NCBI RefSeq assembly: GCF_903645315.1
Contig: NZ_CAHJXL010000001.1
Location: forward strand, 248,001-312,000
Length of the DNA stretch: 64,000 nucleotides
Source: Victivallis sp. Marseille-Q1083
Lineage (GTDB): Bacteria > Verrucomicrobiota > Lentisphaeria > Victivallales > Victivallaceae
Direction of reading: 5' to 3'
Positions 1 through 64,000 of this stretch are shown in pieces. Position 1 is the stretch's first letter. Every line of letters begins with the position of its first letter. The notes below the pieces were generated by a model, which worked only from the letters and a program-made list of their open reading frames with translations, had not been told where the DNA came from and ran no database searches. The translations under genes were made by a program, and so were the position numbers.

Positions 1-106
1 ATTCCGCCGGGCGGGCATGGCCGTCATTCGACGCGGCGTAACCGGCAAACCACAGCACGCCCGACAACAGGCCGACACCTCCGGCCAAAATAATTCTTTT
101 TTTCAT
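1..106 (-). CDS. Secreted protein, N-terminal fragment
   Basis: Only the first 35 codons lie in the window. The ATG at 106 is preceded by a clear GAGGAG ribosome site. The protein opens with a lysine/arginine stretch (MKKR) and a hydrophobic run of about 20 residues ending near a small-residue region, which is a typical Sec signal peptide or membrane anchor. Nothing further can be said about function because the gene leaves the window. Confidence 0.7.
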   Translation of the reverse strand, partial: MKKRIILAGGVGLLSGVLWFAGYAASNDGHARPAE

Positions 107-169
107 TTTTCTCTCCTCAAAAAACAATTCCTGTACAATATAAACCGGCAAATCCCGCCCGGCAAAGGC

Positions 170-562
170 TCAACAGCGAATTGTTCGATTTTGAAGAAAG
201 AGGCCAGACCGGTCCGGCTGAAAAATCGCCGCCGGCACAGCCCGATTGCTTGAAGGCGCGGCAAGCGGGCACCGCGACGCCGGACCGCCGTCGGGCGGCA
301 GCGTCTCCGCCGGCCAGCCGTAAACGGCAGCCGCGCCTTCCCGGACGGTGCCGCAGAGGCGGCAACTCGACTTGTCATGATGCCGGTGCGCCTGCTCCTG
401 GCGATCCAATGCAGCCGGCGCAGCCGGACGGGTCCGGCCCATCGCGGTGCTCCGGCAACCGCTCAGGCACGGAGCGGCATTCTGAATGCCGAGCAGAACG
501 ATAAACAGAACAATATAACCGAATCGTCCAAACCCGGCGATGATTTCATGCCATCCGACCAT
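170..562 (-). CDS. Possible small membrane protein, unrecognised
   Basis: An open frame of 130 codons with one hydrophobic segment near residues 8-27 and several cysteines and histidines just after it. A GTG start at 604 has a better ribosome site (AAGGATGACG) than the ATG at 562. The C-terminal half is low-complexity Pro/Ala/Arg and reads like chance coding in GC-rich DNA. No family is recognised. It may be a real short gene upstream of the secreted protein at 106, or spurious; the call rests only on the open frame and the hydrophobic N-terminus. Confidence 0.25.
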   Translation of the reverse strand: MVGWHEIIAGFGRFGYIVLFIVLLGIQNAAPCLSGCRSTAMGRTRPAAPAALDRQEQAHRHHDKSSCRLCGTVREGAAAVYGWPAETLPPDGGPASRCPLAAPSSNRAVPAAIFQPDRSGLFLQNRTIRC

Positions 563-679
563 CAATATTTGCCCCGACTCTCCTTTGAAACCCCATTTCT
601 GCACCCGTCATCCTTCTGACCGGCAAAATGCCCGGCAGGTTCCCGGCCCGCCGGCGAAACGGCGCCGAAACCGCCCCGC

Positions 680-1096
680 TTACAGTTCCTTCCGGAAAAA
701 ATAGACGACATTGCCGATAACCGGCGTATCCTCGAAGGTCGCAAAGACCCGATAACCGAATTTCGGATAAAATTTCGGCCCCTGAAAAGAGTTGGTGAAC
801 AGCCAGACATAGCGGCACTCCCAGTCCCGCGCTTTCTCCTCGGCCGCCGCCAGCAGACGGCTGCCGAGTCCGCGGCCGCGTTCGGAGGCGCCGACCCAGA
901 GGTATTTCACTTCAAACGCCCGCCCCTGCCGGCAAAACACCAAACCGCCGCGCAGCGAGCCGTCTTCCCGTCTGGCGACAATCGTACCGTTCTCCGGCTG
1001 ATGCGTACCGAAATAAGGGAAGTTGAATTCCTTCAATCCTTCAACCACCGCTTTTTCATCCGCCGGGTCGGAGGAAAAAATCAATTCGCCGGGCAT
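680..1096 (-). CDS. GNAT family N-acetyltransferase
   Basis: A 138-residue single-domain protein. The acetyl-CoA pyrophosphate-binding motif is seen as RGRGLGSRLL near residue 73, preceded by the beta strand FEVKYLWVG and followed by the C-terminal 'FYPKFGYRVF' segment typical of GNAT enzymes. These transfer an acetyl group from acetyl-CoA to an amine, but the substrate cannot be read from sequence. Its start overlaps the last 16 bases of argH, so the two are translationally linked on the minus strand. GNAT domains are fused or linked to arginine genes in some bacteria, but this one lacks the features needed to call it ArgA. Confidence 0.85.
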   Translation of the reverse strand: MPGELIFSSDPADEKAVVEGLKEFNFPYFGTHQPENGTIVARREDGSLRGGLVFCRQGRAFEVKYLWVGASERGRGLGSRLLAAAEEKARDWECRYVWLFTNSFQGPKFYPKFGYRVFATFEDTPVIGNVVYFFRKEL

Positions 1097-2478
1097 GAAC
1101 CGACCTCGGCCGCCAACTGCTTCTTCCAGAAATCGATCTGCGCCTTGACCGCCTGAAAACCGGTCCCGCCGACGATTTCCCGCTTGGCGACGCTGCCGCG
1201 GGGATCAAACAAACGAGTGCACTCCGCCGTCGCTTCCGGGATGACCGACCGCATCTCCGCCAGCTCCAACCCATCCAGCGCCCGGCCTTGCTCACGGCAA
1301 TATTTCACCAGAGCGCCAACCCGGTGATGGGCGGTCCGGAACGGCACGCCCAGTTCCACCAGCTTTTCCGCCAGATCGGTCGCCATCAGCGCCGGATCAG
1401 CAGCAGCGGCGGCCATCCGCCCGGCGTTCGGCTTCATCGAAGCGATCATCGGCGGATAAATTTTCAAAATCATCTTCACAGTATCCAGCGCGTCGAAAAT
1501 CTGCTCCTTATCCTCCTGCAAATCCCGGTTGTAAGTCAACGGCAATCCCTTGCACAAGGTCAAAAGCGCGGTCAGCGCGCCATAAACCCGCGCCGTTTTG
1601 CCGCGGGACAGCTCGGCGACATCCGGATTTTTCTTCTGCGGCATCAGGCTGGAACCGGTGCAGAACGCATCGCCCAGTTCGACAAAGGCAAATTCCTGCG
1701 AGCACCAGAGGATCAAATCCTCGGAGAGCCGCGACACATGCATGGCGAACATCGCCAGGTCGGCCACCAGTTCGATGGCGAAATCGCGATCGGCAACCGC
1801 ATCCATGCTGTTGCGCGTCACCCGGTCGAAGTTCAGCAGCCGGCAGACCATCTCCCGGTCGATCGGCAGCGTCGAACCGGCCAGCGCGCCGGAACCCAGC
1901 GGCATGACGTTGACCCGCCGCCGGCACTCCTCCAGCCGCTCCGCGTCACGGGAGAACATTTCAACATAAGCCAGCAGATGATGGGCGAACAGCACCACCT
2001 GAGCATGCTGCAGATGGGTAAAGCCCGGCATGATCACTTCGGCATTCGCTTCGGCCTGTTCGAGCAGAGCGCGCTGGAAAGCCCGCAACAACCGGATCAA
2101 CTGCCCGATTTCATCGCGCAGATACAGCCGGATATCCAAAGCCACCTGGTCGTTGCGGCTGCGGGCGCTGTGAACCCGGGCCCCTTCGGCGCCGAGCTTG
2201 TCGATCAGGGCGCTTTCGATGTGCATGTGGATGTCTTCCAGCTCGATTTTGAATTCGAACTCGCCGCGGTCGATGCGCGCTTTGATCGCGTCAAGCTCGG
2301 CGATGATCGTCCGGGCCGTCGCTTCCGGGATGATCCGCTGAGCGCCGAGCATCGTCACATGCGCTTTGCTGCCGGCGATATCCCAGGCATACAGCCGTTT
2401 GTCATATGAAATCGACTCCGAAAACTGTTTCAGATATTCATTGGTCTCCGCCTCAAACCGTCCGCCCCACAGCGCCAT
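1081..2478 (-). CDS. argH: Argininosuccinate lyase
   Basis: The cytoplasmic enzyme that splits argininosuccinate into arginine and fumarate, the last step of arginine synthesis. The 465-residue length is normal for the family. The superfamily signature GSSLMPQKKNP is at about residues 275-285 and carries the catalytic serine on its flexible loop. TARSRND-like 'HSARSRNDQ' (about 103-111) and GFTHLQHAQ (about 152-160) are further conserved blocks. The ATG at 2478 (MALWGGRF) is chosen over an upstream frame start because it has the RBS GGAAGGTGAT and matches the family N-terminus. Confidence 0.97.
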   Translation of the reverse strand: MALWGGRFEAETNEYLKQFSESISYDKRLYAWDIAGSKAHVTMLGAQRIIPEATARTIIAELDAIKARIDRGEFEFKIELEDIHMHIESALIDKLGAEGARVHSARSRNDQVALDIRLYLRDEIGQLIRLLRAFQRALLEQAEANAEVIMPGFTHLQHAQVVLFAHHLLAYVEMFSRDAERLEECRRRVNVMPLGSGALAGSTLPIDREMVCRLLNFDRVTRNSMDAVADRDFAIELVADLAMFAMHVSRLSEDLILWCSQEFAFVELGDAFCTGSSLMPQKKNPDVAELSRGKTARVYGALTALLTLCKGLPLTYNRDLQEDKEQIFDALDTVKMILKIYPPMIASMKPNAGRMAAAAADPALMATDLAEKLVELGVPFRTAHHRVGALVKYCREQGRALDGLELAEMRSVIPEATAECTRLFDPRGSVAKREIVGGTGFQAVKAQIDFWKKQLAAEVGSCPAN

Positions 2479-2521
2479 GTCATCACCTTCCGATTTGTAT
2501 TTGATTCGCAAACATCCCTAA

Positions 2522-2550
2522 AAGATAGCCGGTCTTCCGCAATTTTTCAA
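2522..2550 (-). promoter_or_regulatory. Probable sigma70-type promoter of argH
   Basis: On the minus strand TTGAAA (2545-2550) is separated by 17 bases from TATCTT (2522-2527), placed about 45 bases upstream of the argH start. The -35 matches five of six consensus positions and the spacing is ideal. Confidence 0.5.
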
Positions 2551-2579
2551 CATCCGGGCGGCGGAATCCTTTTCCGGGA

Positions 2580-2840
2580 TTACTTTTTGCCGATCGCCGC
2601 CTTCAACGCCCTGGCAAACTGATCCGGGCAGGAAGTCACTTTACTGCCGCAACGGATATTTTCCAGAAGACCGATCACCTTCTCCGCCTCCATACCGGCG
2701 ACCAGTTTGGAGATGCCGAGCAAATTGCCCGGACAACCGCCGACAAAATCGACCGCGACGATCCTGCCGTCATCCAACGTAAATTCAATGTTCCGGCTGC
2801 AAACCCCCGGCGCCGGTTTGAACGAAAATTTCTGCATCAA
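2580..2840 (-). CDS. TSCPD domain protein (TIGR03905 type)
   Basis: An 86-residue protein of the short TSCPD family, named for a motif seen here as TSCPDQFARAL near residues 68-78. It also has the family's conserved GGCPGNL (about 34-40) and IRCGSKV (about 62-68) segments, giving three conserved cysteine positions. Homologs are found as stand-alone proteins in anaerobes and as a domain of vitamin B12-dependent ribonucleotide reductases; the role of the stand-alone form is not established. It lies on the same strand between the tRNA pair and argH. Confidence 0.85.
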   Translation of the reverse strand: MMQKFSFKPAPGVCSRNIEFTLDDGRIVAVDFVGGCPGNLLGISKLVAGMEAEKVIGLLENIRCGSKVTSCPDQFARALKAAIGKK

Positions 2841-2902
2841 TCATTTCTCCAGTAAAACAACAGAACGTATCGAACCTATGGATCATTTCAGACAGTGAAG
2901 AG

Positions 2903-2978
2903 TGGTAGCGGGTACTGGACTTGAACCAGTGACACGCGGATTATGATTCCGCTGCTCTACCAACTGAGCTAACCCGCC
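2903..2978 (-). tRNA. tRNA with CAT anticodon (Met elongator or Ile2)
   Basis: A 76-base cloverleaf with encoded CCA. The acceptor stem is GGCGGGT/ACCCGCT (a G1-U72 wobble), the D arm is GCTCAGTTGGTAGAGC, the anticodon stem is GCGGA/TCCGC with loop ATCATAA, and the T arm is ACTGG-TTCAAGT-CCAGT. The anticodon stem lacks the initiator GGG/CCC pairs, so this is either elongator methionine or the isoleucine tRNA whose C34 becomes lysidine. Position 32 is A, which is unusual. Confidence 0.93.
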
Positions 2979-3001
2979 GAAAACAACGGCAGAAATAAAA
3001 A

Positions 3002-3077
3002 TGGTAGCGGGTACTGGACTCGAACCAGTGACACGCGGATTATGATTCCGCTGCTCTACCAACTGAGCTAACCCGCC
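3002..3077 (-). tRNA. tRNA with CAT anticodon, second tandem copy
   Basis: Nearly identical to the neighbouring tRNA at 2903-2978, differing at one T-loop base (TTCGAGT here). Same acceptor stem, same ATCATAA anticodon loop, encoded CCA. The two genes are 23 bases apart and share the promoter just upstream of this copy, so they form a dicistronic tRNA transcript. Confidence 0.93.
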
Positions 3078-3098
3078 ACATTGCTGCAACACGGCCTT

Positions 3099-3126
3099 AT
3101 TATAGTCCACTTCATTCGCTTTACAA
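3099..3126 (-). promoter_or_regulatory. Promoter of the tandem tRNA pair
   Basis: On the minus strand TTGTAA (3121-3126), 16-base spacer, perfect TATAAT (3099-3104), placed about 20 bases upstream of the 5' end of the first tRNA. Confidence 0.7.
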
Positions 3127-3190
3127 GTTCGACTTCCGGAAAAAAATTGAAAAAAAGGCCGGATTCCAGCGGTCAACCGCCGAAAAAAAT

Positions 3191-3219
3191 TTGACTATTT
3201 CAGTCATGCAGAGTACTTT
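3191..3219 (+). promoter_or_regulatory. Likely promoter of the phosphatase operon
   Basis: TTGACT (3191-3196), a 17-base spacer and TACTTT (3214-3219), about 70 bases upstream of the first gene of the plus-strand operon. The -10 element is weak. Confidence 0.45.
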
Positions 3220-3289
3220 TACCAGCGATCTTATTTTGTCAATCACCGCCTGTTCACGAATTCAGGCTCAACTGCAAGGGAGCAATGAA

Positions 3290-3628
3290 ATGAGTCACCG
3301 ACAGCACCTCGGCACTGTCTATACCAGCTACCCGGCCAAAGATCTGGGTGAAAAGATGGGCAACAACCTGTTCAAGGCGATCATGTCCATCATCTGCCTC
3401 GGCTTGTGGACCGGTGCTTTTTATATCCTGGCCGGCATCGTCAATTTCGTCCGCGGCAACATCGCCGGAGAAATCTCCGAAGATGCCTCGACGCTGGAAG
3501 TCTTCAAAAGCAAAATCGGGCTGGGCATCTACATTCTCGGCGGCATTCTGGTGGTGATCGGCGTCTTCCGCCGCAAAATGGGAGAACGCAGCGACGCCTA
3601 CAAAAAGAACACCCGCATGCCGGTCTGA
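3290..3628 (+). CDS. Small membrane protein with two TM segments
   Basis: A 112-residue protein, not recognised as a named family. Hydrophobic segments lie at about residues 27-48 and 71-92, joined by a polar loop, with a basic C-terminus (RRKMGERSDAYKKN). The ATG at 3290 follows AAGGGAGC; an upstream in-frame start at 3191 would begin inside the probable promoter and is rejected. It is the first gene of a tightly spaced operon that leads to a lipoprotein and a membrane SpoIIE-type phosphatase, so a membrane role near that signalling protein is possible but unproven. Confidence 0.75.
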   Translation: MSHRQHLGTVYTSYPAKDLGEKMGNNLFKAIMSIICLGLWTGAFYILAGIVNFVRGNIAGEISEDASTLEVFKSKIGLGIYILGGILVVIGVFRRKMGERSDAYKKNTRMPV

Positions 3629-3631
3629 ACG

Positions 3632-4147
3632 ATGAAAACGGCATTGTTCAGCGCAATCCTGGCAGCGGTGCTGGCCGGCTGCATCGAGGGCCGGCCCAGC
3701 TTTTACGAGCCGCAATTGATCGAACCGCCGGCCGACCTGGAAATTCCGCCGCTGGAGCGTTACCATCTGCTGCTGCTGCCGACCGGCAACCTGGAATATA
3801 CGGCCGGCCAACCGGTGGAAATCCGTTTCCGGCTGCTGAACAAGGACACCGTCAACGTGCTGCTGTATGAGTGGCATATGCGGGAGACGGAAAATATCCG
3901 GATCTATTATCAACCGTACGATCCGGAGCAGCCGGAGCCGACCGCCGAATGGCAGTGTTACGAACCGGAAGTCAAGCACCCGCTGCACTATTACCAGTTG
4001 GAATTGTTTCCCGGCAACAGCGTCGACGTGACCATCCCGCTGCCGTTTCTGGAAAAGATGCCGCCCGGAGCGTATCTCATGTATGCCGAACTGACGTTGA
4101 CTTCCGTCGATGTCGCCTCGGACGATTTCGTCGTCACCCTCCATTGA
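3632..4147 (+). CDS. Putative lipoprotein, Ig-like fold possible
   Basis: A 171-residue protein with a lipoprotein signal peptide: MKTALFSAILAAVLAGC, lipobox LAGC with the lipidated cysteine at residue 17. The mature part is beta-rich with an 'AGQPVEIRFRLLNKDT' stretch and a final 'SDDFVVTLH', like intracellular-proteinase-inhibitor or immunoglobulin-like domains that begin with a rule on vectored strands; this is only a resemblance. It starts 3 bases after the previous stop and ends 16 bases before the phosphatase, so it belongs to the same transcript. Confidence 0.8.
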   Translation: MKTALFSAILAAVLAGCIEGRPSFYEPQLIEPPADLEIPPLERYHLLLLPTGNLEYTAGQPVEIRFRLLNKDTVNVLLYEWHMRETENIRIYYQPYDPEQPEPTAEWQCYEPEVKHPLHYYQLELFPGNSVDVTIPLPFLEKMPPGAYLMYAELTLTSVDVASDDFVVTLH

Positions 4148-4163
4148 AAGTTCAGGCAACGGC

Positions 4164-6191
4164 ATGACGGCTGATGGACCAACCGGCAAGCGGTCGGAAC
4201 GGCGAAATCGCGCCGCGGCCGGAACCGTCCGGAGACTGGCAATCCGGCTGAACGGGTTATTCCGCCGGCGCAGTCTGGTGTTCAAGCAATGTTTTCTGGT
4301 CATCGGCGCTTTCACGCTGGTGCTCGGCGCCATTCTGGCGACGGTCTATTACGGGCTGCATCGCCACCTGGAAACCACGACCTCGAAAATCGCCGTGGAA
4401 GTCACCGACAACGCCGCCATGGAGTTGGACTTGACGTTTCTGGAACTCGAACGCACGGTGAAACTTCTCGTGCAGCTCGCCGAAAATCCCGCCGCCACGG
4501 CGCCGCAATTGCAGCAGGCCATGCTGGCGTCGCTGCGGGATTTGAAGGCGGAACAGTTGCCGGTCTACGCGATCTGCATCGCCTTTCAGGCCGGGTACCG
4601 CCGTCACGGCGAACCATGGCACTTGTGGTATGCCTTCGACGCCGGCGGAGCGCAGGAAACGCTGATCTCCGACGCCAATCCGGCCAGCTACATGGCGGAG
4701 CACGGTTTCCGGTTGCCCCGCGAAACCGGTCAGGCGGTCTGGATCGAACCCTATTACGATGCCACACTCGGCAATCGAATGATGACCACCTATTCGGCGC
4801 CGATTTTCCAAACCGGCGCCGACGGCAGTCGCCGCTTCATCGGCATCGTCAGTCTGGATATGACGCTGGACAGGCTGGATGCGCTGGTCGGCGACATTCC
4901 CCAAAAAGCGGAACTGCAGGCCATCCTGGGCGATTCCGAGGCTTTTCTGCTCTCCAGCCAGGGCCATTGCATCACCCAGTTGACTCCGGAAACGACAACC
5001 GTCGGCCACACCCTCGAAACCATTTTCGATCCTTCCCGGCCACAGCCGGCCGCCGGCAAACTGCTGCGCTTTCCCTCCGATCCCGACTTGAATCTCTCCT
5101 TCGACCGCCTGGAGACCAGCGGCTGGATCGTCGCGCTGCTCTTCCCGCATCAGGCGCTGCACCAGCGAATCAATGAAATTCAATGGTATCTGTTCTGCAT
5201 CGGCCTGGCCGGTTCCCTGCTGGTCCTGACCCTGGTCGTCGTCATCACCCGGCGCAGTCTGGCTCCGCTCGGGCCGCTGGCCCAGGTGGCCGAACGGATC
5301 GGCCGCGGCCAACTGCACACGCCGGTTCCGGTTTTGGCCGGACACGATGAAATCGCCACCTTGAGCCGCACCTTTCAGCATATGCAGTCGGCGTTAACCG
5401 ATTATCTGCGGCAGTTGAAAACCACCACCGCCGCCCGCGAAAAAATCGAGAGCGAACTGCAGATTGCCCGGACCATCCAGAAATGGCTGCTGCCGGAATT
5501 GCAGTCGCCCTATACGGTCAAAGGAGAATTTTCGCTGTTTGCGGAGCTGTTCGCCGCCAAAGCGGTCGGCGGCGACCTGTTCGATTTCTTCTTCCTGTCC
5601 GAACGTAAACTTTGTTTCACCATCGGCGATGTCTCCGGCAAAGGCGTCCCGGCCGCGCTGTTCATGGCCGTCGTCCAAACGCTTCACCGCGGCCTGGCGC
5701 GGCCGGAACTCGACTGCGGCCAGATCATGACCAGAATCAACGCCACGCTGGCCAAAAACAATGAGATGATGATGTTCGTCACCTGTTTCCTGGCCACTCT
5801 CGATCTGGAAAGCGGCGTGCTGGAGTACTGCAACGCCGGCCACAACCGGCCATTGCTGCGCCAGGCCGACGGCCGGACGCTGCACTGGATCCAGGAGCTG
5901 CACGGGCCGCCGCTGGCGATCAGCGATCACCTCTATTCCTGCAGCCGATTGATCATGCAGCCGCGGGAAGAAATTTTTCTCTATACCGACGGCATCACCG
6001 AAGCCCACAATCCGCGCCGGGAGTTGTTCGGTGAACAGCGCCTGCAGGCGCTGCTCGGCGAGCCGGCGACGGCCTTTTCGCCCGATCGGCTGCTGGAAAC
6101 GGTTCTGGCGGCAGTCAACCGTTTTGCCGGCGGCACCGCCCAATTCGACGATATCACCATGATGGCGGTCTGGTACCGCCCGCGACTATGA
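4164..6191 (+). CDS. Membrane sensor PP2C/SpoIIE serine phosphatase with HAMP
   Basis: A 675-residue signal protein. TM1 is at about residues 42-64, followed by a large extracytoplasmic sensor region of Cache type (about 65-338), TM2 at about 340-360, a HAMP linker (about 361-412) with 'RIGRGQLHTPVPV', and a SpoIIE/RsbU-type phosphatase domain (about 432-675). The metal-binding blocks appear as AVGGDLFDFFFL, IGDVSGKGVPAALFM and YTDGITEAHNP, with the final aspartate in FDDITMMAV. Such proteins dephosphorylate an anti-sigma antagonist. An RsbW-like kinase is found three genes downstream. The ATG at 4164 is favoured; an earlier start at 4110 overlaps the lipoprotein. Confidence 0.93.
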   Translation: MTADGPTGKRSERRNRAAAGTVRRLAIRLNGLFRRRSLVFKQCFLVIGAFTLVLGAILATVYYGLHRHLETTTSKIAVEVTDNAAMELDLTFLELERTVKLLVQLAENPAATAPQLQQAMLASLRDLKAEQLPVYAICIAFQAGYRRHGEPWHLWYAFDAGGAQETLISDANPASYMAEHGFRLPRETGQAVWIEPYYDATLGNRMMTTYSAPIFQTGADGSRRFIGIVSLDMTLDRLDALVGDIPQKAELQAILGDSEAFLLSSQGHCITQLTPETTTVGHTLETIFDPSRPQPAAGKLLRFPSDPDLNLSFDRLETSGWIVALLFPHQALHQRINEIQWYLFCIGLAGSLLVLTLVVVITRRSLAPLGPLAQVAERIGRGQLHTPVPVLAGHDEIATLSRTFQHMQSALTDYLRQLKTTTAAREKIESELQIARTIQKWLLPELQSPYTVKGEFSLFAELFAAKAVGGDLFDFFFLSERKLCFTIGDVSGKGVPAALFMAVVQTLHRGLARPELDCGQIMTRINATLAKNNEMMMFVTCFLATLDLESGVLEYCNAGHNRPLLRQADGRTLHWIQELHGPPLAISDHLYSCSRLIMQPREEIFLYTDGITEAHNPRRELFGEQRLQALLGEPATAFSPDRLLETVLAAVNRFAGGTAQFDDITMMAVWYRPRL

Positions 6192-6445
6192 AAGGTTTTT
6201 TGAATATGACGCCCCATTGCCGTTTTCTCCTGCCCCTACTGCTGTTGCCGCTGTTGAGCGGCTGCGGCGCCATGCGCGAGTACTTCAACGAATCGAGCGC
6301 CAGGCCGGCCGATGCCGCCGAGCCGAAAACGCCGAAAACCTTCGAAGACCAGCTATCCGACCAGGAGCAGCAACTGTTGAACGATTATTTCCAGCAACGC
6401 GACCAGCAGCGGCTGGATACCAGGAAACGGATCTTCGGGTACTGA
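6188..6445 (+). CDS. Small lipoprotein
   Basis: An 85-residue protein with a lipobox LLSGC after a leucine-rich core. Downstream is a charged, glutamine-rich stretch (DQLSDQEQQLLNDYFQQRDQQR) likely to be helical. The ATG at 6188 overlaps the phosphatase stop (ATGA), which favours coupling; a second ATG at 6206 has a better ribosome site (AAAGG, 10-base spacing) and would still keep the signal peptide. No family recognised. Probably attached to a membrane as part of the same operon. Confidence 0.75.
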   Translation: MKGFLNMTPHCRFLLPLLLLPLLSGCGAMREYFNESSARPADAAEPKTPKTFEDQLSDQEQQLLNDYFQQRDQQRLDTRKRIFGY

Positions 6446-6447
6446 AA

Positions 6448-6954
6448 ATGTCCGGCAAAAAAACCAATGCGATGCGCCTGCTCGACGAGGCCGGCATCGT
6501 TTATCAAACGTTGGAATATCCGACCGCCGACGGCCGGATCGACGGTCTTTCGGTCGCCGGTAAAATCGGCCGTGAAGCGGAGCGGGTCTTCAAAACGCTG
6601 GTAACCGTTTCCGCCTGCCGGGAACATTTCGTGTTCCTGGTTCCGGTCAACCGGGAACTGGACCTTAAACTGGCGGCCCAGGCCGCCAAGCAAAAGAATA
6701 TCGCGCTGATCCCGGCCAAAACCCTGTTGCCGCTGACCGGCTACCTGCATGGCGGCTGTTCGCCGGTGGGGATGAAAAAGCATTTTCCGACCTTCATCGA
6801 CGAGAGCGCCGTTTTATACGACGCCATCTGCGTCAGCGGCGGCCGGATCGGCATCAATCTGGAACTTTCCCCGGCAAGGCTGGCCGCCCACCTGGCGGCG
6901 AGCTTCGTTGACCTGACCGGGGAAAGCCAAACCGCCGGGCACTTTTCAACGTGA
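6448..6954 (+). CDS. ybaK: Cys-tRNA(Pro)/Cys-tRNA deacylase
   Basis: A 168-residue YbaK/EbsC family protein. These enzymes hydrolyse cysteine wrongly attached to tRNA(Pro), acting in trans with prolyl-tRNA synthetase. Family marks include the N-terminal 'KTNAMRLLDEAGIVYQ', the VFKTLVTV block with the conserved lysine (about residue 45), and the C-terminal GGCSPVGMKKHFPTFID segment with glycine-rich loop. Starts 2 bases after the lipoprotein stop. Its place in a signalling operon looks incidental. Confidence 0.92.
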   Translation: MSGKKTNAMRLLDEAGIVYQTLEYPTADGRIDGLSVAGKIGREAERVFKTLVTVSACREHFVFLVPVNRELDLKLAAQAAKQKNIALIPAKTLLPLTGYLHGGCSPVGMKKHFPTFIDESAVLYDAICVSGGRIGINLELSPARLAAHLAASFVDLTGESQTAGHFST

Positions 6955-7052
6955 AAACCCGGCAAAAACGATTGCAAAACGTTCAAAAGAGGATATGGTA
7001 TCCCCGGGAATATGGACGACAATCAACTATCATAGGACGACTCGGTTTGGCG

Positions 7053-7478
7053 ATGCCCCGGAATTGTGAAAAAAATTATCTGTTTCAACTGCCCAATGAA
7101 CTCGACGAATTGATGCACCTGGCCGGGAACATCAGGCAGTTGGAAGCGTACCGGCAACTGAGTCCGCAGGCGCGTTACACTCTCGATCTGGCCCTGGAAG
7201 AGATGGCGACCAACATCATCAAATACGGCTACGACAATACGGAACCGCGCTCCATTGAAATCGGCATTCATTTCAATCCCGGCGAAGTGATCCTGACGCT
7301 CTGCGACGACGGCCATGAATTCAATCCGCTGACCGTGACGCCGAGTTCGCTGGAAAGCGAACTGGCCGAATGCCCGGTCGGCGGACTCGGCATTCATCTT
7401 ATCAAGAATATGGTCCGCTCGATGGACTACGTCCGGCAGAACAACCGCAACATTCTGGTCATCGTCATCGACCGGTAA
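7053..7478 (+). CDS. RsbW-like anti-sigma / serine kinase (HATPase)
   Basis: A 141-residue GHKL ATP-binding protein of the anti-sigma factor kinase type. The N box is EEMATNIIKYGYDN (about 49-62), the G1 box is DDGHEFNP (about 88-95), and the G2 box is GGLGIHLIKNM (about 117-127). These kinases phosphorylate an STAS antagonist and bind a sigma factor or other partner. In the same operon lies a SpoIIE-type phosphatase, giving two of the three parts of a partner switch. No STAS protein is present in the window. An earlier frame start at 6951 would overlap ybaK; the ATG at 7053 fits the family N-terminus. Confidence 0.88.
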   Translation: MPRNCEKNYLFQLPNELDELMHLAGNIRQLEAYRQLSPQARYTLDLALEEMATNIIKYGYDNTEPRSIEIGIHFNPGEVILTLCDDGHEFNPLTVTPSSLESELAECPVGGLGIHLIKNMVRSMDYVRQNNRNILVIVIDR

Positions 7479-7951
7479 AACCGCGCTGCTCCGTCTCCCC
7501 TTCCCCATAGGGAAAGTGCGCTGCCAGAAAACCGCCCCAATCGGCCTCCAATGGCACCGACAACAATTTCGCCGGGCACGCCTGCTGCAGCCGTTCCGTA
7601 AAAGCAAAAGCGTTGCAATGGTAGCGCCGGCGCAACTGAGCCGGCCAACGCCGGATCATATCGCCGATCAATGCCTGCGTGCATTCCATCAAAGCCGCGA
7701 TGGCCGGCGACGACGCCAGCGGTTCCAACTTCGGCCCGCCAGAACGCACCAGCAGGCAGACATCCGCCAGTTTCCATTGCCGCCAAGCTTCGAATTTCCG
7801 TTCCGGCGCGCTGCCGGCAAACCAGATGCTCCAGGTTGGCAGCGGCTGACACCACACCTCCCCGCCGGCCAGACTCAACAGCACCGCATCGTCGGCCGGC
7901 ACTTCCCAGCCCGCCGGGAAACGCCGCATCAAAGTACTCTTGCCGACCCCG

Positions 7952-7955
7952 CTAG
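7952..7955. repeat. 4-bp target duplication CTAG (left)
   Basis: CTAG directly before the left end of the IS1380-family element; the same four bases follow the right end at 9537-9540. The site sits inside a GCTAGC palindrome, so a 6-bp GCTAGC duplication with the IS one base shorter at each end is equally consistent. Confidence 0.8.
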
Positions 7956-9536
7956 CCTGAATATTGCGTAAATTTTCAAAAACAAAGAGGCAGATTCTCG
8001 ACTAATATATTATATTGTAATATTTTACGTGACAATATAACGCCGAGGTCTGCCAATGACAAAATGTAATGTTTCGATTCCGGTCTTTCAAGGTCCGAAA
8101 AGCAGAAAAATTGAATTCAATTTCGCCGGTGGAGATATCAGCAGTGACGGCGGGTTGCTTTTTGTGAAAGAATTCGACCGCAAACTCGGTTTGACCCGGC
8201 GCGCCGGTAACCTGCTGGATTCTTTTGATCTTCGACAGCCCGGAAAAGTTGAGCATTCCTATCTGAGCATGCTTCGTCAACGAGTTTTTGGTTTGGTTGC
8301 CGGCCATGAAGATCTCAATGACCATCATGAATTGCGAACTGATCCGCTGATTCAAACTGTTGTCGGTCGTGATCGTCAACTCGCCACTCCAAGCACTTTA
8401 TGTCGATTCGAAAATGGAATCGATCGTCGTGCTTGCGTAGATTTGAGCCGATTGTTTGTCGAATTCTTTATCGAAAGTTTTTCCACGCCGCCTCGAGAAT
8501 TGATTCTTGATTTCGATGCTACCGATGACCTCACTTACGGGATGCAGGAAAATCGCTTTTTTCATGGCTATTATGACCACTATTGCTTTTTGCCGTTGTA
8601 TGTTTTCTGCGGGGATCAATTGCTTGTGGCTTATTTGCGTCCATCAAAAATTGATGCGGCCAAGCATGCTTGGGCGATTCTCTCGCTACTGGTAAAGCGC
8701 TTTCGGCAGAAATGGCCGAAGGTTAAGATTATTTTCCGGGGAGACAGTGGCTTTTGTCGGCAGAAAATGCTGAACTGGTGTGATAAAAATGAGGTCAAAT
8801 ATATTGTCGGATTGGCGAAAAATCCACGTTTGCTGGAATTATCAAAAGATCTTCAAGTGAAAGCGGAAGCACTTTACAACGAAACACATGAAAAAGCAAA
8901 ACTGTTTACTCAGTTCGAATATGCGGCAGGAACTTGGAAATACCCGCGCCGGGTGATTGCCAAAGCGGAATTCAACTCCCCCGGACCGAATAATCGTTTT
9001 ATCGTCACCAATCTTGATGATGATGGACAATATCTTTATGAAAAAGTCTATTGCGCCCGAGGTGAGATGGAAAACAGGATCAAGGAACAGCAGCTGGATC
9101 TTTTCGCTGATCGGACGAGCTGCCATGACTTTGCGGCAAATCAATTCCGGCTTCTGCTTTCAAGTTTGGCTTATATTCTCATGGAACGGTTTCGGGCATT
9201 GTTGTTGACAGGAACTCAATTTGCCGAGGCTACCTGCGGCAGCATTCGCTTATACCTGGTGAAAATCGGTGCCATTATTCGGCGGAATACCAGAAAAATT
9301 TATGTTGCTCTTTCAAGTGCTTGTCCAAATCAGGAACTCCTCCGCTTGATCGCTGCGAAAATCATCGCTTGGGAATAAAACCTTGGAGAGCTGTCCCCGG
9401 CTCGCCGAACAACAACGGGGGAAAGGGGGAATATGCTCAATTTGCAAAAAAACGACAATATCCGACTCTGAAAATAAAAACTTCCGAATCTTCTGAACAT
9501 TTCTCGACGATTCGAAAGTTTCATGCAACATTCAGG
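7956..9536 (+). mobile_element. IS1380-family insertion sequence, complete
   Basis: A 1581-bp element with imperfect terminal inverted repeats beginning CCTGAAT (left CCTGAATATTGCGTAAA, right CCTGAATGTTGCATGAAA on the opposite strand). It carries one full-length transposase. Its 4-bp target duplication and CC... ends suit the IS1380 family. Base composition is AT-richer than the host genes, consistent with recent arrival. Internally deleted relatives lie at 14948-15021 and 16911-17343. Confidence 0.9.
8056..9378 (+). CDS. IS1380 family transposase
   Basis: A 440-residue DDE transposase. The N-terminal 'GGDISSDGGLLFVKEFD' segment and the LILDFDATDD block, carrying the first catalytic aspartate, are typical of the IS1380 group, as is the FRGDSGFCR block with the second aspartate (about residue 234) and the E-rich region near ARGEMENRIKEQQ. 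It fills most of the insertion sequence and appears intact, so the element may be active. Confidence 0.95.
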   Translation: MTKCNVSIPVFQGPKSRKIEFNFAGGDISSDGGLLFVKEFDRKLGLTRRAGNLLDSFDLRQPGKVEHSYLSMLRQRVFGLVAGHEDLNDHHELRTDPLIQTVVGRDRQLATPSTLCRFENGIDRRACVDLSRLFVEFFIESFSTPPRELILDFDATDDLTYGMQENRFFHGYYDHYCFLPLYVFCGDQLLVAYLRPSKIDAAKHAWAILSLLVKRFRQKWPKVKIIFRGDSGFCRQKMLNWCDKNEVKYIVGLAKNPRLLELSKDLQVKAEALYNETHEKAKLFTQFEYAAGTWKYPRRVIAKAEFNSPGPNNRFIVTNLDDDGQYLYEKVYCARGEMENRIKEQQLDLFADRTSCHDFAANQFRLLLSSLAYILMERFRALLLTGTQFAEATCGSIRLYLVKIGAIIRRNTRKIYVALSSACPNQELLRLIAAKIIAWE

Positions 9537-9540
9537 CTAG
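9537..9540. repeat. 4-bp target duplication CTAG (right)
   Basis: Right-hand copy of the duplication flanking the IS1380-family insertion. Confidence 0.8.
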
Positions 9541-9919
9541 CGCCGCCGACCAGCAGGCCGCGGCCATTGCGCACCGCCAGCCCGCCATGAAACAACAGGC
9601 TGCCGCCGGGCAGCAATGCCCCCAGCAGGCCATAGTAAAAAATATGACGCCACAGCAACCCGGCGGAACGTTTCGGATTCTCCGGATCGAAACAACTCGA
9701 TCCGTACCAGCGGCATTCCGCCGTCGCCAACGTCAGACGGCCTCCCGTTTCGATACAGATGCGGCAATGCGAGACCGTTTCACCGCTCCCGGCCGAATCA
9801 AAACCGGCGATCGCCGCCAGGTGCGCCAAGTGCTGGCACGCCTGCCGGCCAATCGCCTGATAATGACAGCTTTGGCCGCCGGGCAGCGGCAAATAACAAT
9901 TCAACCCCATGCCGCAAAT

Positions 9920-10126
9920 TTACGGCAGCGGATTGCCGTTCTCGTCTCCGGGACCCCAGGGGTTCGTGTTCGGATCGAAAACCAGTATATAGGGCTCGGC
10001 CCCGCCGTTGCCGCCGCCGGGGCCGGCTTCCACCGGCACCGAGTCGCCATTTACCGCCAAATCGCGCCATGACCCGAATGCGGTCAGTTCCGGCTTGTCA
10101 TATGGTATTTTTGTCCATTTCATCAT
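9920..10126 (-). CDS. RiPP precursor-like peptide with lasso-type leader
   Basis: A 68-residue peptide, too short for most annotation. The leader has YDKPELTAFG at about residues 9-18, matching the YxxPxLxxxG pattern that PqqD-like recognition proteins read in lasso-peptide leaders (the following Thr is Ala here). The C-terminal half is glycine, proline and asparagine-rich: GPGGGNGGAEP, then FDPNTNPWGPGDENGNPLP. Acidic residues 7-8 positions after glycines could allow a macrolactam, but the core boundary is unknown. Start: ATG at 10126 with AGGATAGG upstream; a GTG at 10132 is possible. It sits 18 bases after the giant surface protein and 9 before the HPr-kinase-like gene. No lasso cyclase, protease or PqqD gene is in the window. 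Confidence 0.6.
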   Translation of the reverse strand: MMKWTKIPYDKPELTAFGSWRDLAVNGDSVPVEAGPGGGNGGAEPYILVFDPNTNPWGPGDENGNPLP

Positions 10127-10144
10127 TTTCACCTATCCTTCTAT

Positions 10145-13100
10145 TCAGGCCAAATAGCCGTTCTTGCTGACCAGCGAACGATCGGCAGCATCGTACAGTT
10201 GCAAACCATCCGCCGCCGCCATCGACAAATCCGCCCCGAAACTGCCGTTATCCGCCAACTGCATCGAAGCCGACCAATCACCCAGCAGCGAATTGCCGGT
10301 CGGCACCTCGGGTTCCTTCCAGAACAGCGACAGCTTGCCTTCCTTCAGCTCCAGTCCCCATTCATAGCTGCCGATCGCCACCGTCGACGAACTGTTGACG
10401 GCAACGGATTTGGAAAGACTGTCGAAAGTCACATTGAACAATTTTCCAGTCAACGAAGCCAACAGTTCAGCAGTCGAATCGATCAACAGGAAGCTGCCGG
10501 ACTTCTGACCGTCCAGCGCCGCCGAAGTGATCGTAACGCTCCGGCGGGCGGTATCGGCAATCGAAAAATCCATGCCATTCTTAACCGTCAACATCGCCGT
10601 TCCGGCAGAAGCATAATCGCGGGAACTCAAATCGAACTCATAAGCGGTAAAGCTGCCGCCCGCCGGCAATTCCCTGGTCAAATTGACGCTGCTGTTGCCG
10701 GCTATCGTCAGCTTATAAACGTCGACCACTGTCGCATTGAAATCGCCGGTATAATCGACGAAAGCCAAGGTGCTCTGCTCCTCATCGAGCAAACCGCCGA
10801 TGGCGCCGCTGCCGATCGCTTTGCCGCTGCCGTTCACATAGCCGTCGAACTGCAACCGCTCACCGGACCCGGTAAAGGTGATCCGGCCGGAATCGACCGT
10901 CGCCACCGCACCGGCGCCGTTGGCGTAACCGCCCAGGAAAATCGACCCATTGATGGTCACCGCCGCACTGGCCGTATCAATCCGGATCGACGCGCCGCCG
11001 GTAACCGTTGAAGTACTGCCGGCGCCGGCAAAACCGCCGCCGTAGATATCTTTGTTGAACGTACCGCCGGAAATATTGATTGAAGTGCCGCCTTGCACCG
11101 AAGCGCTGCCGCCATGACCGGCCCGGCTGCCGCCCAGTAAAAATCCGAGGTCGGAGGCGCCGCTGACATTGATCTCAACCCCGTTATGGATGACATCCTC
11201 CGCCTGGGCGGCATTGACATAGCTGCCGCCGAACAACCAGCCGGAATCACCGACCAGTTGCGTCGCATCGACCAATTCAACCGTCACTTTGCCGTCGACA
11301 CCGGAAATGACCTTCTGAGAACCGGTCCCTTCGTTGTAATTGCCGCCGTGCACCAAGCCGGTCAATGTGGCGCCGTTCACCGTCAGCGTGATATTTCCAG
11401 TCACAGTGCCGCCGGCGCCGGACGCATTTTCCACCGTGCCATCCGCCTTCGCACTGTTCAGCGCCCCGGTATAACCGGCCAGGATTCCGCCATAAATATT
11501 CGGCTTGGCGCTGAAATCCATCCCCTGATTGATCGTCAAAGCGATATTGCCGCCGACATTGCCGATGCCGCCGCCGTACAGGACATTGGTCACGCTGCCG
11601 CCATTCATTTCAATGGTGATGTCGCCATTGACCGCGCCATCGGCGCCGCCGCCATAAAATTTCCAGTAGGAACCATCGTTGACGGTCACGTTCACCGTTT
11701 TGTCGACCGCGCCCTGCAGGCCGCCGCCATAGAAATAATTGATTCTGGCGCCGTTCAAATTCACCACGACCGAATCCACCCCCGCTTTGTAACCGCCGCC
11801 AAAGAAGTTGTAACCGACCACATTGGACAGCGTCACGTTGACTGCGGCCTTCCCGCGCATCCGGTTGCCGCCGCCGTAGAAACTGCCGGAATAGGTAGTG
11901 CCGGACAACTCCGCCACTCCGGTACCCAGGTAAATATGACCGTAAATTTTCGCTTCGCCGCCAATCAAAGTATTGCGGCCGCCCCCGAGGTCGATACTGC
12001 CGAATACCAGAGCGCCGGTACTCACCGTCACGTCGTCGTTGCTTGACGGATTCGCCACCCACTCGCCGTTGAACCAGCCGGAACGGATGGCATACGCCTC
12101 CGAACTGTTCTTCACCAAAGCGTGGAGCGCCTCCAGACTGGAAGTATCCGCGACATTCAACAACGCCAGAATGTGGTCAACGCCGGCGGCGGCGTATCCG
12201 GCAAACAAAGCACCATCGATCGTCAACATCAGGCCGTCGGCAGCGCTGACGGCGATCGCCCGGCCGCCGCCGTTGGCAATCACTTTGCCGGTAATCCGGG
12301 CGGCAACAGCCTCGACCTCCAGGCCGCTTTTCGGAATTTCCGCCGCCAATGTTCCACCGGCGCTGAGTCCGTAGGCATTGCCCATCGCCCCGGCATCCAC
12401 CAGCACATTGCCGGCCAATGCTGCGGACGCCGCCTGTCTGACGACGAAAGCCAGATCGTCCGCGGCCCTGATTCCCCAGGCGTTGATCGCATCCGGACCG
12501 CTGCCGACCACCCGGACGGTCACCTGTTCACCCAGTCCTTCATACTGAACGCTGCCGATATCCACGTCATCTCTGCCGGCAATTCCGGCCAGATTCACCC
12601 CGTCACCCGCCACCGCGGCAACCGCCGAAACCGTCACCGGCTGATCGACGATATCGAAAATGAGGGAAGCACTGATTTGATCGGAACCGAATTGAATCGC
12701 CGCCGCATCAGCGGTCACCTGTCCGGTTACCGTCACATTGCCGCTCAACGTCACCGTCGAATGCGTCGAATCGGTCAAGGTCAGCGCGGTCCCATCCGCC
12801 ACCGTCAGCGAACCGGTTTCGGTAACCAGCACATTCAACTTGGTGGAAACCGCCACCGTTTCCGCGGTCTCGATGACCAACGTATCCGTCTGATCAATAC
12901 TGGCGACCGTCAATGACAGCAAGCCTTCCACCTGATCGAGCTTGTAAGTTTTCAGACCGACGCGGACGGCAAAACCGTTGTTGACTTCAATCAACCGGGT
13001 AAAATCTTCGATATGGAAATACTGGCCGCTCAAATCATTGGCGGACATGAACTGATAGGTCTTATCTTCCCAATTGTCGTTTCGCAGATAAACAGCACCG

Positions 13101-14437
13101 TCCCCGATCAGCAAATTGCTCACCGTCAGACTCAAGCCATCGGCCGCCGGAAGATGAATATTCAGTTTTCCATCGGTTCCCAGCGTCAAATTTCCCCAAA
13201 AGTTTCCGACGCTGTATACGTCGACGGTACCGGAGGCAACCGTGAACTGGGCTTCACTCAAGTCGGCATTGCCGTTCAATATAAATTCCGTCCCGGGCTG
13301 GCTAGCCACATCCACCTTTTCGCCGGTAATAACTTTACCGCCGTCAATCTGCACTTTCCCGCTAATCTCGACATTCGAATCGCGAACCTCCAACTGTCCG
13401 CCCGAGGAAATTACAATATCGGTGAGCAACCCACCCTTCGATACCACCACCCGGCCGCCGGCCTGGACGGTCGTATTCCAAGACAGTCCGCGCGATCCCA
13501 CAATCTGCAGACCGCCATCCACAATCGTCGCTTTTCTGGCAGAACCATTATTGCTGACTTCCTGGATGCCGCCCACCTGCGTATCTTCGGCGACAGCCCG
13601 CCCGCTGCTAATCACTTGACTTCCGCCGGCTAAAATGACCGCTCCGGAATCCAATCCGCGACTGGTAACAATCTGCCGGCCGCCAGACGAGATCACCGTA
13701 CGGTATGTCTCCCCGCCACTCACATACTGCGTCCCGTCAGCCTTAATTACGGTACTGCTCGCAATTCCATCGGTAAACACGGTTTGCGAACCTCCGGATT
13801 CGATGCTGGTTTGTTCGGCCGTCGCGTCCCCCCGCACTTCTTCACGCCCGCCGGCAATAACGACGGTCTGATAAGAACGGCCTTCCAATACCAATGTCGT
13901 ACTTACACCAACTACTTGAGTGGAGCTGACACTGCCGCCGTATTCAACCGTTAATTGTCCTTCCTCCCGTACCAGCGTATTCACCGCCTTGTTATTGTCA
14001 TGGACGACAAAAGCAACTCCGCCTCCAACAACGAAATTGACCGCGCTTCCGTTTTCCACAGAAAAAATGCGTCCGGTGACCGTATCCGAACCGGTAACTT
14101 TCGTCACGGTAGTTTCAGTCGCCACCCCGCCGCCGGCTTCCAAAATTACATCAATGGCGGTACCTTGTTCTCGCACGTTGAGCTGTCCGCCCGATTGGAC
14201 TACAGTATTCGATGCAGTTGCATTGACAAGCACGTTCTGCAAGCCGTATTCTTTCCCGTTTCCCGACAACGTCATGCCGTTCGCTTCGGCGCCGGCCAGC
14301 AAAGTTTGCTCCCCGCCGGCAGTCACCCAGCCGTCAACAGCTTTTCCGCCGGAAGAAACAATCTGCATTCCTCCAGAGCCAACGGTCTCGCCGCTCACGA
14401 CCTTACCACTCTCGACGGGCGTTGTAAAATCAGCCAT
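10145..14437 (-). CDS. Giant AIDA-repeat surface/adhesin protein
   Basis: A 1430-residue protein made of beta-solenoid repeats. Residues about 10-385 hold AIDA-like repeats (steps such as VVSSGGKA, GGRQIV, GGSQVISSG, ending in paired glycines) with a valine-rich ladder. Residues about 820-1160 hold a second repeat class with 'YGGG' steps (FYGGGADGAVNG, FYGGGLQGAVDK, YGGGIGNVGG). No cysteines or catalytic motif are obvious. No signal peptide is seen and the C-terminus lacks an autotransporter beta-barrel, so export route is unknown. The start at 14437 is fixed by GGAGG six bases upstream. It is the first gene of the operon with the RiPP-like peptide. Confidence 0.85.
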   Translation of the reverse strand: MADFTTPVESGKVVSGETVGSGGMQIVSSGGKAVDGWVTAGGEQTLLAGAEANGMTLSGNGKEYGLQNVLVNATASNTVVQSGGQLNVREQGTAIDVILEAGGGVATETTVTKVTGSDTVTGRIFSVENGSAVNFVVGGGVAFVVHDNNKAVNTLVREEGQLTVEYGGSVSSTQVVGVSTTLVLEGRSYQTVVIAGGREEVRGDATAEQTSIESGGSQTVFTDGIASSTVIKADGTQYVSGGETYRTVISSGGRQIVTSRGLDSGAVILAGGSQVISSGRAVAEDTQVGGIQEVSNNGSARKATIVDGGLQIVGSRGLSWNTTVQAGGRVVVSKGGLLTDIVISSGGQLEVRDSNVEISGKVQIDGGKVITGEKVDVASQPGTEFILNGNADLSEAQFTVASGTVDVYSVGNFWGNLTLGTDGKLNIHLPAADGLSLTVSNLLIGDGAVYLRNDNWEDKTYQFMSANDLSGQYFHIEDFTRLIEVNNGFAVRVGLKTYKLDQVEGLLSLTVASIDQTDTLVIETAETVAVSTKLNVLVTETGSLTVADGTALTLTDSTHSTVTLSGNVTVTGQVTADAAAIQFGSDQISASLIFDIVDQPVTVSAVAAVAGDGVNLAGIAGRDDVDIGSVQYEGLGEQVTVRVVGSGPDAINAWGIRAADDLAFVVRQAASAALAGNVLVDAGAMGNAYGLSAGGTLAAEIPKSGLEVEAVAARITGKVIANGGGRAIAVSAADGLMLTIDGALFAGYAAAGVDHILALLNVADTSSLEALHALVKNSSEAYAIRSGWFNGEWVANPSSNDDVTVSTGALVFGSIDLGGGRNTLIGGEAKIYGHIYLGTGVAELSGTTYSGSFYGGGNRMRGKAAVNVTLSNVVGYNFFGGGYKAGVDSVVVNLNGARINYFYGGGLQGAVDKTVNVTVNDGSYWKFYGGGADGAVNGDITIEMNGGSVTNVLYGGGIGNVGGNIALTINQGMDFSAKPNIYGGILAGYTGALNSAKADGTVENASGAGGTVTGNITLTVNGATLTGLVHGGNYNEGTGSQKVISGVDGKVTVELVDATQLVGDSGWLFGGSYVNAAQAEDVIHNGVEINVSGASDLGFLLGGSRAGHGGSASVQGGTSINISGGTFNKDIYGGGFAGAGSTSTVTGGASIRIDTASAAVTINGSIFLGGYANGAGAVATVDSGRITFTGSGERLQFDGYVNGSGKAIGSGAIGGLLDEEQSTLAFVDYTGDFNATVVDVYKLTIAGNSSVNLTRELPAGGSFTAYEFDLSSRDYASAGTAMLTVKNGMDFSIADTARRSVTITSAALDGQKSGSFLLIDSTAELLASLTGKLFNVTFDSLSKSVAVNSSSTVAIGSYEWGLELKEGKLSLFWKEPEVPTGNSLLGDWSASMQLADNGSFGADLSMAAADGLQLYDAADRSLVSKNGYLA

Positions 14438-14490
14438 AAAAAACCTCCACAAGCATTTAATTGCCAAATCTTTCCAAATTCATTTCAACC

Positions 14491-14512
14491 GGGTCCGATT
14501 TCATCGGAACCC
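14491..14512 (-). other. Inverted repeat in the leader of the giant gene
   Basis: GGGTCCGAT-TTC-ATCGGAACCC forms a bulged hairpin between the promoter and the start codon of the giant AIDA protein. It has no following T-run, so it is probably a leader structure or protein site and not a terminator. Confidence 0.4.
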
Positions 14513-14526
14513 ATCTGCTCACATAT

Positions 14527-14554
14527 ATTATAATGGAGAAGCCATGCAAAACAA
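14527..14554 (-). promoter_or_regulatory. Likely promoter of the giant-protein/RiPP operon
   Basis: On the minus strand TTGTTT (14549-14554), 16-base spacer, perfect TATAAT (14527-14532), leaving a leader of about 80 bases before the ATG at 14437. The region 14438-14731 holds no credible gene. Confidence 0.55.
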
Positions 14555-14686
14555 ATTAAGAATGCATTTATCAGAAAAAAATTATCCTTTTTTCTTCCGC
14601 TTTTTATCAGCCCGAAAAGCGCATGCAATCCAATCGTCAATCCAATTCTCACATCCATTTTCCGAACGAAAAAGCCGGGCTTCCTC

Positions 14687-14715
14687 TTGACAATCCGGTT
14701 GCCGCAAGCTATAAT
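14687..14715 (+). promoter_or_regulatory. Consensus promoter of the tRNA at 14732
   Basis: Perfect TTGACA (14687-14692), 17-base spacer, perfect TATAAT (14710-14715), 16 bases before the tRNA 5' end. Confidence 0.85.
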
Positions 14716-14731
14716 AAACGGACTTTCGAGT

Positions 14732-14808
14732 GGATCCTTAGCTCAGTTGGTTAGAGCAGGTGACTCATAATCACCGGGTCGCGGGTTCAAGTCCCTCAGG
14801 ATCCACCA
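14732..14808 (+). tRNA. tRNA with CAT anticodon (Met elongator or Ile2)
   Basis: A 77-base cloverleaf with encoded CCA: acceptor GGATCCT/AGGATCC, D arm GCTCAGTTGGTTAGAGC, anticodon stem GGTGA/TCACC with canonical loop CTCATAA, T-loop TTCAAGT with one mismatch in the T stem. It is distinct in stem sequence from the two CAT tRNAs at 2903 and 3002, so the three probably cover elongator Met and Ile(CAU); no initiator-type GGG/CCC stem is present. Confidence 0.93.
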
Positions 14809-14947
14809 TAATTTCCCCTCAAAAGCTTTTCTTTTTTTCTTTTTCCAACAACTGCAAAATGCTCAAATATACCCTTTAGCTTACAGCGATTACGGCATTT
14901 TTACGGCATTTTCCGAGGCTATCATGGGCTCAAGAAGAAATATTTAA

Positions 14948-15021
14948 CCTGAATGTTGCATGAAACTTTCGAATCGTCGAGAAATGTTCAGAAGATTCGG
15001 AGGTTTCATGCAACATTCAGG
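14948..15021. mobile_element. 74-bp IS1380-derived mini-element
   Basis: Flanked by a perfect 19-bp inverted repeat (CCTGAATGTTGCATGAAAC). The first 54 bases are the same as the terminal 54 bases of the right end of the IS1380 element at 7956-9536; the rest is an inverted copy of the tip. It has no coding capacity and no visible target duplication. It can be read as the remains of a deleted IS or a small mobilisable unit. Confidence 0.75.
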
Positions 15022-15053
15022 CAAGGAGGGAAACTACAGCAACGCCGAAAGCG

Positions 15054-15273
15054 TCAACCAGCATACGAAATCGCGGATTGGGAAACGGTAACAGAGGATT
15101 TGGCCGCAGTTACAGAATGCTTGTTCATTGCATTTTCTATATGGCCGCCGACCTTGCGCCAGTAATCGCCAATTCGCTCCGGAACAGCCGGATCAATCGG
15201 TTTGACTGCATATTCAATGATTTCACGACTTTATGCCGCGAATGAAAGCTTCAAGTTTTTTTCCCGTTTTCAT
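15054..15273 (-). pseudogene. Frameshifted small gene fragment, unrecognised
   Basis: On the minus strand, an ATG at 15273 gives MKTGKKLEAFIRGIKS and then a stop, while the neighbouring frame continues with EIIEYAVKPIDPAVPERIGD and ends at 15054. The joined sequence reads like a charged helical protein broken by a one-base shift. No family is recognised. It lies between two mobile relics, in keeping with a decayed island gene. Confidence 0.35.
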
Positions 15274-15291
15274 GACGATCCTCATTGGTTG

Positions 15292-15579
15292 TTATTGTCC
15301 CAAATTTTGTGAAACACACTTGTAGTTTCCAACACCGATAACGACGTTGCCGATAATTTGCATACGTTTTTGCCAGTAGTCCTCCCATGCACCGGCGTCT
15401 GTTTCGCCATGAAAGATTCGATACATCAGGAGCTCCTGAACCATCTGCAAAATCATCTTCAGCAGTTCGGCGAAGGCCTTGCGGTCATACACTTCTGCCA
15501 ACTTTGTTACAAGTTCGTCCAAAGAAAAGCCATTCTCCGATTGGCAAAACGACAAGTCCATGCTAATTTTACCTTGCAT
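15292..15579 (-). pseudogene. Truncated transposase-like ORF in the 378-bp element
   Basis: A 95-residue frame (start MQGKISMDLSF) with helical, charged sequence such as LDELVTKLAEVY and KAFAELLKMILQ, followed by a stop soon after an 'EDYWQKRMQ' segment. The frame runs through the left inverted repeat of the element and stops there, which suggests an N-terminal transposase remnant left by internal deletion. The assignment as transposase rests on its location only. Confidence 0.4.
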
Positions 15580-15673
15580 CTGCCTTCCCTTTATGTTGAG
15601 ATTTTGAGTTACTCAAAATAAAAGGCAGATGCAACCTTGTCAAACAACACATCCCATCACAAAATTTGGGACA
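15296..15673. mobile_element. 378-bp element with 17-bp inverted repeats
   Basis: Ends are TGTCCCAAATTTTGTGA and its exact inverse (15657-15673), flanked by a 4-bp direct repeat TTAT (15292-15295 and 15674-15677). Inside is a minus-strand frame of about 95 codons that looks like the start of a transposase. It is therefore a short non-autonomous or truncated insertion sequence; family not identified. Confidence 0.75.
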
Positions 15674-15721
15674 TTATCCATTGGTTATATACAGAACGAT
15701 CCGAAAATTGTCAACCGGCGG

Positions 15722-15976
15722 TCAATAATCACGCATCGGGGAGTTGTAATTGATTTCCCGGAGCCTTTCAATAAATCCGGACTCCGGGAGCTGCTCTTTC
15801 AACAGCTCGGACACCTGATCGACATAGCGCAACCAGTCTTGCGGATCAAAGCAATAATTTTCGGCCAGATATTTGATGGCTTTCCTGGAATATTCGGCCA
15901 ATACCAGACGTTCCAACGCTTCATCCGCCGCCGTCCGCAACGAATCATAATCAAATCCGGGAGGAAAACAACTCAT
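15722..15976 (-). CDS. Hypothetical protein
   Basis: An 84-residue acidic, helical protein with no recognised family. The ATG at 15976 has GGAGATG upstream; the frame extends to 15997 but that start is weaker. Sequence marks are an N-terminal CFPPGFDYDSLR and a C-terminal ELLKEQLPESGFIERLRE. It follows the Imm35-like gene at 16025 on the same strand, in a string of small genes downstream of a truncated peptidase, a layout common for immunity proteins. Confidence 0.6.
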   Translation of the reverse strand: MSCFPPGFDYDSLRTAADEALERLVLAEYSRKAIKYLAENYCFDPQDWLRYVDQVSELLKEQLPESGFIERLREINYNSPMRDY

Positions 15977-16024
15977 TTCAACATCTCCTCTACACATTTC
16001 CAGATATGTGGAATCGAATACAAA

Positions 16025-16270
16025 CTAGAGAGCTCCCGGCACTTCGATTTTCTTAGCGTTATCAAGTTCATCCGCATGTTCCGGATAAAAGACACCCCAT
16101 ACTTTACCATCCTTTTTGTTGACGGCAACCGGGCGCGGGCCGATAAGAACATCATCGGTATCGTAATAAAAACACCAATAATCGGCGGTTTCATCGGCGG
16201 TTCGGCTCAAAGAAATTCCGGTGACATTGGCTTTTTGAGCCAATTCAAAAGCCTTTTCAATCGTAATCAT
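16025..16270 (-). CDS. Imm35-like / YrhB-like small protein
   Basis: An 81-residue protein. The order 'MITIEKAFELAQKA', then WCFYYDTDD, then PRPVAVNKKDGKVWGVF resembles the immunity protein 35/YrhB family, where the last block reads as a conserved P-V-V-D-K-x-T-G-E-V strand pair. Such proteins neutralise toxin domains or act as chaperones. It lies downstream of a gene for a HEFAH-type peptidase fragment. The family call is from pattern memory only. Confidence 0.55.
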   Translation of the reverse strand: MITIEKAFELAQKANVTGISLSRTADETADYWCFYYDTDDVLIGPRPVAVNKKDGKVWGVFYPEHADELDNAKKIEVPGAL

Positions 16271-16413
16271 ACTTATCTGCTTTTACAACATTGTTTTACT
16301 ATATCACTGAATTTCAAATTATCAAGCCTCATAATGTGGACAAGCCGACCATTTGCATTTTAAAACAATCAAAGCAATCAGTCTGCACCGGCAGTCCGCA
16401 TGGCTGCGGATCA

Positions 16414-16578
16414 TCACTTGAAAATATAGATATGTCGGCCGTAGACGCTGAAATATTCCTGGTCGTATTCCATGAGAGCTTTCAGGATTTCAGGCGGCGT
16501 GTCGTCTTTCACACACACCGTTCTCTCTTCGGTTGTTTCCAGATAGATGTCATAGATTGGCGGATAGGACGGCCTCAT
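16414..16578 (-). CDS. Small hypothetical protein coupled to the peptidase fragment
   Basis: A 54-residue ORF. It starts ATG at 16578 and overlaps the stop of the upstream peptidase gene by four bases (ATGA), which supports real translation. The sequence has YPPIYDIYLETTEERTVCVK and ends YGRHIYIFK. No family recognised. Probably a partner or immunity-type protein of the upstream gene. Confidence 0.55.
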   Translation of the reverse strand: MRPSYPPIYDIYLETTEERTVCVKDDTPPEILKALMEYDQEYFSVYGRHIYIFK

Positions 16579-16910
16579 TTTTTCAGCACTCCTTTCAGCA
16601 TGTCAATAATATAGTCCGGCAACTTCTCTTTATCTACCCGGTAAATAGCAAAGCATTCGGAAAAAAACTCCTGTTCATCCTTCGCGGCATAGGCGGAAAT
16701 CTTGAAAATATCGCCATTGTTTTTCGCTTTCCTGAATGCTTCAAGCGTTGTTTTGCCGATTTTCGTATCTTTATAGCGGACAGTACGGTTCCCGGCTTGT
16801 TCGTATTCTTTCCGGAGTCGTTCTTTGTAAATGCTGTGGGCAAACTCATGATTCACGGAATCAGCAACAAATGTGCCGTCATAGGAAACTGTATGGCGCT
16901 GATACTTTAA
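16575..16910 (-). pseudogene. Zinc metallopeptidase-domain gene, 5' part lost
   Basis: The C-terminal 110 residues of a larger protein survive. The HEFAH motif (HExxH zinc site) is followed 50-60 residues later by DEQEFFSECFAIY, a glutamate-rich second-ligand region as in peptidase domains at the end of phage head or polymorphic-toxin proteins. The upstream coding part is replaced by the IS1380 relic that begins at 16911, and the open frame crosses into relic sequence. The gene is therefore truncated. Toxin-domain and phage morphogenesis origins cannot be told apart here. Confidence 0.6.
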
Positions 16911-17343
16911 CCTGAACATTGCATGAAACTGTCGAATTGTCGAGAAATGTTCAGAAGATTCGGAAGTTTTTATTTTCAGAGTCGAATGTTGTCGTTTTTC
17001 AGTAAATTGAGCATATCCCCCTTCCCCCCGTTGTTGTTCTGCAAGCCGGGGACAGCTCTTCTGATCCCCGCAGAAAACATACAATGGAAGAAAACAATAG
17101 TGATCATAATAACCGTGAAAAAAACGATTTTCCTGCATACCGTAGGTGAATCGTCAGTGGCATCGAAATCAAGAATCAATTCACATTGCCCGCAACCAGC
17201 GCAAATACTCTTTGCCGAAGCATCTCCAGACAAGAGTGTTTCACTTTGCCGGACTGTCGAAGATCGAAAGAGGTCAATCATTTTCCCGCTCGGCTATCGA
17301 GGTTCTGCCTCTTTGTTTTGTGGAATTTTATGCAATATTCAGG
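16911..17343 (-). mobile_element. IS1380-family relic, internally deleted
   Basis: 433 bp bounded by CCTGAACATTGCATGAAAC on the left and ATGCAATATTCAGG on the right. Inside are recognisable stretches of the transposase of the element at 7956-9536 (for example MQENRFFHGYYDHYCFLPLY on the minus strand), but most of the gene is missing. No flanking duplication is visible. It is oriented opposite to the complete copy. Confidence 0.8.
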
Positions 17344-17347
17344 CTAA

Positions 17348-18799
17348 CTGCAATACTGCTTACTTAATTCTTGAAGATTATTGATTTCATGCTATATTAT
17401 CTTCATAGACAACAGGAGATTCGATATGGCACGAACCCAAGCGCAGTTGGCAGATAATTTTCGCGAGAGTGACTTTTTAACCTTGGCCTCATTGCTTGGG
17501 GTTGTTCCTTTTGAAGCCCTTTGCAATGCACTGACCAAGTGCGGACTTGCGACGCAACGTTACCGCAAACTGCCACTGGAATTGATGGCTTATTATGTTA
17601 TTTGCCTTTCGCTGTATTCAAGCATTTCGTTGCAAGAGGTTTTGCGCTGCATTCTTGAGGGCTTTGACTGGCTGAAGATAAAAATGCCTTGCGGCGAAAT
17701 CAAAGGGCGAGGAGGAATTTCACGTGCCAGGAACCGTTTGGGGTACAAGGCAATGCAATGTTTATTCGAGGATGTTTGTAACCCCCTGGCCCAGCCGGAT
17801 ACCATTGGCGCCTTTTATCGGGGATGGCGTTTGATGGCAATCGACGGCACAACCTTTGATTTACCGGATGAGCAGAGGAATCATGATTTTTTTGGCCGTC
17901 CGCCATGCTCCCGCGGGAAAACCGCATTTCCGCAATTGCGCATGACAACTTTACTTGAAATCGGTACGCGTGCGATTATTGGTGCGGCCTATGGGCCTTA
18001 TTCTGAAGGGGAAAATACTCAAGGCAAACGACTTTTGCCGCTCCTGCAAAAGGATATGCTGCTACTTGCTGATCGTGGCTTTGGTTGCTATCCGTTCTTT
18101 TCCGAATGCATCAAAACTGGCGCATCGTTAGTGTTTCGAATCCGCAGCAATATGAAATTTGCAAAAGAAAAAATTCTGCCGGACGGTTCTTTTTTAAGTA
18201 CGTTCTATCCTGGCACGGAACAACGCAAGAAAACCAATGGCATTCCTGTTCGAGTAATTGAATATGCCATCAAAGGCTCCAGCGAAAAATATCGCTTGAT
18301 AACCAGTATTTTAAAAGAGGAAGACGCTCCGGCTTCGGAACTTGCGGCTCTCTACCACGAGCGCTGGGAGATCGAATTGGCTTATGATGAATTGAAGAAT
18401 CATCTGAAGCAACCAGGAGCCGCCTTGCGAAGCAAAACCCCGGAATTGATTATACAGGAATTGTTTGGATATCTACTTGCGCACTATACGATTCGCAGCT
18501 TAATACATCAAGCCGCACGGAAAAATAAGGTCGATCCAGACCGGCTTTCCTTTATCAATGCGGTACGAATTCTGTGCAGAAAAATCACTGCTGCTCATTT
18601 TCCCCCTCAAACCACAGGAAATTGAGTATATTCGCGAAGCAATCATTCAGGAGATTGCGGCAACAACTGCCTGGTCTTCTCGCGGGATTACACGAGAACG
18701 GGCAGTAAAACGCAAAATCAAAGGATGGAACATCAAGCAGGAGTTTTCATCCAAGACTGCTCCGCATGAATGCTTTATTGATTAAAGTAAGCAGTAGTG
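17348..18799 (+). mobile_element. IS4-family element with frameshifted transposase
   Basis: About 1450 bp. The ends share TACTGCTTACTT in inverted orientation (17354-17365 and 18785-18796). The element is flanked by a 7-bp direct repeat AGGCTAA (17341-17347 and 18800-18806). The left copy overlaps the last bases of the IS1380 relic, so the IS4 element inserted later, right at the relic's end. Exact tips are uncertain by a few bases. Confidence 0.7.
17426..18625 (+). pseudogene. IS4 family transposase, C-terminus frameshifted
   Basis: 399 residues from the ATG at 17426 (AGGAGA upstream). DDE marks are AIDGTTFDLPD (about residue 137), LADRGFG (about 214) and YHERWEIELAYDELK (about 312), the IS4 family signature. 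The frame stops early at 18625, while the next frame continues with FPLKPQEIEYIREAI and the basic tail RAVKRKIKG to 18785. One base has been lost near the T/C run at 18599-18607, so the protein lacks its normal basic C-terminus. It is probably inactive, unless the shift is tolerated. Confidence 0.75.
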
Positions 18800-18899
18800 A
18801 GGCTAAATACAACCTGTCTATTTTCTGCGATGCGTTTACTTTTTCAATTGGCCGGCCAAATAAATTCTGAAAAAAATGACATTTTACACTTTTGCCCGA

Positions 18900-18928
18900 T
18901 TGCTTTTTTTCTTTTTTTATCCTATACT
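18900..18928 (+). promoter_or_regulatory. Promoter of the LacI-type regulator
   Basis: TTGCTT (18900-18905), a 17-base spacer and TATACT (18923-18928). The operator palindrome lies 13 bases downstream of the -10, over the likely transcription start. Confidence 0.6.
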
Positions 18929-18940
18929 ATGGAACAAGCA

Positions 18941-18958
18941 ATTTTAAACGTTTAAAAT
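18941..18958. promoter_or_regulatory. LacI-family operator 1 (perfect palindrome)
   Basis: ATTTTAAACGTTTAAAAT is a perfect 18-bp palindrome with a central CG, the usual LacI-family operator form. It lies between the promoter and the regulator start codon, so the regulator most likely represses itself. Confidence 0.85.
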
Positions 18959-18966
18959 CAGATGCT

Positions 18967-19911
18967 ATGGATACGCTGAAATCATTGGCCGCCAAACTCG
19001 ATCTTTCGATCGCCACCGTCTCGATGGCGCTGAACCACTCTCCGCTGGTCAGCAAAAAGACGGCGGCCCGGGTCTGGGCGCTCGCCAATGAACTGAATTA
19101 CCGGCCGAACAACATCGGCAAGGCGCTGCAGGCCGGCCGGAACGACCTGATCGGCTGCCTGATTCATACGCTGCTCTCCTCGTTCTTCAACGAACTGCTC
19201 GAAGGCATGGGGCAAAAAGCCGCCCAGGAACGTTTCGGCCTGCTGGCCAGTTGGAGCAACGGCAGCGACAGCATGCTCCACATCAACCAGATGCTGGCAC
19301 AGCGGGTCAGCGGCGTGGTGTTCTCCGGGTATGACGAATCATTTCCGCAGATTTCACGGCAGTTGGAACGAGCCGGCGTCGAAATCGTTTTCTGTTCCAC
19401 TCATCTCCACGGCGATTATCCCTTTGTCGTCACTGACGACTTTTCCGGCGGCGAAATGGCCGCCAAATACCTGATTTCCTGCGGCCACCGCCGGCTGCTC
19501 GTGCAGGATTACCCGGTCGAACGCCGGCTGCAGGGTTGCCTGAAGGCGTTCGCCGCAGCGCCGAACCTCAGCTTTGAAATTTTCGAACAACTTGCCGGAC
19601 TGCCGGAGCAAATCCGGCGGACCGGCGCGACCGGCATCATCTTTTTCTCCGATATCGACGCGATGGACGGCATGTACCTGTTGCGCCAGCAGGGCTTCCG
19701 TATCCCGGAAGACCTCTCCGTCATCGGTTACGACAATCTGCCGGTCGCCGCCCGCCCGGAATTCGAGCTGACCACCATCGGCCAGCAGCGGATGGAAATC
19801 GGCAGCAAAGCGGTGGAATACCTGATCCGCAAAAGCCGGGGCGAAACGCCGGAGGCGCATCAATATCTGGCTCCCGAACTGGTGGTTCGCAAGTCGGTCA
19901 GAACTTTGTGA
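18967..19911 (+). CDS. LacI family transcriptional regulator
   Basis: 314 residues. The N-terminal helix-turn-helix is DTLKSLAAKLDLSIATVSMALNHS followed by a hinge with the conserved L-x-Y-x-P-N. The sugar-binding periplasmic-type domain (about 60-310) has VSGVVFSG, HRRLL and the C-terminal DLSVIGYDNLPVA block near residues 245-257. A perfect palindromic operator precedes the gene and a near-copy precedes the isomerase gene that follows, so it likely controls both. The ligand is unknown; the downstream genes suggest a polyol or sugar acid. Confidence 0.92.
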   Translation: MDTLKSLAAKLDLSIATVSMALNHSPLVSKKTAARVWALANELNYRPNNIGKALQAGRNDLIGCLIHTLLSSFFNELLEGMGQKAAQERFGLLASWSNGSDSMLHINQMLAQRVSGVVFSGYDESFPQISRQLERAGVEIVFCSTHLHGDYPFVVTDDFSGGEMAAKYLISCGHRRLLVQDYPVERRLQGCLKAFAAAPNLSFEIFEQLAGLPEQIRRTGATGIIFFSDIDAMDGMYLLRQQGFRIPEDLSVIGYDNLPVAARPEFELTTIGQQRMEIGSKAVEYLIRKSRGETPEAHQYLAPELVVRKSVRTL

Positions 19912-19928
19912 ATCTTTTTTAGCAACCA

Positions 19929-19946
19929 ATTTGAAACGTTTAAAAA
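19929..19946. promoter_or_regulatory. LacI-family operator 2
   Basis: ATTTGAAACGTTTAAAAA (centre CG at 19937-19938) differs from the perfect palindrome at 18941-18958 at two positions. It sits between the regulator and the isomerase gene, about 30 bases before its GTG start. Confidence 0.8.
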
Positions 19947-19969
19947 ATCATTCAAAGGAGAAAAACACA

Positions 19970-20827
19970 GTGAAAAGCGGTATTCTGATCAACTCTTACC
20001 GGGCGCCGTTGGAGGAGTGTCTGCCTCTGGCGGCGGCGGCCGGCGTCGACGGCATTCAGCTCTATGCCAAAGGACCGTTTTACAATCTGCTGGAATGGAC
20101 GCCGGAAGAACTGGACCGCCTCCGGCGGACGGCGGCAACCCATCAACTGGAAATTTCCGCCTTGTGCGCCGAATTGGGCGGTCACGGCTTTCAAATCGCC
20201 CGGGACAATCCGGCCCGAATCGAAACGACCAAACGGATCATCGATATCGCCGGCCGGCTCGGCGCCGGAGTCATCACCACTCACATCGGAGTCATTCCCG
20301 AACAGGAAAGCGATCCCCGCTATCCGGTGATGCTGGAGGCGATGAAAACACTGGGCGACTATGCGCAGCAGCGCGGCATCGCCATCGGCATTGAAACCGG
20401 TCCGGAAGCGGCGGAAGTGCTGGTCCGCTTCCTCGAACAGACCGCCGGCGGTGTCGGCGTCAATTTCGATCCGGCCAATCTGGTCATGGTCCGCAACGAC
20501 GATCCGGTCCGGGCGGCGGCGGTTTTCGGCTCGCATGTCGTCTATTCCCATTTCAAGGACGGCGTCCATTACCGCGACTGCGATCCGGCCCGGGTTTATC
20601 AGGCGTTCGCCGAAGGCGGTTTCGAGCAGCTCGTCGCGGAAACCGGCACCTTGTTCGCCGAAGTGCCGCCGGGCAGCGGCAGTGTGGATTTTCCGGCCTG
20701 CCTGGCGGAACTTGAACGCCACGGCTATGACGGTTATTTGACCATCGAACGGGAAACCGGCAGCGATCCGCAAGCGGATATCCTGGCCGCAGTAACCTAT
20801 CTCAAACAATTAATCAAGGAGAAGTGA
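19970..20827 (+). CDS. Sugar phosphate isomerase/epimerase (TIM barrel)
   Basis: 285 residues of the AP-endonuclease-2-type xylose isomerase-like TIM-barrel family. Metal-binding positions are suggested by 'IGIETGPEAAEVLVRF' (glutamate, about 138), FDPANLVM (about 164), HFKDG (about 191) and the final 'GYLTIERETG'. Start: a GTG at 19970 with AAAGGAG nine bases upstream; the in-frame TTG at 19931 lies in the operator. It begins the LacI-controlled operon with two Gfo/Idh/MocA proteins, typical of inositol or sugar-acid catabolism. Confidence 0.85.
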   Translation: MKSGILINSYRAPLEECLPLAAAAGVDGIQLYAKGPFYNLLEWTPEELDRLRRTAATHQLEISALCAELGGHGFQIARDNPARIETTKRIIDIAGRLGAGVITTHIGVIPEQESDPRYPVMLEAMKTLGDYAQQRGIAIGIETGPEAAEVLVRFLEQTAGGVGVNFDPANLVMVRNDDPVRAAAVFGSHVVYSHFKDGVHYRDCDPARVYQAFAEGGFEQLVAETGTLFAEVPPGSGSVDFPACLAELERHGYDGYLTIERETGSDPQADILAAVTYLKQLIKEK

Positions 20828-20830
20828 CCC

Positions 20831-21880
20831 ATGAAGAAGCTCAAAATCGGTATCATCGGCGGCGGTTCGATCGCCCGCCACTGCCACCTCCCCGGTTATG
20901 CCGCCGATCCGGACTGCATCCTGGCGGCAATTGCCGACCCGGAGGCCGCGTCGCTGCAGGCGGTCCGGCAAAAGTGGCCGTTCGAACACGAATATGCCGA
21001 TTACCGGGAAATGCTCGAACACGAACAACTGGATCTGGTCTCCGTTTGCACACCGAATAAATTTCACGCCGGTGCCGCAATTGCAGCGATGGAATCCGGT
21101 GCCGACGTCATCCTGGAAAAGCCGATCGCCATCAACCTGACCGAAGCACAGCAGATTGCCGACGCCGTCAAACGGACCGGCCGGCGGCTGGCAGTCGGCT
21201 TTTCCCACCGTTACAACAACCTGATCCGGGCGGCCAGGCAGAGTTGCGAGGCCGGAACGATCGGCAAGCTTTATATGCTGCGGATCCGTTTCGCCCACGG
21301 CGGTCCCTACCCGGGCTGGGCTTCGACCGACTGGTTCTACAATCCCGAACTGGCCGGCGGCGGCGCGGTATTGGACATGAGCATCCACGCTTTCGACTTG
21401 ATCGCCTATCTGGCCGGTCCGATCACGACGATCAGCGCAATTTCGGCAACCTTGCGCAAACCGATCGCAGTGGAAGACAACATGGTCGCCATCTGCCGGG
21501 TCGGTGATTCCTGTCTCGGTTACATCGAAACCAGTTGGACCAGCCCGGCCGGCTTCAACGGCGTCGAACTCTATGGCGACAACGGTTCGATCGTCATCGA
21601 TTACACGACCGGGGAAGCGGGCCTGACCTCCGGCGTCCTCAGCCCGGAGGGAACCGTAACCATGGAAAAACAGGTCATCGCCACCAGCGGCGTGCCGCCC
21701 TGGCAGTGCGAAATGGCCGAATTGCTCGACGCCTGCCGGAATCACAAACCGTTTGCCGCCGGCATCGAACAGGGCGTCGATGCGTTGCGCGTCGCCACGG
21801 CGGTTTACGAATCCAGCCGGACCGGCCGGGAAATCCGGCTGGACGGAACAGACTTCCACCCCCATTGCACAGGAAATTGA
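20831..21880 (+). CDS. Gfo/Idh/MocA family oxidoreductase
   Basis: 349 residues. The Rossmann glycine motif is IGIIGGGSIARH (about 6-17), the conserved ILEKPIAINLTEA (about 95-107) carries the EKP lysine, and the C-terminal domain has the usual GGGAVLDMSIHAFDLI. NAD(P)-dependent oxidation of a sugar or polyol is the likely reaction, but its substrate is unknown. It starts 4 bases after the isomerase stop and ends just before another family member. Confidence 0.93.
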   Translation: MKKLKIGIIGGGSIARHCHLPGYAADPDCILAAIADPEAASLQAVRQKWPFEHEYADYREMLEHEQLDLVSVCTPNKFHAGAAIAAMESGADVILEKPIAINLTEAQQIADAVKRTGRRLAVGFSHRYNNLIRAARQSCEAGTIGKLYMLRIRFAHGGPYPGWASTDWFYNPELAGGGAVLDMSIHAFDLIAYLAGPITTISAISATLRKPIAVEDNMVAICRVGDSCLGYIETSWTSPAGFNGVELYGDNGSIVIDYTTGEAGLTSGVLSPEGTVTMEKQVIATSGVPPWQCEMAELLDACRNHKPFAAGIEQGVDALRVATAVYESSRTGREIRLDGTDFHPHCTGN

Positions 21881-21885
21881 ACAAA

Positions 21886-22737
21886 ATGGCAAAGAAAAAA
21901 GTCGGAATCATCGACTACCATATCGATGAATGGCACGCCAATCACCTGCCGGAATTTTTCGCCGGCGCCCAACGGCGCAACGAATTCGAACTGTATTGCG
22001 CCTGGGAAGAATCCCCGGCGGCTCCGCCGGGGCAGCCGCTGCAAACCTACTGCGCCGCCCACGGCCTGATTGCCGCAGGCAGCATCCAGGCAGTCGTCGA
22101 ACAGGCCGACTGCCTCCTGGTCCTGGCCCCTTCCAACCCCGAAACCCATTGTCGCCTGGCCGAGCTGCCGCTGAAAAGCGGCAAGCCGACTTACATCGAC
22201 AAGACGTTCGCCCCCGATCTGGAAGCGGCGATGGCGATGATCCGTCTCGCCGGGCAGCACCGGACGCCTTTTTTCACGTCGTCGGCGCTTCGGTTCAGCA
22301 GTGAGCTGCTCGCTGCCCGGCGCCAGGGAATCAGGCCGTCGACCGCGTTGGCCGAAGGCGGCGGCAGCAGTTTTGAAGAGTACTGCATCCATCAGATCGA
22401 AATGGTGGTGTCGGCCCTCGGCACCGGCGCGATTCGCCTGATGCAATGCGGCACGCCGGACTGCGAACACCTGGTGCTGCAATACGCCGACAGCCGCTTC
22501 GGGACCCTGACGTTGCGTCCCGATCTTGATTTCCGGCTGCTGCTCGGTGAAGCCGAACGCACTGTTCGGCTCGACCCGTTGACCGCGTTCTTTCCGAATT
22601 TCACCGATGCCCTGCTGGAATTCTTCACCACCGGCGTTTCGCCGGTCCCGGTGGAAGAGACGATCGAAGTCATCAAAATCCGGGACGCCGCGCTGGCCGG
22701 TTTGTCCAAACGGCACGAATGGATCGCAATCCGGTAA
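21886..22737 (+). CDS. Gfo/Idh/MocA-like protein, truncated family member
   Basis: 283 residues beginning MAKKKVGIIDYH. It shows the KPTYIDKTFAPDLEAA block, which takes the place of the family's EKP motif, but the N-terminal glycine pattern is weak (GIIDYHIDEWHANH, no GxGxxG). The protein resembles the shortened Gfo/Idh/MocA relatives found paired with a true oxidoreductase in these operons, possibly a partner subunit. No catalytic function is assigned. It is the last gene of the LacI-controlled operon, followed by a strong hairpin. Confidence 0.75.
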   Translation: MAKKKVGIIDYHIDEWHANHLPEFFAGAQRRNEFELYCAWEESPAAPPGQPLQTYCAAHGLIAAGSIQAVVEQADCLLVLAPSNPETHCRLAELPLKSGKPTYIDKTFAPDLEAAMAMIRLAGQHRTPFFTSSALRFSSELLAARRQGIRPSTALAEGGGSSFEEYCIHQIEMVVSALGTGAIRLMQCGTPDCEHLVLQYADSRFGTLTLRPDLDFRLLLGEAERTVRLDPLTAFFPNFTDALLEFFTTGVSPVPVEETIEVIKIRDAALAGLSKRHEWIAIR

Positions 22738-22752
22738 GCAGCAACTCCTCTT

Positions 22753-22780
22753 CCGAAACGCCGGGCTTCCGGCGTTTCGG
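22753..22780. terminator. Bidirectional hairpin between convergent genes
   Basis: CCGAAACGCCGG-GCTT-CCGGCGTTTCGG is a perfect 12-bp stem with a 4-base loop, between the end of the Gfo/Idh operon and the end of the GH38 gene. T-runs are weak, so termination may be partial. Confidence 0.65.
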
Positions 22781-22789
22781 GATTGCAGT

Positions 22790-24970
22790 TTATTCCAGCG
22801 CCGATTTCGGGCAGAACCGCTCCGGCGTCTGGTTGACGAACCCCAAGGTCGATTCGCTGAATACCACCGGATCGGTCTGCCGCAGAATTTCCGCTTCGAC
22901 GTCCGTCATCGCCATTGTTCCAATCACCGGCAGAAAGGTGATCAAATAATCGTGTTCACCTTGATCGGTTACTGGACAATCACGTTCCGGCGTCAATTCA
23001 TTCGCCCAGACGTTAACGAAGTAAGGCGAACGCAGCAGCGTCAGCCGCACCGTGTTGTCCGGCTGGATGTCCAGTGCCTGGACATCGGCGGAAACCACCG
23101 CCAGGCTTCGCGTTTCTCCTTCCAGAATCGTATAATTGCGTACCGGATATTCCGCGCCGTCCAGCGACCGGGCGGCAATTTCGCCGCCGGGCACTCCTTC
23201 CCGCCGGCGGATGATTTTGAAATTCGGCTTGAAGCAGAGCTTGACCAGTTTCTGGGTTCCGTGCCAATCCAGCCGGAACCGCAGCCGCAACGCCGCCTCG
23301 CCGGCCGCCAGCCGGACCCCCAATGAAATGGTTCCGAACTCGCAATGCAGCCGGCCCCCCAACTCCGACAACAATTCACCGGTTTCGCGCGGCAGCCAGA
23401 CGCCGTCGCCGTGAAACCGGCTCAACACTTCGCTGGTAAAGCGATAACAGTCCTGTCCCCAGGTATTGCTGGGATCTTCGAACACTTTGAAGCGCACCGG
23501 TTCGGCCAGGAATTCCTGCTGCCGGCAGCACAGCGAAACGATGCCGCCGGAATCAAGCCGCACGGCCAGCACGGCATTGCCGAACCGGTTCGCTTCGATC
23601 GGCAACGGCTCGCCGGCTTCCCGCTCAACGTCGGTATGGGCCAGCAGAATCCTCCGGCCATGCGGCGGCAATTGCAATCGCACCGCCAGGCGCGTCGTCC
23701 AGGTCACCGCCGATTCCGGCTGGATGCGCTGCATCGGCACCGGATTGCCGGCCAGGTCGGTCAAATACAAATATTCTCCGGCCGGATTGCGCAGCCACGG
23801 CGAACACTCTACCAGGCCGTCGAACGGCCGCTCGGCGGTATTGTCGAAGATCAGTTGCTGGCGGGGATTGGGCGCCAGCGCGACGTTGCGTTTGCGCACC
23901 GATTCGACAATGATCCGGCGGGCAACGGTTCTGGCTTCGCCCAGCTCGTCATAAATTTCTTCCAGCGCCGAACGCAAAGCAGTGCCGGCCAGCACATCGT
24001 GAAAAGTCGCAAACAGCACCCCTTTCCAGGCCGCCTCCAGCCGTTCGGCCGCATCGACCGGACAGTTGCCCGGATCGTGCCGCACCACCGTCCCGGCCTG
24101 CTCCAGCAGATTCTCGGCCTGCCGCACTTCCCGCTTGATCCGGCTGACGCCGCTGTAGCAGCCGATCATGCAATGCTGCAATTCATCCCGGATGACCGGC
24201 AATTCAACGCCGGAGGCTTCGATCGCCTGAAAACAGGCTTCCGGGTGGCTGAAAACCAGCCTGACCTCCTTTTTCCAGTTCAAATGCCGCCGCAGCCAGT
24301 CCAGTTCCCAGCGGGTCGGCCCGCCGCCATGATCGCCGAGCCCGATGAAACACATCGTATGACCGATCGCCGGATCGGCGTTTTCAATTGCCGCATTGAG
24401 GTTGTCCAGAATCGTCGCTTCGCTGTTCTGGGTGCAATAATAGTGGTCGATGTGGAATTGCAGCAGCCGGCGGCCGGACGGCGACTCCCACCAGAAGATA
24501 TTCGGCAATTTCTGCTCCGACGGCGACGGCCGCTGGCAGATGTAATATCTGACGCTGCCCGGAACATAAAAATCGGGCAGCGTGGCCGGATGGCCGAAGC
24601 TGTCGACATTGAAGCCGCAACGGACTTTCACGCCGAATTTCTGCCGGAAATAACGGGTGCCGATCTCATTGTGCCGCCGCAGCGTCTCCGGCCCGGACAG
24701 ATTGCAGTCCGGCTGAACGTACCAGTTGCCGACCACCTTCCAGCGCCCGCCGGCAATATGCTGCCGAATCCGTTCGAACGTGGCCGGGTCGAACCGCTCG
24801 ACCGTCTCGTAAAACCAGACTTCGCCGCGCACCAGGTAGATTTCCGGGTAATCGTCGAGGACGTCGCAGGCGGTCCGGGCGGTGGAAAGCACTTCGTCGA
24901 TTCCCTGCGATTTTCCCCACAGCCAGATCGGGTCGAGGTGGGAATTCAGGATCAAATGAACTGTCAACAT
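22790..24970 (-). CDS. Alpha-mannosidase, glycoside hydrolase family 38
   Basis: 726 residues. The GH38 metal site shows as NSHLDPIWLW (H11, D13) and the nucleophile region as GFNVDSFGHP with D123. The later GLGDHGGGPT segment also matches GH38 active-site sequence. It is not secreted by any visible signal, so it probably acts on mannose-containing oligosaccharides inside the cell. The ATG at 24970 is chosen for GGGAGGATG upstream. It is divergent from an AraC regulator, its likely controller. Confidence 0.93.
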   Translation of the reverse strand: MLTVHLILNSHLDPIWLWGKSQGIDEVLSTARTACDVLDDYPEIYLVRGEVWFYETVERFDPATFERIRQHIAGGRWKVVGNWYVQPDCNLSGPETLRRHNEIGTRYFRQKFGVKVRCGFNVDSFGHPATLPDFYVPGSVRYYICQRPSPSEQKLPNIFWWESPSGRRLLQFHIDHYYCTQNSEATILDNLNAAIENADPAIGHTMCFIGLGDHGGGPTRWELDWLRRHLNWKKEVRLVFSHPEACFQAIEASGVELPVIRDELQHCMIGCYSGVSRIKREVRQAENLLEQAGTVVRHDPGNCPVDAAERLEAAWKGVLFATFHDVLAGTALRSALEEIYDELGEARTVARRIIVESVRKRNVALAPNPRQQLIFDNTAERPFDGLVECSPWLRNPAGEYLYLTDLAGNPVPMQRIQPESAVTWTTRLAVRLQLPPHGRRILLAHTDVEREAGEPLPIEANRFGNAVLAVRLDSGGIVSLCCRQQEFLAEPVRFKVFEDPSNTWGQDCYRFTSEVLSRFHGDGVWLPRETGELLSELGGRLHCEFGTISLGVRLAAGEAALRLRFRLDWHGTQKLVKLCFKPNFKIIRRREGVPGGEIAARSLDGAEYPVRNYTILEGETRSLAVVSADVQALDIQPDNTVRLTLLRSPYFVNVWANELTPERDCPVTDQGEHDYLITFLPVIGTMAMTDVEAEILRQTDPVVFSESTLGFVNQTPERFCPKSALE

Positions 24971-25106
24971 GGCATCATCCTCCCATTGGGTTCCTATTGA
25001 TAACGCCAATGTAACGGCAATGCAACGTTTTTGCGTTCAAAATAATGCACCGGAATTTTTCATACAGTTTGGAAAAATTCCGAAAAAGTGCTATCGTTTC
25101 CTCACC

Positions 25107-25991
25107 ATGAACATCAATTACGGCAAACCCCATCCCGGCATCAGACGCCGCTATTTCGAAAGCGGCTCCGCCGTGCTGCCCGACGGCGTTCAACTGGTCG
25201 GCCGCTACGAAAGCCGCCAGGCCAGTCCGCTGCCGCGCCACCGCCATCCCGGCGTCTTCGAAATCAAATACGTCTCACAGGGAACGCTGCGTTACCGGCT
25301 GAACGGCGGCGACATTGAAATTCACGCCGGCGAGCTGCACATCTGCCGGCCCGGCGAACCGCACGGCGGCGCAAACAACCGGATGCCCCCCTGCCTCTGT
25401 TACTGGCTGGAAGTGATGCCGGAGCGGCTGCTGCCGGACAGCGAGACGGCCCGGATTTTCGCCTCGCTGCCCTCCGGCAAGCTCGTGCCGCCGGACCGCC
25501 GGCTGGCGATGTACTTCGAGCGCCTGTTCGACGAGTGCGCCTCCCAGCGGCCGGACCGGCTCAACTGCATCGCCGGCTGGGTCCGGCTGCTGCTGGTCGA
25601 CATCGGCCGGGAGTGCCGGGCGCGGCCGGTGGCCGTTCCGGCCGGCCAACCCTATTCCGAACCGGTCCGGGCGGTCATCGCCGCGATGCGGCAGCATGTC
25701 GCCGACGCCGAACCGCTGGAACAACTGCTCGCCGCCGGCCGCTTGAGTCCCAGCGCAATCTTTGAACGCTTCCGGCAGGAAACCGGCCATACGCCCAATG
25801 AATTCCGGCTGCAGCTGAAAATCGAGCGCAGCCTCGAACTGCTGCGCGATCCTTCCCTTTCCATCACCGCTGTCGCCTTCCGGCTGGGCTTTTCGTCCAG
25901 CCAGTATTTTGCCACCGTGTTCCGCAAAATCACCGGCTATTCCCCGCGCCGCTGGCGCGACCGGCTCGCTACCCTCGAACGGCTGACCTAG
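25107..25991 (+). CDS. AraC family transcriptional regulator
   Basis: 294 residues. The N-terminal cupin-like ligand domain includes 'SPLPRHRHPGVFEIKYVSQGTLRYRL' type strands and CRPGEPHGGANN (about 75-86). The C-terminal AraC domain contains LGFSSSQYFATVFRKITGYSP (about 263-283), the second helix-turn-helix. It is divergently transcribed from the GH38 gene over a 136-bp gap with inverted AT/GC-mixed sequence, so it probably senses a mannose-related sugar. No strong ribosome site is seen; the start is chosen from domain fit. Confidence 0.9.
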   Translation: MNINYGKPHPGIRRRYFESGSAVLPDGVQLVGRYESRQASPLPRHRHPGVFEIKYVSQGTLRYRLNGGDIEIHAGELHICRPGEPHGGANNRMPPCLCYWLEVMPERLLPDSETARIFASLPSGKLVPPDRRLAMYFERLFDECASQRPDRLNCIAGWVRLLLVDIGRECRARPVAVPAGQPYSEPVRAVIAAMRQHVADAEPLEQLLAAGRLSPSAIFERFRQETGHTPNEFRLQLKIERSLELLRDPSLSITAVAFRLGFSSSQYFATVFRKITGYSPRRWRDRLATLERLT

Positions 25992-25994
25992 TTC

Positions 25995-26747
25995 TCAACG
26001 GCCGAAGGTGACGGTGCCGAAATATTCCGGCAGGTGAAAATCGATCTTCGGCAGCGGCGCCCAGCTCATCCAGTGCGGGTTGGCGAATACCGCGCATTTG
26101 TAGAAGTTGCCGCGCCAGATCTGGCGGTATAAAGCGGCCGGGTCGATTTCGCCGCCGTAATATTTCTCCAGCAGCGAAAACGGCACGAACGCGCCGATCG
26201 TCCAGGTGGTTTTCTCGTCGATCGCCGGATCGATTTTGCCGGAAAACGCAGAGCGGATTGTTACTTGGCCGTACTCTTCGGCGGAAAAATTGGTCAATTT
26301 GCCGGCATTGATGTCGCAGCAGTGATAGAGCAGCGCATTGCCGCTGGCCGCCAGTTCGAAACAGAAATAACCGTCACTGTCCGGCGGCTGCAGAAAGAAT
26401 TCGACGCAACTGTCGAACGAGATGCGGTTGCTCCGGTTGTCCTCTTTGGCGAAAACATACTGGTCTTCGATCCGGAAAATCACGTAAATGCCCCCGGCAT
26501 CGTACAACGCCCGGAATTCAACGGCAGGACAGAACAATGTGGCGACATAAACGTTGTTCATCCGCCCGATTTCACTGTTCCGCCAGGTCGGCGACTCCCA
26601 ATCGGTCAAATCCGGCTCCTGCCGCGCCCGTTCGATCCGGTAAACCGGCTTTTCCCCGGGCAGCGCCGCGCAACCGTGATTGGAAGCCGCCGTCCCCAGA
26701 CCCAGCAGAAAAAGGCCGAGCCGGCTGAACAATCGCTTGTAATTCAT
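25995..26747 (-). CDS. CBM9-like carbohydrate-binding exported protein
   Basis: 250 residues with an N-terminal signal sequence (positively charged start, hydrophobic LGLFLLGLGTAAS) and HGC near residue 25 that could be a lipobox, though it is atypical. The body looks like a carbohydrate-binding family 9-like domain: 'PDLTDWESPTW', 'EFRALYDAGGIYVIFRIEDQYV', 'SFDSCVEFFLQPP', 'TIGAFVPFSLLEKYYG'. Such proteins bind sugars and are common near secreted glycosidases in Lentisphaerota and Planctomycetes. It lies end to end with the AraC regulator. Confidence 0.75.
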   Translation of the reverse strand: MNYKRLFSRLGLFLLGLGTAASNHGCAALPGEKPVYRIERARQEPDLTDWESPTWRNSEIGRMNNVYVATLFCPAVEFRALYDAGGIYVIFRIEDQYVFAKEDNRSNRISFDSCVEFFLQPPDSDGYFCFELAASGNALLYHCCDINAGKLTNFSAEEYGQVTIRSAFSGKIDPAIDEKTTWTIGAFVPFSLLEKYYGGEIDPAALYRQIWRGNFYKCAVFANPHWMSWAPLPKIDFHLPEYFGTVTFGR

Positions 26748-27290
26748 CGTCGTTTCCTTCCTGAGCAATATTGATTCGTTCATTGGTCATCCTTCCGGTT
26801 ATCGCCGTCGCCGCGGCATAAAATCACCTTTCATCCATGTTTTCACGCCATGCCCATTTTTAACCGGCCTGCCGCGCCTTTGCCGGCGGAAAATCATGTT
26901 GTCCAAAGTTCTTATATAGTATAGTAAAAATCGAATCGATAGAACATGGGATTTCCGAGCAAAAGATGAGCATTTTACGCAAAATATTCATTTCGATGCG
27001 ATTTTGCGCTGCAAGTTTTCCCTCTAACAATGGCCCGCGGCACGGACCTCCGGTTCGTCCCCGGACGCGGCAGAACAGGCGACGCGATCCTTCTCCCAGC
27101 GCCGGCCGGCGGCAGCCGGGAAAGGTTATTTTTCCAGTTTTACCGGATAAAATAAAAAAACCGGCGATTGCCAGGATGGACCGATAACGAACCAACTTGC
27201 ACACGGCGTCGACAGGCAAAACCGGAAATGAATCAGGAACGCCGGACCGATCTACCGGCGTTCTTCCGGGTTCGACGGTTTTCCGCCGCG
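26748..27290. other. Intergenic region without a credible gene
   Basis: A stretch of about 540 bases between two minus-strand genes. It contains an AT-rich segment (about 26911-26945, several TATA-like runs) that could be the promoter of the CBM9-like gene, and the hairpin at 27236-27263. A 198-codon minus-strand frame is low-complexity, without family match, and is not called. Confidence 0.6.
27236..27263 (-). terminator. Hairpin after the GH20 gene
   Basis: GAACGCCGG/CCGGCGTTC form a 9-bp stem with a 9-base loop, about 28 bases beyond the GH20 stop on the minus strand. No T-run follows directly, so termination is likely partial or factor-aided. Confidence 0.4.
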
Positions 27291-29546
27291 TCAGTCGCCG
27301 GACGGAAAAATCTGCAGCGACTGGATGACGTATCCGACATCGCCGGCCGCGTCGGCCAGCCGGAAAGAAACCGCCGCCACTTGCCGCTCCGGATGAGGAT
27401 TCTGCTGCCGCCAACCGTAAATCACTTCGGAATTGCCGTAACGCCCCTGCCAGCAAGCCGGAAATTTCTGCAACCCCGGCCGCCGCCGGTAGAACAGCAC
27501 CGGATCCAGCCAGGAAGCGACGTCACAACCGTAAACCAGCGGAAATTCCGCCCGGGAACCGTCTTCGTATTCCAGCGCCACCGTCACCATCGGCTCCCGG
27601 AACAACGGCCGGTCCCGCAACGTGAAATGACGCACCTCCACTCCGTCCAGCAGGCGATGCACCGGATAAACCGCCGTCATCGGACCGGCAACGCTCTCCG
27701 GCGCCCCCAAAAGCCGGGAATCGGCGTCGCGGACGGTCAAAGCCGCTGGCGGCTCGATCGGCGCCAGCACTTCTCCGGCGGCGCCGCTGCCGGAGAGGAC
27801 GAAACCGTAAGCGGGAATCGGCGCATCGCCGTACCCCGGATAATTCTTGCCGCTGACAACCCCGTGCCGGACGACCAGTTCATACCCCGCCGGACCGGTT
27901 CCGGTCGACGGCCCGAATGCCCGGGTGAACAGGCAGAGTTTGCCGTCTTCGGCCGGTTGATCGATCAAATCGATCCGCCGCAAATCGCGGCCGTCCCGCT
28001 GCAGCGTCAACGGCGGACGCAATTGTTTCAGGTTGTCCGCCGTTTCGGCAAACGCGCCCAGCACCACCGCATTTTCGCCCGGCAAGCCGAATTGTTCACA
28101 AATCCGGCCGGCCAACTGCCGGGCCGCCGCCGGCATGTCGCAATGATCCGGCGACAGGAACACTCCCGCTTTCGGCGCCGGCCGGCGCCAGATCGCCTCA
28201 TTCCACACCAACGACTGGTCGCCGGAAGTCAGATCATCGGCATTGTTCCAGCAGGCTGCCGCCGTCGCCGCCAGCGTGCGCTGCACCCACGGCGTCCGCA
28301 CCACGCTGTTGCCGCCGGGTTCCTCCCGGTCGAAAAAGGCGGTTTCCATCCAGCAGGAACCGATCACGGCATCCGCCAGTTGCCCGGCCTGGCGGGCGTG
28401 GTCGAGCGCCGATTCCGCCCCCCAGGACATCTGCCAGACGGTAAATCCTTCCGCCGCCAGCCCGAAAGCGCTGGCGTAATGTTCCTCGTGGTCGTAATTC
28501 CAGTAGATGATCGAGAACTCCTTCGGAATCCGGTCGCGCACCCGGTGAATGCCGGTCTTGGCGTCGTAAGCCTGGTCGCCGCCGAAAAAAGCGTCTTCCC
28601 TGCCGATGATCATATCGTGATAGATCAACGGCTTGAGCGATTTTTCACGGCAGAGCGCCAATACCTTCTGCAAATGCTCCAGATAGAGCTCGCCGGCCGG
28701 CCGGCCGTATTTCTCCTGATTGGCGAGCATGCACTTCGACGCTTCGTCCATCCCGAAGTTGAAATATTCCAACGGCATCCCTTCCGATGCGAACAATTGC
28801 CGGAACTTCTCCACGCCGTCGGCCAGACAGCGGTAGTTCTCCGCCGCCCCCAAATCCAGCCCGTCCTCCAGCCGCACCGGCCAGTTCCAGCCGCGGTCGC
28901 CGTGCGCCAGCGAGTTGACGCAGGGAATGACCGTCAAATGGTAGAGTTTCGCGTGGCGCAGCAGTTTCCGGTAGGCCTGCTCGGGAAAATGCGGGCCGAA
29001 TTCCGGCATGATGATATTGTATTTCAGCCGGGCCATCGCCTCGACGGTCGCCAGCAGATAGTCGTCCTCCGGCACCAGATAGCACCATTGCCAGATCATC
29101 CCCCGCCGGGCCACCGACGGAAAATCGTCAATTTCCACCCCGGAAAGCGAAATACTGTCGTCCCGGAAATCATAAGGCGCGTCGCGCAGCAACTGCACCA
29201 GCGTATGCCAGCCGTGATAAATTCCGGCCGTGCCGCCGGTCAATTCCACCGCGCCGCCGGCGATCTTCAAGCGATACGCTTCCGGCGCCATCGCCTCGTC
29301 CAGCCGAACGCGGACCGGCCCTTGCGGCCGATCCCATTGAAGCTGCCACCCCAGCGCCAGTTCCACTTCCCGCGCCGCCATCTCAACCCATTGCGGCGAA
29401 ACATCCTGCAGCACGACGCCATCCATCTGGCGCAACACCACCGGTTCGCCCGGCAACTCCGTCAGACGCTGCGGCCTCGGCACCAACTCCGCCGCCGCCG
29501 TCAAGGCAGCCAGCCCCAGCCACACCATCGCCAAGAACTTCACCAT
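27291..29546 (-). CDS. GH20-like beta-N-acetylhexosaminidase, secreted
   Basis: 751 residues. Signal peptide residues 1-19 (MVKFLAMVWLGLAALTAAA). The GH20b-type N-terminal domain spans about 20-140 and the catalytic barrel about 143-480. The catalytic pair appears as FGMDEAS (D267, E268), the aspartate-glutamate pair that defines GH20 enzymes; 'GMIWQWCYLVPEDDYLL' starts the barrel. It removes terminal N-acetylglucosamine or galactosamine from glycans. The C-terminal 270 residues hold no named domain. Next to it on the same strand is an SSS symporter. Confidence 0.87.
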   Translation of the reverse strand: MVKFLAMVWLGLAALTAAAELVPRPQRLTELPGEPVVLRQMDGVVLQDVSPQWVEMAAREVELALGWQLQWDRPQGPVRVRLDEAMAPEAYRLKIAGGAVELTGGTAGIYHGWHTLVQLLRDAPYDFRDDSISLSGVEIDDFPSVARRGMIWQWCYLVPEDDYLLATVEAMARLKYNIIMPEFGPHFPEQAYRKLLRHAKLYHLTVIPCVNSLAHGDRGWNWPVRLEDGLDLGAAENYRCLADGVEKFRQLFASEGMPLEYFNFGMDEASKCMLANQEKYGRPAGELYLEHLQKVLALCREKSLKPLIYHDMIIGREDAFFGGDQAYDAKTGIHRVRDRIPKEFSIIYWNYDHEEHYASAFGLAAEGFTVWQMSWGAESALDHARQAGQLADAVIGSCWMETAFFDREEPGGNSVVRTPWVQRTLAATAAACWNNADDLTSGDQSLVWNEAIWRRPAPKAGVFLSPDHCDMPAAARQLAGRICEQFGLPGENAVVLGAFAETADNLKQLRPPLTLQRDGRDLRRIDLIDQPAEDGKLCLFTRAFGPSTGTGPAGYELVVRHGVVSGKNYPGYGDAPIPAYGFVLSGSGAAGEVLAPIEPPAALTVRDADSRLLGAPESVAGPMTAVYPVHRLLDGVEVRHFTLRDRPLFREPMVTVALEYEDGSRAEFPLVYGCDVASWLDPVLFYRRRPGLQKFPACWQGRYGNSEVIYGWRQQNPHPERQVAAVSFRLADAAGDVGYVIQSLQIFPSGD

Positions 29547-29719
29547 TCCCGTTTTCTCCTTGCAGACATATTTTCACAATTCCTGTAATATATTGACCAA
29601 CAGGAACAATGTCAATGCTGCGGCAGAATCTTTTCCGGCCGTTTCCGGGCGGAATTGCTCCGCGAAACAGTCTTGCGCCGGCGCTCCGCCGACCGGAGCT
29701 CAGCGATGTCACACTTTTG

Positions 29720-31492
29720 TTATTCCGCTTTTCGCGCCAGAATCGGCTGCCCCAGCGTTCTCAACGTCAAACCCTGAAATTTCTCCCTGGGCTGTTTCGG
29801 GCAGAACCACAGCAGAATGAAAGCGCCGATGAATGAAAGCGGCAAACCGAACGCAAAGCTCCGGGCCCGCGGCACATCGGTGATCAGCATTTGACTGTAG
29901 CAGTACCAGATCAACATTCCGAAAGCGCCGCCGAGCACCGCCATCCCCAGCAAAGCCAACCCCTTGCGCGGCCAGCCGGTACGGCGCAGCAGCCAGGGCA
30001 GACAGAGCAGCAGGCCGATGGCCAGCGGCATCAGCACATATTGCAAAGCCAGCGGACCGGCCCAGCCCAGCGGTTCCCCCGGCGACCAGAGCGCCTCGCT
30101 TTTACGCGACAGCACGTACCAGCAATTGCCGGCAATTCCTTCGCCGAATGCGAAAAAGGTATATCCCCAGATCAATTTGCTGCTCGCCCGGTTGGAGAGC
30201 ACGCCGAACAGAAACGCCGGCAGCACTGCCGCGCCGAGCAGGCCGAAAATGGTGCCGACTTCGGCGACCGATTGCTCCAGCCATTTGCCGGAAAAGTCCA
30301 GCGCCAACCCGAGCAGGATGGCGACGGCGCCGACCCAGAATGTCGCATAGCGGGAGACCGACACTTCCTGTTTCGGCGTCAATTTTCGGTTGAGGTAACG
30401 CTGATGGAATTCCTTCAGCCACACTGTCGCCATCGAGTTGATGCCGGAATCCAGCGTACTCATGATCGCCGCCAGCATCGCCGCCATGAAAATACCCGGA
30501 ATCGGCGCCGGCAATTTGGTTGAAACGAAGTGAAAGAAAGCGGTATCGCCGCCGGCATTGGCCAACGCCGGATCGGGATTCTGCCGGTAGTAAGTGAAAA
30601 TCGCCATGCCGACGAAAAACAGGATCAACATCGACAGAATGCCGAATGTCGTCGAAACGATCTGCGACTTGAACCCTTCCCGCCAGTTCCGGGTGCTCAG
30701 CAGCCGCTGAATGTTGATCTGGTCGCTGCAGGCCTGGGTCAACGGCGTCATCAGCGCATTCCACAGCATCAGGAAGAACAGCAATCGGACATAAGGCGAC
30801 AGCGTATAAAAATCCGGTTCGGCGAATTGCGGCAAACCGTGCCCCTCGCGGAAGGCGCAGCTCACCGCTTCCCAGGCTCCGCCGGAGATGTTGCAGCACA
30901 GCACCGCAACGATGATGACAAAACCGCCGAACAGCACGAAAAATTGCAGCACATCGGTCCATACCACCGCTTTCATGCCGCCCATCACCGTATAGGCGAT
31001 GCCGAACAGACCGACCAGCAGAATGGTGAACCAGGCCGGCCAGCCGTAAGCGCCTTCAAAAATTTTCGAAGTGGTATAGAGCACCATGCCCAGATACAGC
31101 ACCCGGCCGTAGAACGCCGAGATGGCGACGACGAGGCGGACGGTCGGATCGTAACGGTATTCCAGGTATTCATACGGCGTATAACTGCCCAACGCGAAAT
31201 AAAAACGGGTGAACAACAGATAACAGGGAATCCCCAGCGGCAGGGCGATCAACGGCGTCAGGATGAACAGCGTCACCCCGTTGTTATAGATTTCCCCCGG
31301 CACCATGACGATTGAAATCGAGCTCAACAGCGACATCATACAGGAAATGCCGATCGCCAGAAACGGCATGTTCCGGCCGCCCAGCAGGTAATTTTCGGAA
31401 GTGTTCTCATCCCGGCTGAAATACCAGCCGATGCCCAGCACGGCAATCATGTAAACGATGATGATGAGATAATCGATCCAGTACATTGTCAT
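29720..31492 (-). CDS. Sodium:solute symporter (SSS family)
   Basis: 590 residues with about 13 hydrophobic helices. Family marks include TM1 'DYLIIIVYMIAVLGIGWYFSR', ENYLLGGRNMPF (about 33-44), the 'SISIVMVPGEIY' segment and GGMKAVVWTDVLQFFV (about 170-185), as in SGLT/NanT-type transporters. It carries sodium-coupled import of a sugar, amino sugar or similar solute. Placed between a hexosaminidase and two glycosidase-like proteins, so the cargo is probably a released monosaccharide such as N-acetylglucosamine or sialic acid. The start ATG follows GAAGGAAAA. Confidence 0.92.
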   Translation of the reverse strand: MTMYWIDYLIIIVYMIAVLGIGWYFSRDENTSENYLLGGRNMPFLAIGISCMMSLLSSISIVMVPGEIYNNGVTLFILTPLIALPLGIPCYLLFTRFYFALGSYTPYEYLEYRYDPTVRLVVAISAFYGRVLYLGMVLYTTSKIFEGAYGWPAWFTILLVGLFGIAYTVMGGMKAVVWTDVLQFFVLFGGFVIIVAVLCCNISGGAWEAVSCAFREGHGLPQFAEPDFYTLSPYVRLLFFLMLWNALMTPLTQACSDQINIQRLLSTRNWREGFKSQIVSTTFGILSMLILFFVGMAIFTYYRQNPDPALANAGGDTAFFHFVSTKLPAPIPGIFMAAMLAAIMSTLDSGINSMATVWLKEFHQRYLNRKLTPKQEVSVSRYATFWVGAVAILLGLALDFSGKWLEQSVAEVGTIFGLLGAAVLPAFLFGVLSNRASSKLIWGYTFFAFGEGIAGNCWYVLSRKSEALWSPGEPLGWAGPLALQYVLMPLAIGLLLCLPWLLRRTGWPRKGLALLGMAVLGGAFGMLIWYCYSQMLITDVPRARSFAFGLPLSFIGAFILLWFCPKQPREKFQGLTLRTLGQPILARKAE

Positions 31493-31566
31493 GGGAAAGT
31501 TTTCCTTCTTCTGTGGTATTCTTTTAAAGATTATTATCTGAAAATCAGTATGTCAAACCGCTTGGC

Positions 31567-34329
31567 TCAGCGGTCATCCGCCGACGGCAGCCAGGCGAAT
31601 TTGACCGCCGACAATTCGGCAACCCCGTCGACGGAACTTGAAATATCCCCCCACAGGCAGCCGGGCCGGTTGGCGGCCGCCAACAGCCGGCCGGCGGCAA
31701 TGATTCCGCCGTCGATCCACAGCGCCCCCTCGCCCGAAGCCGGATCGACCGCCGCCCGGAAGGTATGATAATCCCGCAGCATTTCCGGGCCAAATTCATA
31801 AACGCCCCAGGGATGCAGCAGGCGATTCTCCTCGAAACGGAAAACACCTTCATAACTTCTGGCGCCGCCGCCCGGCACCGGCGGCCTCAAGATCATCTGG
31901 AAGCGCGCCGGAAACTGTTCCGGGTCCTGGGCCGGAATCCGCAAACGCCACTCCGCAACAACGATTCCAGCCGCCCCGCTCTTCCAGACCGCCTCCTCCA
32001 GCGAAAACGTCTGGAACGGCCGTTCCGGGTCATTGTGGTCCAGCCGGAGACCGCTGCCGTCGGCAGTCGGCGTAAGGCGTTCCGGCCGGTAATCATGCCG
32101 CAACTGTTCACGGGCCGGCAGCCGGCCGGCCTTGAAATCGGCCTCGAACTGCCAATTGCCGTCCCATCCGGCCAGGGAGGCCAATTGCGGCGGCGGTTCG
32201 ACCGGATATTTGATTTCCAGCATCAGATCCTCCAGGCGGAAGGACTGGACAAGCTGCACATTTTTCCAGGCGGCGGCCCCGGTGCCGGCGCGATTCAACG
32301 AACCGATCAGGATACTTCTGACGTCCATTTCCGCGATCCGGTAAAAACTCTCCGGCAGCCGCACGGCGGCAGCGTCTCCCGGCAAGGTCAGCTTTTCCCG
32401 GAACAGCAGTTCGCCGTCGGCTTCGACCGTCAGGATTCCATCCTCAATCGCCGCTTCATAGCGGTGAAAACGGTCGGTCGTCTCGAATGGAACACTTTTG
32501 CCGATCCCGACCAGCCGAATTTGCGACGGTTCGAAACTGATGATTTCCGCCACCCGGCCGTCGGCCAGCCGCAGCACCGCCGTCTCCGCGCCGGACTCCG
32601 GTTCCACCCGGCATTCGACGGCGACCCGCAACGGATTGCACTCCCCTTCCGCCAGCGGATAAAGGAAATTGACCACTTCATTTTCATCGCCATCGACCAG
32701 CCGGTAGGCACCGTCGCGAATCGTTTCAGCCCCCGGCCGGGCGTTGCCTTTGTACAGCCGCCGCCACGGCACCTGATTGGCGCCCTGCAGCAATTCGTCG
32801 CCGGCCAGCACGGTCACCAGCGCCGGAGCCATCTCGCCAACCGTAACGCTCAGCTCATGCATCCCGGGCCGCAGCAGACCGGGCGGGACGGCGTAACTGT
32901 TGATCAACCCGTCGGCGGCAACCGGTTCCAGGCTCTGCCGGTCGAAAGCGACCTGCAGCGGCGCCCGGTGCCGGTTGGTCAACAATTTCAGCCGGATGCT
33001 TTCGGCGGCTTCCGGCGCCTCTTCGCCGAGTTCGAGCCGGAAACTCCGGGTCTCACCGCTGCGCAATTCCGCCGGATGTCCCGGACAGAGCAGCGGAAAT
33101 TGTCCGGCCGCCTCAAGTCCGGGACCCCACACCCGGTCCCACGGCTGATTGACGGCAAAATAATTTTTATCGCGCCGGAGCAGATCGGCGGCCCGCCGGG
33201 CAAAAGCGGGGAAATAATGGGTTTCATAAAAGAAATTGAAGTAAAAAATACCGTCGGCGCCCCCGGCCCAGGCCGCCGCCGTCTGACCGTCGATCGACGC
33301 AGCGGTATTGCGCAGAAAATCACTGTAACGCGGCCGGATCCAACTGTGGTCGACCGACGGATAGAATTTCAAACCGTACTGCCGGCACAATGCGGCGGTC
33401 TCCGCCCACGGCCGCCAGTGCGGCGCCCGGTCGCCGCCGGCGAAATAAAGGTCGAAGAGGCCCTCCTTCATCCACGCTTCCACCTCCAGCCCCATCGACC
33501 GGCAAACCTCCAGCGAATCCGGCAGGCGGAATGCCAGCAGAATCGGCCGGTTGTCCGCCCGGCCGATCTCTTCGGTCCGCCGGCGGATTTCCCGGATCAT
33601 CCCGGTGAACAATGCCCGTTCCTCCGCCGAGACCGGTTCGCCCCAGGCGGCGCTTTTGAACAGCATCGGTTCCCGGTAAAAATCCAGCACGACCCCGTCC
33701 ACGGCATAATTGCCGGCCAGCTCCGCGATAATTTCGATGAATTTGTCACGCACCGGCTGCTGCGCGAAATCATAACTGGTCCAGGCGGCGTGCGGCGGCG
33801 GATTTTCCGCCGAACCGCACAGCAGCTCCGGATGGGCGGTCTTGAATTGCGGCCGCCATTGCGGCAGGCCGGCATCGTGAATATCATTGATCCGCATGTT
33901 GACGAACAGCTCGAAACCGTGCTTCCGGCAGAATTCCACCGCCAACTGCAATGGATCGGTATCGTAGCGGTCGATCAGCACCGGCACGATGTTGGCCATA
34001 TCGCCCCAGCTCGAATCACGATGGGTTTCAAACACCTCCGTCCGGGTGCTCAGCAGGAAGCCGACCGCCATCGGGCAATAGGTAATCGTATCGATCTGGC
34101 AGCCGAGGGTCTTGTCGAGCATTTCGGCATAGAAATTCTCAATGGTCGGCGCCTTGCCGCCCGGAAAATTGGTCGCGTCGCAACCGTCGTCGTCGACGAT
34201 GATTTTCCGCGGCCGGTTCAGCGCGTCCAATTTCATCTGTTCCCATTGCGCCTCGGCCGGTCCGACGGCAAAGCCGTTCCAGTTCGCCAGGAGACAACTC
34301 CCGGCCAGCAGTAATTTTCGCCACATCAT
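31567..34329 (-). CDS. Secreted glycosidase-like protein, tandem paralog A
   Basis: About 920 residues with a signal peptide (MMWRKLLLAGSCLLANWNGF). Its N-terminal 450 residues look like a TIM-barrel glycosidase-related domain of COG1649/GH-like type: KIIVDDDGCDATNF (about 37-50), VDGVVLDFYREPMLF, and 'ADGIFYFNFFYETHYFP'. The catalytic residues are not certain; an aspartate in VLDFYRE is a candidate. The C-terminal half resembles beta-sandwich (LamG-like) modules. A close paralog lies immediately upstream, most likely a duplication. Specific substrate unknown. Confidence 0.75.
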   Translation of the reverse strand: MMWRKLLLAGSCLLANWNGFAVGPAEAQWEQMKLDALNRPRKIIVDDDGCDATNFPGGKAPTIENFYAEMLDKTLGCQIDTITYCPMAVGFLLSTRTEVFETHRDSSWGDMANIVPVLIDRYDTDPLQLAVEFCRKHGFELFVNMRINDIHDAGLPQWRPQFKTAHPELLCGSAENPPPHAAWTSYDFAQQPVRDKFIEIIAELAGNYAVDGVVLDFYREPMLFKSAAWGEPVSAEERALFTGMIREIRRRTEEIGRADNRPILLAFRLPDSLEVCRSMGLEVEAWMKEGLFDLYFAGGDRAPHWRPWAETAALCRQYGLKFYPSVDHSWIRPRYSDFLRNTAASIDGQTAAAWAGGADGIFYFNFFYETHYFPAFARRAADLLRRDKNYFAVNQPWDRVWGPGLEAAGQFPLLCPGHPAELRSGETRSFRLELGEEAPEAAESIRLKLLTNRHRAPLQVAFDRQSLEPVAADGLINSYAVPPGLLRPGMHELSVTVGEMAPALVTVLAGDELLQGANQVPWRRLYKGNARPGAETIRDGAYRLVDGDENEVVNFLYPLAEGECNPLRVAVECRVEPESGAETAVLRLADGRVAEIISFEPSQIRLVGIGKSVPFETTDRFHRYEAAIEDGILTVEADGELLFREKLTLPGDAAAVRLPESFYRIAEMDVRSILIGSLNRAGTGAAAWKNVQLVQSFRLEDLMLEIKYPVEPPPQLASLAGWDGNWQFEADFKAGRLPAREQLRHDYRPERLTPTADGSGLRLDHNDPERPFQTFSLEEAVWKSGAAGIVVAEWRLRIPAQDPEQFPARFQMILRPPVPGGGARSYEGVFRFEENRLLHPWGVYEFGPEMLRDYHTFRAAVDPASGEGALWIDGGIIAAGRLLAAANRPGCLWGDISSSVDGVAELSAVKFAWLPSADDR

Positions 34330-34512
34330 TTTGCGTTTCCCATCCAGTATTGCCATCTTTCGCTCGCCGGGCGAAATCATCGGTCAGTTGCGGCCGGCGC
34401 AACGCCCGGAGCGGGGAACCGCCGGCATTCCGGCGACCTCCCCCCAAGCGAACCGGCCGCAGACCGCCGGTTTTTGATCAAGAAATAATAGTATAACAGT
34501 TACCGATTGTTC

Positions 34513-37269
34513 TTATTGCCCCGGTACCCGAACCACTTTCACCTCCGCCAGTTCGGCGACGCCGTCAACCGTTTCGGAGATATCCCCCCAGAGGACGCCG
34601 GCGGCATGCTCCACCCGGCCGGCCATGCCGACGGCGAGCGGTTCCCCGTCCATCCACAACGCCGCATTGCCGGTGGCCGGATCGACGGCGGCCCGGAAGG
34701 TGTGGAATTCCTCCAGCCAGCCGGCGGGAAACTCGCAGACACCCCACGGCTGGCGGAGTTTATCCGCTTCGAACCGAAAGACGCATTCATATTGCAGGCC
34801 GTCGGCACCGGACACCGGCGGGCGCAGAATCATCTGGAAACGAGCCGGAAATTCGGCTTCCTGCTGCGGCGGGATGCGCAGTTTCCACTCGACCAGAAGC
34901 ACTTCCGCTTGCTGTGCCGCCGTCCAGGCCGGCTTGAAAGTGAAGGTCTGATATTGATTCTTATCGTTGTGATCCAGCCGCGTCGCCGTACCGTCGGCCG
35001 CCGGCGACAAGCGGGCCGGATTATAGTTGTGGGTCAGTCCGGCTGCCGCCGGCGCCGCACCGGCACTGAAATCGGCGGCCAGATCCCAATCGAAACCGGC
35101 CCGATTCGCCGCCGCCAGCGGTTTCGCCGGGGTCGGCGGATATTCGACGCTGAGCATCATATCGACCAGCTTCACCGGCATCGCCAACTGCAGATTCCTC
35201 CACCACGACCGGCCGCTGCCATCCCGGTTCACCGAACCGATCAACAGGCTGGCAGTCTGCATCTCCGGCAACTGATATTTGCTCTCCGGCAGCCGGATCG
35301 CCGCATCGTCGCCACGCAGCGTCAATTCTTCCCGGAACAATTCGCGGCCGTCGGCCCGGAGGGTCAGAACCGTACCGTCCAGCTCCGCCTCATAGCGGTG
35401 AAACGCGCCGGCGGTGTCGAACGGAATGACCGTTCCCCGGCCGACCAGCCGGAGCTGCTGCGGTTCCAGGCTGATGATTTCCGCCACCTTGCCGTTCCCC
35501 AGGCGCAACACCGACGTTTCCGGCTGATTGCCGGGGGCGGTCCTCGCTTCAACACTCACCTTCACCCGGCCGCCTTCCAGGCCGATCAACGGATAGAGGA
35601 AATTAGTCACCCCCGCACCGTCCGGATCGGTCAACTGATAAGCACCGTCGACAATCTCTTCCGCACCGGGACGGCCGTTGCCGTGGAAAAGCCGCCGCCA
35701 CGGCGGTTGATTCCCGCCCTGCAGCAACTCGCCGCCGGTCAGGACCGTCACTTCCGGCGTCACCGCTTCCCGCGACAGCACGGCAATATCGTTCAAGCCG
35801 GTTTTCAGGCATTGCGGCTCCACCCGGTAGGTGAGCAACCGTCCGTCCCGGCCGGCCAGCTCCAGCGGCGCCCCGTTGAAGGTCACGTCCAGGTCCACCC
35901 CTCCCAGAGAAGTCAACAACTTCAAATTGGCGGCACGCATCCCGGCCGGATCCTCCTTGCCGAGTTCCATTTGAAAACGCCGCGGAATGCCGGCCGGCAG
36001 CATGATCGCCTGAGTCGGACTCAATTGCGGCAGTTTCAGGCATTCCGCCAACGCGCCGATACCGAAGAAATCGGTGGTCTGGGCGGAAACGAAATAATTC
36101 TTGTTGCGGCAGACCAGATCCTCCGGGTTGCGGGCAAAGCTCGGAAAATAAGCCGATTGATAGAAGAAATTAAAATAGTAGATGCCGTCGGCCCCGGCCG
36201 ACCAGGCCGCCGCCGTCTGGCCGTCGATGCCGGCAAAACTGTTGCGCTCGAATTGCGGATCGAGCGGCTTGATCCAACTGCTGTCGATCGACGGGTAAAA
36301 TTTCACCGCATATTTCCGGCAGAGTTCCGCCGTATTCTCCCACGGTTCGGCGTGGCCGAGGTCGCCGCCGGCGAAATAAAGATCGAACAAGCCTTCTTTC
36401 ATCCATCGCTCAACATCCAGGCCCAGCAACCGGCAGCCGGCAACCGTATCCGGCAGACGGAACGCCAGCAGAATCGGCCGATTATCGGCCCGGCCGATTT
36501 CCTCGGTCCGCCGCCGGATCTGCCGGATCATGTCGGTGAAAAGCTCCATCTCTTCCGCCGAAACCGGTTTTCCCCAGGCCGAGCTGCGGAAGAAATTCGG
36601 GAATCGGGCAAAATCCAGTTCGACGCCGTCGACCGCATAGTTGGCAGCCAGTTCCTCGATGATTTCGACGAACTTGGCGCGCACCGGTTCCTGGGCGAAG
36701 TCGTAACTCGACCACGGCGCGGCAGTCGGCGGATTGTCCTCCGTACCGCACAGCAGTTCCGGATGATCTTTTTTGAACTGCGGCAGCCATTGCGGATACC
36801 AGGCGTCGTGCACATCGTTGACCCGCATGCTGACGAACAGTTCGAAGTGGTGCTTTTGACAGAACGCCACCGCCAGCTCCAGCGGATCGGTATCGTATTC
36901 ATCGATCAATATCGGCGTGATATTGACGATATGGTCGGCGCTGGACTGCGGGTTGCGGTGGGTTTCGAATACTTTGGTGCGGGTGCTGAGCATGAAGCCG
37001 ACCGCCATCGGACAATAAGTCAAGGTGTCGATCTGGCAACCGAGGGTTTTGTTCAGCATCTCCGCATAAAAATTTTCAATCGTCGGCGCTTTGGCCTTCG
37101 GGAAATTGGTCGCGTCACAGCCGTCGTTGTCGACGATGATCTTCCGCGGCCGGTTCAGTGCCTCAAGTTTCTTCTGTTCCCACTGCGCATCGGTCAACCC
37201 GGCGGCCAACAGGCCGCCGGACAAACCGAGACTCATCAGGGAACACCACAGTTTTCCGCCTCGTCTCAT
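34513..37269 (-). CDS. Secreted glycosidase-like protein, tandem paralog B
   Basis: 918 residues, signal peptide MRRGGKLWCSLMSLGLSGGL. It shares long identical stretches with paralog A, for example NRPRKIIVD[N/D]DGCDATNF, APTIENFYAEML and CPMAVGF, with an N-terminal half much more similar than the C-terminal half. VDGVELDFARFPNFF takes the place of the candidate acidic motif. It has the same domain plan: TIM-barrel-like N-terminal domain, then beta-rich modules. ATG follows ACGGAG. The tandem pair implies recent duplication with diverging substrate. Confidence 0.75.
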   Translation of the reverse strand: MRRGGKLWCSLMSLGLSGGLLAAGLTDAQWEQKKLEALNRPRKIIVDNDGCDATNFPKAKAPTIENFYAEMLNKTLGCQIDTLTYCPMAVGFMLSTRTKVFETHRNPQSSADHIVNITPILIDEYDTDPLELAVAFCQKHHFELFVSMRVNDVHDAWYPQWLPQFKKDHPELLCGTEDNPPTAAPWSSYDFAQEPVRAKFVEIIEELAANYAVDGVELDFARFPNFFRSSAWGKPVSAEEMELFTDMIRQIRRRTEEIGRADNRPILLAFRLPDTVAGCRLLGLDVERWMKEGLFDLYFAGGDLGHAEPWENTAELCRKYAVKFYPSIDSSWIKPLDPQFERNSFAGIDGQTAAAWSAGADGIYYFNFFYQSAYFPSFARNPEDLVCRNKNYFVSAQTTDFFGIGALAECLKLPQLSPTQAIMLPAGIPRRFQMELGKEDPAGMRAANLKLLTSLGGVDLDVTFNGAPLELAGRDGRLLTYRVEPQCLKTGLNDIAVLSREAVTPEVTVLTGGELLQGGNQPPWRRLFHGNGRPGAEEIVDGAYQLTDPDGAGVTNFLYPLIGLEGGRVKVSVEARTAPGNQPETSVLRLGNGKVAEIISLEPQQLRLVGRGTVIPFDTAGAFHRYEAELDGTVLTLRADGRELFREELTLRGDDAAIRLPESKYQLPEMQTASLLIGSVNRDGSGRSWWRNLQLAMPVKLVDMMLSVEYPPTPAKPLAAANRAGFDWDLAADFSAGAAPAAAGLTHNYNPARLSPAADGTATRLDHNDKNQYQTFTFKPAWTAAQQAEVLLVEWKLRIPPQQEAEFPARFQMILRPPVSGADGLQYECVFRFEADKLRQPWGVCEFPAGWLEEFHTFRAAVDPATGNAALWMDGEPLAVGMAGRVEHAAGVLWGDISETVDGVAELAEVKVVRVPGQ

Positions 37270-37289
37270 TCGATCGCTCCGTTCGGTGG

Positions 37290-38012
37290 TTAGAATTCGG
37301 TCGGCGCGGTCACATCGCTCTTGAAGCAGAAAAAGCTGCTCATGTCGAAACCGGCATTGTTGCAGCGATCCTTGAGTTCCAGCGGATCAACCGCTTCGGC
37401 ATGGCCGTCGACAAACGCCGTATTGATGCGGCCGTTGTGCCGGGCGTAGGCGTGATTGTTGGCGGAAGCGGACATTTCACAAAGATAAAACTGGCTTTCG
37501 AACGCAATTTTGTAACTGTCCATCAACAACGGAAAACTGGAGGGATTATCAATCTTGCCGACCAGCAGCGTCCGGACATTGTCGACCGCATTGGTGCGGT
37601 AGGCCGCCGGCAGCGTCCAATAGGAAACCACGCCATAGGTAATCTCGCGGGCACCCTTGCTCTCATATTTCGACGCGTCGCGGGTCGGGGCAATCGGATC
37701 GTCCGGGCAGCCGATCGACGCCGGCGGGTCTTTCGGCAGATAGCCGGCGTAAGTCAGGTAGTCGGCCCAGGTCACCAACTGGTCGCCGTCCGGCGTGGTC
37801 CGCCAGGACTGAATCGCCTGCATGTTCTTGTTGTCGTTCTGATACATTGTCATCATCAAAGCGGTCTGTTTCTGGTTGGAAATGCAACTGATCGCCGTTG
37901 CTTTCTGTTTGGCTTTGGTCAAAGCCGGCAACAGCATCGAAGCAAGGATAGCAATGATCGCGATTACAACCAGCAGTTCAATAAGTGTGAATTTCTTTTG
38001 CGGATGGTTCAT
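37290..38012 (-). CDS. Prepilin-like (type II N-methylation) secreted protein
   Basis: 240 residues. The N-terminus [20 protein letters not shown] is a class III prepilin signal: cleavage after a basic leader, methylation of the phenylalanine, E5 present. The C-terminal [17 protein letters not shown] is the H-x-G...DGH motif of the DUF1559-type proteins that are abundant in Lentisphaerota and Planctomycetes. It is exported by a type II or pilus-like pathway and may bind or display carbohydrate-active proteins. CAGGAGATGAAGAA fixes the start. Located just upstream (in transcription) of the glycosidase pair. Confidence 0.9.
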
Positions 38013-38124
38013 TTCTTCATCTCCTGAGTTTTGGTTTCGTTCTCCGGCGCCGACGGGACAGGAATCACTTTGATTGATCAGGTCAAGGTCATTGCCCGGC
38101 CCTCGATCGCCGAAATATGATTGA

Positions 38125-38934
38125 TTAAAACGATACGGACTGCTTTAAAATCGACGGGTCTCCCTTGTCGAGCCCCGGATAATAGAGAATGAAATTCTCG
38201 AGATCCCGGACCAGGCTGGCCAGATGCTCCCGGCAGGCGCGTTCCGCTTTTTCCGCATCGCCGCGGCAGAGCGCCTCAAGGATCTGGGCATGCGCGTCGA
38301 TGGTCAGTTTGCGGTTCAGGCTGTCGAACTCCTCATGGCTCGGCCGGTGATCGAACTGCTCCAGCGTATCCGAATGGATGAAATACTTGAAATCGGCATA
38401 GCTGTTGACGAAAAAGAGCGCGATCACCTTCGCCTGCATCTGCTTCTGGGCAAACTGCCGGTTGCCGCAATTGGCGACGATATGCAAATGGAAATCGAGG
38501 TCGGCCTTGCTGTATTTCTTGAGATCATGATGGCTGTCAAACGCCTCCATGACCTCCAGCTGCCGTTTGAGGTAATCGAGCACCGAGCGAGGCCGCAGCC
38601 GGGCGACCCGCCGGGCGGCAATCGGCTCGATGGCCTCCCGCAACTCATACCACTCCAGCAGATCCTGCAGGGTGAACGCCCGGACCCGGTAACCGCAGTA
38701 AGGCGTATATTCCAGAATATCCCAACCGACCAACTGGTTCAGCGCCTCGCGCACCGCATTGCGGCTCCAGTCGCCGTTCTTGGCCAGCACCGACTCTTTG
38801 ATCGGCTGGCCGCTCTGAAATTCGCCGCGTTCGAATTTCTCGATCAAAGTATGCAAAACCCGCAATCCGGCGGGTTGACGTTCTTCCGCTGCCGCCGCCG
38901 GGACGGTTTCTTTCGGCATGACAGTTGTTCTCAT
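38125..38934 (-). CDS. GntR family transcriptional regulator (FadR/FCD type)
   Basis: 269 residues. N-terminal winged helix (about 25-95) includes '[18 protein letters not shown]' with the family RxAVREAL block, and '[23 protein letters not shown]' starts the FCD ligand domain. Metal-binding histidines appear as [12 protein letters not shown] and in the C-terminal [10 protein letters not shown]. It is divergent from a NeuB-family gene; the two promoters are almost the same sequence, so it probably controls that gene and itself. Confidence 0.9.
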
Positions 38935-38964
38935 GGCTGCTCCAGTTAATGGTTTCTTTCTTAA

Positions 38965-38993
38965 AGTATAGGATATTTTTCAAAAATTGTCAA
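38965..38993 (-). promoter_or_regulatory. Promoter of the GntR regulator
   Basis: On the minus strand TTGACA (38988-38993), 17-base spacer, TATACT (38965-38970). The -10 region reads CTATACTTTAAG, repeated in the divergent promoter at 39136-39164. Confidence 0.8.
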
Positions 38994-39135
38994 CACTTTT
39001 CATGAGAAAAATACAAAAAAAATGCAAAATTTTTCAAAACAAGCTCGTCTTCGGTATCAAAAATCGTAAATCGTCCTCATATTTGTTTAAAAATCGCAAG
39101 AAAAATAAAAAATTAAGATTATTTTCAATAAATTG

Positions 39136-39164
39136 TTGACAATTTTGCCAAAATATACTATACT
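39136..39164 (+). promoter_or_regulatory. Promoter of the NeuB-family gene
   Basis: TTGACA (39136-39141), 17-base spacer, TATACT (39159-39164), about 85 bases before the start codon. The shared TTGACAATTTT...CTATACTTTAAG sequence in both divergent promoters may also carry the GntR operator. The 314-bp gap is AT-rich and holds no gene. Confidence 0.8.
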
Positions 39165-39248
39165 TTAAGGACAGAACAATTCAGCAGGCCATTTGCTGCC
39201 CAAATTTCAAAGCAAAACACAACTTCAACCAAAGGACAAAACCAGAAG

Positions 39249-40394
39249 ATGCCTACAACGAAGGGAACCGGGAAAAAAATTCAGGTCGGCAATCGCCTCA
39301 TTGGACCGGGTGAACCGATTTTTCTGACCGGTGAGATCGGCGTCGCCCACGGCGGCAGTTTCGAAAACGCCAGACGGCTGATCCATGCCGCAGCGGAAGC
39401 CGGCTGCGACGGCGTCGATATTTTCATGACCGACGTCGAGGAGTTCTACTATCGCAATCCTCCCGGCCAGCGGGACTACTTCCGGGAATGGCACGACCAG
39501 AGTTTCACCCCCAAGCAGTGGAAAGAACTGCTCGCCTACGGCGAATCGCTCGGCCTGATCGTCTATCCGACGCCGCTGGACCGGCACAGCATCCGCTTGT
39601 GCGGCGAAATCGGCGTTAAAATGATCAATCTGAATTCCGACGACGTCAACAACCTCCTGCTGCTGGAAGAGGCCGCCGGACTGGGCATTCCGATCACCAT
39701 GCACGACATCGACCAGTCGCTTTCCGAAGTCGAAGGCGCCGTCAGAACCCTCCTGGACCACGGTGCCAGGGATATCATCATCCTGCATTCGACCCAGGAG
39801 ACCGGCGAACAGGAATTCGGTTACGCAACCGCCAACCTGAAGGTGATGCAAACCTATGAACAGGCGTTCGGCGGCCTCGGCGTGCTGGCCGGCTGTGTTG
39901 AGCACACGACCAGCGATTATCTGATTTACGCGGTGGCGGCATTACAGCCGGCGCTGATCTCCAAACACATCAAAATCGACGAGCAGGTCGAATCGGACCG
40001 GATCATCGCCGTTAAAATCGACGAGCTGAAAACGATGGTGCAGCGGGTCCGGGCCGTCGAAATGGCGCTCGGCAGCGGCCAGAACCAGAAACCGGTCAGA
40101 AGCGACGGCACCGCGCCGCAGCGTTCGCGCAACAAAGTGCTGGTGGCGGCCCGCGACATTCCGGCCGGCAAGCGCATCGACCGCGACGACATCATCGCCA
40201 AACGGCCCGGCGATTTCGGCGGCCTGCATCCCTGGCAGGCCCGGCTGCTGCTCGGCGCCCGCGCCAAAGCGCCGATCGGCCGCAATACACTGTTGAGCCT
40301 CAATCATTTCAGCGATTTCCCGGAGCCGGACTACAAATTTCCGGAAACCGACAACTACCCGGTAGCCGATTTCAACCGGGTGGTCGGAGTCTGA
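39249..40394 (+). CDS. NeuB-family synthase with SAF domain
   Basis: 381 residues. The NeuB TIM-barrel (about 20-275) has LTGEIGVAHGGSFENARRLI and the later 'HSTQETG' and 'CVEHTTSDYLI' blocks; a SAF (antifreeze-like) domain follows (about 295-360, KVLVAARDIPAGKRIDRDDIIAKRPG). NeuB enzymes join an N-acyl mannosamine with phosphoenolpyruvate. Here the usual 'K-F-Q' region after the first helix reads VDIFMTD, so substrate choice may differ from sialic acid. Controlled by a divergent GntR regulator with a twin promoter. Confidence 0.8.
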   Translation: MPTTKGTGKKIQVGNRLIGPGEPIFLTGEIGVAHGGSFENARRLIHAAAEAGCDGVDIFMTDVEEFYYRNPPGQRDYFREWHDQSFTPKQWKELLAYGESLGLIVYPTPLDRHSIRLCGEIGVKMINLNSDDVNNLLLLEEAAGLGIPITMHDIDQSLSEVEGAVRTLLDHGARDIIILHSTQETGEQEFGYATANLKVMQTYEQAFGGLGVLAGCVEHTTSDYLIYAVAALQPALISKHIKIDEQVESDRIIAVKIDELKTMVQRVRAVEMALGSGQNQKPVRSDGTAPQRSRNKVLVAARDIPAGKRIDRDDIIAKRPGDFGGLHPWQARLLLGARAKAPIGRNTLLSLNHFSDFPEPDYKFPETDNYPVADFNRVVGV

Positions 40395-40679
40395 TCTTTC
40401 AGCCGCGCCGTTTTCCGGGCGGAAATGCAGAGCCGTTTCAACCGCGGGGACCCTCCGGTTCCGGACATTCCGGAACCGGCCTGGCCCGGCCACGGGGCTT
40501 TACAGAGCCGCTCGAAACCAAGAACGACGGCACTCCCGCCTGCGGCTTCGCGCTTTCGGCTCGCCGCTGAAATCCGGCCAGACCGGCGCTTCGCGGGCTT
40601 TGCTTCACATATTCGACAGGGGGCGACCGGCGGTGTCCGCCTGGGACGGGAGGTGTTTTGATTCAAAAATCAATGACAT
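40395..40679. other. Intergenic stretch, no gene seen
   Basis: A 285-base stretch between the convergent NeuB-family gene and the DUF445 gene. No credible coding frame, tRNA or clear terminator was found; GC-rich short inverted repeats are present. Confidence 0.6.
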
Positions 40680-42008
40680 TCAGCGTACCAGCAACTGCGC
40701 CGCGCCGATCAGCGCGCCGAGCACATAGCCGAGCACCTGGATCGCCCCGAGGTGCCCGGCGGCAATCGAATTGACCATCCGGTGAAAAGAACGGACATCC
40801 TGCGCATCGACCGCCCGGGATATGCGGTCGGCCAACAGCAATTTCCGGTGGATTTCCGCCGCGGCCCGGGTCCGGATCAGCCGTTCGAGCTGCGGAACGA
40901 AATTCGGCAGCAATTCCGTCTGAATCCATTTCCACAACGCCTCCGAGCAGATGACGTTGTCGGTGATGCCCGGCAGCGCCGCCTGCAGATAATCGTGCAG
41001 GAAAAAATTGAGTTTCGTCTTCAGCGTGGCAGTCCAGGCGGCCATCTTCTCCGCCGCTTCCGGCGCATCCAGCCAACTTTTCAACCGTTCGGCGGCGGCA
41101 AGCAGTTCGGCATCGATCATCCGCCGCGACTCCTCCTCCTGCAGTTTCTGCTTCAGCCGGTCTTCCACCGCGTCCCAATCGATATTGCCGACCAAGCCGT
41201 CAGCCAGGGATTCCGATCCCAGACCGAACGGAATGTGCTGCTTCAAAAACTCCTGGGCGCTCTCACGGACCATCGTTTTGAATAAATTGATCAACTGCGG
41301 CGTTTTGCGGTCCAGCGCCCCAATAAGGCTGTCGCACACCGCCCGGCGATTCTCCGGCGCGGTCAATATCGGCGCCAGGTCGGCCAGCCAGACCCGTTTC
41401 AACTGTTCGGTCGTGATCAACTGATCGAGAATTTCGGTCAACGAGCGTTCCAGCCGCGGCTGCAGAAAAGCGATGATGCTGTCCTCGTGATGGCGCAGCA
41501 ACGTCTGCAACTGGCCGCACAAGGCAGTGACGATGCGCTCGTCCTGGACAAATCCGACCGCCATATTGCACAAATCGGTGGAAATTTGCTGCGGATCGAG
41601 CAATTGCTCCATCTGTTTGCCCAGTTCGACGCCGACGGCGTGTTTGTTGCGCGGCACCAGCCCCTGCTGCCAATAGGTGCCGGTCAGCAGCGAAAAAGGA
41701 TGCAGCTTGTTGCGCTCGTAGGGCTTGAACAGCATTTCAATGGCAATATAGTTGGTCAGATAACCGATGGCGGCGGACAGCAGCACCGGCAGCACGGCGC
41801 CGCTCCATACCGGCGGCAGCGGCAGCCGCAGATGCGAACAAAGAATCTGCAGCGGCAGAAAGCCGAAAACCGTCAATAGACTGACCGGGAAACAGAACAA
41901 TTCCGCCGCCGCGAAAAAACGCTTTTCCAACGGCGCCTCCGACCACAGCAACTGCCAGCGGCGGCCCCAATCGCCAATTTGTTTCCCAACCGTCTGCTTT
42001 TCGTCCAT
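40680..42008 (-). CDS. DUF445 family membrane protein
   Basis: 442 residues. Hydrophobic segments lie near the N-terminus (about residues 32-80), with SAAIGYLTNYIAIEMLFKP as the conserved family block, and at the C-terminus (GHLGAIQVLGYVLGALIGAAQLL). The long middle part is helical and soluble. DUF445 proteins are of unknown biochemical role, possibly at the cell envelope. The ATG at 42008 is preferred over an upstream GTG; both are in frame. Confidence 0.8.
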   Translation of the reverse strand: MDEKQTVGKQIGDWGRRWQLLWSEAPLEKRFFAAAELFCFPVSLLTVFGFLPLQILCSHLRLPLPPVWSGAVLPVLLSAAIGYLTNYIAIEMLFKPYERNKLHPFSLLTGTYWQQGLVPRNKHAVGVELGKQMEQLLDPQQISTDLCNMAVGFVQDERIVTALCGQLQTLLRHHEDSIIAFLQPRLERSLTEILDQLITTEQLKRVWLADLAPILTAPENRRAVCDSLIGALDRKTPQLINLFKTMVRESAQEFLKQHIPFGLGSESLADGLVGNIDWDAVEDRLKQKLQEEESRRMIDAELLAAAERLKSWLDAPEAAEKMAAWTATLKTKLNFFLHDYLQAALPGITDNVICSEALWKWIQTELLPNFVPQLERLIRTRAAAEIHRKLLLADRISRAVDAQDVRSFHRMVNSIAAGHLGAIQVLGYVLGALIGAAQLLVR

Positions 42009-42089
42009 CTGTTTTTTCCCGAAAAAAATCTGAAACACGCTGATATTGATCCGGCATCACTTTACTGGCCGAAAGACCAGAAGTCAAAT

Positions 42090-42118
42090 TTGACAAATCC
42101 GCTTTCATCAAGTATTGT
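42090..42118 (+). promoter_or_regulatory. Promoter of the N-acylglucosamine 2-epimerase operon
   Basis: TTGACA (42090-42095), 17-base spacer, TATTGT (42113-42118), 65 bases before the ATG at 42184. This lies between the divergent DUF445 gene and the epimerase. Confidence 0.65.
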
Positions 42119-42183
42119 TTTTTGTCCCTTTAAATTTTCTCAAACGATATCGGCAAAATTCGAATGGAAGGCAACAAAAGAAT

Positions 42184-43350
42184 ATGGATTTCAACAACAC
42201 TTTGAAACGTTTCGAAAATGAATTGCTCAACTCGGTGATCCCGTTCTGGGAGAACCATTGCGTCGACCATCAGTACGGCGGTTATTTCACGATGCTGGAT
42301 CGCGACGGTTCGGTTTACGATACCGGCAAATACATGTGGATGCAGTGGCGCATCGTCTATATGTTCGCCACGCTCTATATGGAATACAAAGTGGAAAAGT
42401 GGCTGGACATCGCCCGCCAGGGGTATGATTTTCTCTACCGGCACGGCCGGCTGCCAGACGGCAGTTATTATTTCCAGCTCAACCGGCAAGGCGAACCGGC
42501 GATGGCGCCGTTCAGCATTTTCTCGGACTGCTTCGCGGCGATGGGCGCCGCCGCGATGTACCAGGCGACCGGAGAGGAAAAATACAAAATCGAAGCCGAA
42601 TCGGCGATGAACAGCTACATCCGGCGCATTCCCAATCCGAAAGGCAAATGGGAAAAGGCGCTGCCCGGCAAAGGCCAGCGGCTGGCGCTCGGCAGCTACA
42701 TGATCCTGGCCAACCTCGGCTGCGTGATGAGCGAATGTCTGAAAACCACCACCTTCGACCAGGAAACCGACCTGGCGGTCCGGACCGTGATGGACAAATT
42801 CTGGAACGAAGATCTGCAGGTGCTCTTCGAAAATGTCAACCCGGACGGCAGCTTCGACCTTGACTCCTGCGAAGGGCGCTTCATCAATCCGGGCCACGGG
42901 CTGGAATCGATGTGGTTCGTGCTGCAATATGCCGAAAAGCAGGGCGACCGGAAGTTGATCGAGCGGGCCTGCCGATACATCGATGGCCAATTCAAATTCG
43001 GCATCGACAAAACTTACGGCGGCATCTTCTATTTCATGGACGCGCTCGGCAAACCGCATCTGGAACTGCAGCACGACATGAAGCTGTGGTGGCCGCACAA
43101 TGAAGCGTTGATCGCCGCCCTGTTCGCCTACCGGCTCTCCGGCGACCGGAAATTCCTCGACTACTTCCAGCAGATCGACGAATGGACCTGGGCGCATTTT
43201 CCGGACCCGGAATACGGCGAATGGTTCGGCTATCTGAACCGCCGCGGTGAGCCGACTCACCTGCTCAAAGGTGGCAAATGGAAAACCTTCTTCCACGTTC
43301 CCCGCTGCCTGCTGATCTGCAAACGCCAACTGCAACTGCTGCAGAAATAA
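42184..43350 (+). CDS. N-acylglucosamine 2-epimerase family protein
   Basis: 388 residues of the AGE/RnBP (alpha/alpha-barrel) family. Typical marks are 'DHQYGGYFTMLDRDGSVYDTGKYMWMQWRIVYMFATL', with GKYMWMQWR for the sugar-binding part, and the histidine-rich LWWPHNEALIA and WFGYLNRRG near the C-terminus. Family members interconvert N-acetylglucosamine and N-acetylmannosamine, or mannose and glucose, so the substrate is not certain. It fits the sugar-use genes on both sides; a serine hydrolase gene starts 2 bases after its stop. Confidence 0.9.
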   Translation: MDFNNTLKRFENELLNSVIPFWENHCVDHQYGGYFTMLDRDGSVYDTGKYMWMQWRIVYMFATLYMEYKVEKWLDIARQGYDFLYRHGRLPDGSYYFQLNRQGEPAMAPFSIFSDCFAAMGAAAMYQATGEEKYKIEAESAMNSYIRRIPNPKGKWEKALPGKGQRLALGSYMILANLGCVMSECLKTTTFDQETDLAVRTVMDKFWNEDLQVLFENVNPDGSFDLDSCEGRFINPGHGLESMWFVLQYAEKQGDRKLIERACRYIDGQFKFGIDKTYGGIFYFMDALGKPHLELQHDMKLWWPHNEALIAALFAYRLSGDRKFLDYFQQIDEWTWAHFPDPEYGEWFGYLNRRGEPTHLLKGGKWKTFFHVPRCLLICKRQLQLLQK

Positions 43351-43352
43351 CC

Positions 43353-44351
43353 ATGTCTTCCGCGGCGGCCGACTTCATCAGGCGGGGTGTCGACGCCGGC
43401 TGGTGGGACGGCGCCCTGGCGGCAACCGGCAATGCGGAGCGGGAAACGGGCCGGATCGCCGCCGGCGATGCCTGGCGGACGGCGAACCGGCCAATGCGGC
43501 CGGACGCCATCTTCGACATCGCCAGTTTGACCAAGGTCGTCGCCGTCGCCGTGCCGGCGGTGATGCTGGCCGCCGCCGGACGCCTGGAACTCGACCGGCC
43601 GTTTACCGATTATCTGCCGACATACCGCGGCCGGCTGTTTCAACCGGTTACCGTGCGCGATCTGGCGCTGCATCAGTCCGGCTTCGACAACAACCGTTCC
43701 TTTCTCGCCGCCGCCGACAACGCGGCCCTGCACCGCGGCATCCTGGCGCTGTCGCCGGTGCGCCCTCCCCGCAGCCGGGTCGAATACGCCTGTACCAATT
43801 TTCTTCTTCTCGCCAAAGTGCTGGAAGAAATCACCGGCCGAAGACTCGATCAACTGGCCGCCAAACTGCTGCTACGTCCGCTGGGAATGACCGAAACGAC
43901 CTGGGGGTCGCGTCCCGACGACGGCCGCCGGCTGGTCAAAGCGGTCAATGTTGAACGGCCCGGCATCGTTTCGGACGAAATCGGCCGCCAGAGCACCGGG
44001 CCAGTCGGCAATTCCGGCTTGTTTTCGACGGCGACCGACCTGGGCAGATTCGCCCGGTTTTTGCTGAAAGATTCCGAAGCGCTGCCGCCGGCGGCACGTC
44101 GGGAATTGTTCCGCCGGCAAACGCCGGACGGTCAGCAGCCGCGCACGTTCGGCTGGCGCATCGGCGCCGGGCTGGTGCCGGCGGGGCTGAGCGACAGGAC
44201 GGTCTACCACTCCGGCTGGACCGGACAGACGCTGTGGGTCGACCCGGCGACGCGACGCTATATCCTGGTGATGACCAGCCGGATCGGCAAGCCGGAAACC
44301 GTATTGCCGGCCAGGGTCAAACTGGCGGAATTGGCGCTGCAGGAGATTTGA
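43353..44351 (+). CDS. Beta-lactamase family serine hydrolase (S12-like)
   Basis: 332 residues. Catalytic serine motif SLTK at about residue 59 (FDIASLTKVV), then a tyrosine motif region VEYACTNFLLL, and the third box HSGWTGQTLW, giving the penicillin-binding/esterase fold. No signal peptide is visible. Substrates in this family range from cell-wall peptides to esters. It immediately follows the N-acylglucosamine 2-epimerase (2-base gap), which suggests it acts on an amino-sugar derivative or recycled wall fragment, but this is inference. Confidence 0.85.
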   Translation: MSSAAADFIRRGVDAGWWDGALAATGNAERETGRIAAGDAWRTANRPMRPDAIFDIASLTKVVAVAVPAVMLAAAGRLELDRPFTDYLPTYRGRLFQPVTVRDLALHQSGFDNNRSFLAAADNAALHRGILALSPVRPPRSRVEYACTNFLLLAKVLEEITGRRLDQLAAKLLLRPLGMTETTWGSRPDDGRRLVKAVNVERPGIVSDEIGRQSTGPVGNSGLFSTATDLGRFARFLLKDSEALPPAARRELFRRQTPDGQQPRTFGWRIGAGLVPAGLSDRTVYHSGWTGQTLWVDPATRRYILVMTSRIGKPETVLPARVKLAELALQEI

Positions 44352-44397
44352 AATTTTTCTGGTTGAAAAAATTTGTAATTTCCCGGTCAGCGTGGTA

Positions 44398-44426
44398 TTG
44401 TCCCTGATTATGGATAATTATATATA
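44398..44426 (+). promoter_or_regulatory. Possible promoter of the rex-hydrogenase operon
   Basis: TTGTCC (44398-44403), a 17-base spacer and TATATA (44421-44426). No clear Rex operator (TTGTGAA-N4-TTCACAA type) was found near it. Confidence 0.45.
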
Positions 44427-44497
44427 GATAAAATTTTACCGATAACAGCAGTCGACGGCTTTGTTCACACGGCCGTTTGCCGAAGGAAGATTGAGTC

Positions 44498-45187
44498 ATG
44501 GATAGACCGATGAAAATCCAAAAGTTGCCTTCCATCAAGCGCCTGCCCTCTTACCTGCGGGAGCTGAAGCTGCTGCACAACGGCGGACGGGAAGTGGTTT
44601 CCGCTTCGCTGCTGGCCGAAAAGCTGGGCGTCGAGCCGATCGTCGTCCGCAAGGACATCGAAATCACCGGCGCCAACGGTTATCCGGGCGTCGGTTACCG
44701 GATTGAGGACCTGATCTACCAGATCGAACATTTTCTCGGCTGGAACAACACGTCCGACATCTTCCTGATCGGCGCCGGAGCGCTGGGCACCGCACTGCTC
44801 GGCTTCAAGGGATTCGCCGATTTCGGCTTGAACATCGTCGCCGCGTTCGACTGCGATCCGCTGAAGATCGGCACGGCCATTCATGAAATTCCGGTTTTCG
44901 GCATGAGCGAGCTGGCGCATCTGGTGGACCGCCTGAAAGTCAAGATGGCGATCCTCTGCGTTCCCTGCGAACAAGCGCAGGCGACGGCGAACCAACTGAT
45001 CGACGCCGGCATCCTGGCGATCCTGAACTTCACCAACGTTTCCTTAAGCGTACCGAACAATGTCGTCCGCCAGCGGGTCAATCTGGCAGGAGACCTGGCG
45101 GTTCTGTCGGTCAAACTCTCCGAGCGGCTGAAAAGCGGCGGCCGGACCAACCTTTTAACCGGGGAAGAAACGGATGGCGAAGAATAA
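44498..45187 (+). CDS. rex: Redox-sensing transcriptional repressor Rex
   Basis: 229 residues. The N-terminal winged helix (about 10-75) includes SIKRLPSYLRELKLL and 'ASLLAEKLGVEPIVVRKDIE', and the Rossmann domain has FLIGAGALGTALLG (about 87-100) for NADH. Rex senses the NADH/NAD+ ratio and represses fermentation and hydrogen genes. It heads an operon of hydrogenase genes that supply or consume NADH, a natural target. The stop overlaps the next gene by 14 bases. Confidence 0.95.
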   Translation: MDRPMKIQKLPSIKRLPSYLRELKLLHNGGREVVSASLLAEKLGVEPIVVRKDIEITGANGYPGVGYRIEDLIYQIEHFLGWNNTSDIFLIGAGALGTALLGFKGFADFGLNIVAAFDCDPLKIGTAIHEIPVFGMSELAHLVDRLKVKMAILCVPCEQAQATANQLIDAGILAILNFTNVSLSVPNNVVRQRVNLAGDLAVLSVKLSERLKSGGRTNLLTGEETDGEE

Positions 45188-45419
45188 CATTGTCATTTGC
45201 ATGGGCAGCTCCTGTTTTGCGCGGGGCAATGAGCAGAACTTGCGGAAGCTGGAAGAGTTTCTGGCCCGCAACCGGATCAGTGCCGAAGTTCACTTGGCCG
45301 GCAGTACCTGCGAAGGGCAATGTGCGCTGGGGCCCAATTTGAAAATCAACGGTGAAATTTTCCATAACGTCGACGGAGAAATGCTGATCGATCTGTTGAA
45401 CAGCAAGCTGATCCGGTGA
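45174..45419 (+). CDS. Thioredoxin-like [2Fe-2S] ferredoxin
   Basis: 81 residues. Cysteines CMGSSC (about 9-14) and CEGQC (about 46-50) give the four-cysteine pattern (C-x4-C...C-x3-C) of thioredoxin-like 2Fe-2S proteins, as in NuoE-type electron carriers. It overlaps rex and precedes the sensory hydrogenase, so it is likely an electron carrier for that protein. Confidence 0.85.
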   Translation: MAKNNIVICMGSSCFARGNEQNLRKLEEFLARNRISAEVHLAGSTCEGQCALGPNLKINGEIFHNVDGEMLIDLLNSKLIR

Positions 45420-45429
45420 GGAAGACCAC

Positions 45430-47163
45430 ATGAATCACAGTTATCCGATTTATACGGTTGAAACCGAATGTCAGGATTGCTACAAATGTGTCCGGCGCTG
45501 CCCGGTCAAGGCAATCAAAGTCAAAGACGGCCACGCGACGGTCATTCCGGAGCGCTGCGTCGGCTGCGGCCGTTGCGTCGAAGTCTGTCCGGCCCATGCC
45601 AAACAGGTGCGCAACGATATCGGCCGCGCCCGGCATCTGCTGGAAGAGGGCGGCAGGGTGTTCGTCTCGCTGGCGCCGTCCTGGGTCAACGAGTACCCGA
45701 ACCTCGACGCCTCCCAGTTGATTCAGGCTCTGCAGAAGCTGGGCTTCACCGGCGTCAGTGAAACGGCGCTCGGCGCCCAATTGGTTTCCGCCGAAGTTGC
45801 CAGGCAGTTGAAAGAGCAGAAACGCGGTCTGGTCCTTTCGTCCGCCTGTCCGGTCGCCGTCGATTACATCGGCAAATACCTGCCGGACTTCACCGGCTGC
45901 ATCTCGCCGCTGCTGTCGCCGGTGCTGGCTCATTGCCGGCTGCTGCGCGACCGTTACGGCGAAGCGATCAAAATTGTCTTCATCAGTCCGTGTATCGCCA
46001 AAAAGAACGAAGCGGACCGCCACCCGGATTTGCTCAACCTGGCGCTGACCTATCCGGAATTGAGCCAGATGTTTCAGGAAGCCGGTATTCACCCGGAAGC
46101 CTTTCCGAAGGATCCCGCCGTCCAGTTCGTACCGTTCCAGGCGGAAGAAGGCGCCATCTATCCGATCGAAGGCGGCATGAACGAAACCATCCAGTTGCAG
46201 TGCGACAATCCGGACCTCCAGTTGCTGGCGGTCACCGGCCTGGAAAATTTGCAAATCACCCTCCAGGGACTCTATCCGGAAAATGTCACTTTCCCGACTT
46301 TCCTTGAGACATTGAGTTGCCACGGCGGCTGTGTGCACGGCCCCTGCAGCCAGCACAAAGCGCCCGGGTTGCAGGAGCGGCAGCGCGTTCTGAAGCATAC
46401 CCGGTTGCCGGCAGTGGTGCCGGAGCGCCGGACCGACGGTTCCATCGAAAACAATTACGCCCCCTCCCCGGCCCAGCAGCCGCTGCCGTCACTGACCGAG
46501 GAGCGCGACGCATTGCGCCGCATCGGCAAATTCACGCCGGAGGATGAACTCAACTGCGGCGGCTGCGGCTACGACTCCTGCCGGGAATTCGCCCGGGCCT
46601 TGATCGCCGGCAATGCGGAACCGTCGATGTGCGTCTCCTACATGCGCAAACAGGCGCAGAAAAAAGCCAACGGCATCCTCCGCTGCATTCCTTCCGGCGT
46701 CGTCATCGTCGACAAGGAGTTGTCGATCATCGAGTGCAACCGCAACTTCGCGGTGATCTTCGGCGAAGATACGGTCGACGCGTTCGAAGCCAGTCCCGGC
46801 CTGGCCGGGGCGGATCTGCGCCGCATCGTACCGTTCGCCAATCTGTTCGAAGCGGCGCTGAAAAGCGGCAACGACATCCAGCGCGACGCCTACAAAGTGG
46901 GCAATCACCTGTACAACATTACAATTTTCAACATCGAATCGCACGAGGTGCTCGGCGCGGTGATTTTCGACGTCACCCAGACTGAATTGCGCCGCGAGCA
47001 GATTGCCGAACGTGCCCGCAAGGTGATCGCCCAGAATCTGGCGACGGTGCAGGAAATCGCCTGCAAACTCGGCGAACACGCCGCCGACACCGAACTTCTG
47101 CTGCGCTCCATCGCCGACGATTACGCCGATGAAGAGTGGCTGAGCAAACCCTCCGCCGAGTGA
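45430..47163 (+). CDS. Sensory-type [FeFe] hydrogenase with PAS domain
   Basis: 577 residues, H-cluster protein of group C type. Two 4Fe-4S sites at the N-terminus (C14-C17-C20-C24 and C43-C46-C49-C53). H-cluster-like motifs are reduced: SSACP instead of TSCCP, SPCIAKKNEAD (L2) and SCHGGCVHGPC (L3), so H2 turnover is doubtful and a sensing role is likelier. A FeS domain (NCGGCGYDSCREFA, about 373-386) and a PAS domain (about 410-510) follow. The next gene is a PP2C-type phosphatase; this pairing is known for hydrogen-sensing loci. Confidence 0.9.
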   Translation: MNHSYPIYTVETECQDCYKCVRRCPVKAIKVKDGHATVIPERCVGCGRCVEVCPAHAKQVRNDIGRARHLLEEGGRVFVSLAPSWVNEYPNLDASQLIQALQKLGFTGVSETALGAQLVSAEVARQLKEQKRGLVLSSACPVAVDYIGKYLPDFTGCISPLLSPVLAHCRLLRDRYGEAIKIVFISPCIAKKNEADRHPDLLNLALTYPELSQMFQEAGIHPEAFPKDPAVQFVPFQAEEGAIYPIEGGMNETIQLQCDNPDLQLLAVTGLENLQITLQGLYPENVTFPTFLETLSCHGGCVHGPCSQHKAPGLQERQRVLKHTRLPAVVPERRTDGSIENNYAPSPAQQPLPSLTEERDALRRIGKFTPEDELNCGGCGYDSCREFARALIAGNAEPSMCVSYMRKQAQKKANGILRCIPSGVVIVDKELSIIECNRNFAVIFGEDTVDAFEASPGLAGADLRRIVPFANLFEAALKSGNDIQRDAYKVGNHLYNITIFNIESHEVLGAVIFDVTQTELRREQIAERARKVIAQNLATVQEIACKLGEHAADTELLLRSIADDYADEEWLSKPSAE

Positions 47164-47170
47164 CGCAGCC

Positions 47171-48352
47171 ATGCCGGAATACAACAATTTATTCATCGAC
47201 ATGGGTTACAGCCAATGCTGCTGCCACGGGGAACTGATCTGCGGCGACGCAATCAAATTCAAGCGGCTGCCGGCGGAAGACCGCTTCATCGCCGTGCTGT
47301 CCGATGGCCTGGGACACGGCGTGAAAGCCAATATCCTGGCGTCGATGACGACGACGATGGCGCTCAAATTCATCGCCGAAGAGCTCGAAATCATCCATTC
47401 CGCCGAAATCATCATGGACGCGCTGCCGGTCTGCCAGGTGCGTAAAATCAGCTATTCGACCTTTACGATCGTCGATACCCGGCTCAACGGGGAAACCCGG
47501 GTCATCGAGATGGGCAATCCGGAGTTTCTCCTGCTGCGCAACGGCGCGCAACTGCGGGTGCCGTTCGAGGAGCTGAATTCGCCGAAATACGAAAACCGGA
47601 CGATGCGCTCCTATCACTTTCAGGGCCAGCCGCACGACCGGTTGATCTTCTTCTCCGACGGCATCACCCAGGCCGGACTGGGAACGCCGAACTACCCGCT
47701 GGGCTGGCGGCTGGACGGCTGCCTGGGCTACACGCAGGAACTCATCCGGCAGAAGCCGGACCTCTCGGCGCATGACCTTTCCGGCGCCATCCTGCGCGAA
47801 GCGGTGGCCAAGGAGGCCCAACTGCTGCCGCTGGACGACATGACCTGCGCGGTCATCTATTTCCGGCCGCCGCGCAAACTGATGCTGTTCACCGGCCCGC
47901 CGTACCACCGGGAGCACGACCATGCCTGCGCCGAACTTCTGAAAAATTTCGACGGCGCCAAAGTGATCTGCGGCGGGACTTCCGCCACGATCATTTCCCG
48001 GGAGTGGCAGCAGGAGATGACGATGGATCTGGCCACCGTCGGCCGCGACCTGCCGCCGATTTCGATCATGGCGGGAGTCGACCTGATCACCGAAGGCATT
48101 TTCACGTTGACCCGGACGGCGCAATATCTGGAAAAGGACGGTTCCCGGCAGCACAACGATCCGGCCGGACGGCTGATGGATCTGCTGCTGAACAATGACA
48201 TCATCGAATTCGTCGTCGGCACCCGGATCAACGAAGCGCACCAGGATCCGAATCTGCCGATCGACCTGGAGTTCCGGCGCAATATCGTCCGGCGCATCGC
48301 CAACGCGCTGCGCGACAAATACATGAAAGAAGTCAACATCCGTTTTGTTTAA
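47171..48352 (+). CDS. PP2C/SpoIIE-type serine phosphatase
   Basis: 393 residues. Metal-binding blocks: GDAIKFKRL (about 24), VLSDGLGHGVKANILA (about 43-58), FFSDGITQAG (about 158-167) and LDDMTCAVIYF (about 219-229), each with an aspartate. A C-terminal 160-residue extension follows, not found in usual SpoIIE domains. The gene follows the sensory hydrogenase after 7 bases and precedes hydC by 30, so it is probably the output enzyme of the H2 sensor. Confidence 0.88.
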   Translation: MPEYNNLFIDMGYSQCCCHGELICGDAIKFKRLPAEDRFIAVLSDGLGHGVKANILASMTTTMALKFIAEELEIIHSAEIIMDALPVCQVRKISYSTFTIVDTRLNGETRVIEMGNPEFLLLRNGAQLRVPFEELNSPKYENRTMRSYHFQGQPHDRLIFFSDGITQAGLGTPNYPLGWRLDGCLGYTQELIRQKPDLSAHDLSGAILREAVAKEAQLLPLDDMTCAVIYFRPPRKLMLFTGPPYHREHDHACAELLKNFDGAKVICGGTSATIISREWQQEMTMDLATVGRDLPPISIMAGVDLITEGIFTLTRTAQYLEKDGSRQHNDPAGRLMDLLLNNDIIEFVVGTRINEAHQDPNLPIDLEFRRNIVRRIANALRDKYMKEVNIRFV

Positions 48353-48382
48353 TCAATAAGTTTTAGGAAGCAAGGGAACAAC

Positions 48383-48898
48383 ATGCAAGAGACGTTGGAA
48401 AAGACGCAGGCGATGGCGTCGCATTTGTCAGCGGTGGACCGTATCCTGGAAGAACACGGTTACGACGCGAGCAAATTGATCCCGATCCTGCAGGCGGTGC
48501 AGGAAGAGTACAAATTTCTGTCGAAAGACATGATCAGTTACGTGGCGACGAGCCTGGGCGTCCCGCCGTCGCGCGTGTATGGAGTTGCGACGTTTTACGC
48601 GCACTTTTCGATGAAGCCGAAGGGGAAATATCTGATCAAGCTGTGCGACGGGACGGCGTGTCACGTGAAGAAATCGCACAGTGTGCTGAACGCGCTGCTG
48701 GAGAAGCTGCATCTGAGCGACGAAAAGCGGACGACCGACGACATGCTGTTCACGGTGGAGACGGTGAGCTGTCTGGGAGCGTGCGGCCTGGCGCCGGTGA
48801 TGCTGGTGAACGATGAAGTGCACGGGCAGATCACGCCGGAGCAGGCGATCGAGCTGGTCGACGGGATACTGGCCGTCGAAAAAGACGCCGCCCATTAA
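48383..48898 (+). CDS. hydC: NADH-linked hydrogenase subunit, NuoE-like (HydC)
   Basis: 171 residues, thioredoxin-like 2Fe-2S subunit of the NuoE family. The four cysteines are CDGTAC (about 92-97) and CLGACGLAP (about 133-136). It passes electrons between the flavin subunit HydB and the catalytic subunit HydA. First of three consecutive hyd genes; upstream is AAGGGAACAAC. The codons of hydC-hydB-hydA end in G unusually often compared with neighbours. Confidence 0.93.
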   Translation: MQETLEKTQAMASHLSAVDRILEEHGYDASKLIPILQAVQEEYKFLSKDMISYVATSLGVPPSRVYGVATFYAHFSMKPKGKYLIKLCDGTACHVKKSHSVLNALLEKLHLSDEKRTTDDMLFTVETVSCLGACGLAPVMLVNDEVHGQITPEQAIELVDGILAVEKDAAH

Positions 48899-48933
48899 TC
48901 GAACCCCAACATTCTCAGGAGTCAAAAGAGAAG

Positions 48934-50823
48934 ATGAGCAAGATCAATCTGGAACAGATCGCGTTGGACTACCAGGCAGCGGCCGGCAAGTTGAAACAGC
49001 GGTTGATATTGTGTGCGGGCACCGGTTGCGTGGCGAACGGTTCGCTGGAAGTGCGCGATGAATTGGTGCGGCAACTGTCCGGGCGCGGTTTGCCCGTGGT
49101 GGTGGAATTGAAGGAGGAAACGGCAGCGGCCGGAGCGAGTTATGTGTCGAAGAGCGGCTGCCAGGGCTTCTGCCAGCAGGGCCCGCTGCTGCACATCGAG
49201 CCGCAGCACATTCTCTATACGAAAGTGAAGCCGTCGGACGTCACCGAGATCGTCGAACGGACGCTGCTGGGCGGCGAAATCATCGACCGGCTGCTGTACC
49301 ACGACCGGGACGGGCGCGGCTGCAAGGGCAACGCCGACATTCCGTTCTACAGCCGCCAGAAGCGGGTGGTGCTGGCGAACTGCATGATCGAGCCGGACAA
49401 CGTCAACGAATACATCGCGCGGGGCGGCTATTTCGGGGCCCGCAAGGCGGTCTGCGAAATGACGCCGGCGGAGGTCTGCCAGACAGCGATCGAATCCGGT
49501 TTGCGCGGCCGCGGCGGCGGCGGCTTTCCGACCGGTTTGAAATGGAAATTCACGCTGGCGAGCCGGAATGACAAGAAATACGTCATCTGCAACGGTGACG
49601 AAGGCGACCCGGGCGCCTTCATGGACCGTTCGGTGATGGAAGGCAACCCGCACAGCGTCATCGAGGGAATGATGATCGCGGCGAAGGCGATCGGCGCCGA
49701 TGAAGGTTACGTCTACGTGCGGGCGGAATATCCGCTGGCGGTGGCCCGGATGCGCAACGCGGTGGCGGCGGCGCTGGCGGCGGGGCTGCTGGGCGACGGC
49801 CTGTTCGGCACCGATTTCAGTTTCCGGGTGACGGTGATGGAAGGAGCCGGCGCTTTCGTCTGCGGCGAGGAAACCGCGTTGATCGCCTCGATCGAAGGCA
49901 AGCGCGGCATGCCGATGCCGAAGCCGCCGTTTCCGGCGCAGAGCGGGTTGTACGGCAAGCCGACGGTGATCAACAACGTCGAAACGCTGGCGTCGGTGCC
50001 GGGCATCTTCCGGAACGGCGCGGCGCAGTACAAGGCGGTCGGGACCGAGAAGTCGCCGGGTACGAAAACCTTCGCCCTGACCGGGCACGTGGCGAACACC
50101 GGTCTGATCGAAGTGCCGTTCGGCACGACGCTGCGGGAGATCATTTACAACATCGGCGGCGGAGTCACCGACAACAACGGCAAACTGACCGGGGAGGATT
50201 TCAAGGCGGTGCAGATCGGCGGTCCGTCCGGCGGCTGCCTGACCAAAGAGATGCTGGATCTGCCGATGGACTTCGACACGCTCAAATCGGTCGGCGCGAT
50301 GGTCGGTTCCGGCGGCCTGGTGGTGATGAACAACCAGACCTGCATGGTCAAGATCGCCCGTTTCTTCATGCAGTTCACCCAGAACGAATCCTGCGGCAAA
50401 TGCGTGCCGTGCCGGGAAGGCACCCGGCAGATGCTGGCTCTGCTCGACGACATCATCGCCGGCAAAGCCGACGAGACGACGCTGGAACTGCTGGAGGAGA
50501 CGGCGAAAGCGGTGCAGCTCGGTTCGCTGTGCGGGCTGGGCAAGACGGCGCCGAACCCGGTGCTGTCGACGCTGCGCTATTTCCGCGACGAGTACGAGTC
50601 GCACGTCTTCAAGAAGATCTGCCCGACCGGCGAATGCCGGGCGCTGGCCCGTCCGGAAATCATCGCCGAGAAGTGCAAAGGCTGCACGGCCTGCGCGCGG
50701 AAATGCCCGGTCAACGCGATCAGCGGAGCGGTGAAACAGCCGCACAGGATCGATGCCGACAAATGCATCAAATGCGGCGCCTGCAAGACGGCGTGCAAAT
50801 TCGGCGCGGTGGTCGGACTGTAA
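48934..50823 (+). CDS. hydB: NADH-linked hydrogenase flavoprotein, NuoF-like (HydB)
   Basis: 629 residues. The N-terminal thioredoxin-like 2Fe-2S domain (LCAGTGCVANG, SGCQGFCQQGP) is followed by the NuoF flavin/NADH domain with GRGGGGFPTGLKW (about 190-202), then ESCGKCVPCREGT (about 487-499) for a 4Fe-4S cluster, and a C-terminal pair of 4Fe-4S sites (CKGCTACARKCP, CIKCGACKTAC). It oxidises or reduces NAD+ and passes electrons to HydA. Translational start follows TCAGGAG. Confidence 0.95.
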   Translation: MSKINLEQIALDYQAAAGKLKQRLILCAGTGCVANGSLEVRDELVRQLSGRGLPVVVELKEETAAAGASYVSKSGCQGFCQQGPLLHIEPQHILYTKVKPSDVTEIVERTLLGGEIIDRLLYHDRDGRGCKGNADIPFYSRQKRVVLANCMIEPDNVNEYIARGGYFGARKAVCEMTPAEVCQTAIESGLRGRGGGGFPTGLKWKFTLASRNDKKYVICNGDEGDPGAFMDRSVMEGNPHSVIEGMMIAAKAIGADEGYVYVRAEYPLAVARMRNAVAAALAAGLLGDGLFGTDFSFRVTVMEGAGAFVCGEETALIASIEGKRGMPMPKPPFPAQSGLYGKPTVINNVETLASVPGIFRNGAAQYKAVGTEKSPGTKTFALTGHVANTGLIEVPFGTTLREIIYNIGGGVTDNNGKLTGEDFKAVQIGGPSGGCLTKEMLDLPMDFDTLKSVGAMVGSGGLVVMNNQTCMVKIARFFMQFTQNESCGKCVPCREGTRQMLALLDDIIAGKADETTLELLEETAKAVQLGSLCGLGKTAPNPVLSTLRYFRDEYESHVFKKICPTGECRALARPEIIAEKCKGCTACARKCPVNAISGAVKQPHRIDADKCIKCGACKTACKFGAVVGL

Positions 50824-50886
50824 GGCGGCGGTTTTCCACCGCGTTCGGAAGCAAAACGGCAACAACATTCAGGAGAAAACTGCCAA

Positions 50887-52944
50887 ATGACAACGGCTGA
50901 AAATATTGTAAAAGTCAACGGCTGCGGCATCGCCATCGAAGGCGAACGCAATTTGCTGGAACTCATCCGGAAAGCCGGGATCGACATCCCGACCTTCTGC
51001 TACCATTCGGAACTGTCGATTTACGGCGCCTGCCGGTTGTGCCTGGTGGAAGTCGACGGCAAGGGCATCATGGCGGCGTGTTCGACGAAGCCGGAACCCG
51101 GCATGGAGATCAGGACCGACACCAAGGCGATCCGGCAGATGCGCAAGATCAACATCGAACTGCTGCTGGCCAGCCACAACCGGGAATGTCCGACCTGTTC
51201 GCGCAGTTCGAGCTGCACGCTGCAGAACGTCGCCCGCCGGCTCGGCGTCGACACGGTCCGTTACCGGTCGGCGACCAAACAGCTGCCGCTGGACACCAGT
51301 TCGCCGTCGCTGCAGCGCGACCCGAACAAATGCGTGCTGTGCGGCGACTGCGTGCGGGTCTGCGCGGAGGTGCAGGGCATCGGCGCCATCGATTTCGCGT
51401 TCCGCGGTTCGAACGCCCGGGTGTCGCCGGCCTTCGACCAGGACCTGAGCCAGGTCGAATGCGTCAACTGCGGCCAGTGCGCGGCGGTCTGCCCGACCGG
51501 GGCGATCGTGCCGAAACAGGACCGCCACCGGGTCTGGGAGGAAATCTACAATCCGCAGAAGAAGGTGGTTGTTCAGATCGCGCCGGCGGTGCGGGTGGCG
51601 CTGGGGGAAATGTTCCAGTTGGCGCCGGGCACCAATGTCGCCGGCAAACTGGTTTCGGCGCTGCGGCTGATGGGATTCGACGAGGTGTACGACACCTGTT
51701 TCGCGGCGGATATGACCATTTTCGAAGAGGCGACCGAGCTGCTGGACCGGGTCGGCTCCGGCGGCGTGATGCCGATGTTCACCAGCTGCTGCCCGGGCTG
51801 GGTGAAATACTGTGAAATTTATTACCCGGAACTGCTGCCGAATCTGTCGAGCACCCGTTCGCCGCAGCAGATTTTCGGCTCGGTAGCGCGCAAGACGCTG
51901 CCGGCCCGGCTCGGCATCGAACCGGCCGACCTGGTGGTGGTGTCGATCATGCCGTGCACGGCGAAGAAATTCGAGGCGCAACTGCCGAAGTTTTCCAACC
52001 ACGGCAAGCCGGACGTCGATTACGTGCTGACCACCACCGAGGTGGCGCAGATGATCGCTTCGATGGGAATCCAGTTCGACGAACTGGAGCCGTCGGCTTT
52101 CGACATGCCGTACGGATTTTCGACCGGCGGCGGCGTCATTTTCGGGACGACCGGCGGGGTCATGGAAGCGGCGCTGCGGTTCGCGGTGGAGAAGCTGGAA
52201 AACAAACCGCTGAACCAGGTGGAATTCAAGGCGGTGCGCGGACTGGACAAACGCAAGGAAGCGGCGGTCCGGGTCGGCGACGGCGAAGTGAAGGTGGCGG
52301 GGGTGCACGGCCTGGGCAATGCGAAGGCGTTGATCGAGGACCTCAAGGCCGGCAAGGGGCATTACGATTTCATCGAGGGGATGGCCTGTCCGGGCGGCTG
52401 CGTCTGCGGCGGCGGCCAGCCGGTGGCGCCGAACGACAACGTGCGCCGACAGCGGGCGGCGGGGCTGTACAATTCCGACAAGACCAATCAGTTGCAGAAA
52501 TCGCAGGACAACTATCTGGTGGACCGCTGCTACGAGGAGGTGTTCGGCGGCCGGCCGGGTTCGCACGACGCGCATGAGAACCTGCATACGCATTACCAGA
52601 ACCGCAGTCAGTTGTTCGACGCCAAGCTCACCGTCCTCAAGGGGTCCGAACCCAGGCTGCTGCCGATCACCGTCACCATCTGCACCAGGCTGCAGGACTG
52701 TCCGGGACAGGCGCTGCTGGGGCTGATCGTCAAATACATCCGCGACAAGCATTACGAAGACAAAGTGGAAGTGACCGCCGCCTTCAGTTCGCGCTCCAAT
52801 CCGGACGGAACGATCTGCGTGACCGTCGGCGACCAGAAGATCGACCGCTGCGCCTTCAGCCGCGGTTTGACCACCGAGGACCAGTTGCGCAACCATGTCG
52901 AATTCGACCACATCCGCCAGGCGATCGACGCCGGGCTGCAGTAA
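50887..52944 (+). CDS. hydA: [FeFe] hydrogenase catalytic subunit (HydA)
   Basis: 685 residues. Domain order: 2Fe-2S (CYHSELSIYGACRLC), His-ligated 4Fe-4S (HNRECPTCSRSSSC), two 4Fe-4S sites (CVLCGDCVRVC and CVNCGQCAAVC), then the H-cluster with TSCCPGWVKYCE, MPCTAKKFEA and MACPGGCVCGGGQP, all intact. With HydB and HydC it forms a trimeric NADH-linked hydrogenase that in this family couples NADH and ferredoxin to H2. A C-terminal extension of about 100 residues with extra cysteines (CTRLQDC, and a later Cys pair) may be an additional redox domain. Confidence 0.96.
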   Translation: MTTAENIVKVNGCGIAIEGERNLLELIRKAGIDIPTFCYHSELSIYGACRLCLVEVDGKGIMAACSTKPEPGMEIRTDTKAIRQMRKINIELLLASHNRECPTCSRSSSCTLQNVARRLGVDTVRYRSATKQLPLDTSSPSLQRDPNKCVLCGDCVRVCAEVQGIGAIDFAFRGSNARVSPAFDQDLSQVECVNCGQCAAVCPTGAIVPKQDRHRVWEEIYNPQKKVVVQIAPAVRVALGEMFQLAPGTNVAGKLVSALRLMGFDEVYDTCFAADMTIFEEATELLDRVGSGGVMPMFTSCCPGWVKYCEIYYPELLPNLSSTRSPQQIFGSVARKTLPARLGIEPADLVVVSIMPCTAKKFEAQLPKFSNHGKPDVDYVLTTTEVAQMIASMGIQFDELEPSAFDMPYGFSTGGGVIFGTTGGVMEAALRFAVEKLENKPLNQVEFKAVRGLDKRKEAAVRVGDGEVKVAGVHGLGNAKALIEDLKAGKGHYDFIEGMACPGGCVCGGGQPVAPNDNVRRQRAAGLYNSDKTNQLQKSQDNYLVDRCYEEVFGGRPGSHDAHENLHTHYQNRSQLFDAKLTVLKGSEPRLLPITVTICTRLQDCPGQALLGLIVKYIRDKHYEDKVEVTAAFSSRSNPDGTICVTVGDQKIDRCAFSRGLTTEDQLRNHVEFDHIRQAIDAGLQ

Positions 52945-52975
52945 AATCAGCACGAACAACAAACGGGATTTGCTT

Positions 52976-53740
52976 ATGAACCGGGAAATCATCATCATGC
53001 CCTGCCTGGACATGCAGCAGGGCCGGGTGGTCAAGGGCGTCCATTTCGTCGACATCGCCGATGCCGGCGATCCGGTGGAATGCGCCAAGGCTTACTGCGC
53101 CGCCGGCGCCGACGAACTGGCGCTGCTGGACATCACCGCAACGGTGGAGAAGCGTGCCACCTTGCATGAAGTCGTCCGGCGGGTGGCCGGAGTCTGCACC
53201 GTACCGTTCACCGTCGGCGGCGGCATCAACGACCTGCCGGCCGCCGAAGCGGTGCTCGCCGCCGGCGCCGACAAAATTTCGATCAGCAGCGCCGCCTACC
53301 GCAATCCGGAACTGGTCAGAGAACTGGTCGCCAAATTCGGTCCGGACAAAGTGACCGTCGCCATCGACGTCGACCGCAATCCGGCCCTGCCTTCCGGTTA
53401 CGAGGTCTACATCGACGGCGGCCGGACTGCGACCGGCAAGGATGCCGTCGAATGGGCCCGGGAAGTCGACGCAATGGGCGTCAAAACCATCCTGCCGACC
53501 AGCAAGGCCGGCGATGGCGCCCGGACCGGTTATGATTTGCCGGTGATCAGGGCAATGGCACAGGCCTGTTCGGCCGATATCGTCGCTTCCGGCGGCGCCG
53601 GCAAGCTGTCCGACTTTCTGGATGCGGCGGAAGCCGGCGCGACCGTTCTGCTGGCGGCGTCGGTCTTCCATTTCCACCTGATCGACATCGGTGAGCTGAA
53701 ACAATACCTGCGCGCGCATGGCGTGACAGTCAGGAGCTGA
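52976..53740 (+). CDS. hisF: Imidazole glycerol phosphate synthase subunit HisF
   Basis: 254 residues, cyclase subunit of histidine biosynthesis. Catalytic aspartates in IMPCLDMQQG (about 12) and VAIDVDRN (about 130). The conserved HisF loop 'LTSMDRDGTKxGYD' is here LPTSKAGDGARTGYDLP, a variant, though the glycine-rich phosphate loops (FTVGGGIND, SGGAGKLSD) are intact. The start at 52976 is chosen from family alignment. It lies 31 bases after hydA but is a separate function; a terminator follows it. Confidence 0.92.
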   Translation: MNREIIIMPCLDMQQGRVVKGVHFVDIADAGDPVECAKAYCAAGADELALLDITATVEKRATLHEVVRRVAGVCTVPFTVGGGINDLPAAEAVLAAGADKISISSAAYRNPELVRELVAKFGPDKVTVAIDVDRNPALPSGYEVYIDGGRTATGKDAVEWAREVDAMGVKTILPTSKAGDGARTGYDLPVIRAMAQACSADIVASGGAGKLSDFLDAAEAGATVLLAASVFHFHLIDIGELKQYLRAHGVTVRS

Positions 53741-53758
53741 ACTGGTCAGCGATTTTGC

Positions 53759-53792
53759 GGCCGGCGACGGAATTTCCGCTGCCGGCCTTTTT
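53759..53792 (+). terminator. Intrinsic terminator after hisF
   Basis: GGCCGGC and GCCGGCC form a stem enclosing CGGAA/TTCCG and are followed by TTTTT. This marks the end of the hydrogenase-hisF run. Confidence 0.8.
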
Positions 53793-53887
53793 CCGTAATT
53801 TTTCCGGATGCATTCCTTCGGCGGCTGGCAATCCGCCCTCCGAAGCGGTACATTACGGCAGAACCAGCACGAAGAAAGGTGAAATTC

Positions 53888-54825
<938 letters not shown>

Positions 54826-54829
<4 letters not shown>

Positions 54830-55533
54830 ATCACGCCACGGATTTCCATTATGTCGCCGAACAGCTTGCCAGAGTTCGGCAGGCGGTCCGCCAGACGGCG
54901 GAACAAAGCGGCCGGCCGGCCGACGCCGTGGGACTGCTGGCGGTCAGCAAAACCTTTCCGGTCGAAGCGATCCTGGCCGCCTACCAGGCTGGCCAGCGCC
55001 GCTTCGGCGAAAGCAGGATTCAGGAACTCGAACTGAAAACCGCCGTCCTGCCCGATGACATCGAATGGCATTTGATCGGCCACCTGCAGAGCAACAAAGC
55101 AGCCAAAGCGGTGGAATACGCCCACTGGATCCACTCGGTGGATTCATTGAAGCTGCTGGAGCGCCTCGACCGGCTGGCCGGCGACCTGGGGCGGCAGCCG
55201 AATATTCTGCTGGAGGTGAACCTCTCCGGCGAAGCGTCGAAGTTCGGCATCGACAGCCACGCCCTCGACGATCTGGCCGCCGGAGCCGCCGCCGCCGGGA
55301 ATCTGCGCTGGCAGGGGTTGATGACGATGGCGCCGGCGATGGCGGCCCGACACGAATTGCACCGGATTTTCAGTGCGCTGCGGCAGCGGCGCGATCAGCT
55401 GGAACAACGTTTTCAACAGGCATTGCCGGTCTTGTCGATGGGAATGAGCGGCGACTATCCGGCGGCCATCGCCGAAGGGGCGACGATCGTCCGGATCGGC
55501 AGCGCCATTTTCGGAGCGAGGAATTATTCATGA
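54826..55533 (+). CDS. YggS family pyridoxal-phosphate protein
   Basis: 235 residues, PLP-binding TIM-barrel protein of the YggS/PROSC type, which keeps PLP and amino acid pools balanced. The lysine that holds PLP is in LLAVSKTFPVEAI (about residue 42), and GESRIQELELK plus 'IEWHLIGHLQSNKAAKAV' (about 78-95) follow the family pattern. The ending SMGMSGDYPAAIAEGATIVRIGSAIFG is the conserved phosphate-binding tail. Starts 4 bases before the end of cysE. Confidence 0.95.
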
Positions 55534-56489
55534 CCACGAAGCTTGCAGAGTGCCGCATCCTGGTGGTGGGCGCCGGCGCCATCGGCGGTTATTTCGGCGG
55601 CCGGCTGGCCGAGGCGGGCGCCCGGGTTTCCCTGGTGGCCCGTTCCGACTATGAAACCGTCCGGCAACACGGCATCCAGATCAAAAGCATCGCCGGAAAT
55701 TTTCATTTCCGACCGGATGGCGTCTACCGCCGGGCGGCGGAAGCGCCGACGGCGGATTATCTTCTGATCGCCACCAAGGCATTGCCGGAAATCGACCTGC
55801 CGCGGCTGCTCGACGGCGCGGTCGGGCCGGGCACCACGCTGTTGCTGATCCAGAACGGCATCGGCGTGGAACAGCCGTTGAAGCAGGCCTTCCCCCATCA
55901 TTGTCTGTTGAGCGCCACCGCCTACATCGGCGTCGGTCGTTCCGCTCCCGGCGTCATCGATCACCAGGGCGGCGGGCAATTGTCGATCGGCTGTTATCCC
56001 GCCGGCCGGCCGGCGGAACTGGAAACCATCGTCGCTTATTTCAACCGGGCCAAGGTAAAATGCGAACCGGTCGACGACATTGAACTCTGCCGCTGGCTGA
56101 AGTTGTGCTGGAACGTGCCGTTCAATGCGCTGTCGGTCGCCGCCGGCGGCATCGACACCCAGACCTTGATTCAGGACCGGCCGCTTGAAGAATTGAGCCG
56201 GCAGCTGATGGAGGAGGTGATCGCCGTCGCCGCCGCCGCCGGGAAAGCCATCCCGGCCGGCGTCATCGAACAGAATTTGGACTACACCCGGAATTTTCCG
56301 GCCTACAAAACCAGCATGCTGCTGGATTTCGAAGCCGGACGGCCGCTCGAAGTCGAGGTCATCCTCGGCAACGTGCTGCGCCTGGCCCGGCGGCATCAGG
56401 TTGCGGTTCCCCGGCTGGAAACCGTTTATGCGCTGCTGTCGATGGTGGACCGCCGCAACCGCCGGAGGACCGGTCACCGGCCGGAATGA
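55530..56489 (+). CDS. 2-dehydropantoate 2-reductase
   Basis: 319 residues, ketopantoate reductase family (KPR), normally NADPH-dependent reduction of 2-dehydropantoate in pantothenate synthesis. The N-terminal GAGAIGGYFGGRLAEAG (about 14-30) is the nucleotide-binding motif; KALPEID carries the catalytic lysine region, and KLCWNVPFNALSV (about 190) lies in the C-terminal domain. It starts 4 bases before the end of the previous gene (ATGA), in the same operon. Other KPR-like enzymes act on other 2-oxo acids, so panE is likely but not certain. Confidence 0.88.
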   Translation: MTTKLAECRILVVGAGAIGGYFGGRLAEAGARVSLVARSDYETVRQHGIQIKSIAGNFHFRPDGVYRRAAEAPTADYLLIATKALPEIDLPRLLDGAVGPGTTLLLIQNGIGVEQPLKQAFPHHCLLSATAYIGVGRSAPGVIDHQGGGQLSIGCYPAGRPAELETIVAYFNRAKVKCEPVDDIELCRWLKLCWNVPFNALSVAAGGIDTQTLIQDRPLEELSRQLMEEVIAVAAAAGKAIPAGVIEQNLDYTRNFPAYKTSMLLDFEAGRPLEVEVILGNVLRLARRHQVAVPRLETVYALLSMVDRRNRRRTGHRPE

Positions 56490-57205
56490 TCCTCCGCTTC
56501 CGCCGTCCACCGGCGCAGCGCCAGAATCCGATGGCACCTTGCCCAGCGCCACAGCGCCAAAACCAGCAGCAACGGAATGCCGAACACCGGCAGTGCCCCC
56601 CGCCAGTTCGGCTGCCAGCCCAGCCAGCCGGCTTGCCAGACCAAAAGCCAGAAACCGAAACTCCATTGCCAGAAAACCGCCGACGGCGTTTCCCGGCTGC
56701 CATCCTTCCAGGCGCGATTCCAGGTTCCCAGTATGCCGGTATAACCGATGACATTGACCAACGGCAGAAACAGCGTAAAGGCATACCAGGGAATCCTCAA
56801 ACCGCCGCTCCGGCCGCTCTCCCGGCAGAATGCCAGCAGCAATGCCGGAACCGCCACCCACCAGACCAACGCGGCCAATCCCCAGGAAGCCGTCCACAGC
56901 ACGCTCTTCATCAACGCCAGCAGAAAGCCGGCGGCCAGCAGCAACGGCACCGCCGCCAACGTGCAGCAAAGCAATTCATAATATTCGGTGAGCTTTTTAC
57001 CGGGGCCGGCCGGTTCCGGGACAATGACCGGTTCGGCGGCATTCAACGGGTGCCACTGCGGCTCCCCTTCCCGATAAACCGGCGTCTCCGGCGCGAGTTC
57101 CCCCGCTGCCAGTTTGTCCAGCAACTCCTGGCGGGTTACCGGGCCGTGGATGGCGCCGTCCGCCTGGTAATAGCAATCGTTGGCCCGTTTGTATAAATTT
57201 GCCAT
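56474..57205 (-). CDS. GYF-like (DUF4339) domain membrane protein
   Basis: 243 residues. The N-terminal domain (about 1-60) matches the GYF_2 pattern 'YYQADGAIHGPVTRQELLDKLAAGEL' and ends in WHPL, and four or more hydrophobic segments follow from residue 75. Such proteins combine a peptide-binding GYF-like domain with membrane helices; the role is unknown. The stop overlaps that of the reductase gene, a convergent arrangement. The ATG at 57205 has a conserved MANLYKR start. Confidence 0.8.
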   Translation of the reverse strand: MANLYKRANDCYYQADGAIHGPVTRQELLDKLAAGELAPETPVYREGEPQWHPLNAAEPVIVPEPAGPGKKLTEYYELLCCTLAAVPLLLAAGFLLALMKSVLWTASWGLAALVWWVAVPALLLAFCRESGRSGGLRIPWYAFTLFLPLVNVIGYTGILGTWNRAWKDGSRETPSAVFWQWSFGFWLLVWQAGWLGWQPNWRGALPVFGIPLLLVLALWRWARCHRILALRRWTAEAEDHSGR

Positions 57206-57310
57206 AAACCGGTTCCGTTTCGCTCCATTGATGAAAAATAAATTATTTTTATTACGGTAAACGCCGACGGCGGTTTTCGCAAACGATTTCAAAAAAAGCG
57301 CGTTGAAAAC

Positions 57311-57340
57311 TTGCGTCCCCCCGCCCTCCGGCGTTATATT
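57311..57340 (+). promoter_or_regulatory. Possible promoter of the phosphomannomutase gene
   Basis: TTGCGT (57311-57316), an 18-base spacer and TATATT (57335-57340), 53 bases before the start codon. Confidence 0.4.
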
Positions 57341-57393
57341 ACCGGAATGAAGCGAATCATTGAAACAATTGAACCTGCAAGGAGAATTTTAGC

Positions 57394-58710
57394 ATGGCCG
57401 GAATCTTCAAAGCCTATGACATCCGCGGAATTTATCCGAATGATTTGAATGCGGAAATCGCCGAAAAAATCGGACACGCCTATGTCGCCTTCACCGGTGC
57501 CAAAAAGGTGGTAGTCGGGCGCGACATGCGGCCGCACTCCATCGTGTTGTTCAACGCTTTGGCCAAGGGGATGACCGACCAGGGCGCCGACGTCATCGAC
57601 CTCGGCCTGTGTTCGACCCCGATGTCCTACTTCGCCAACGGCACATTGAAGGCGGACGGCAGCGTGATGATCACCGCGTCGCACAACCCGGGCCAATGGA
57701 ACGGCTTCAAACTCTGCCGGGCTGACGCGGTGCCGATTTCCGGCGCTACCGGCATTCAGGAGATCGAAAAATTGGTCGAAAACGCCGCCTGGCCGCCGGC
57801 CGGCCGGAAAGGAACGATCTCCACCTATGATATCGCGCCGGCCTATAACCAGTTCCTGCGCGACCACGTCAAATTCACCAGGCGTTTCAAAGTCGTCGTC
57901 GATTACGCCAACGCGATGGGTACGGCGGAAATCGCCGGCATCAAGGATCTGTACGACCTGATCCCGATGTACGAAACGCTCGACGGCACCTTCCCGAACC
58001 ACGCTGCCAATCCGCTGGAAACCGATACCCTCGACGCAATCCGCGCCAAGGTCAAGGAAGTCGGCGCCGACTTCGGCGCCGCCTTCGACGGCGACGCCGA
58101 CCGCTGCGGCTTCATCGACGACCGGGGCGAAATCATCCCGATGGACCTCTTCACCGCATTGATCGCCCAGGATATCCTGTCGGACGGACCGGCTACCATT
58201 CTCTATGACCTGCGCAGCAGTTGGGCGGTGCCGGAGTGCATCCGCGAAAACGGCGGCACCGCGATCATGTCGCGGGTCGGTCACGCCTTCATCAAAAATC
58301 AGATGCGGGAAAATGATGCAGTTTTCGCCGGCGAATTGTCCGGCCACTACTATTTCAAGGAGAATTTCACCGCCGAATCCCAGGGGCTGGCGATGGTGAA
58401 ATTGACCAATCTGCTGGACAAGACCGGCAAGAAAGTCAGCGAACTGGTCGCGCCGCTGCGCCGCTACGCGTTCAGCGGCGAAATCAACTCCAAGGTGGCG
58501 GATGTCGCGCCGATCATGGCCGAATTGAAAAAACGTTACGCCGACGGTAAAATGTACGAGCTGGACGGTCTTTCGGTCGAATACGGCGACTGGCATTTCA
58601 ACGTCCGGGCCTCCAACACCGAACCGCTGCTGCGGCTGATCGTCGAAGCCAGAACGCCGGAATTGATGGCGGCCAAACGGGATGAATTGTTGAAACTGAT
58701 CCGCGGCTGA
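57394..58710 (+). CDS. Phosphomannomutase/phosphoglucomutase
   Basis: 438 residues. Alpha-D-phosphohexomutase family: TASHNPG with phosphoserine S96, the metal loop DGDADRCGF (about 231-239), and the sugar-binding region ELSGHYYF (about 314) plus the final RASNTEPLLR (about 405-414) phosphate loop. It interconverts hexose 1- and 6-phosphates for nucleotide sugar synthesis. Transcribed alone, after a gap carrying a possible promoter and starting with AAGGAGAATTTTAGC. Confidence 0.95.
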   Translation: MAGIFKAYDIRGIYPNDLNAEIAEKIGHAYVAFTGAKKVVVGRDMRPHSIVLFNALAKGMTDQGADVIDLGLCSTPMSYFANGTLKADGSVMITASHNPGQWNGFKLCRADAVPISGATGIQEIEKLVENAAWPPAGRKGTISTYDIAPAYNQFLRDHVKFTRRFKVVVDYANAMGTAEIAGIKDLYDLIPMYETLDGTFPNHAANPLETDTLDAIRAKVKEVGADFGAAFDGDADRCGFIDDRGEIIPMDLFTALIAQDILSDGPATILYDLRSSWAVPECIRENGGTAIMSRVGHAFIKNQMRENDAVFAGELSGHYYFKENFTAESQGLAMVKLTNLLDKTGKKVSELVAPLRRYAFSGEINSKVADVAPIMAELKKRYADGKMYELDGLSVEYGDWHFNVRASNTEPLLRLIVEARTPELMAAKRDELLKLIRG

Positions 58711-58781
58711 CCGGCGGCCGTTCCGCTTTTCCCGGAGAATCCTCCGGCGGAGGTTGAATGGTATTTTCCGGGGCCGCCGGC

Positions 58782-58810
58782 TTGAAAAATCGCGTTCGAA
58801 CGGTTACATT
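58782..58810 (+). promoter_or_regulatory. Likely promoter of the isopropylmalate dehydrogenase gene
   Basis: TTGAAA (58782-58787), 17-base spacer, TACATT (58805-58810), about 80 bases before the ATG at 58891. Confidence 0.5.
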
Positions 58811-58890
58811 AATTCGTTTTATCCAATGCGGCATCGTCAGGGCAAAAGGCGCTTGAACGAATGCCGTTTTACAGCAAGGAAGCAGTGATC

Positions 58891-60000
58891 ATGGCTAAAA
58901 ATTACAAAATTGCAGTGTTGCCTGGAGACGGCACCGGACCGGAAGTCGTCGCCGAAGGCTTGAAAGTGCTCGATGCCGTCGCGGCGAAATTCGGCTTCAC
59001 CACCCAGCGCGAAACCTTCGACTGGGGCGGCGAGCGTTACCTGGCCACCGGCAACGTACTGCCGGACGATGCGGTGGAAACGCTGCAGAAGTTCAACGCG
59101 GTGTTCCTCGGCGCCATCGGCCACCCGAAAGTCAAGCCGGGCATCCTGGAAAAAGGAATTCTGCTCAAGTTGCGTTTCGCTCTGGACCAGTACATCAACC
59201 TGCGGCCGGTCAAACTGTACCCGGGCGTCGAAACCCCGCTGGCCAACAAAAAACCGGAAGATATTGACTATGTCGTCGTCCGTGAAAATACCGGCGGCAT
59301 TTATACCGGCATCGGCGGCAATTCGCAGCCGGGCACCAAAGATGAAGTCGCCGTCCAGTCGATGGTTTACAGTTACATGCAGGTCGAACGCTGCATCCGC
59401 TTCGCTTTCGAAGAAGCGCGCAAACGCCACTCCAACGGCAACGTCTGGCGCGGCCTGACGCCGGAAGAGGTGGCCGCCGGCAAAATCGGCCAGGTCACGC
59501 TGTGCGGCAAAACCAACGTGCTGACCTATGTGTTCGGCCTCTGGGAGCGTGTATTCCATGAAGTGGCCAACGACTATCCGGACATCAAGACCGCCTACTG
59601 CCACGTCGACGCCACCTGCATGTGGATGGTCAAGAATCCGGAATGGTTCGACGTCATCGTCACCTGCAATATCTTCGGCGACATCATCACCGACCTCGGC
59701 GCCATGACCCAGGGCGGCATGGGCATCGCCGCCGGCGGCAACATCAATCCGCAGGGTGTCAGCATGTTCGAACCGATCGGCGGCTCGGCCCCGAAATACA
59801 CCGGACTCGGCGTCATCAACCCGCTGGCCGCGATTATGGCCGTGGCGATGATGCTCGATTTCCTCGGCGAAAACGCGGCGGCGAAGGCCATCGAAAAGAG
59901 CGTCGAATATCTCACCGGCAACAAGATGAAATCGCAGGCGGCCGGCAAGATGGGCTATTCCACCAGCGAGATCGGCGATCTGGTGGTCGCCAATCTCTGA
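58891..60000 (+). CDS. 3-isopropylmalate dehydrogenase family protein
   Basis: 369 residues, NAD-dependent beta-decarboxylating dehydrogenase. IAVLPGDGTGPEV (about 6-18) is the conserved N-terminal phosphate-binding motif, RENTGGIYTGIGG (about 131-143) the substrate loop, and NIFGDIITDLGAMTQGGMGIAA (about 260-281) the metal-binding and cofactor part. LeuB (leucine synthesis) is the best guess, though tartrate or isocitrate dehydrogenases share these blocks. The ATG at 58891 has AAGGAAG upstream. Confidence 0.85.
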   Translation: MAKNYKIAVLPGDGTGPEVVAEGLKVLDAVAAKFGFTTQRETFDWGGERYLATGNVLPDDAVETLQKFNAVFLGAIGHPKVKPGILEKGILLKLRFALDQYINLRPVKLYPGVETPLANKKPEDIDYVVVRENTGGIYTGIGGNSQPGTKDEVAVQSMVYSYMQVERCIRFAFEEARKRHSNGNVWRGLTPEEVAAGKIGQVTLCGKTNVLTYVFGLWERVFHEVANDYPDIKTAYCHVDATCMWMVKNPEWFDVIVTCNIFGDIITDLGAMTQGGMGIAAGGNINPQGVSMFEPIGGSAPKYTGLGVINPLAAIMAVAMMLDFLGENAAAKAIEKSVEYLTGNKMKSQAAGKMGYSTSEIGDLVVANL

Positions 60001-60006
60001 CGGGAT

Positions 60007-60843
60007 ATGAGCGCATCTCAGCCAGCCGATGATAATCACCGTTGCTACAGCGACGGTGATTATTTCTCATTTTCCACCCATCAGCGCCGCGGCATGGCGC
60101 TGAGAACGCTAACCGCGGCGGAGCTCGAACAACTGCAGGCGGCCGAAACCTTGCTGCAGCAGGCCGAGAAGATCAAAGATTCCCGTTCCACGCTGGCCGG
60201 GCTGTTTACATTCGGCCGCCGCCGCCTCTTCCTGAAGCGTCATAACGCCCGCAATTTCTACCACCGGCTGCGGCGAAAATTTCAAACGCCCCGGCCGCTG
60301 CGCAACCTGGCGGTCACCCTGCGGCTCAACGCCATCGGAATTCCGGCGCCGCAAATTCTGCTGGCGATGCGCACGTTCCGCCACTCGCTGCCGGAGCAGG
60401 ATTACCTGATCACTGAAGCCCTGCCGTCACCGCTGACGGCGGCCGAACAATTCGAATTGCTATGGGACCGGGACGCCGCGGCCATCGACGCGCTGGCCGC
60501 GCTGGCCGCCCGGATTCACGCCGCCGGCGTCTTTCACGGCGACTTGAAATTGCCGAACGTCATCTGCCGGATGACCGGCGATCAGCTTTGCTTCGGCCTG
60601 TTCGACTTCGACGGCAGCCAATTGTACGGCAAGGCGCTCGCGGCGCCGGAACGCCGGCTGGACCTGGCGCGACTGGCCGCCTCCTGGCGCGTGCTCGCCC
60701 GGCAGACCGGCGCGGAGCCGGAGGCCGTTTCCGTCGCCGACTGTTTCGCCGAAGCCTACCGGCGGCACGCCTCTCTGTCGCTGGCCGGCCCGGAACTCAA
60801 CGCCCGTGTCACTTATTTGTCCGAACGCGTCAGAAAGCATTGA
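60007..60843 (+). CDS. Lipopolysaccharide-kinase-like protein (Kdo/WaaP family)
   Basis: 278 residues with a protein-kinase-like fold: VFHGDLKLPNVICR is the catalytic loop (HGDLKxxN) and LFDFDGSQ the metal site DFD, near residues 178-205. The family phosphorylates lipopolysaccharide heptose or Kdo, or related lipids. N-terminal region is basic and lacks an obvious membrane segment. It starts 6 bases after the dehydrogenase stop and is followed closely by the lipoate ligase-like gene. Confidence 0.8.
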   Translation: MSASQPADDNHRCYSDGDYFSFSTHQRRGMALRTLTAAELEQLQAAETLLQQAEKIKDSRSTLAGLFTFGRRRLFLKRHNARNFYHRLRRKFQTPRPLRNLAVTLRLNAIGIPAPQILLAMRTFRHSLPEQDYLITEALPSPLTAAEQFELLWDRDAAAIDALAALAARIHAAGVFHGDLKLPNVICRMTGDQLCFGLFDFDGSQLYGKALAAPERRLDLARLAASWRVLARQTGAEPEAVSVADCFAEAYRRHASLSLAGPELNARVTYLSERVRKH

Positions 60844-60847
60844 AACG

Positions 60848-61555
60848 ATGGAAACGGAATCCTGGTTTATCTGGCGCGACACAGCGCATTCGCCCTACTT
60901 GAATATGGGCATCGATGAACTGCTGCTTCAGGAAAGCGCCGCCCTGCCCGGCGTATTGCTTCGTTTTTACGACTGGGACCGGCCGTCGGTTTCGATCGGT
61001 TATGTCCAGGAATACCGGGCGGCGCCGTTCCGGACCCATACGGTCGTCCGGCGGCCGACCGGCGGCGGCATCGTCTACCATGACGACGACCTGACTTATA
61101 CGGCAATCATTCCGGCCGGCCACCCGGTCACCCGGCTGAACCGGCTGGAGAGCTACCACCTCTTCCACCGGGCGGTGCAGCAACTGCTGGCCGGTTTCGG
61201 TCTCTCCGCCGAACTGGCCGGCACCGGCCAGCCGCCCTTCGACCGGGCGACGATGCAATGCTTCACGACACCGACCCGTTACGATGTGGTTGCCGCCGGT
61301 CAAAAATATGCCGGCGCGGCGCAGCGGCGCACCCGTGACGGCATCCTGCACCAGGGAAGCATCGCCAGAACCGGGAAGAGACTGGCGGAGGTGAAGCGGG
61401 AAGAATTGATTGAAAAATTTTTGACTGCGCTGCAAAACCAGCTTGCAATCAGCTTCAAAACGTTTACTGTGTCGAAGGGATTCCTGGAACGGGCGGAATC
61501 GCTCGCCGCCCAAAAATACGAATCAACCGGCTGGAATCGGCACAAACAATTATGA
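60848..61555 (+). CDS. Lipoate-protein ligase A-like protein
   Basis: 235 residues in the BPL/LPL family. The RRPTGGGIVYHDDDLTY block (about 75-91) and 'GQKYAGAAQRRTRDGILHQGSI' (about 150-171) are the substrate and lysine-binding motifs; K near residue 153 is the conserved lysine. It attaches lipoate or octanoate to a target domain, but lipoate target genes are not seen in the window. Starts 5 bases after the kinase-like gene. Confidence 0.88.
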   Translation: METESWFIWRDTAHSPYLNMGIDELLLQESAALPGVLLRFYDWDRPSVSIGYVQEYRAAPFRTHTVVRRPTGGGIVYHDDDLTYTAIIPAGHPVTRLNRLESYHLFHRAVQQLLAGFGLSAELAGTGQPPFDRATMQCFTTPTRYDVVAAGQKYAGAAQRRTRDGILHQGSIARTGKRLAEVKREELIEKFLTALQNQLAISFKTFTVSKGFLERAESLAAQKYESTGWNRHKQL

Positions 61556-61564
61556 ACATTCATC

Positions 61565-62284
61565 ATGGCTGAAGATATCGAAAAACTGAAAGACAAGCTC
61601 AATTATACGTTTCAAAACCGGGCGCTGCTCCGCGAAGCGCTGACCCATCGCTCCTATGCGGTGGAAAATCATCTGTCCTACGACAACCAGCGGCTGGAGT
61701 TTCTCGGCGACGCCGTGCTGGAAATCGTCCTGACCGAACATCTCTATCACTTGTACAAGGAGTACAATGAAGGTCTGATGACCAAGATGCGTTCGGCGCT
61801 GGTGCAGCAGGACGCCCTCGCCCGCCTCGCCCGCAAGCTGGAACTCGGCAGTTTCCTGATCACCGGCAAAGGCGAACTCGAGAGCGGCGGCACCGAGCGG
61901 GATTCGACGCTGGCCGACCTGTTCGAAGCCCTGCTCGGCGCTTATTACCTCGACGCCGGCTTCGACGCGGCCAGGCAGTTCATTCTCGCCCAGTTCAACG
62001 CCGAATTTCCGGAACCGCACCGACTGCTGACCGGTTTGAACCCCAAAGGCATCCTGCAGGAATATTCGCAACGGCGCTGGAACAGCGCGCCGGAATATAC
62101 CGTTTTGAGCATCTCCGGCCCGGAGCACAATCCGAGCTTTGAAGTCGAAGTCAAGGTCGGCAGCATCAGCGCGCTCGGCACCGCCCACACCCGCCGACGG
62201 GCGGAAAGCCAGGCGGCCCGCCATGCCATCTGGCAGATCGCCGAATGCGATCCGTCGATCAACGAGTTGAAATTGCACAATTGA
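61565..62284 (+). CDS. rnc: Ribonuclease III
   Basis: 239 residues. The signature LEFLGDAVLE (about 44-53) carries the catalytic residues, and DLFEALLGAYYLDAG (about 119-133) is the second acidic block. A double-stranded RNA-binding domain follows (about 158-235), with AESQAARHAIWQI as its C-terminal helix. It cuts double-stranded RNA in rRNA and mRNA processing. Starts 9 bases after the lipoate ligase-like gene. Confidence 0.97.
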   Translation: MAEDIEKLKDKLNYTFQNRALLREALTHRSYAVENHLSYDNQRLEFLGDAVLEIVLTEHLYHLYKEYNEGLMTKMRSALVQQDALARLARKLELGSFLITGKGELESGGTERDSTLADLFEALLGAYYLDAGFDAARQFILAQFNAEFPEPHRLLTGLNPKGILQEYSQRRWNSAPEYTVLSISGPEHNPSFEVEVKVGSISALGTAHTRRRAESQAARHAIWQIAECDPSINELKLHN

Positions 62285-62313
62285 ACTTCCAAGCGGAAAG
62301 GGACCGAGCCGAT

Positions 62314-63429
62314 ATGTATGCTTATCAGTTGAAATATCCGGAACACATCCTGTTCGGCGACGGTGTCCGATCCCGTTTGCCGGAATGGCTGCGCGCCGAA
62401 GACCGGATTCTATTGTTGACCGGCAGCCTGCGCCGCCAGCCGGGCCGGCTGGCACAGTTCGAAAGCCTGCTGGCCGACCGACTGGTCGCCCACGCCGTCG
62501 TCTCCGGCGGCGAACCGACCGTCCAGCGTGTCGATGAATTGCTGACCGCCGCCCGAAGCCAGCGGATCGATACCGTCGTCGCCATCGGCGGCGGCAGCGT
62601 CCTCGACGCCGGCAAAACCGTCGCCGCGCTGCTGTTCGGTGACGGTCCGGCGGCCGATTATTTTTACCGGCGGCGGCCGATGCCGGCCGGCGGCGCCCGC
62701 TTGTTCACGCTGCCGACCACCGCCGGCACCGGCGCGGAAATCACTTCCAACGCGGTCCTGATCGACGAATCCAACCACCTGAAGCAGTCGATCCGCCATG
62801 AATCGATGTTCGCCACCGCCGCGCTGGTCGATCCGCAACTCACCTGGAGCTGCCCGCCGGACGTCACCGCCGCCAGCGGCATGGACGCCCTGACCCAGGC
62901 GATCGAATCGTATCTGTCCAACAAAGCCAACCGCGCCACCCGTCCGCTGGCCGCCGAAGCGGCCAGGCTGCTGCTGAGGCGCCTGCCGCAACTGATCGCG
63001 GCGCCGGACGATGCCGACGCCCGGCGCGACACGGCGGAAGCGGCGATGCTCGGCGCCATGGCATTCAGCGCCAGCGGCCTCGGCGCCGTGCACGGCCTGG
63101 CCCATCCGATCGGCAGTCTGCTGCATTTGCCGCACGGCGTCTGCTGCGCGGTGCTGCTGCCGGCAATCATGCGCTGGAACTTGCCGCAATGCCGCGCGGA
63201 ACTGGAAGAATTGAGCCGTTACTGCCATTGCGGCGATGCCGAAGCGCTGATCGCCGCCGTCGGCCAGATGAACCGGGACTTCGGCCTGCCGGACTCCTTC
63301 CGCCCGGCCGGACTGCAAGCCGGAAATTTCGACTTCATCGTCAAAAACTGCCGGAGCGGCAGCATGAGTTGCAACCCGCGTCCGTTGACCGACGCCGATG
63401 TCCGCACATTGCTCAAGGAGCTGTCATGA
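62314..63429 (+). CDS. Iron-containing alcohol dehydrogenase family protein
   Basis: 371 residues, group III metal-dependent alcohol dehydrogenase. GGGSVLDAGKTVAAL (about 92-106) is the nucleotide-binding loop, TTAGTGAEITSNAVL (about 136-150) is conserved, and metal ligands are seen in GLAHPIGSLLHLPHGV (about 267-282). It oxidises or reduces an alcohol or aldehyde; substrate unknown. Starts 29 bases after rnc and overlaps the next gene by four. Confidence 0.93.
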   Translation: MYAYQLKYPEHILFGDGVRSRLPEWLRAEDRILLLTGSLRRQPGRLAQFESLLADRLVAHAVVSGGEPTVQRVDELLTAARSQRIDTVVAIGGGSVLDAGKTVAALLFGDGPAADYFYRRRPMPAGGARLFTLPTTAGTGAEITSNAVLIDESNHLKQSIRHESMFATAALVDPQLTWSCPPDVTAASGMDALTQAIESYLSNKANRATRPLAAEAARLLLRRLPQLIAAPDDADARRDTAEAAMLGAMAFSASGLGAVHGLAHPIGSLLHLPHGVCCAVLLPAIMRWNLPQCRAELEELSRYCHCGDAEALIAAVGQMNRDFGLPDSFRPAGLQAGNFDFIVKNCRSGSMSCNPRPLTDADVRTLLKELS

Positions 63430-64000
63430 GCGCGCCCGTCCTGCTGGTTCTCGGCCCCAATCCGGCCTGGCAGAAAACGCTATTTTTCGACGCGTTCCGG
63501 CCCGGCCAGGTCAACCGGGCCCATCGCCTGGAGGAATTCGCCTCCGGCAAGGGCATCAACTTCTGCCGGGCGGCCGGTTGTCACGGCCGGGCGACCACCT
63601 GTCTGGTTCAATTTCTCGGCGGACGCAGCGGTCAGTCGATCTCCGAAGCACTCGAACAGGAACAATTGCCGGCCGTCAGCATCCCGCTGGCAGCGGCCAC
63701 CCGCTGCTGTACGACCTGCCTGGACGAGCCGGCCCAAAGCATGACCGAACTGATCGAACCGGCCGCCACGGCGGGGGAAGCGGCAGTCGAGGCATTTCTG
63801 GCCGCCGTGGCGGAGCGGGTTTCCGGCGCCGATGCAATGGCGCTCTGCGGAACGCTGCCGGGCGAAACGACGCCGGCGCTTTATGTCCGGGCGGCTCAAC
63901 TGGCCGCCCGGGCCGGCAAAGCGCTGCTGGTCGATTCCTGGCAGCAGATTGAACCGGTATTGGCCACCGGCGGCCTCATCCACCTGAAAATCAACCGGGA
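63426..64000 (+). CDS. PfkB-family sugar kinase, partial
   Basis: About 191 codons before the window ends. The ATG at 63426 overlaps the previous stop (ATGA). GPNPAWQKTLFFD (about 10-22) and GKGINFCRAAGCHG (about 41-54) are the substrate-binding block of 1-phosphofructokinase-type kinases, and CGTLPGETTPALY (about 141-153) is the next conserved block. The ATP-binding C-terminus is missing because the frame runs off the end. Substrate could be fructose 1-phosphate or tagatose 6-phosphate. Confidence 0.85.
   Translation, partial: MSAPVLLVLGPNPAWQKTLFFDAFRPGQVNRAHRLEEFASGKGINFCRAAGCHGRATTCLVQFLGGRSGQSISEALEQEQLPAVSIPLAAATRCCTTCLDEPAQSMTELIEPAATAGEAAVEAFLAAVAERVSGADAMALCGTLPGETTPALYVRAAQLAARAGKALLVDSWQQIEPVLATGGLIHLKINR

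Follow-up and report, generated by a model that had tools for sequence, protein, structure and literature searches.

A 68-residue peptide encoded in the genome of Victivallis sp. Marseille-Q1083 is probably the precursor of a RiPP made by an LPP-like (linear, kinase-modified) pathway. Its gene lies in the stretch of 64,000 nucleotides analyzed here (the window), and this reading is built on features visible in the DNA: the peptide, its leader motif, a gene order that recurs in relatives, co-located enzyme families and an insertion element lodged in the neighboring kinase gene. Regarding the course of the pathway, a PqqD-type recognition protein would bind the YDKPEL leader, and a ScmC-like HPr-kinase would phosphorylate the serine of a Gly-Asp-Ser triplet predicted to open the Gly/Pro/Asn-containing and acidic C-terminal part. 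The leader would subsequently be removed at a presumed cleavage site, in relatives probably via an archaeal-type signal-peptidase-like protein, and the core exported, in relatives probably via an ABC transporter. The core may finally act at the cell surface alongside the co-encoded giant repeat protein, a partnership presumed beyond the gene order itself. Among the open-licence papers searched, no earlier description of a surface-protein-linked peptide/kinase cassette was found.

Peptide, surface protein and split kinase gene

The peptide frame runs on the minus strand from 10126 down to 9920, and its 68-residue translation contains YDKPELTAFG, while the plus-strand reading of the same interval is interrupted by a stop. 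The ATG is preceded by AGGATAGG, which resembles a ribosome-binding site. The leader motif YDKPEL occupies residues 9-14 (10085..10102, minus strand) and corresponds to YEKPELI[DE][FY]xxW in the peptides of relatives, with which F17 and W20 are also in register; the peptide has no direct profile match in NCBIfam or Pfam. Its gene begins 18 bp after the stop codon of a giant surface protein built of AIDA / strand-loop-strand repeats (10145..14467, minus strand), which counts 1440 residues from a TTG start, ends in YLA and exceeds the cut-offs of PF16168 (59.5 bits) and TIGR04415 (55.9 bits). On the other side, 9 bp separate the peptide gene from the kinase ATG, and with such short spacings surface protein, peptide and kinase genes look like a single operon. 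The preliminary description had reported this 68-residue peptide with its YDKPELTAFG motif between an AIDA-repeat protein and an HPr-kinase-like gene; translation, profiles and spacing confirm it, on the minus strand. Its identification of the kinase also stands, the C-terminal piece matching the ScmC model TIGR04249 with 37.5 bits (under the cut-off of 125), while the splitting of that gene by an IS1380 element had been overlooked.

The 5' piece of the kinase gene (9537..9910, minus strand) extends up to the element and includes one copy of CTAG. The element itself (7956..9536, plus strand), delimited by its ends and by the CTAG duplication on each flank, measures 1581 bp and encodes a transposase at 8056-9378 (NF033539, 394 bits). 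Beyond it, the 3' piece (7465..7955, minus strand) carries the second half of the Walker A motif, ADD and PLPTWS. The insertion point is inside the Walker A motif; indeed, once IS1380 is removed and the empty site joined, an open frame of 286 residues reading GGASGVGKST is restored. The genome holds at least 31 full-length copies of the element at 97% identity or more, the window copy included, a lower bound with 40 of 83 candidates scored. Further IS1380-like pieces flanking this region are seen in the ORF list of the window at 14953-15000 and 16923-17281, where the MLHETFESSRNVQKI end and fragments resembling the transposase recur.

The searches of the genome yielded no second kinase: with E up to 1e-10, the kinase profile returned the two IS-flanking halves only, among the 17 of 68 candidates scored, and the ScmC family search gave one extra weak match, which contains a stop (E 0.34). 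As IS1380 interrupts the single kinase gene recovered, the phosphorylation step has probably been lost in the present strain. The window would then represent a natural kinase knock-out, brought about by a recently expanded insertion element, and such a loss of the pathway in this strain, which we regard as likely, is compatible with the LPP-like explanation.

The same genome encodes a paralogue peptide of 67 residues (C1:497029), which shares 52% identity with the window peptide across residues 2-67 (E 8.5e-9) and whose gene sits 21 bp behind that of a second surface protein; in the ORF list, no neighboring kinase was recognized. When the last 138 residues of this second surface protein are used as query, two places are returned in the genome, i.e., the protein itself and the window surface protein. 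As a peptide follows both, every surface protein found with this C-terminus has one peptide behind it. The paralogue peptide (L005:10030-10233) ends in a doubled DExGNP unit that the window peptide partly shares (DENGNP).

A kinase split by an element with many copies and a PqqD-family gene unlinked to the peptide might suggest that the peptide is a functionless, decaying remnant in this genome, or that frame and motif arose by chance. However, both peptides are intact and retain their 52% identity over the length, and motif-bearing frames occur in relatives far above chance expectation (see below). Taken together, this alternative is scarcely credible, and its chance version is excluded.

Related loci in relatives

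Searching relatives with the peptide as query gave matches at E up to 0.1 in 8 of 61 genomes, mostly weak, several of them containing stops or sitting within long frames; the kinase was hence taken as the handle for finding related loci. Among 78 genomes of the family, 29 matched the ScmC family model (5 above its cut-off); a profile built from 21 of the kinases so found was then applied to the order, where 46 of the 137 genomes matched. In a sample of the phylum, the same profile matched in 40 of 387 genomes; 32 of these belong to the order, 4 others to the class and 4 lie further off. In a tree of 63 kinase sequences, the placement of the window kinase has a support of 0.22 only. Altogether, 66 kinase loci of relatives were fetched and a short YxxP ORF was kept as a related peptide in 24 of them. 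Left out were the Cys-rich SynChlorMet-type peptides of L052-L056, L114 and L115, the tandem short ones of L079, as well as L151 and L020 (the kinase of the latter was not sought). The remaining loci have no recognized peptide, including L064, L074 and L087, which do carry a surface protein. L079 (1240-1928) has at least four tandem short ORFs reading MEF/MEL..MKYVAPKMVxVSRRVVNT..GGSG, with genes for a ScmC-like kinase and a PqqD protein following downstream.

The kept peptides stand behind an ORF of at least 350 residues in 20 of 24 cases, and 16 of these 20 ORFs end in [LI]A. Such an ending is unusual: the loci contain 312 ORFs of this size, LA is the ending of 22, and 18 of these 22 are the immediate partner of a peptide or kinase. 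Three of the four peptides lacking a large upstream ORF are near a contig end (L108, L113 and L149) and the fourth is preceded by another gene (L068); in L149 (725-2536), a 603-residue ORF stands between peptide and kinase. A PqqD-type gene is present within 3 kb of the peptide in 18 of the 24 cassettes by profile, and in L145 by tblastn. The six cassettes with none by profile include L145 and L149, which were outside the profile run and in which tblastn found PqqD in the former and not in the latter. Other genes located near the peptides encode a signal-peptidase-like protein (8 of 24), NTP_transf_5 (5), an ABC exporter (3) and a radical SAM enzyme (3).

Because these 24 peptides had been picked by their motif, the gaps between large ORF and kinase were tested separately, without picking. 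From 59 loci, 32 have a large same-strand ORF ending no more than 900 bp from the kinase, and the 20 gaps of at least 90 bp were retained, the 12 others being shorter. A Y..P.[LIVMFA] ORF occurs in 16 of the 20 gaps, versus 0.615 expected from dinucleotide shuffles and none of 20 on the reverse strand; one of the 16, in L060, is probably due to chance, and some of the upstream ORFs are other than surface proteins. The YxxPxL-type leader and the precursor role proposed in the preliminary description are thus supported by recurring motif ORFs with kinase and PqqD neighbors, and the co-occurrence of RiPP-modifying genes with homologs of the peptide, by which that role was to be judged, is borne out by the PqqD-type genes of the cassettes counted above.

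The strict placement behind a surface protein (20 of 24), together with the one-to-one pairing of peptides and surface proteins with this C-terminus in the present genome, would also suit a small protein assisting the surface protein, such as a secretion adaptor, a chaperone or a regulator, for which the PqqD-type protein and the kinase would be docking partners only. Nevertheless, the radical SAM, signal-peptidase-like and NTP_transf_5 genes beside some members better suit the maturation of a peptide, and a conserved leader followed by a variable remainder is reminiscent of RiPP precursors. We therefore consider an accessory function unlikely and retain the precursor reading.

Enzyme families and comparison with LPP, SynChlorMet and lasso systems

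Regarding the enzymes, comparison of the kinase profile with solved structures gave HPr kinase/phosphatases as best matches (1ko7, E 7e-8; 1jb1, E 1e-7), with unrelated P-loop proteins ranking next. Across the 21 aligned kinases of relatives, which are intact, a His, the Gly-Lys and Thr of the Walker A GKxT, an Asp-Asp pair and PTWS are invariant. For the PqqD profile, the best matches are the lasso recognition proteins TbiB1 (E 1e-12) and TfuB1, then 9x8z and 9x90. The present genome has a single PqqD-family protein above the Pfam cut-off, at C1:3186307, unlinked to either peptide; the possibility, raised beforehand, of an enzyme set encoded elsewhere is thus partly realized. The kinase and PqqD matches are mostly under the NCBIfam cut-offs.

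Two examples of the relatives' signal-peptidase-like proteins match archaeal-type signal peptidase I with 33.6 and 37.3 bits (under the cut-off of 51.85), and GxSM, HR and GDNN are conserved in these ORFs. A first profile had drifted onto kinases and NTP transferases, so that only separate ORFs of 450-720 bp were counted, to the exclusion of the fused signal-peptidase/NTP-transferase ORFs of L108 and L109. An NTP_transf_5 example from relatives scores 110.9 bits, L058 carries a radical SAM enzyme with a SPASM domain and L078 an ABC exporter. In the ORF list, no signal peptidase, NTP transferase or ABC exporter was seen beside the window peptide, and no radical SAM gene was recognized around it.

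LPPs were reported in 2026 (Nat Commun) from Bacillota, to which their authors call them restricted (PMC13381572). As described there, the lppAKBSDN set comprises YxxP precursors of variable length (35-200 residues), an HprK-like kinase, a discrete recognition protein, a SipW-like signal peptidase, an NTP transferase and an MsbA-like exporter, with no cyclase (PMC13381572). The kinase adds several phosphates onto the core Ser3 of A-Q-S, a serine located 18 residues past the leader Tyr, and changing Ser3 to Thr abolishes phosphorylation; the leader consensus is YxxPxVLxHQxIxFETxxS, and LPPs were presented with their final structure and role still unknown (PMC13381572).

Several of these traits recur here. 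The window has a short precursor with a YxxP leader and, just downstream, a gene for an HprK-like kinase, albeit split by IS1380. In relatives, an HprK-like kinase is in most cassettes accompanied by a PqqD-type protein, and in some of them by an archaeal-type signal-peptidase-like protein, an NTP transferase or an ABC exporter; these families parallel the LPP set, and the precursors are likewise variable. As for the modified residue, the LPP serine is near the core start, where we also place the proposed serine. In contrast, the window peptide reads YDKPELTAFGSWRDLAVNG and, beyond YxxP, departs from the extended LPP leader consensus. Moreover, the discrete recognition protein is unlinked in the present genome (although close in most of the relatives' cassettes), the peptide gene comes after that of a giant repeat surface protein, and a radical SAM enzyme is added in some relatives' cassettes. 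The set of the present genome is scattered, with a broken kinase, and the lineage looks Gram-negative whereas LPPs are, for their authors, confined to Bacillota. Judged by gene content, the set matches LPPs rather than lasso peptides. An LPP-related enzyme set would hence recur next to a giant surface protein in a lineage of Gram-negative appearance.

SynChlorMet systems (TIGR04248, ScmD; TIGR04249, ScmC) share with the present loci a ScmC-like kinase and a ScmD-like PqqD protein, and related genomes encode Cys-rich precursors with YxxP leaders in such cassettes. In L052, L053, L054 and L114, which are SynChlorMet-like, the leaders read YxxPxL, and two radical SAM genes, a PqqD gene and an NTP transferase gene accompany them in the same genomes of the order. 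A SynChlorMet cassette is defined by two radical SAM genes; beside the window peptide, however, none was recognized in the ORF list, and the peptide lacks the Cys-rich repeats. A SynChlorMet assignment was rejected, as both scores are under the NCBIfam cut-offs (37.5 of 125 bits for ScmC with the C-terminal piece, and 83.9 of 100 bits for ScmD with the PqqD-family protein of the genome). No open-licence paper was found on SynChlorMet or on HPr-rel-A.

Phosphorylated, paeninodin-like lasso peptides resemble the present system by their YxxP/WxxP leader, PqqD-type protein, HPr-like kinase, NTP transferase and exporter, as presented in the LPP report (PMC13381572). A kinship with the machinery of phosphorylated lasso peptides and SynChlorMet cassettes, suggested by the preliminary description, is supported by the ScmC-like kinase and the PqqD-type genes of relatives. 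Through one leader and one kinase-plus-PqqD pair, LPPs and phosphorylated lasso peptides would thereby be tied to each other and to the SynChlorMet models, which are unpublished.

That the peptide might be a true lasso precursor, with cyclase and leader peptidase encoded elsewhere, is suggested by a YxxPxL motif followed by glycine and acidic residues, which suits a lasso leader and ring, and by the solved structures nearest to the PqqD profile, which are lasso recognition proteins. However, no match to the lasso B2 leader peptidase PF13471 exceeds the cut-off in the present genome (best 14.1 of 26 bits). Out of 137 genomes searched in the order, the family passes the cut-off in 4 (G001, G026, G050 and G061), whereas 22 of the 24 cassettes come from 15 other genomes of the order. 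Furthermore, PF00733 (Asn_synthase) has one full-length match in the present genome, an unlinked ORF of 642 residues that we take to be an ordinary asparagine synthetase, and three weak matches; these provide no evidence of a dedicated cyclase. A lasso precursor is thus very improbable: after the PF13471 searches of this genome and of the order, it was dropped as main reading, and with it the ring formation initially envisaged.

Proposed phosphorylation site and possible surface partner

If the pathway is LPP-like, the residue modified by the kinase is likely to be the Ser/Thr of a Gly-x-Ser/Thr triplet following the leader. In the window peptide, this triplet would correspond to G27-D28-S29 (10040..10048, minus strand), where we also propose the core start; Ser29 is 20 residues past the leader Tyr (residue 9). 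The site was derived from a set of 27 related peptides, not all independent, 24 of which bear a post-leader Gly. In 11 of these 24, a Ser or Thr stands two residues after the first such Gly, compared with 3.07 +/- 1.61 in shuffles (p 0.0002). The 13 others have neither residue at this position, and the paralogue of the same genome has Asp. As the sequences are partly dependent, 2 of the 11 matches are Thr and the paralogue has Asp, the acceptor is put forward as a proposal. In paeninodin, the phospho-acceptor is the C-terminal Ser; this alternative was rejected, since L068 alone among the collected peptides terminates in Ser.

The surface protein would provide kinase-modified linear RiPPs with a concrete partner, and hence with a function open to testing. 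We tentatively envisage, as a possibility that falls short of an even chance, a two-part surface system in which each giant [LI]A-ending repeat protein would have its own phosphorylated peptide, to which certain lineages would add a radical-SAM modification or nucleotidylation. Such a peptide would bind, cap, anchor or decorate the surface protein rather than serve as a free antibiotic or signal. Elsewhere, at L013:8090-10210 (G000 C1, about 1153000), a 706-residue protein matches PqqD weakly (17.1 bits) and contains M50 peptidase and HlyD-like domains; it adjoins adaptor-like and TolC-like ORFs and might belong to an export system.
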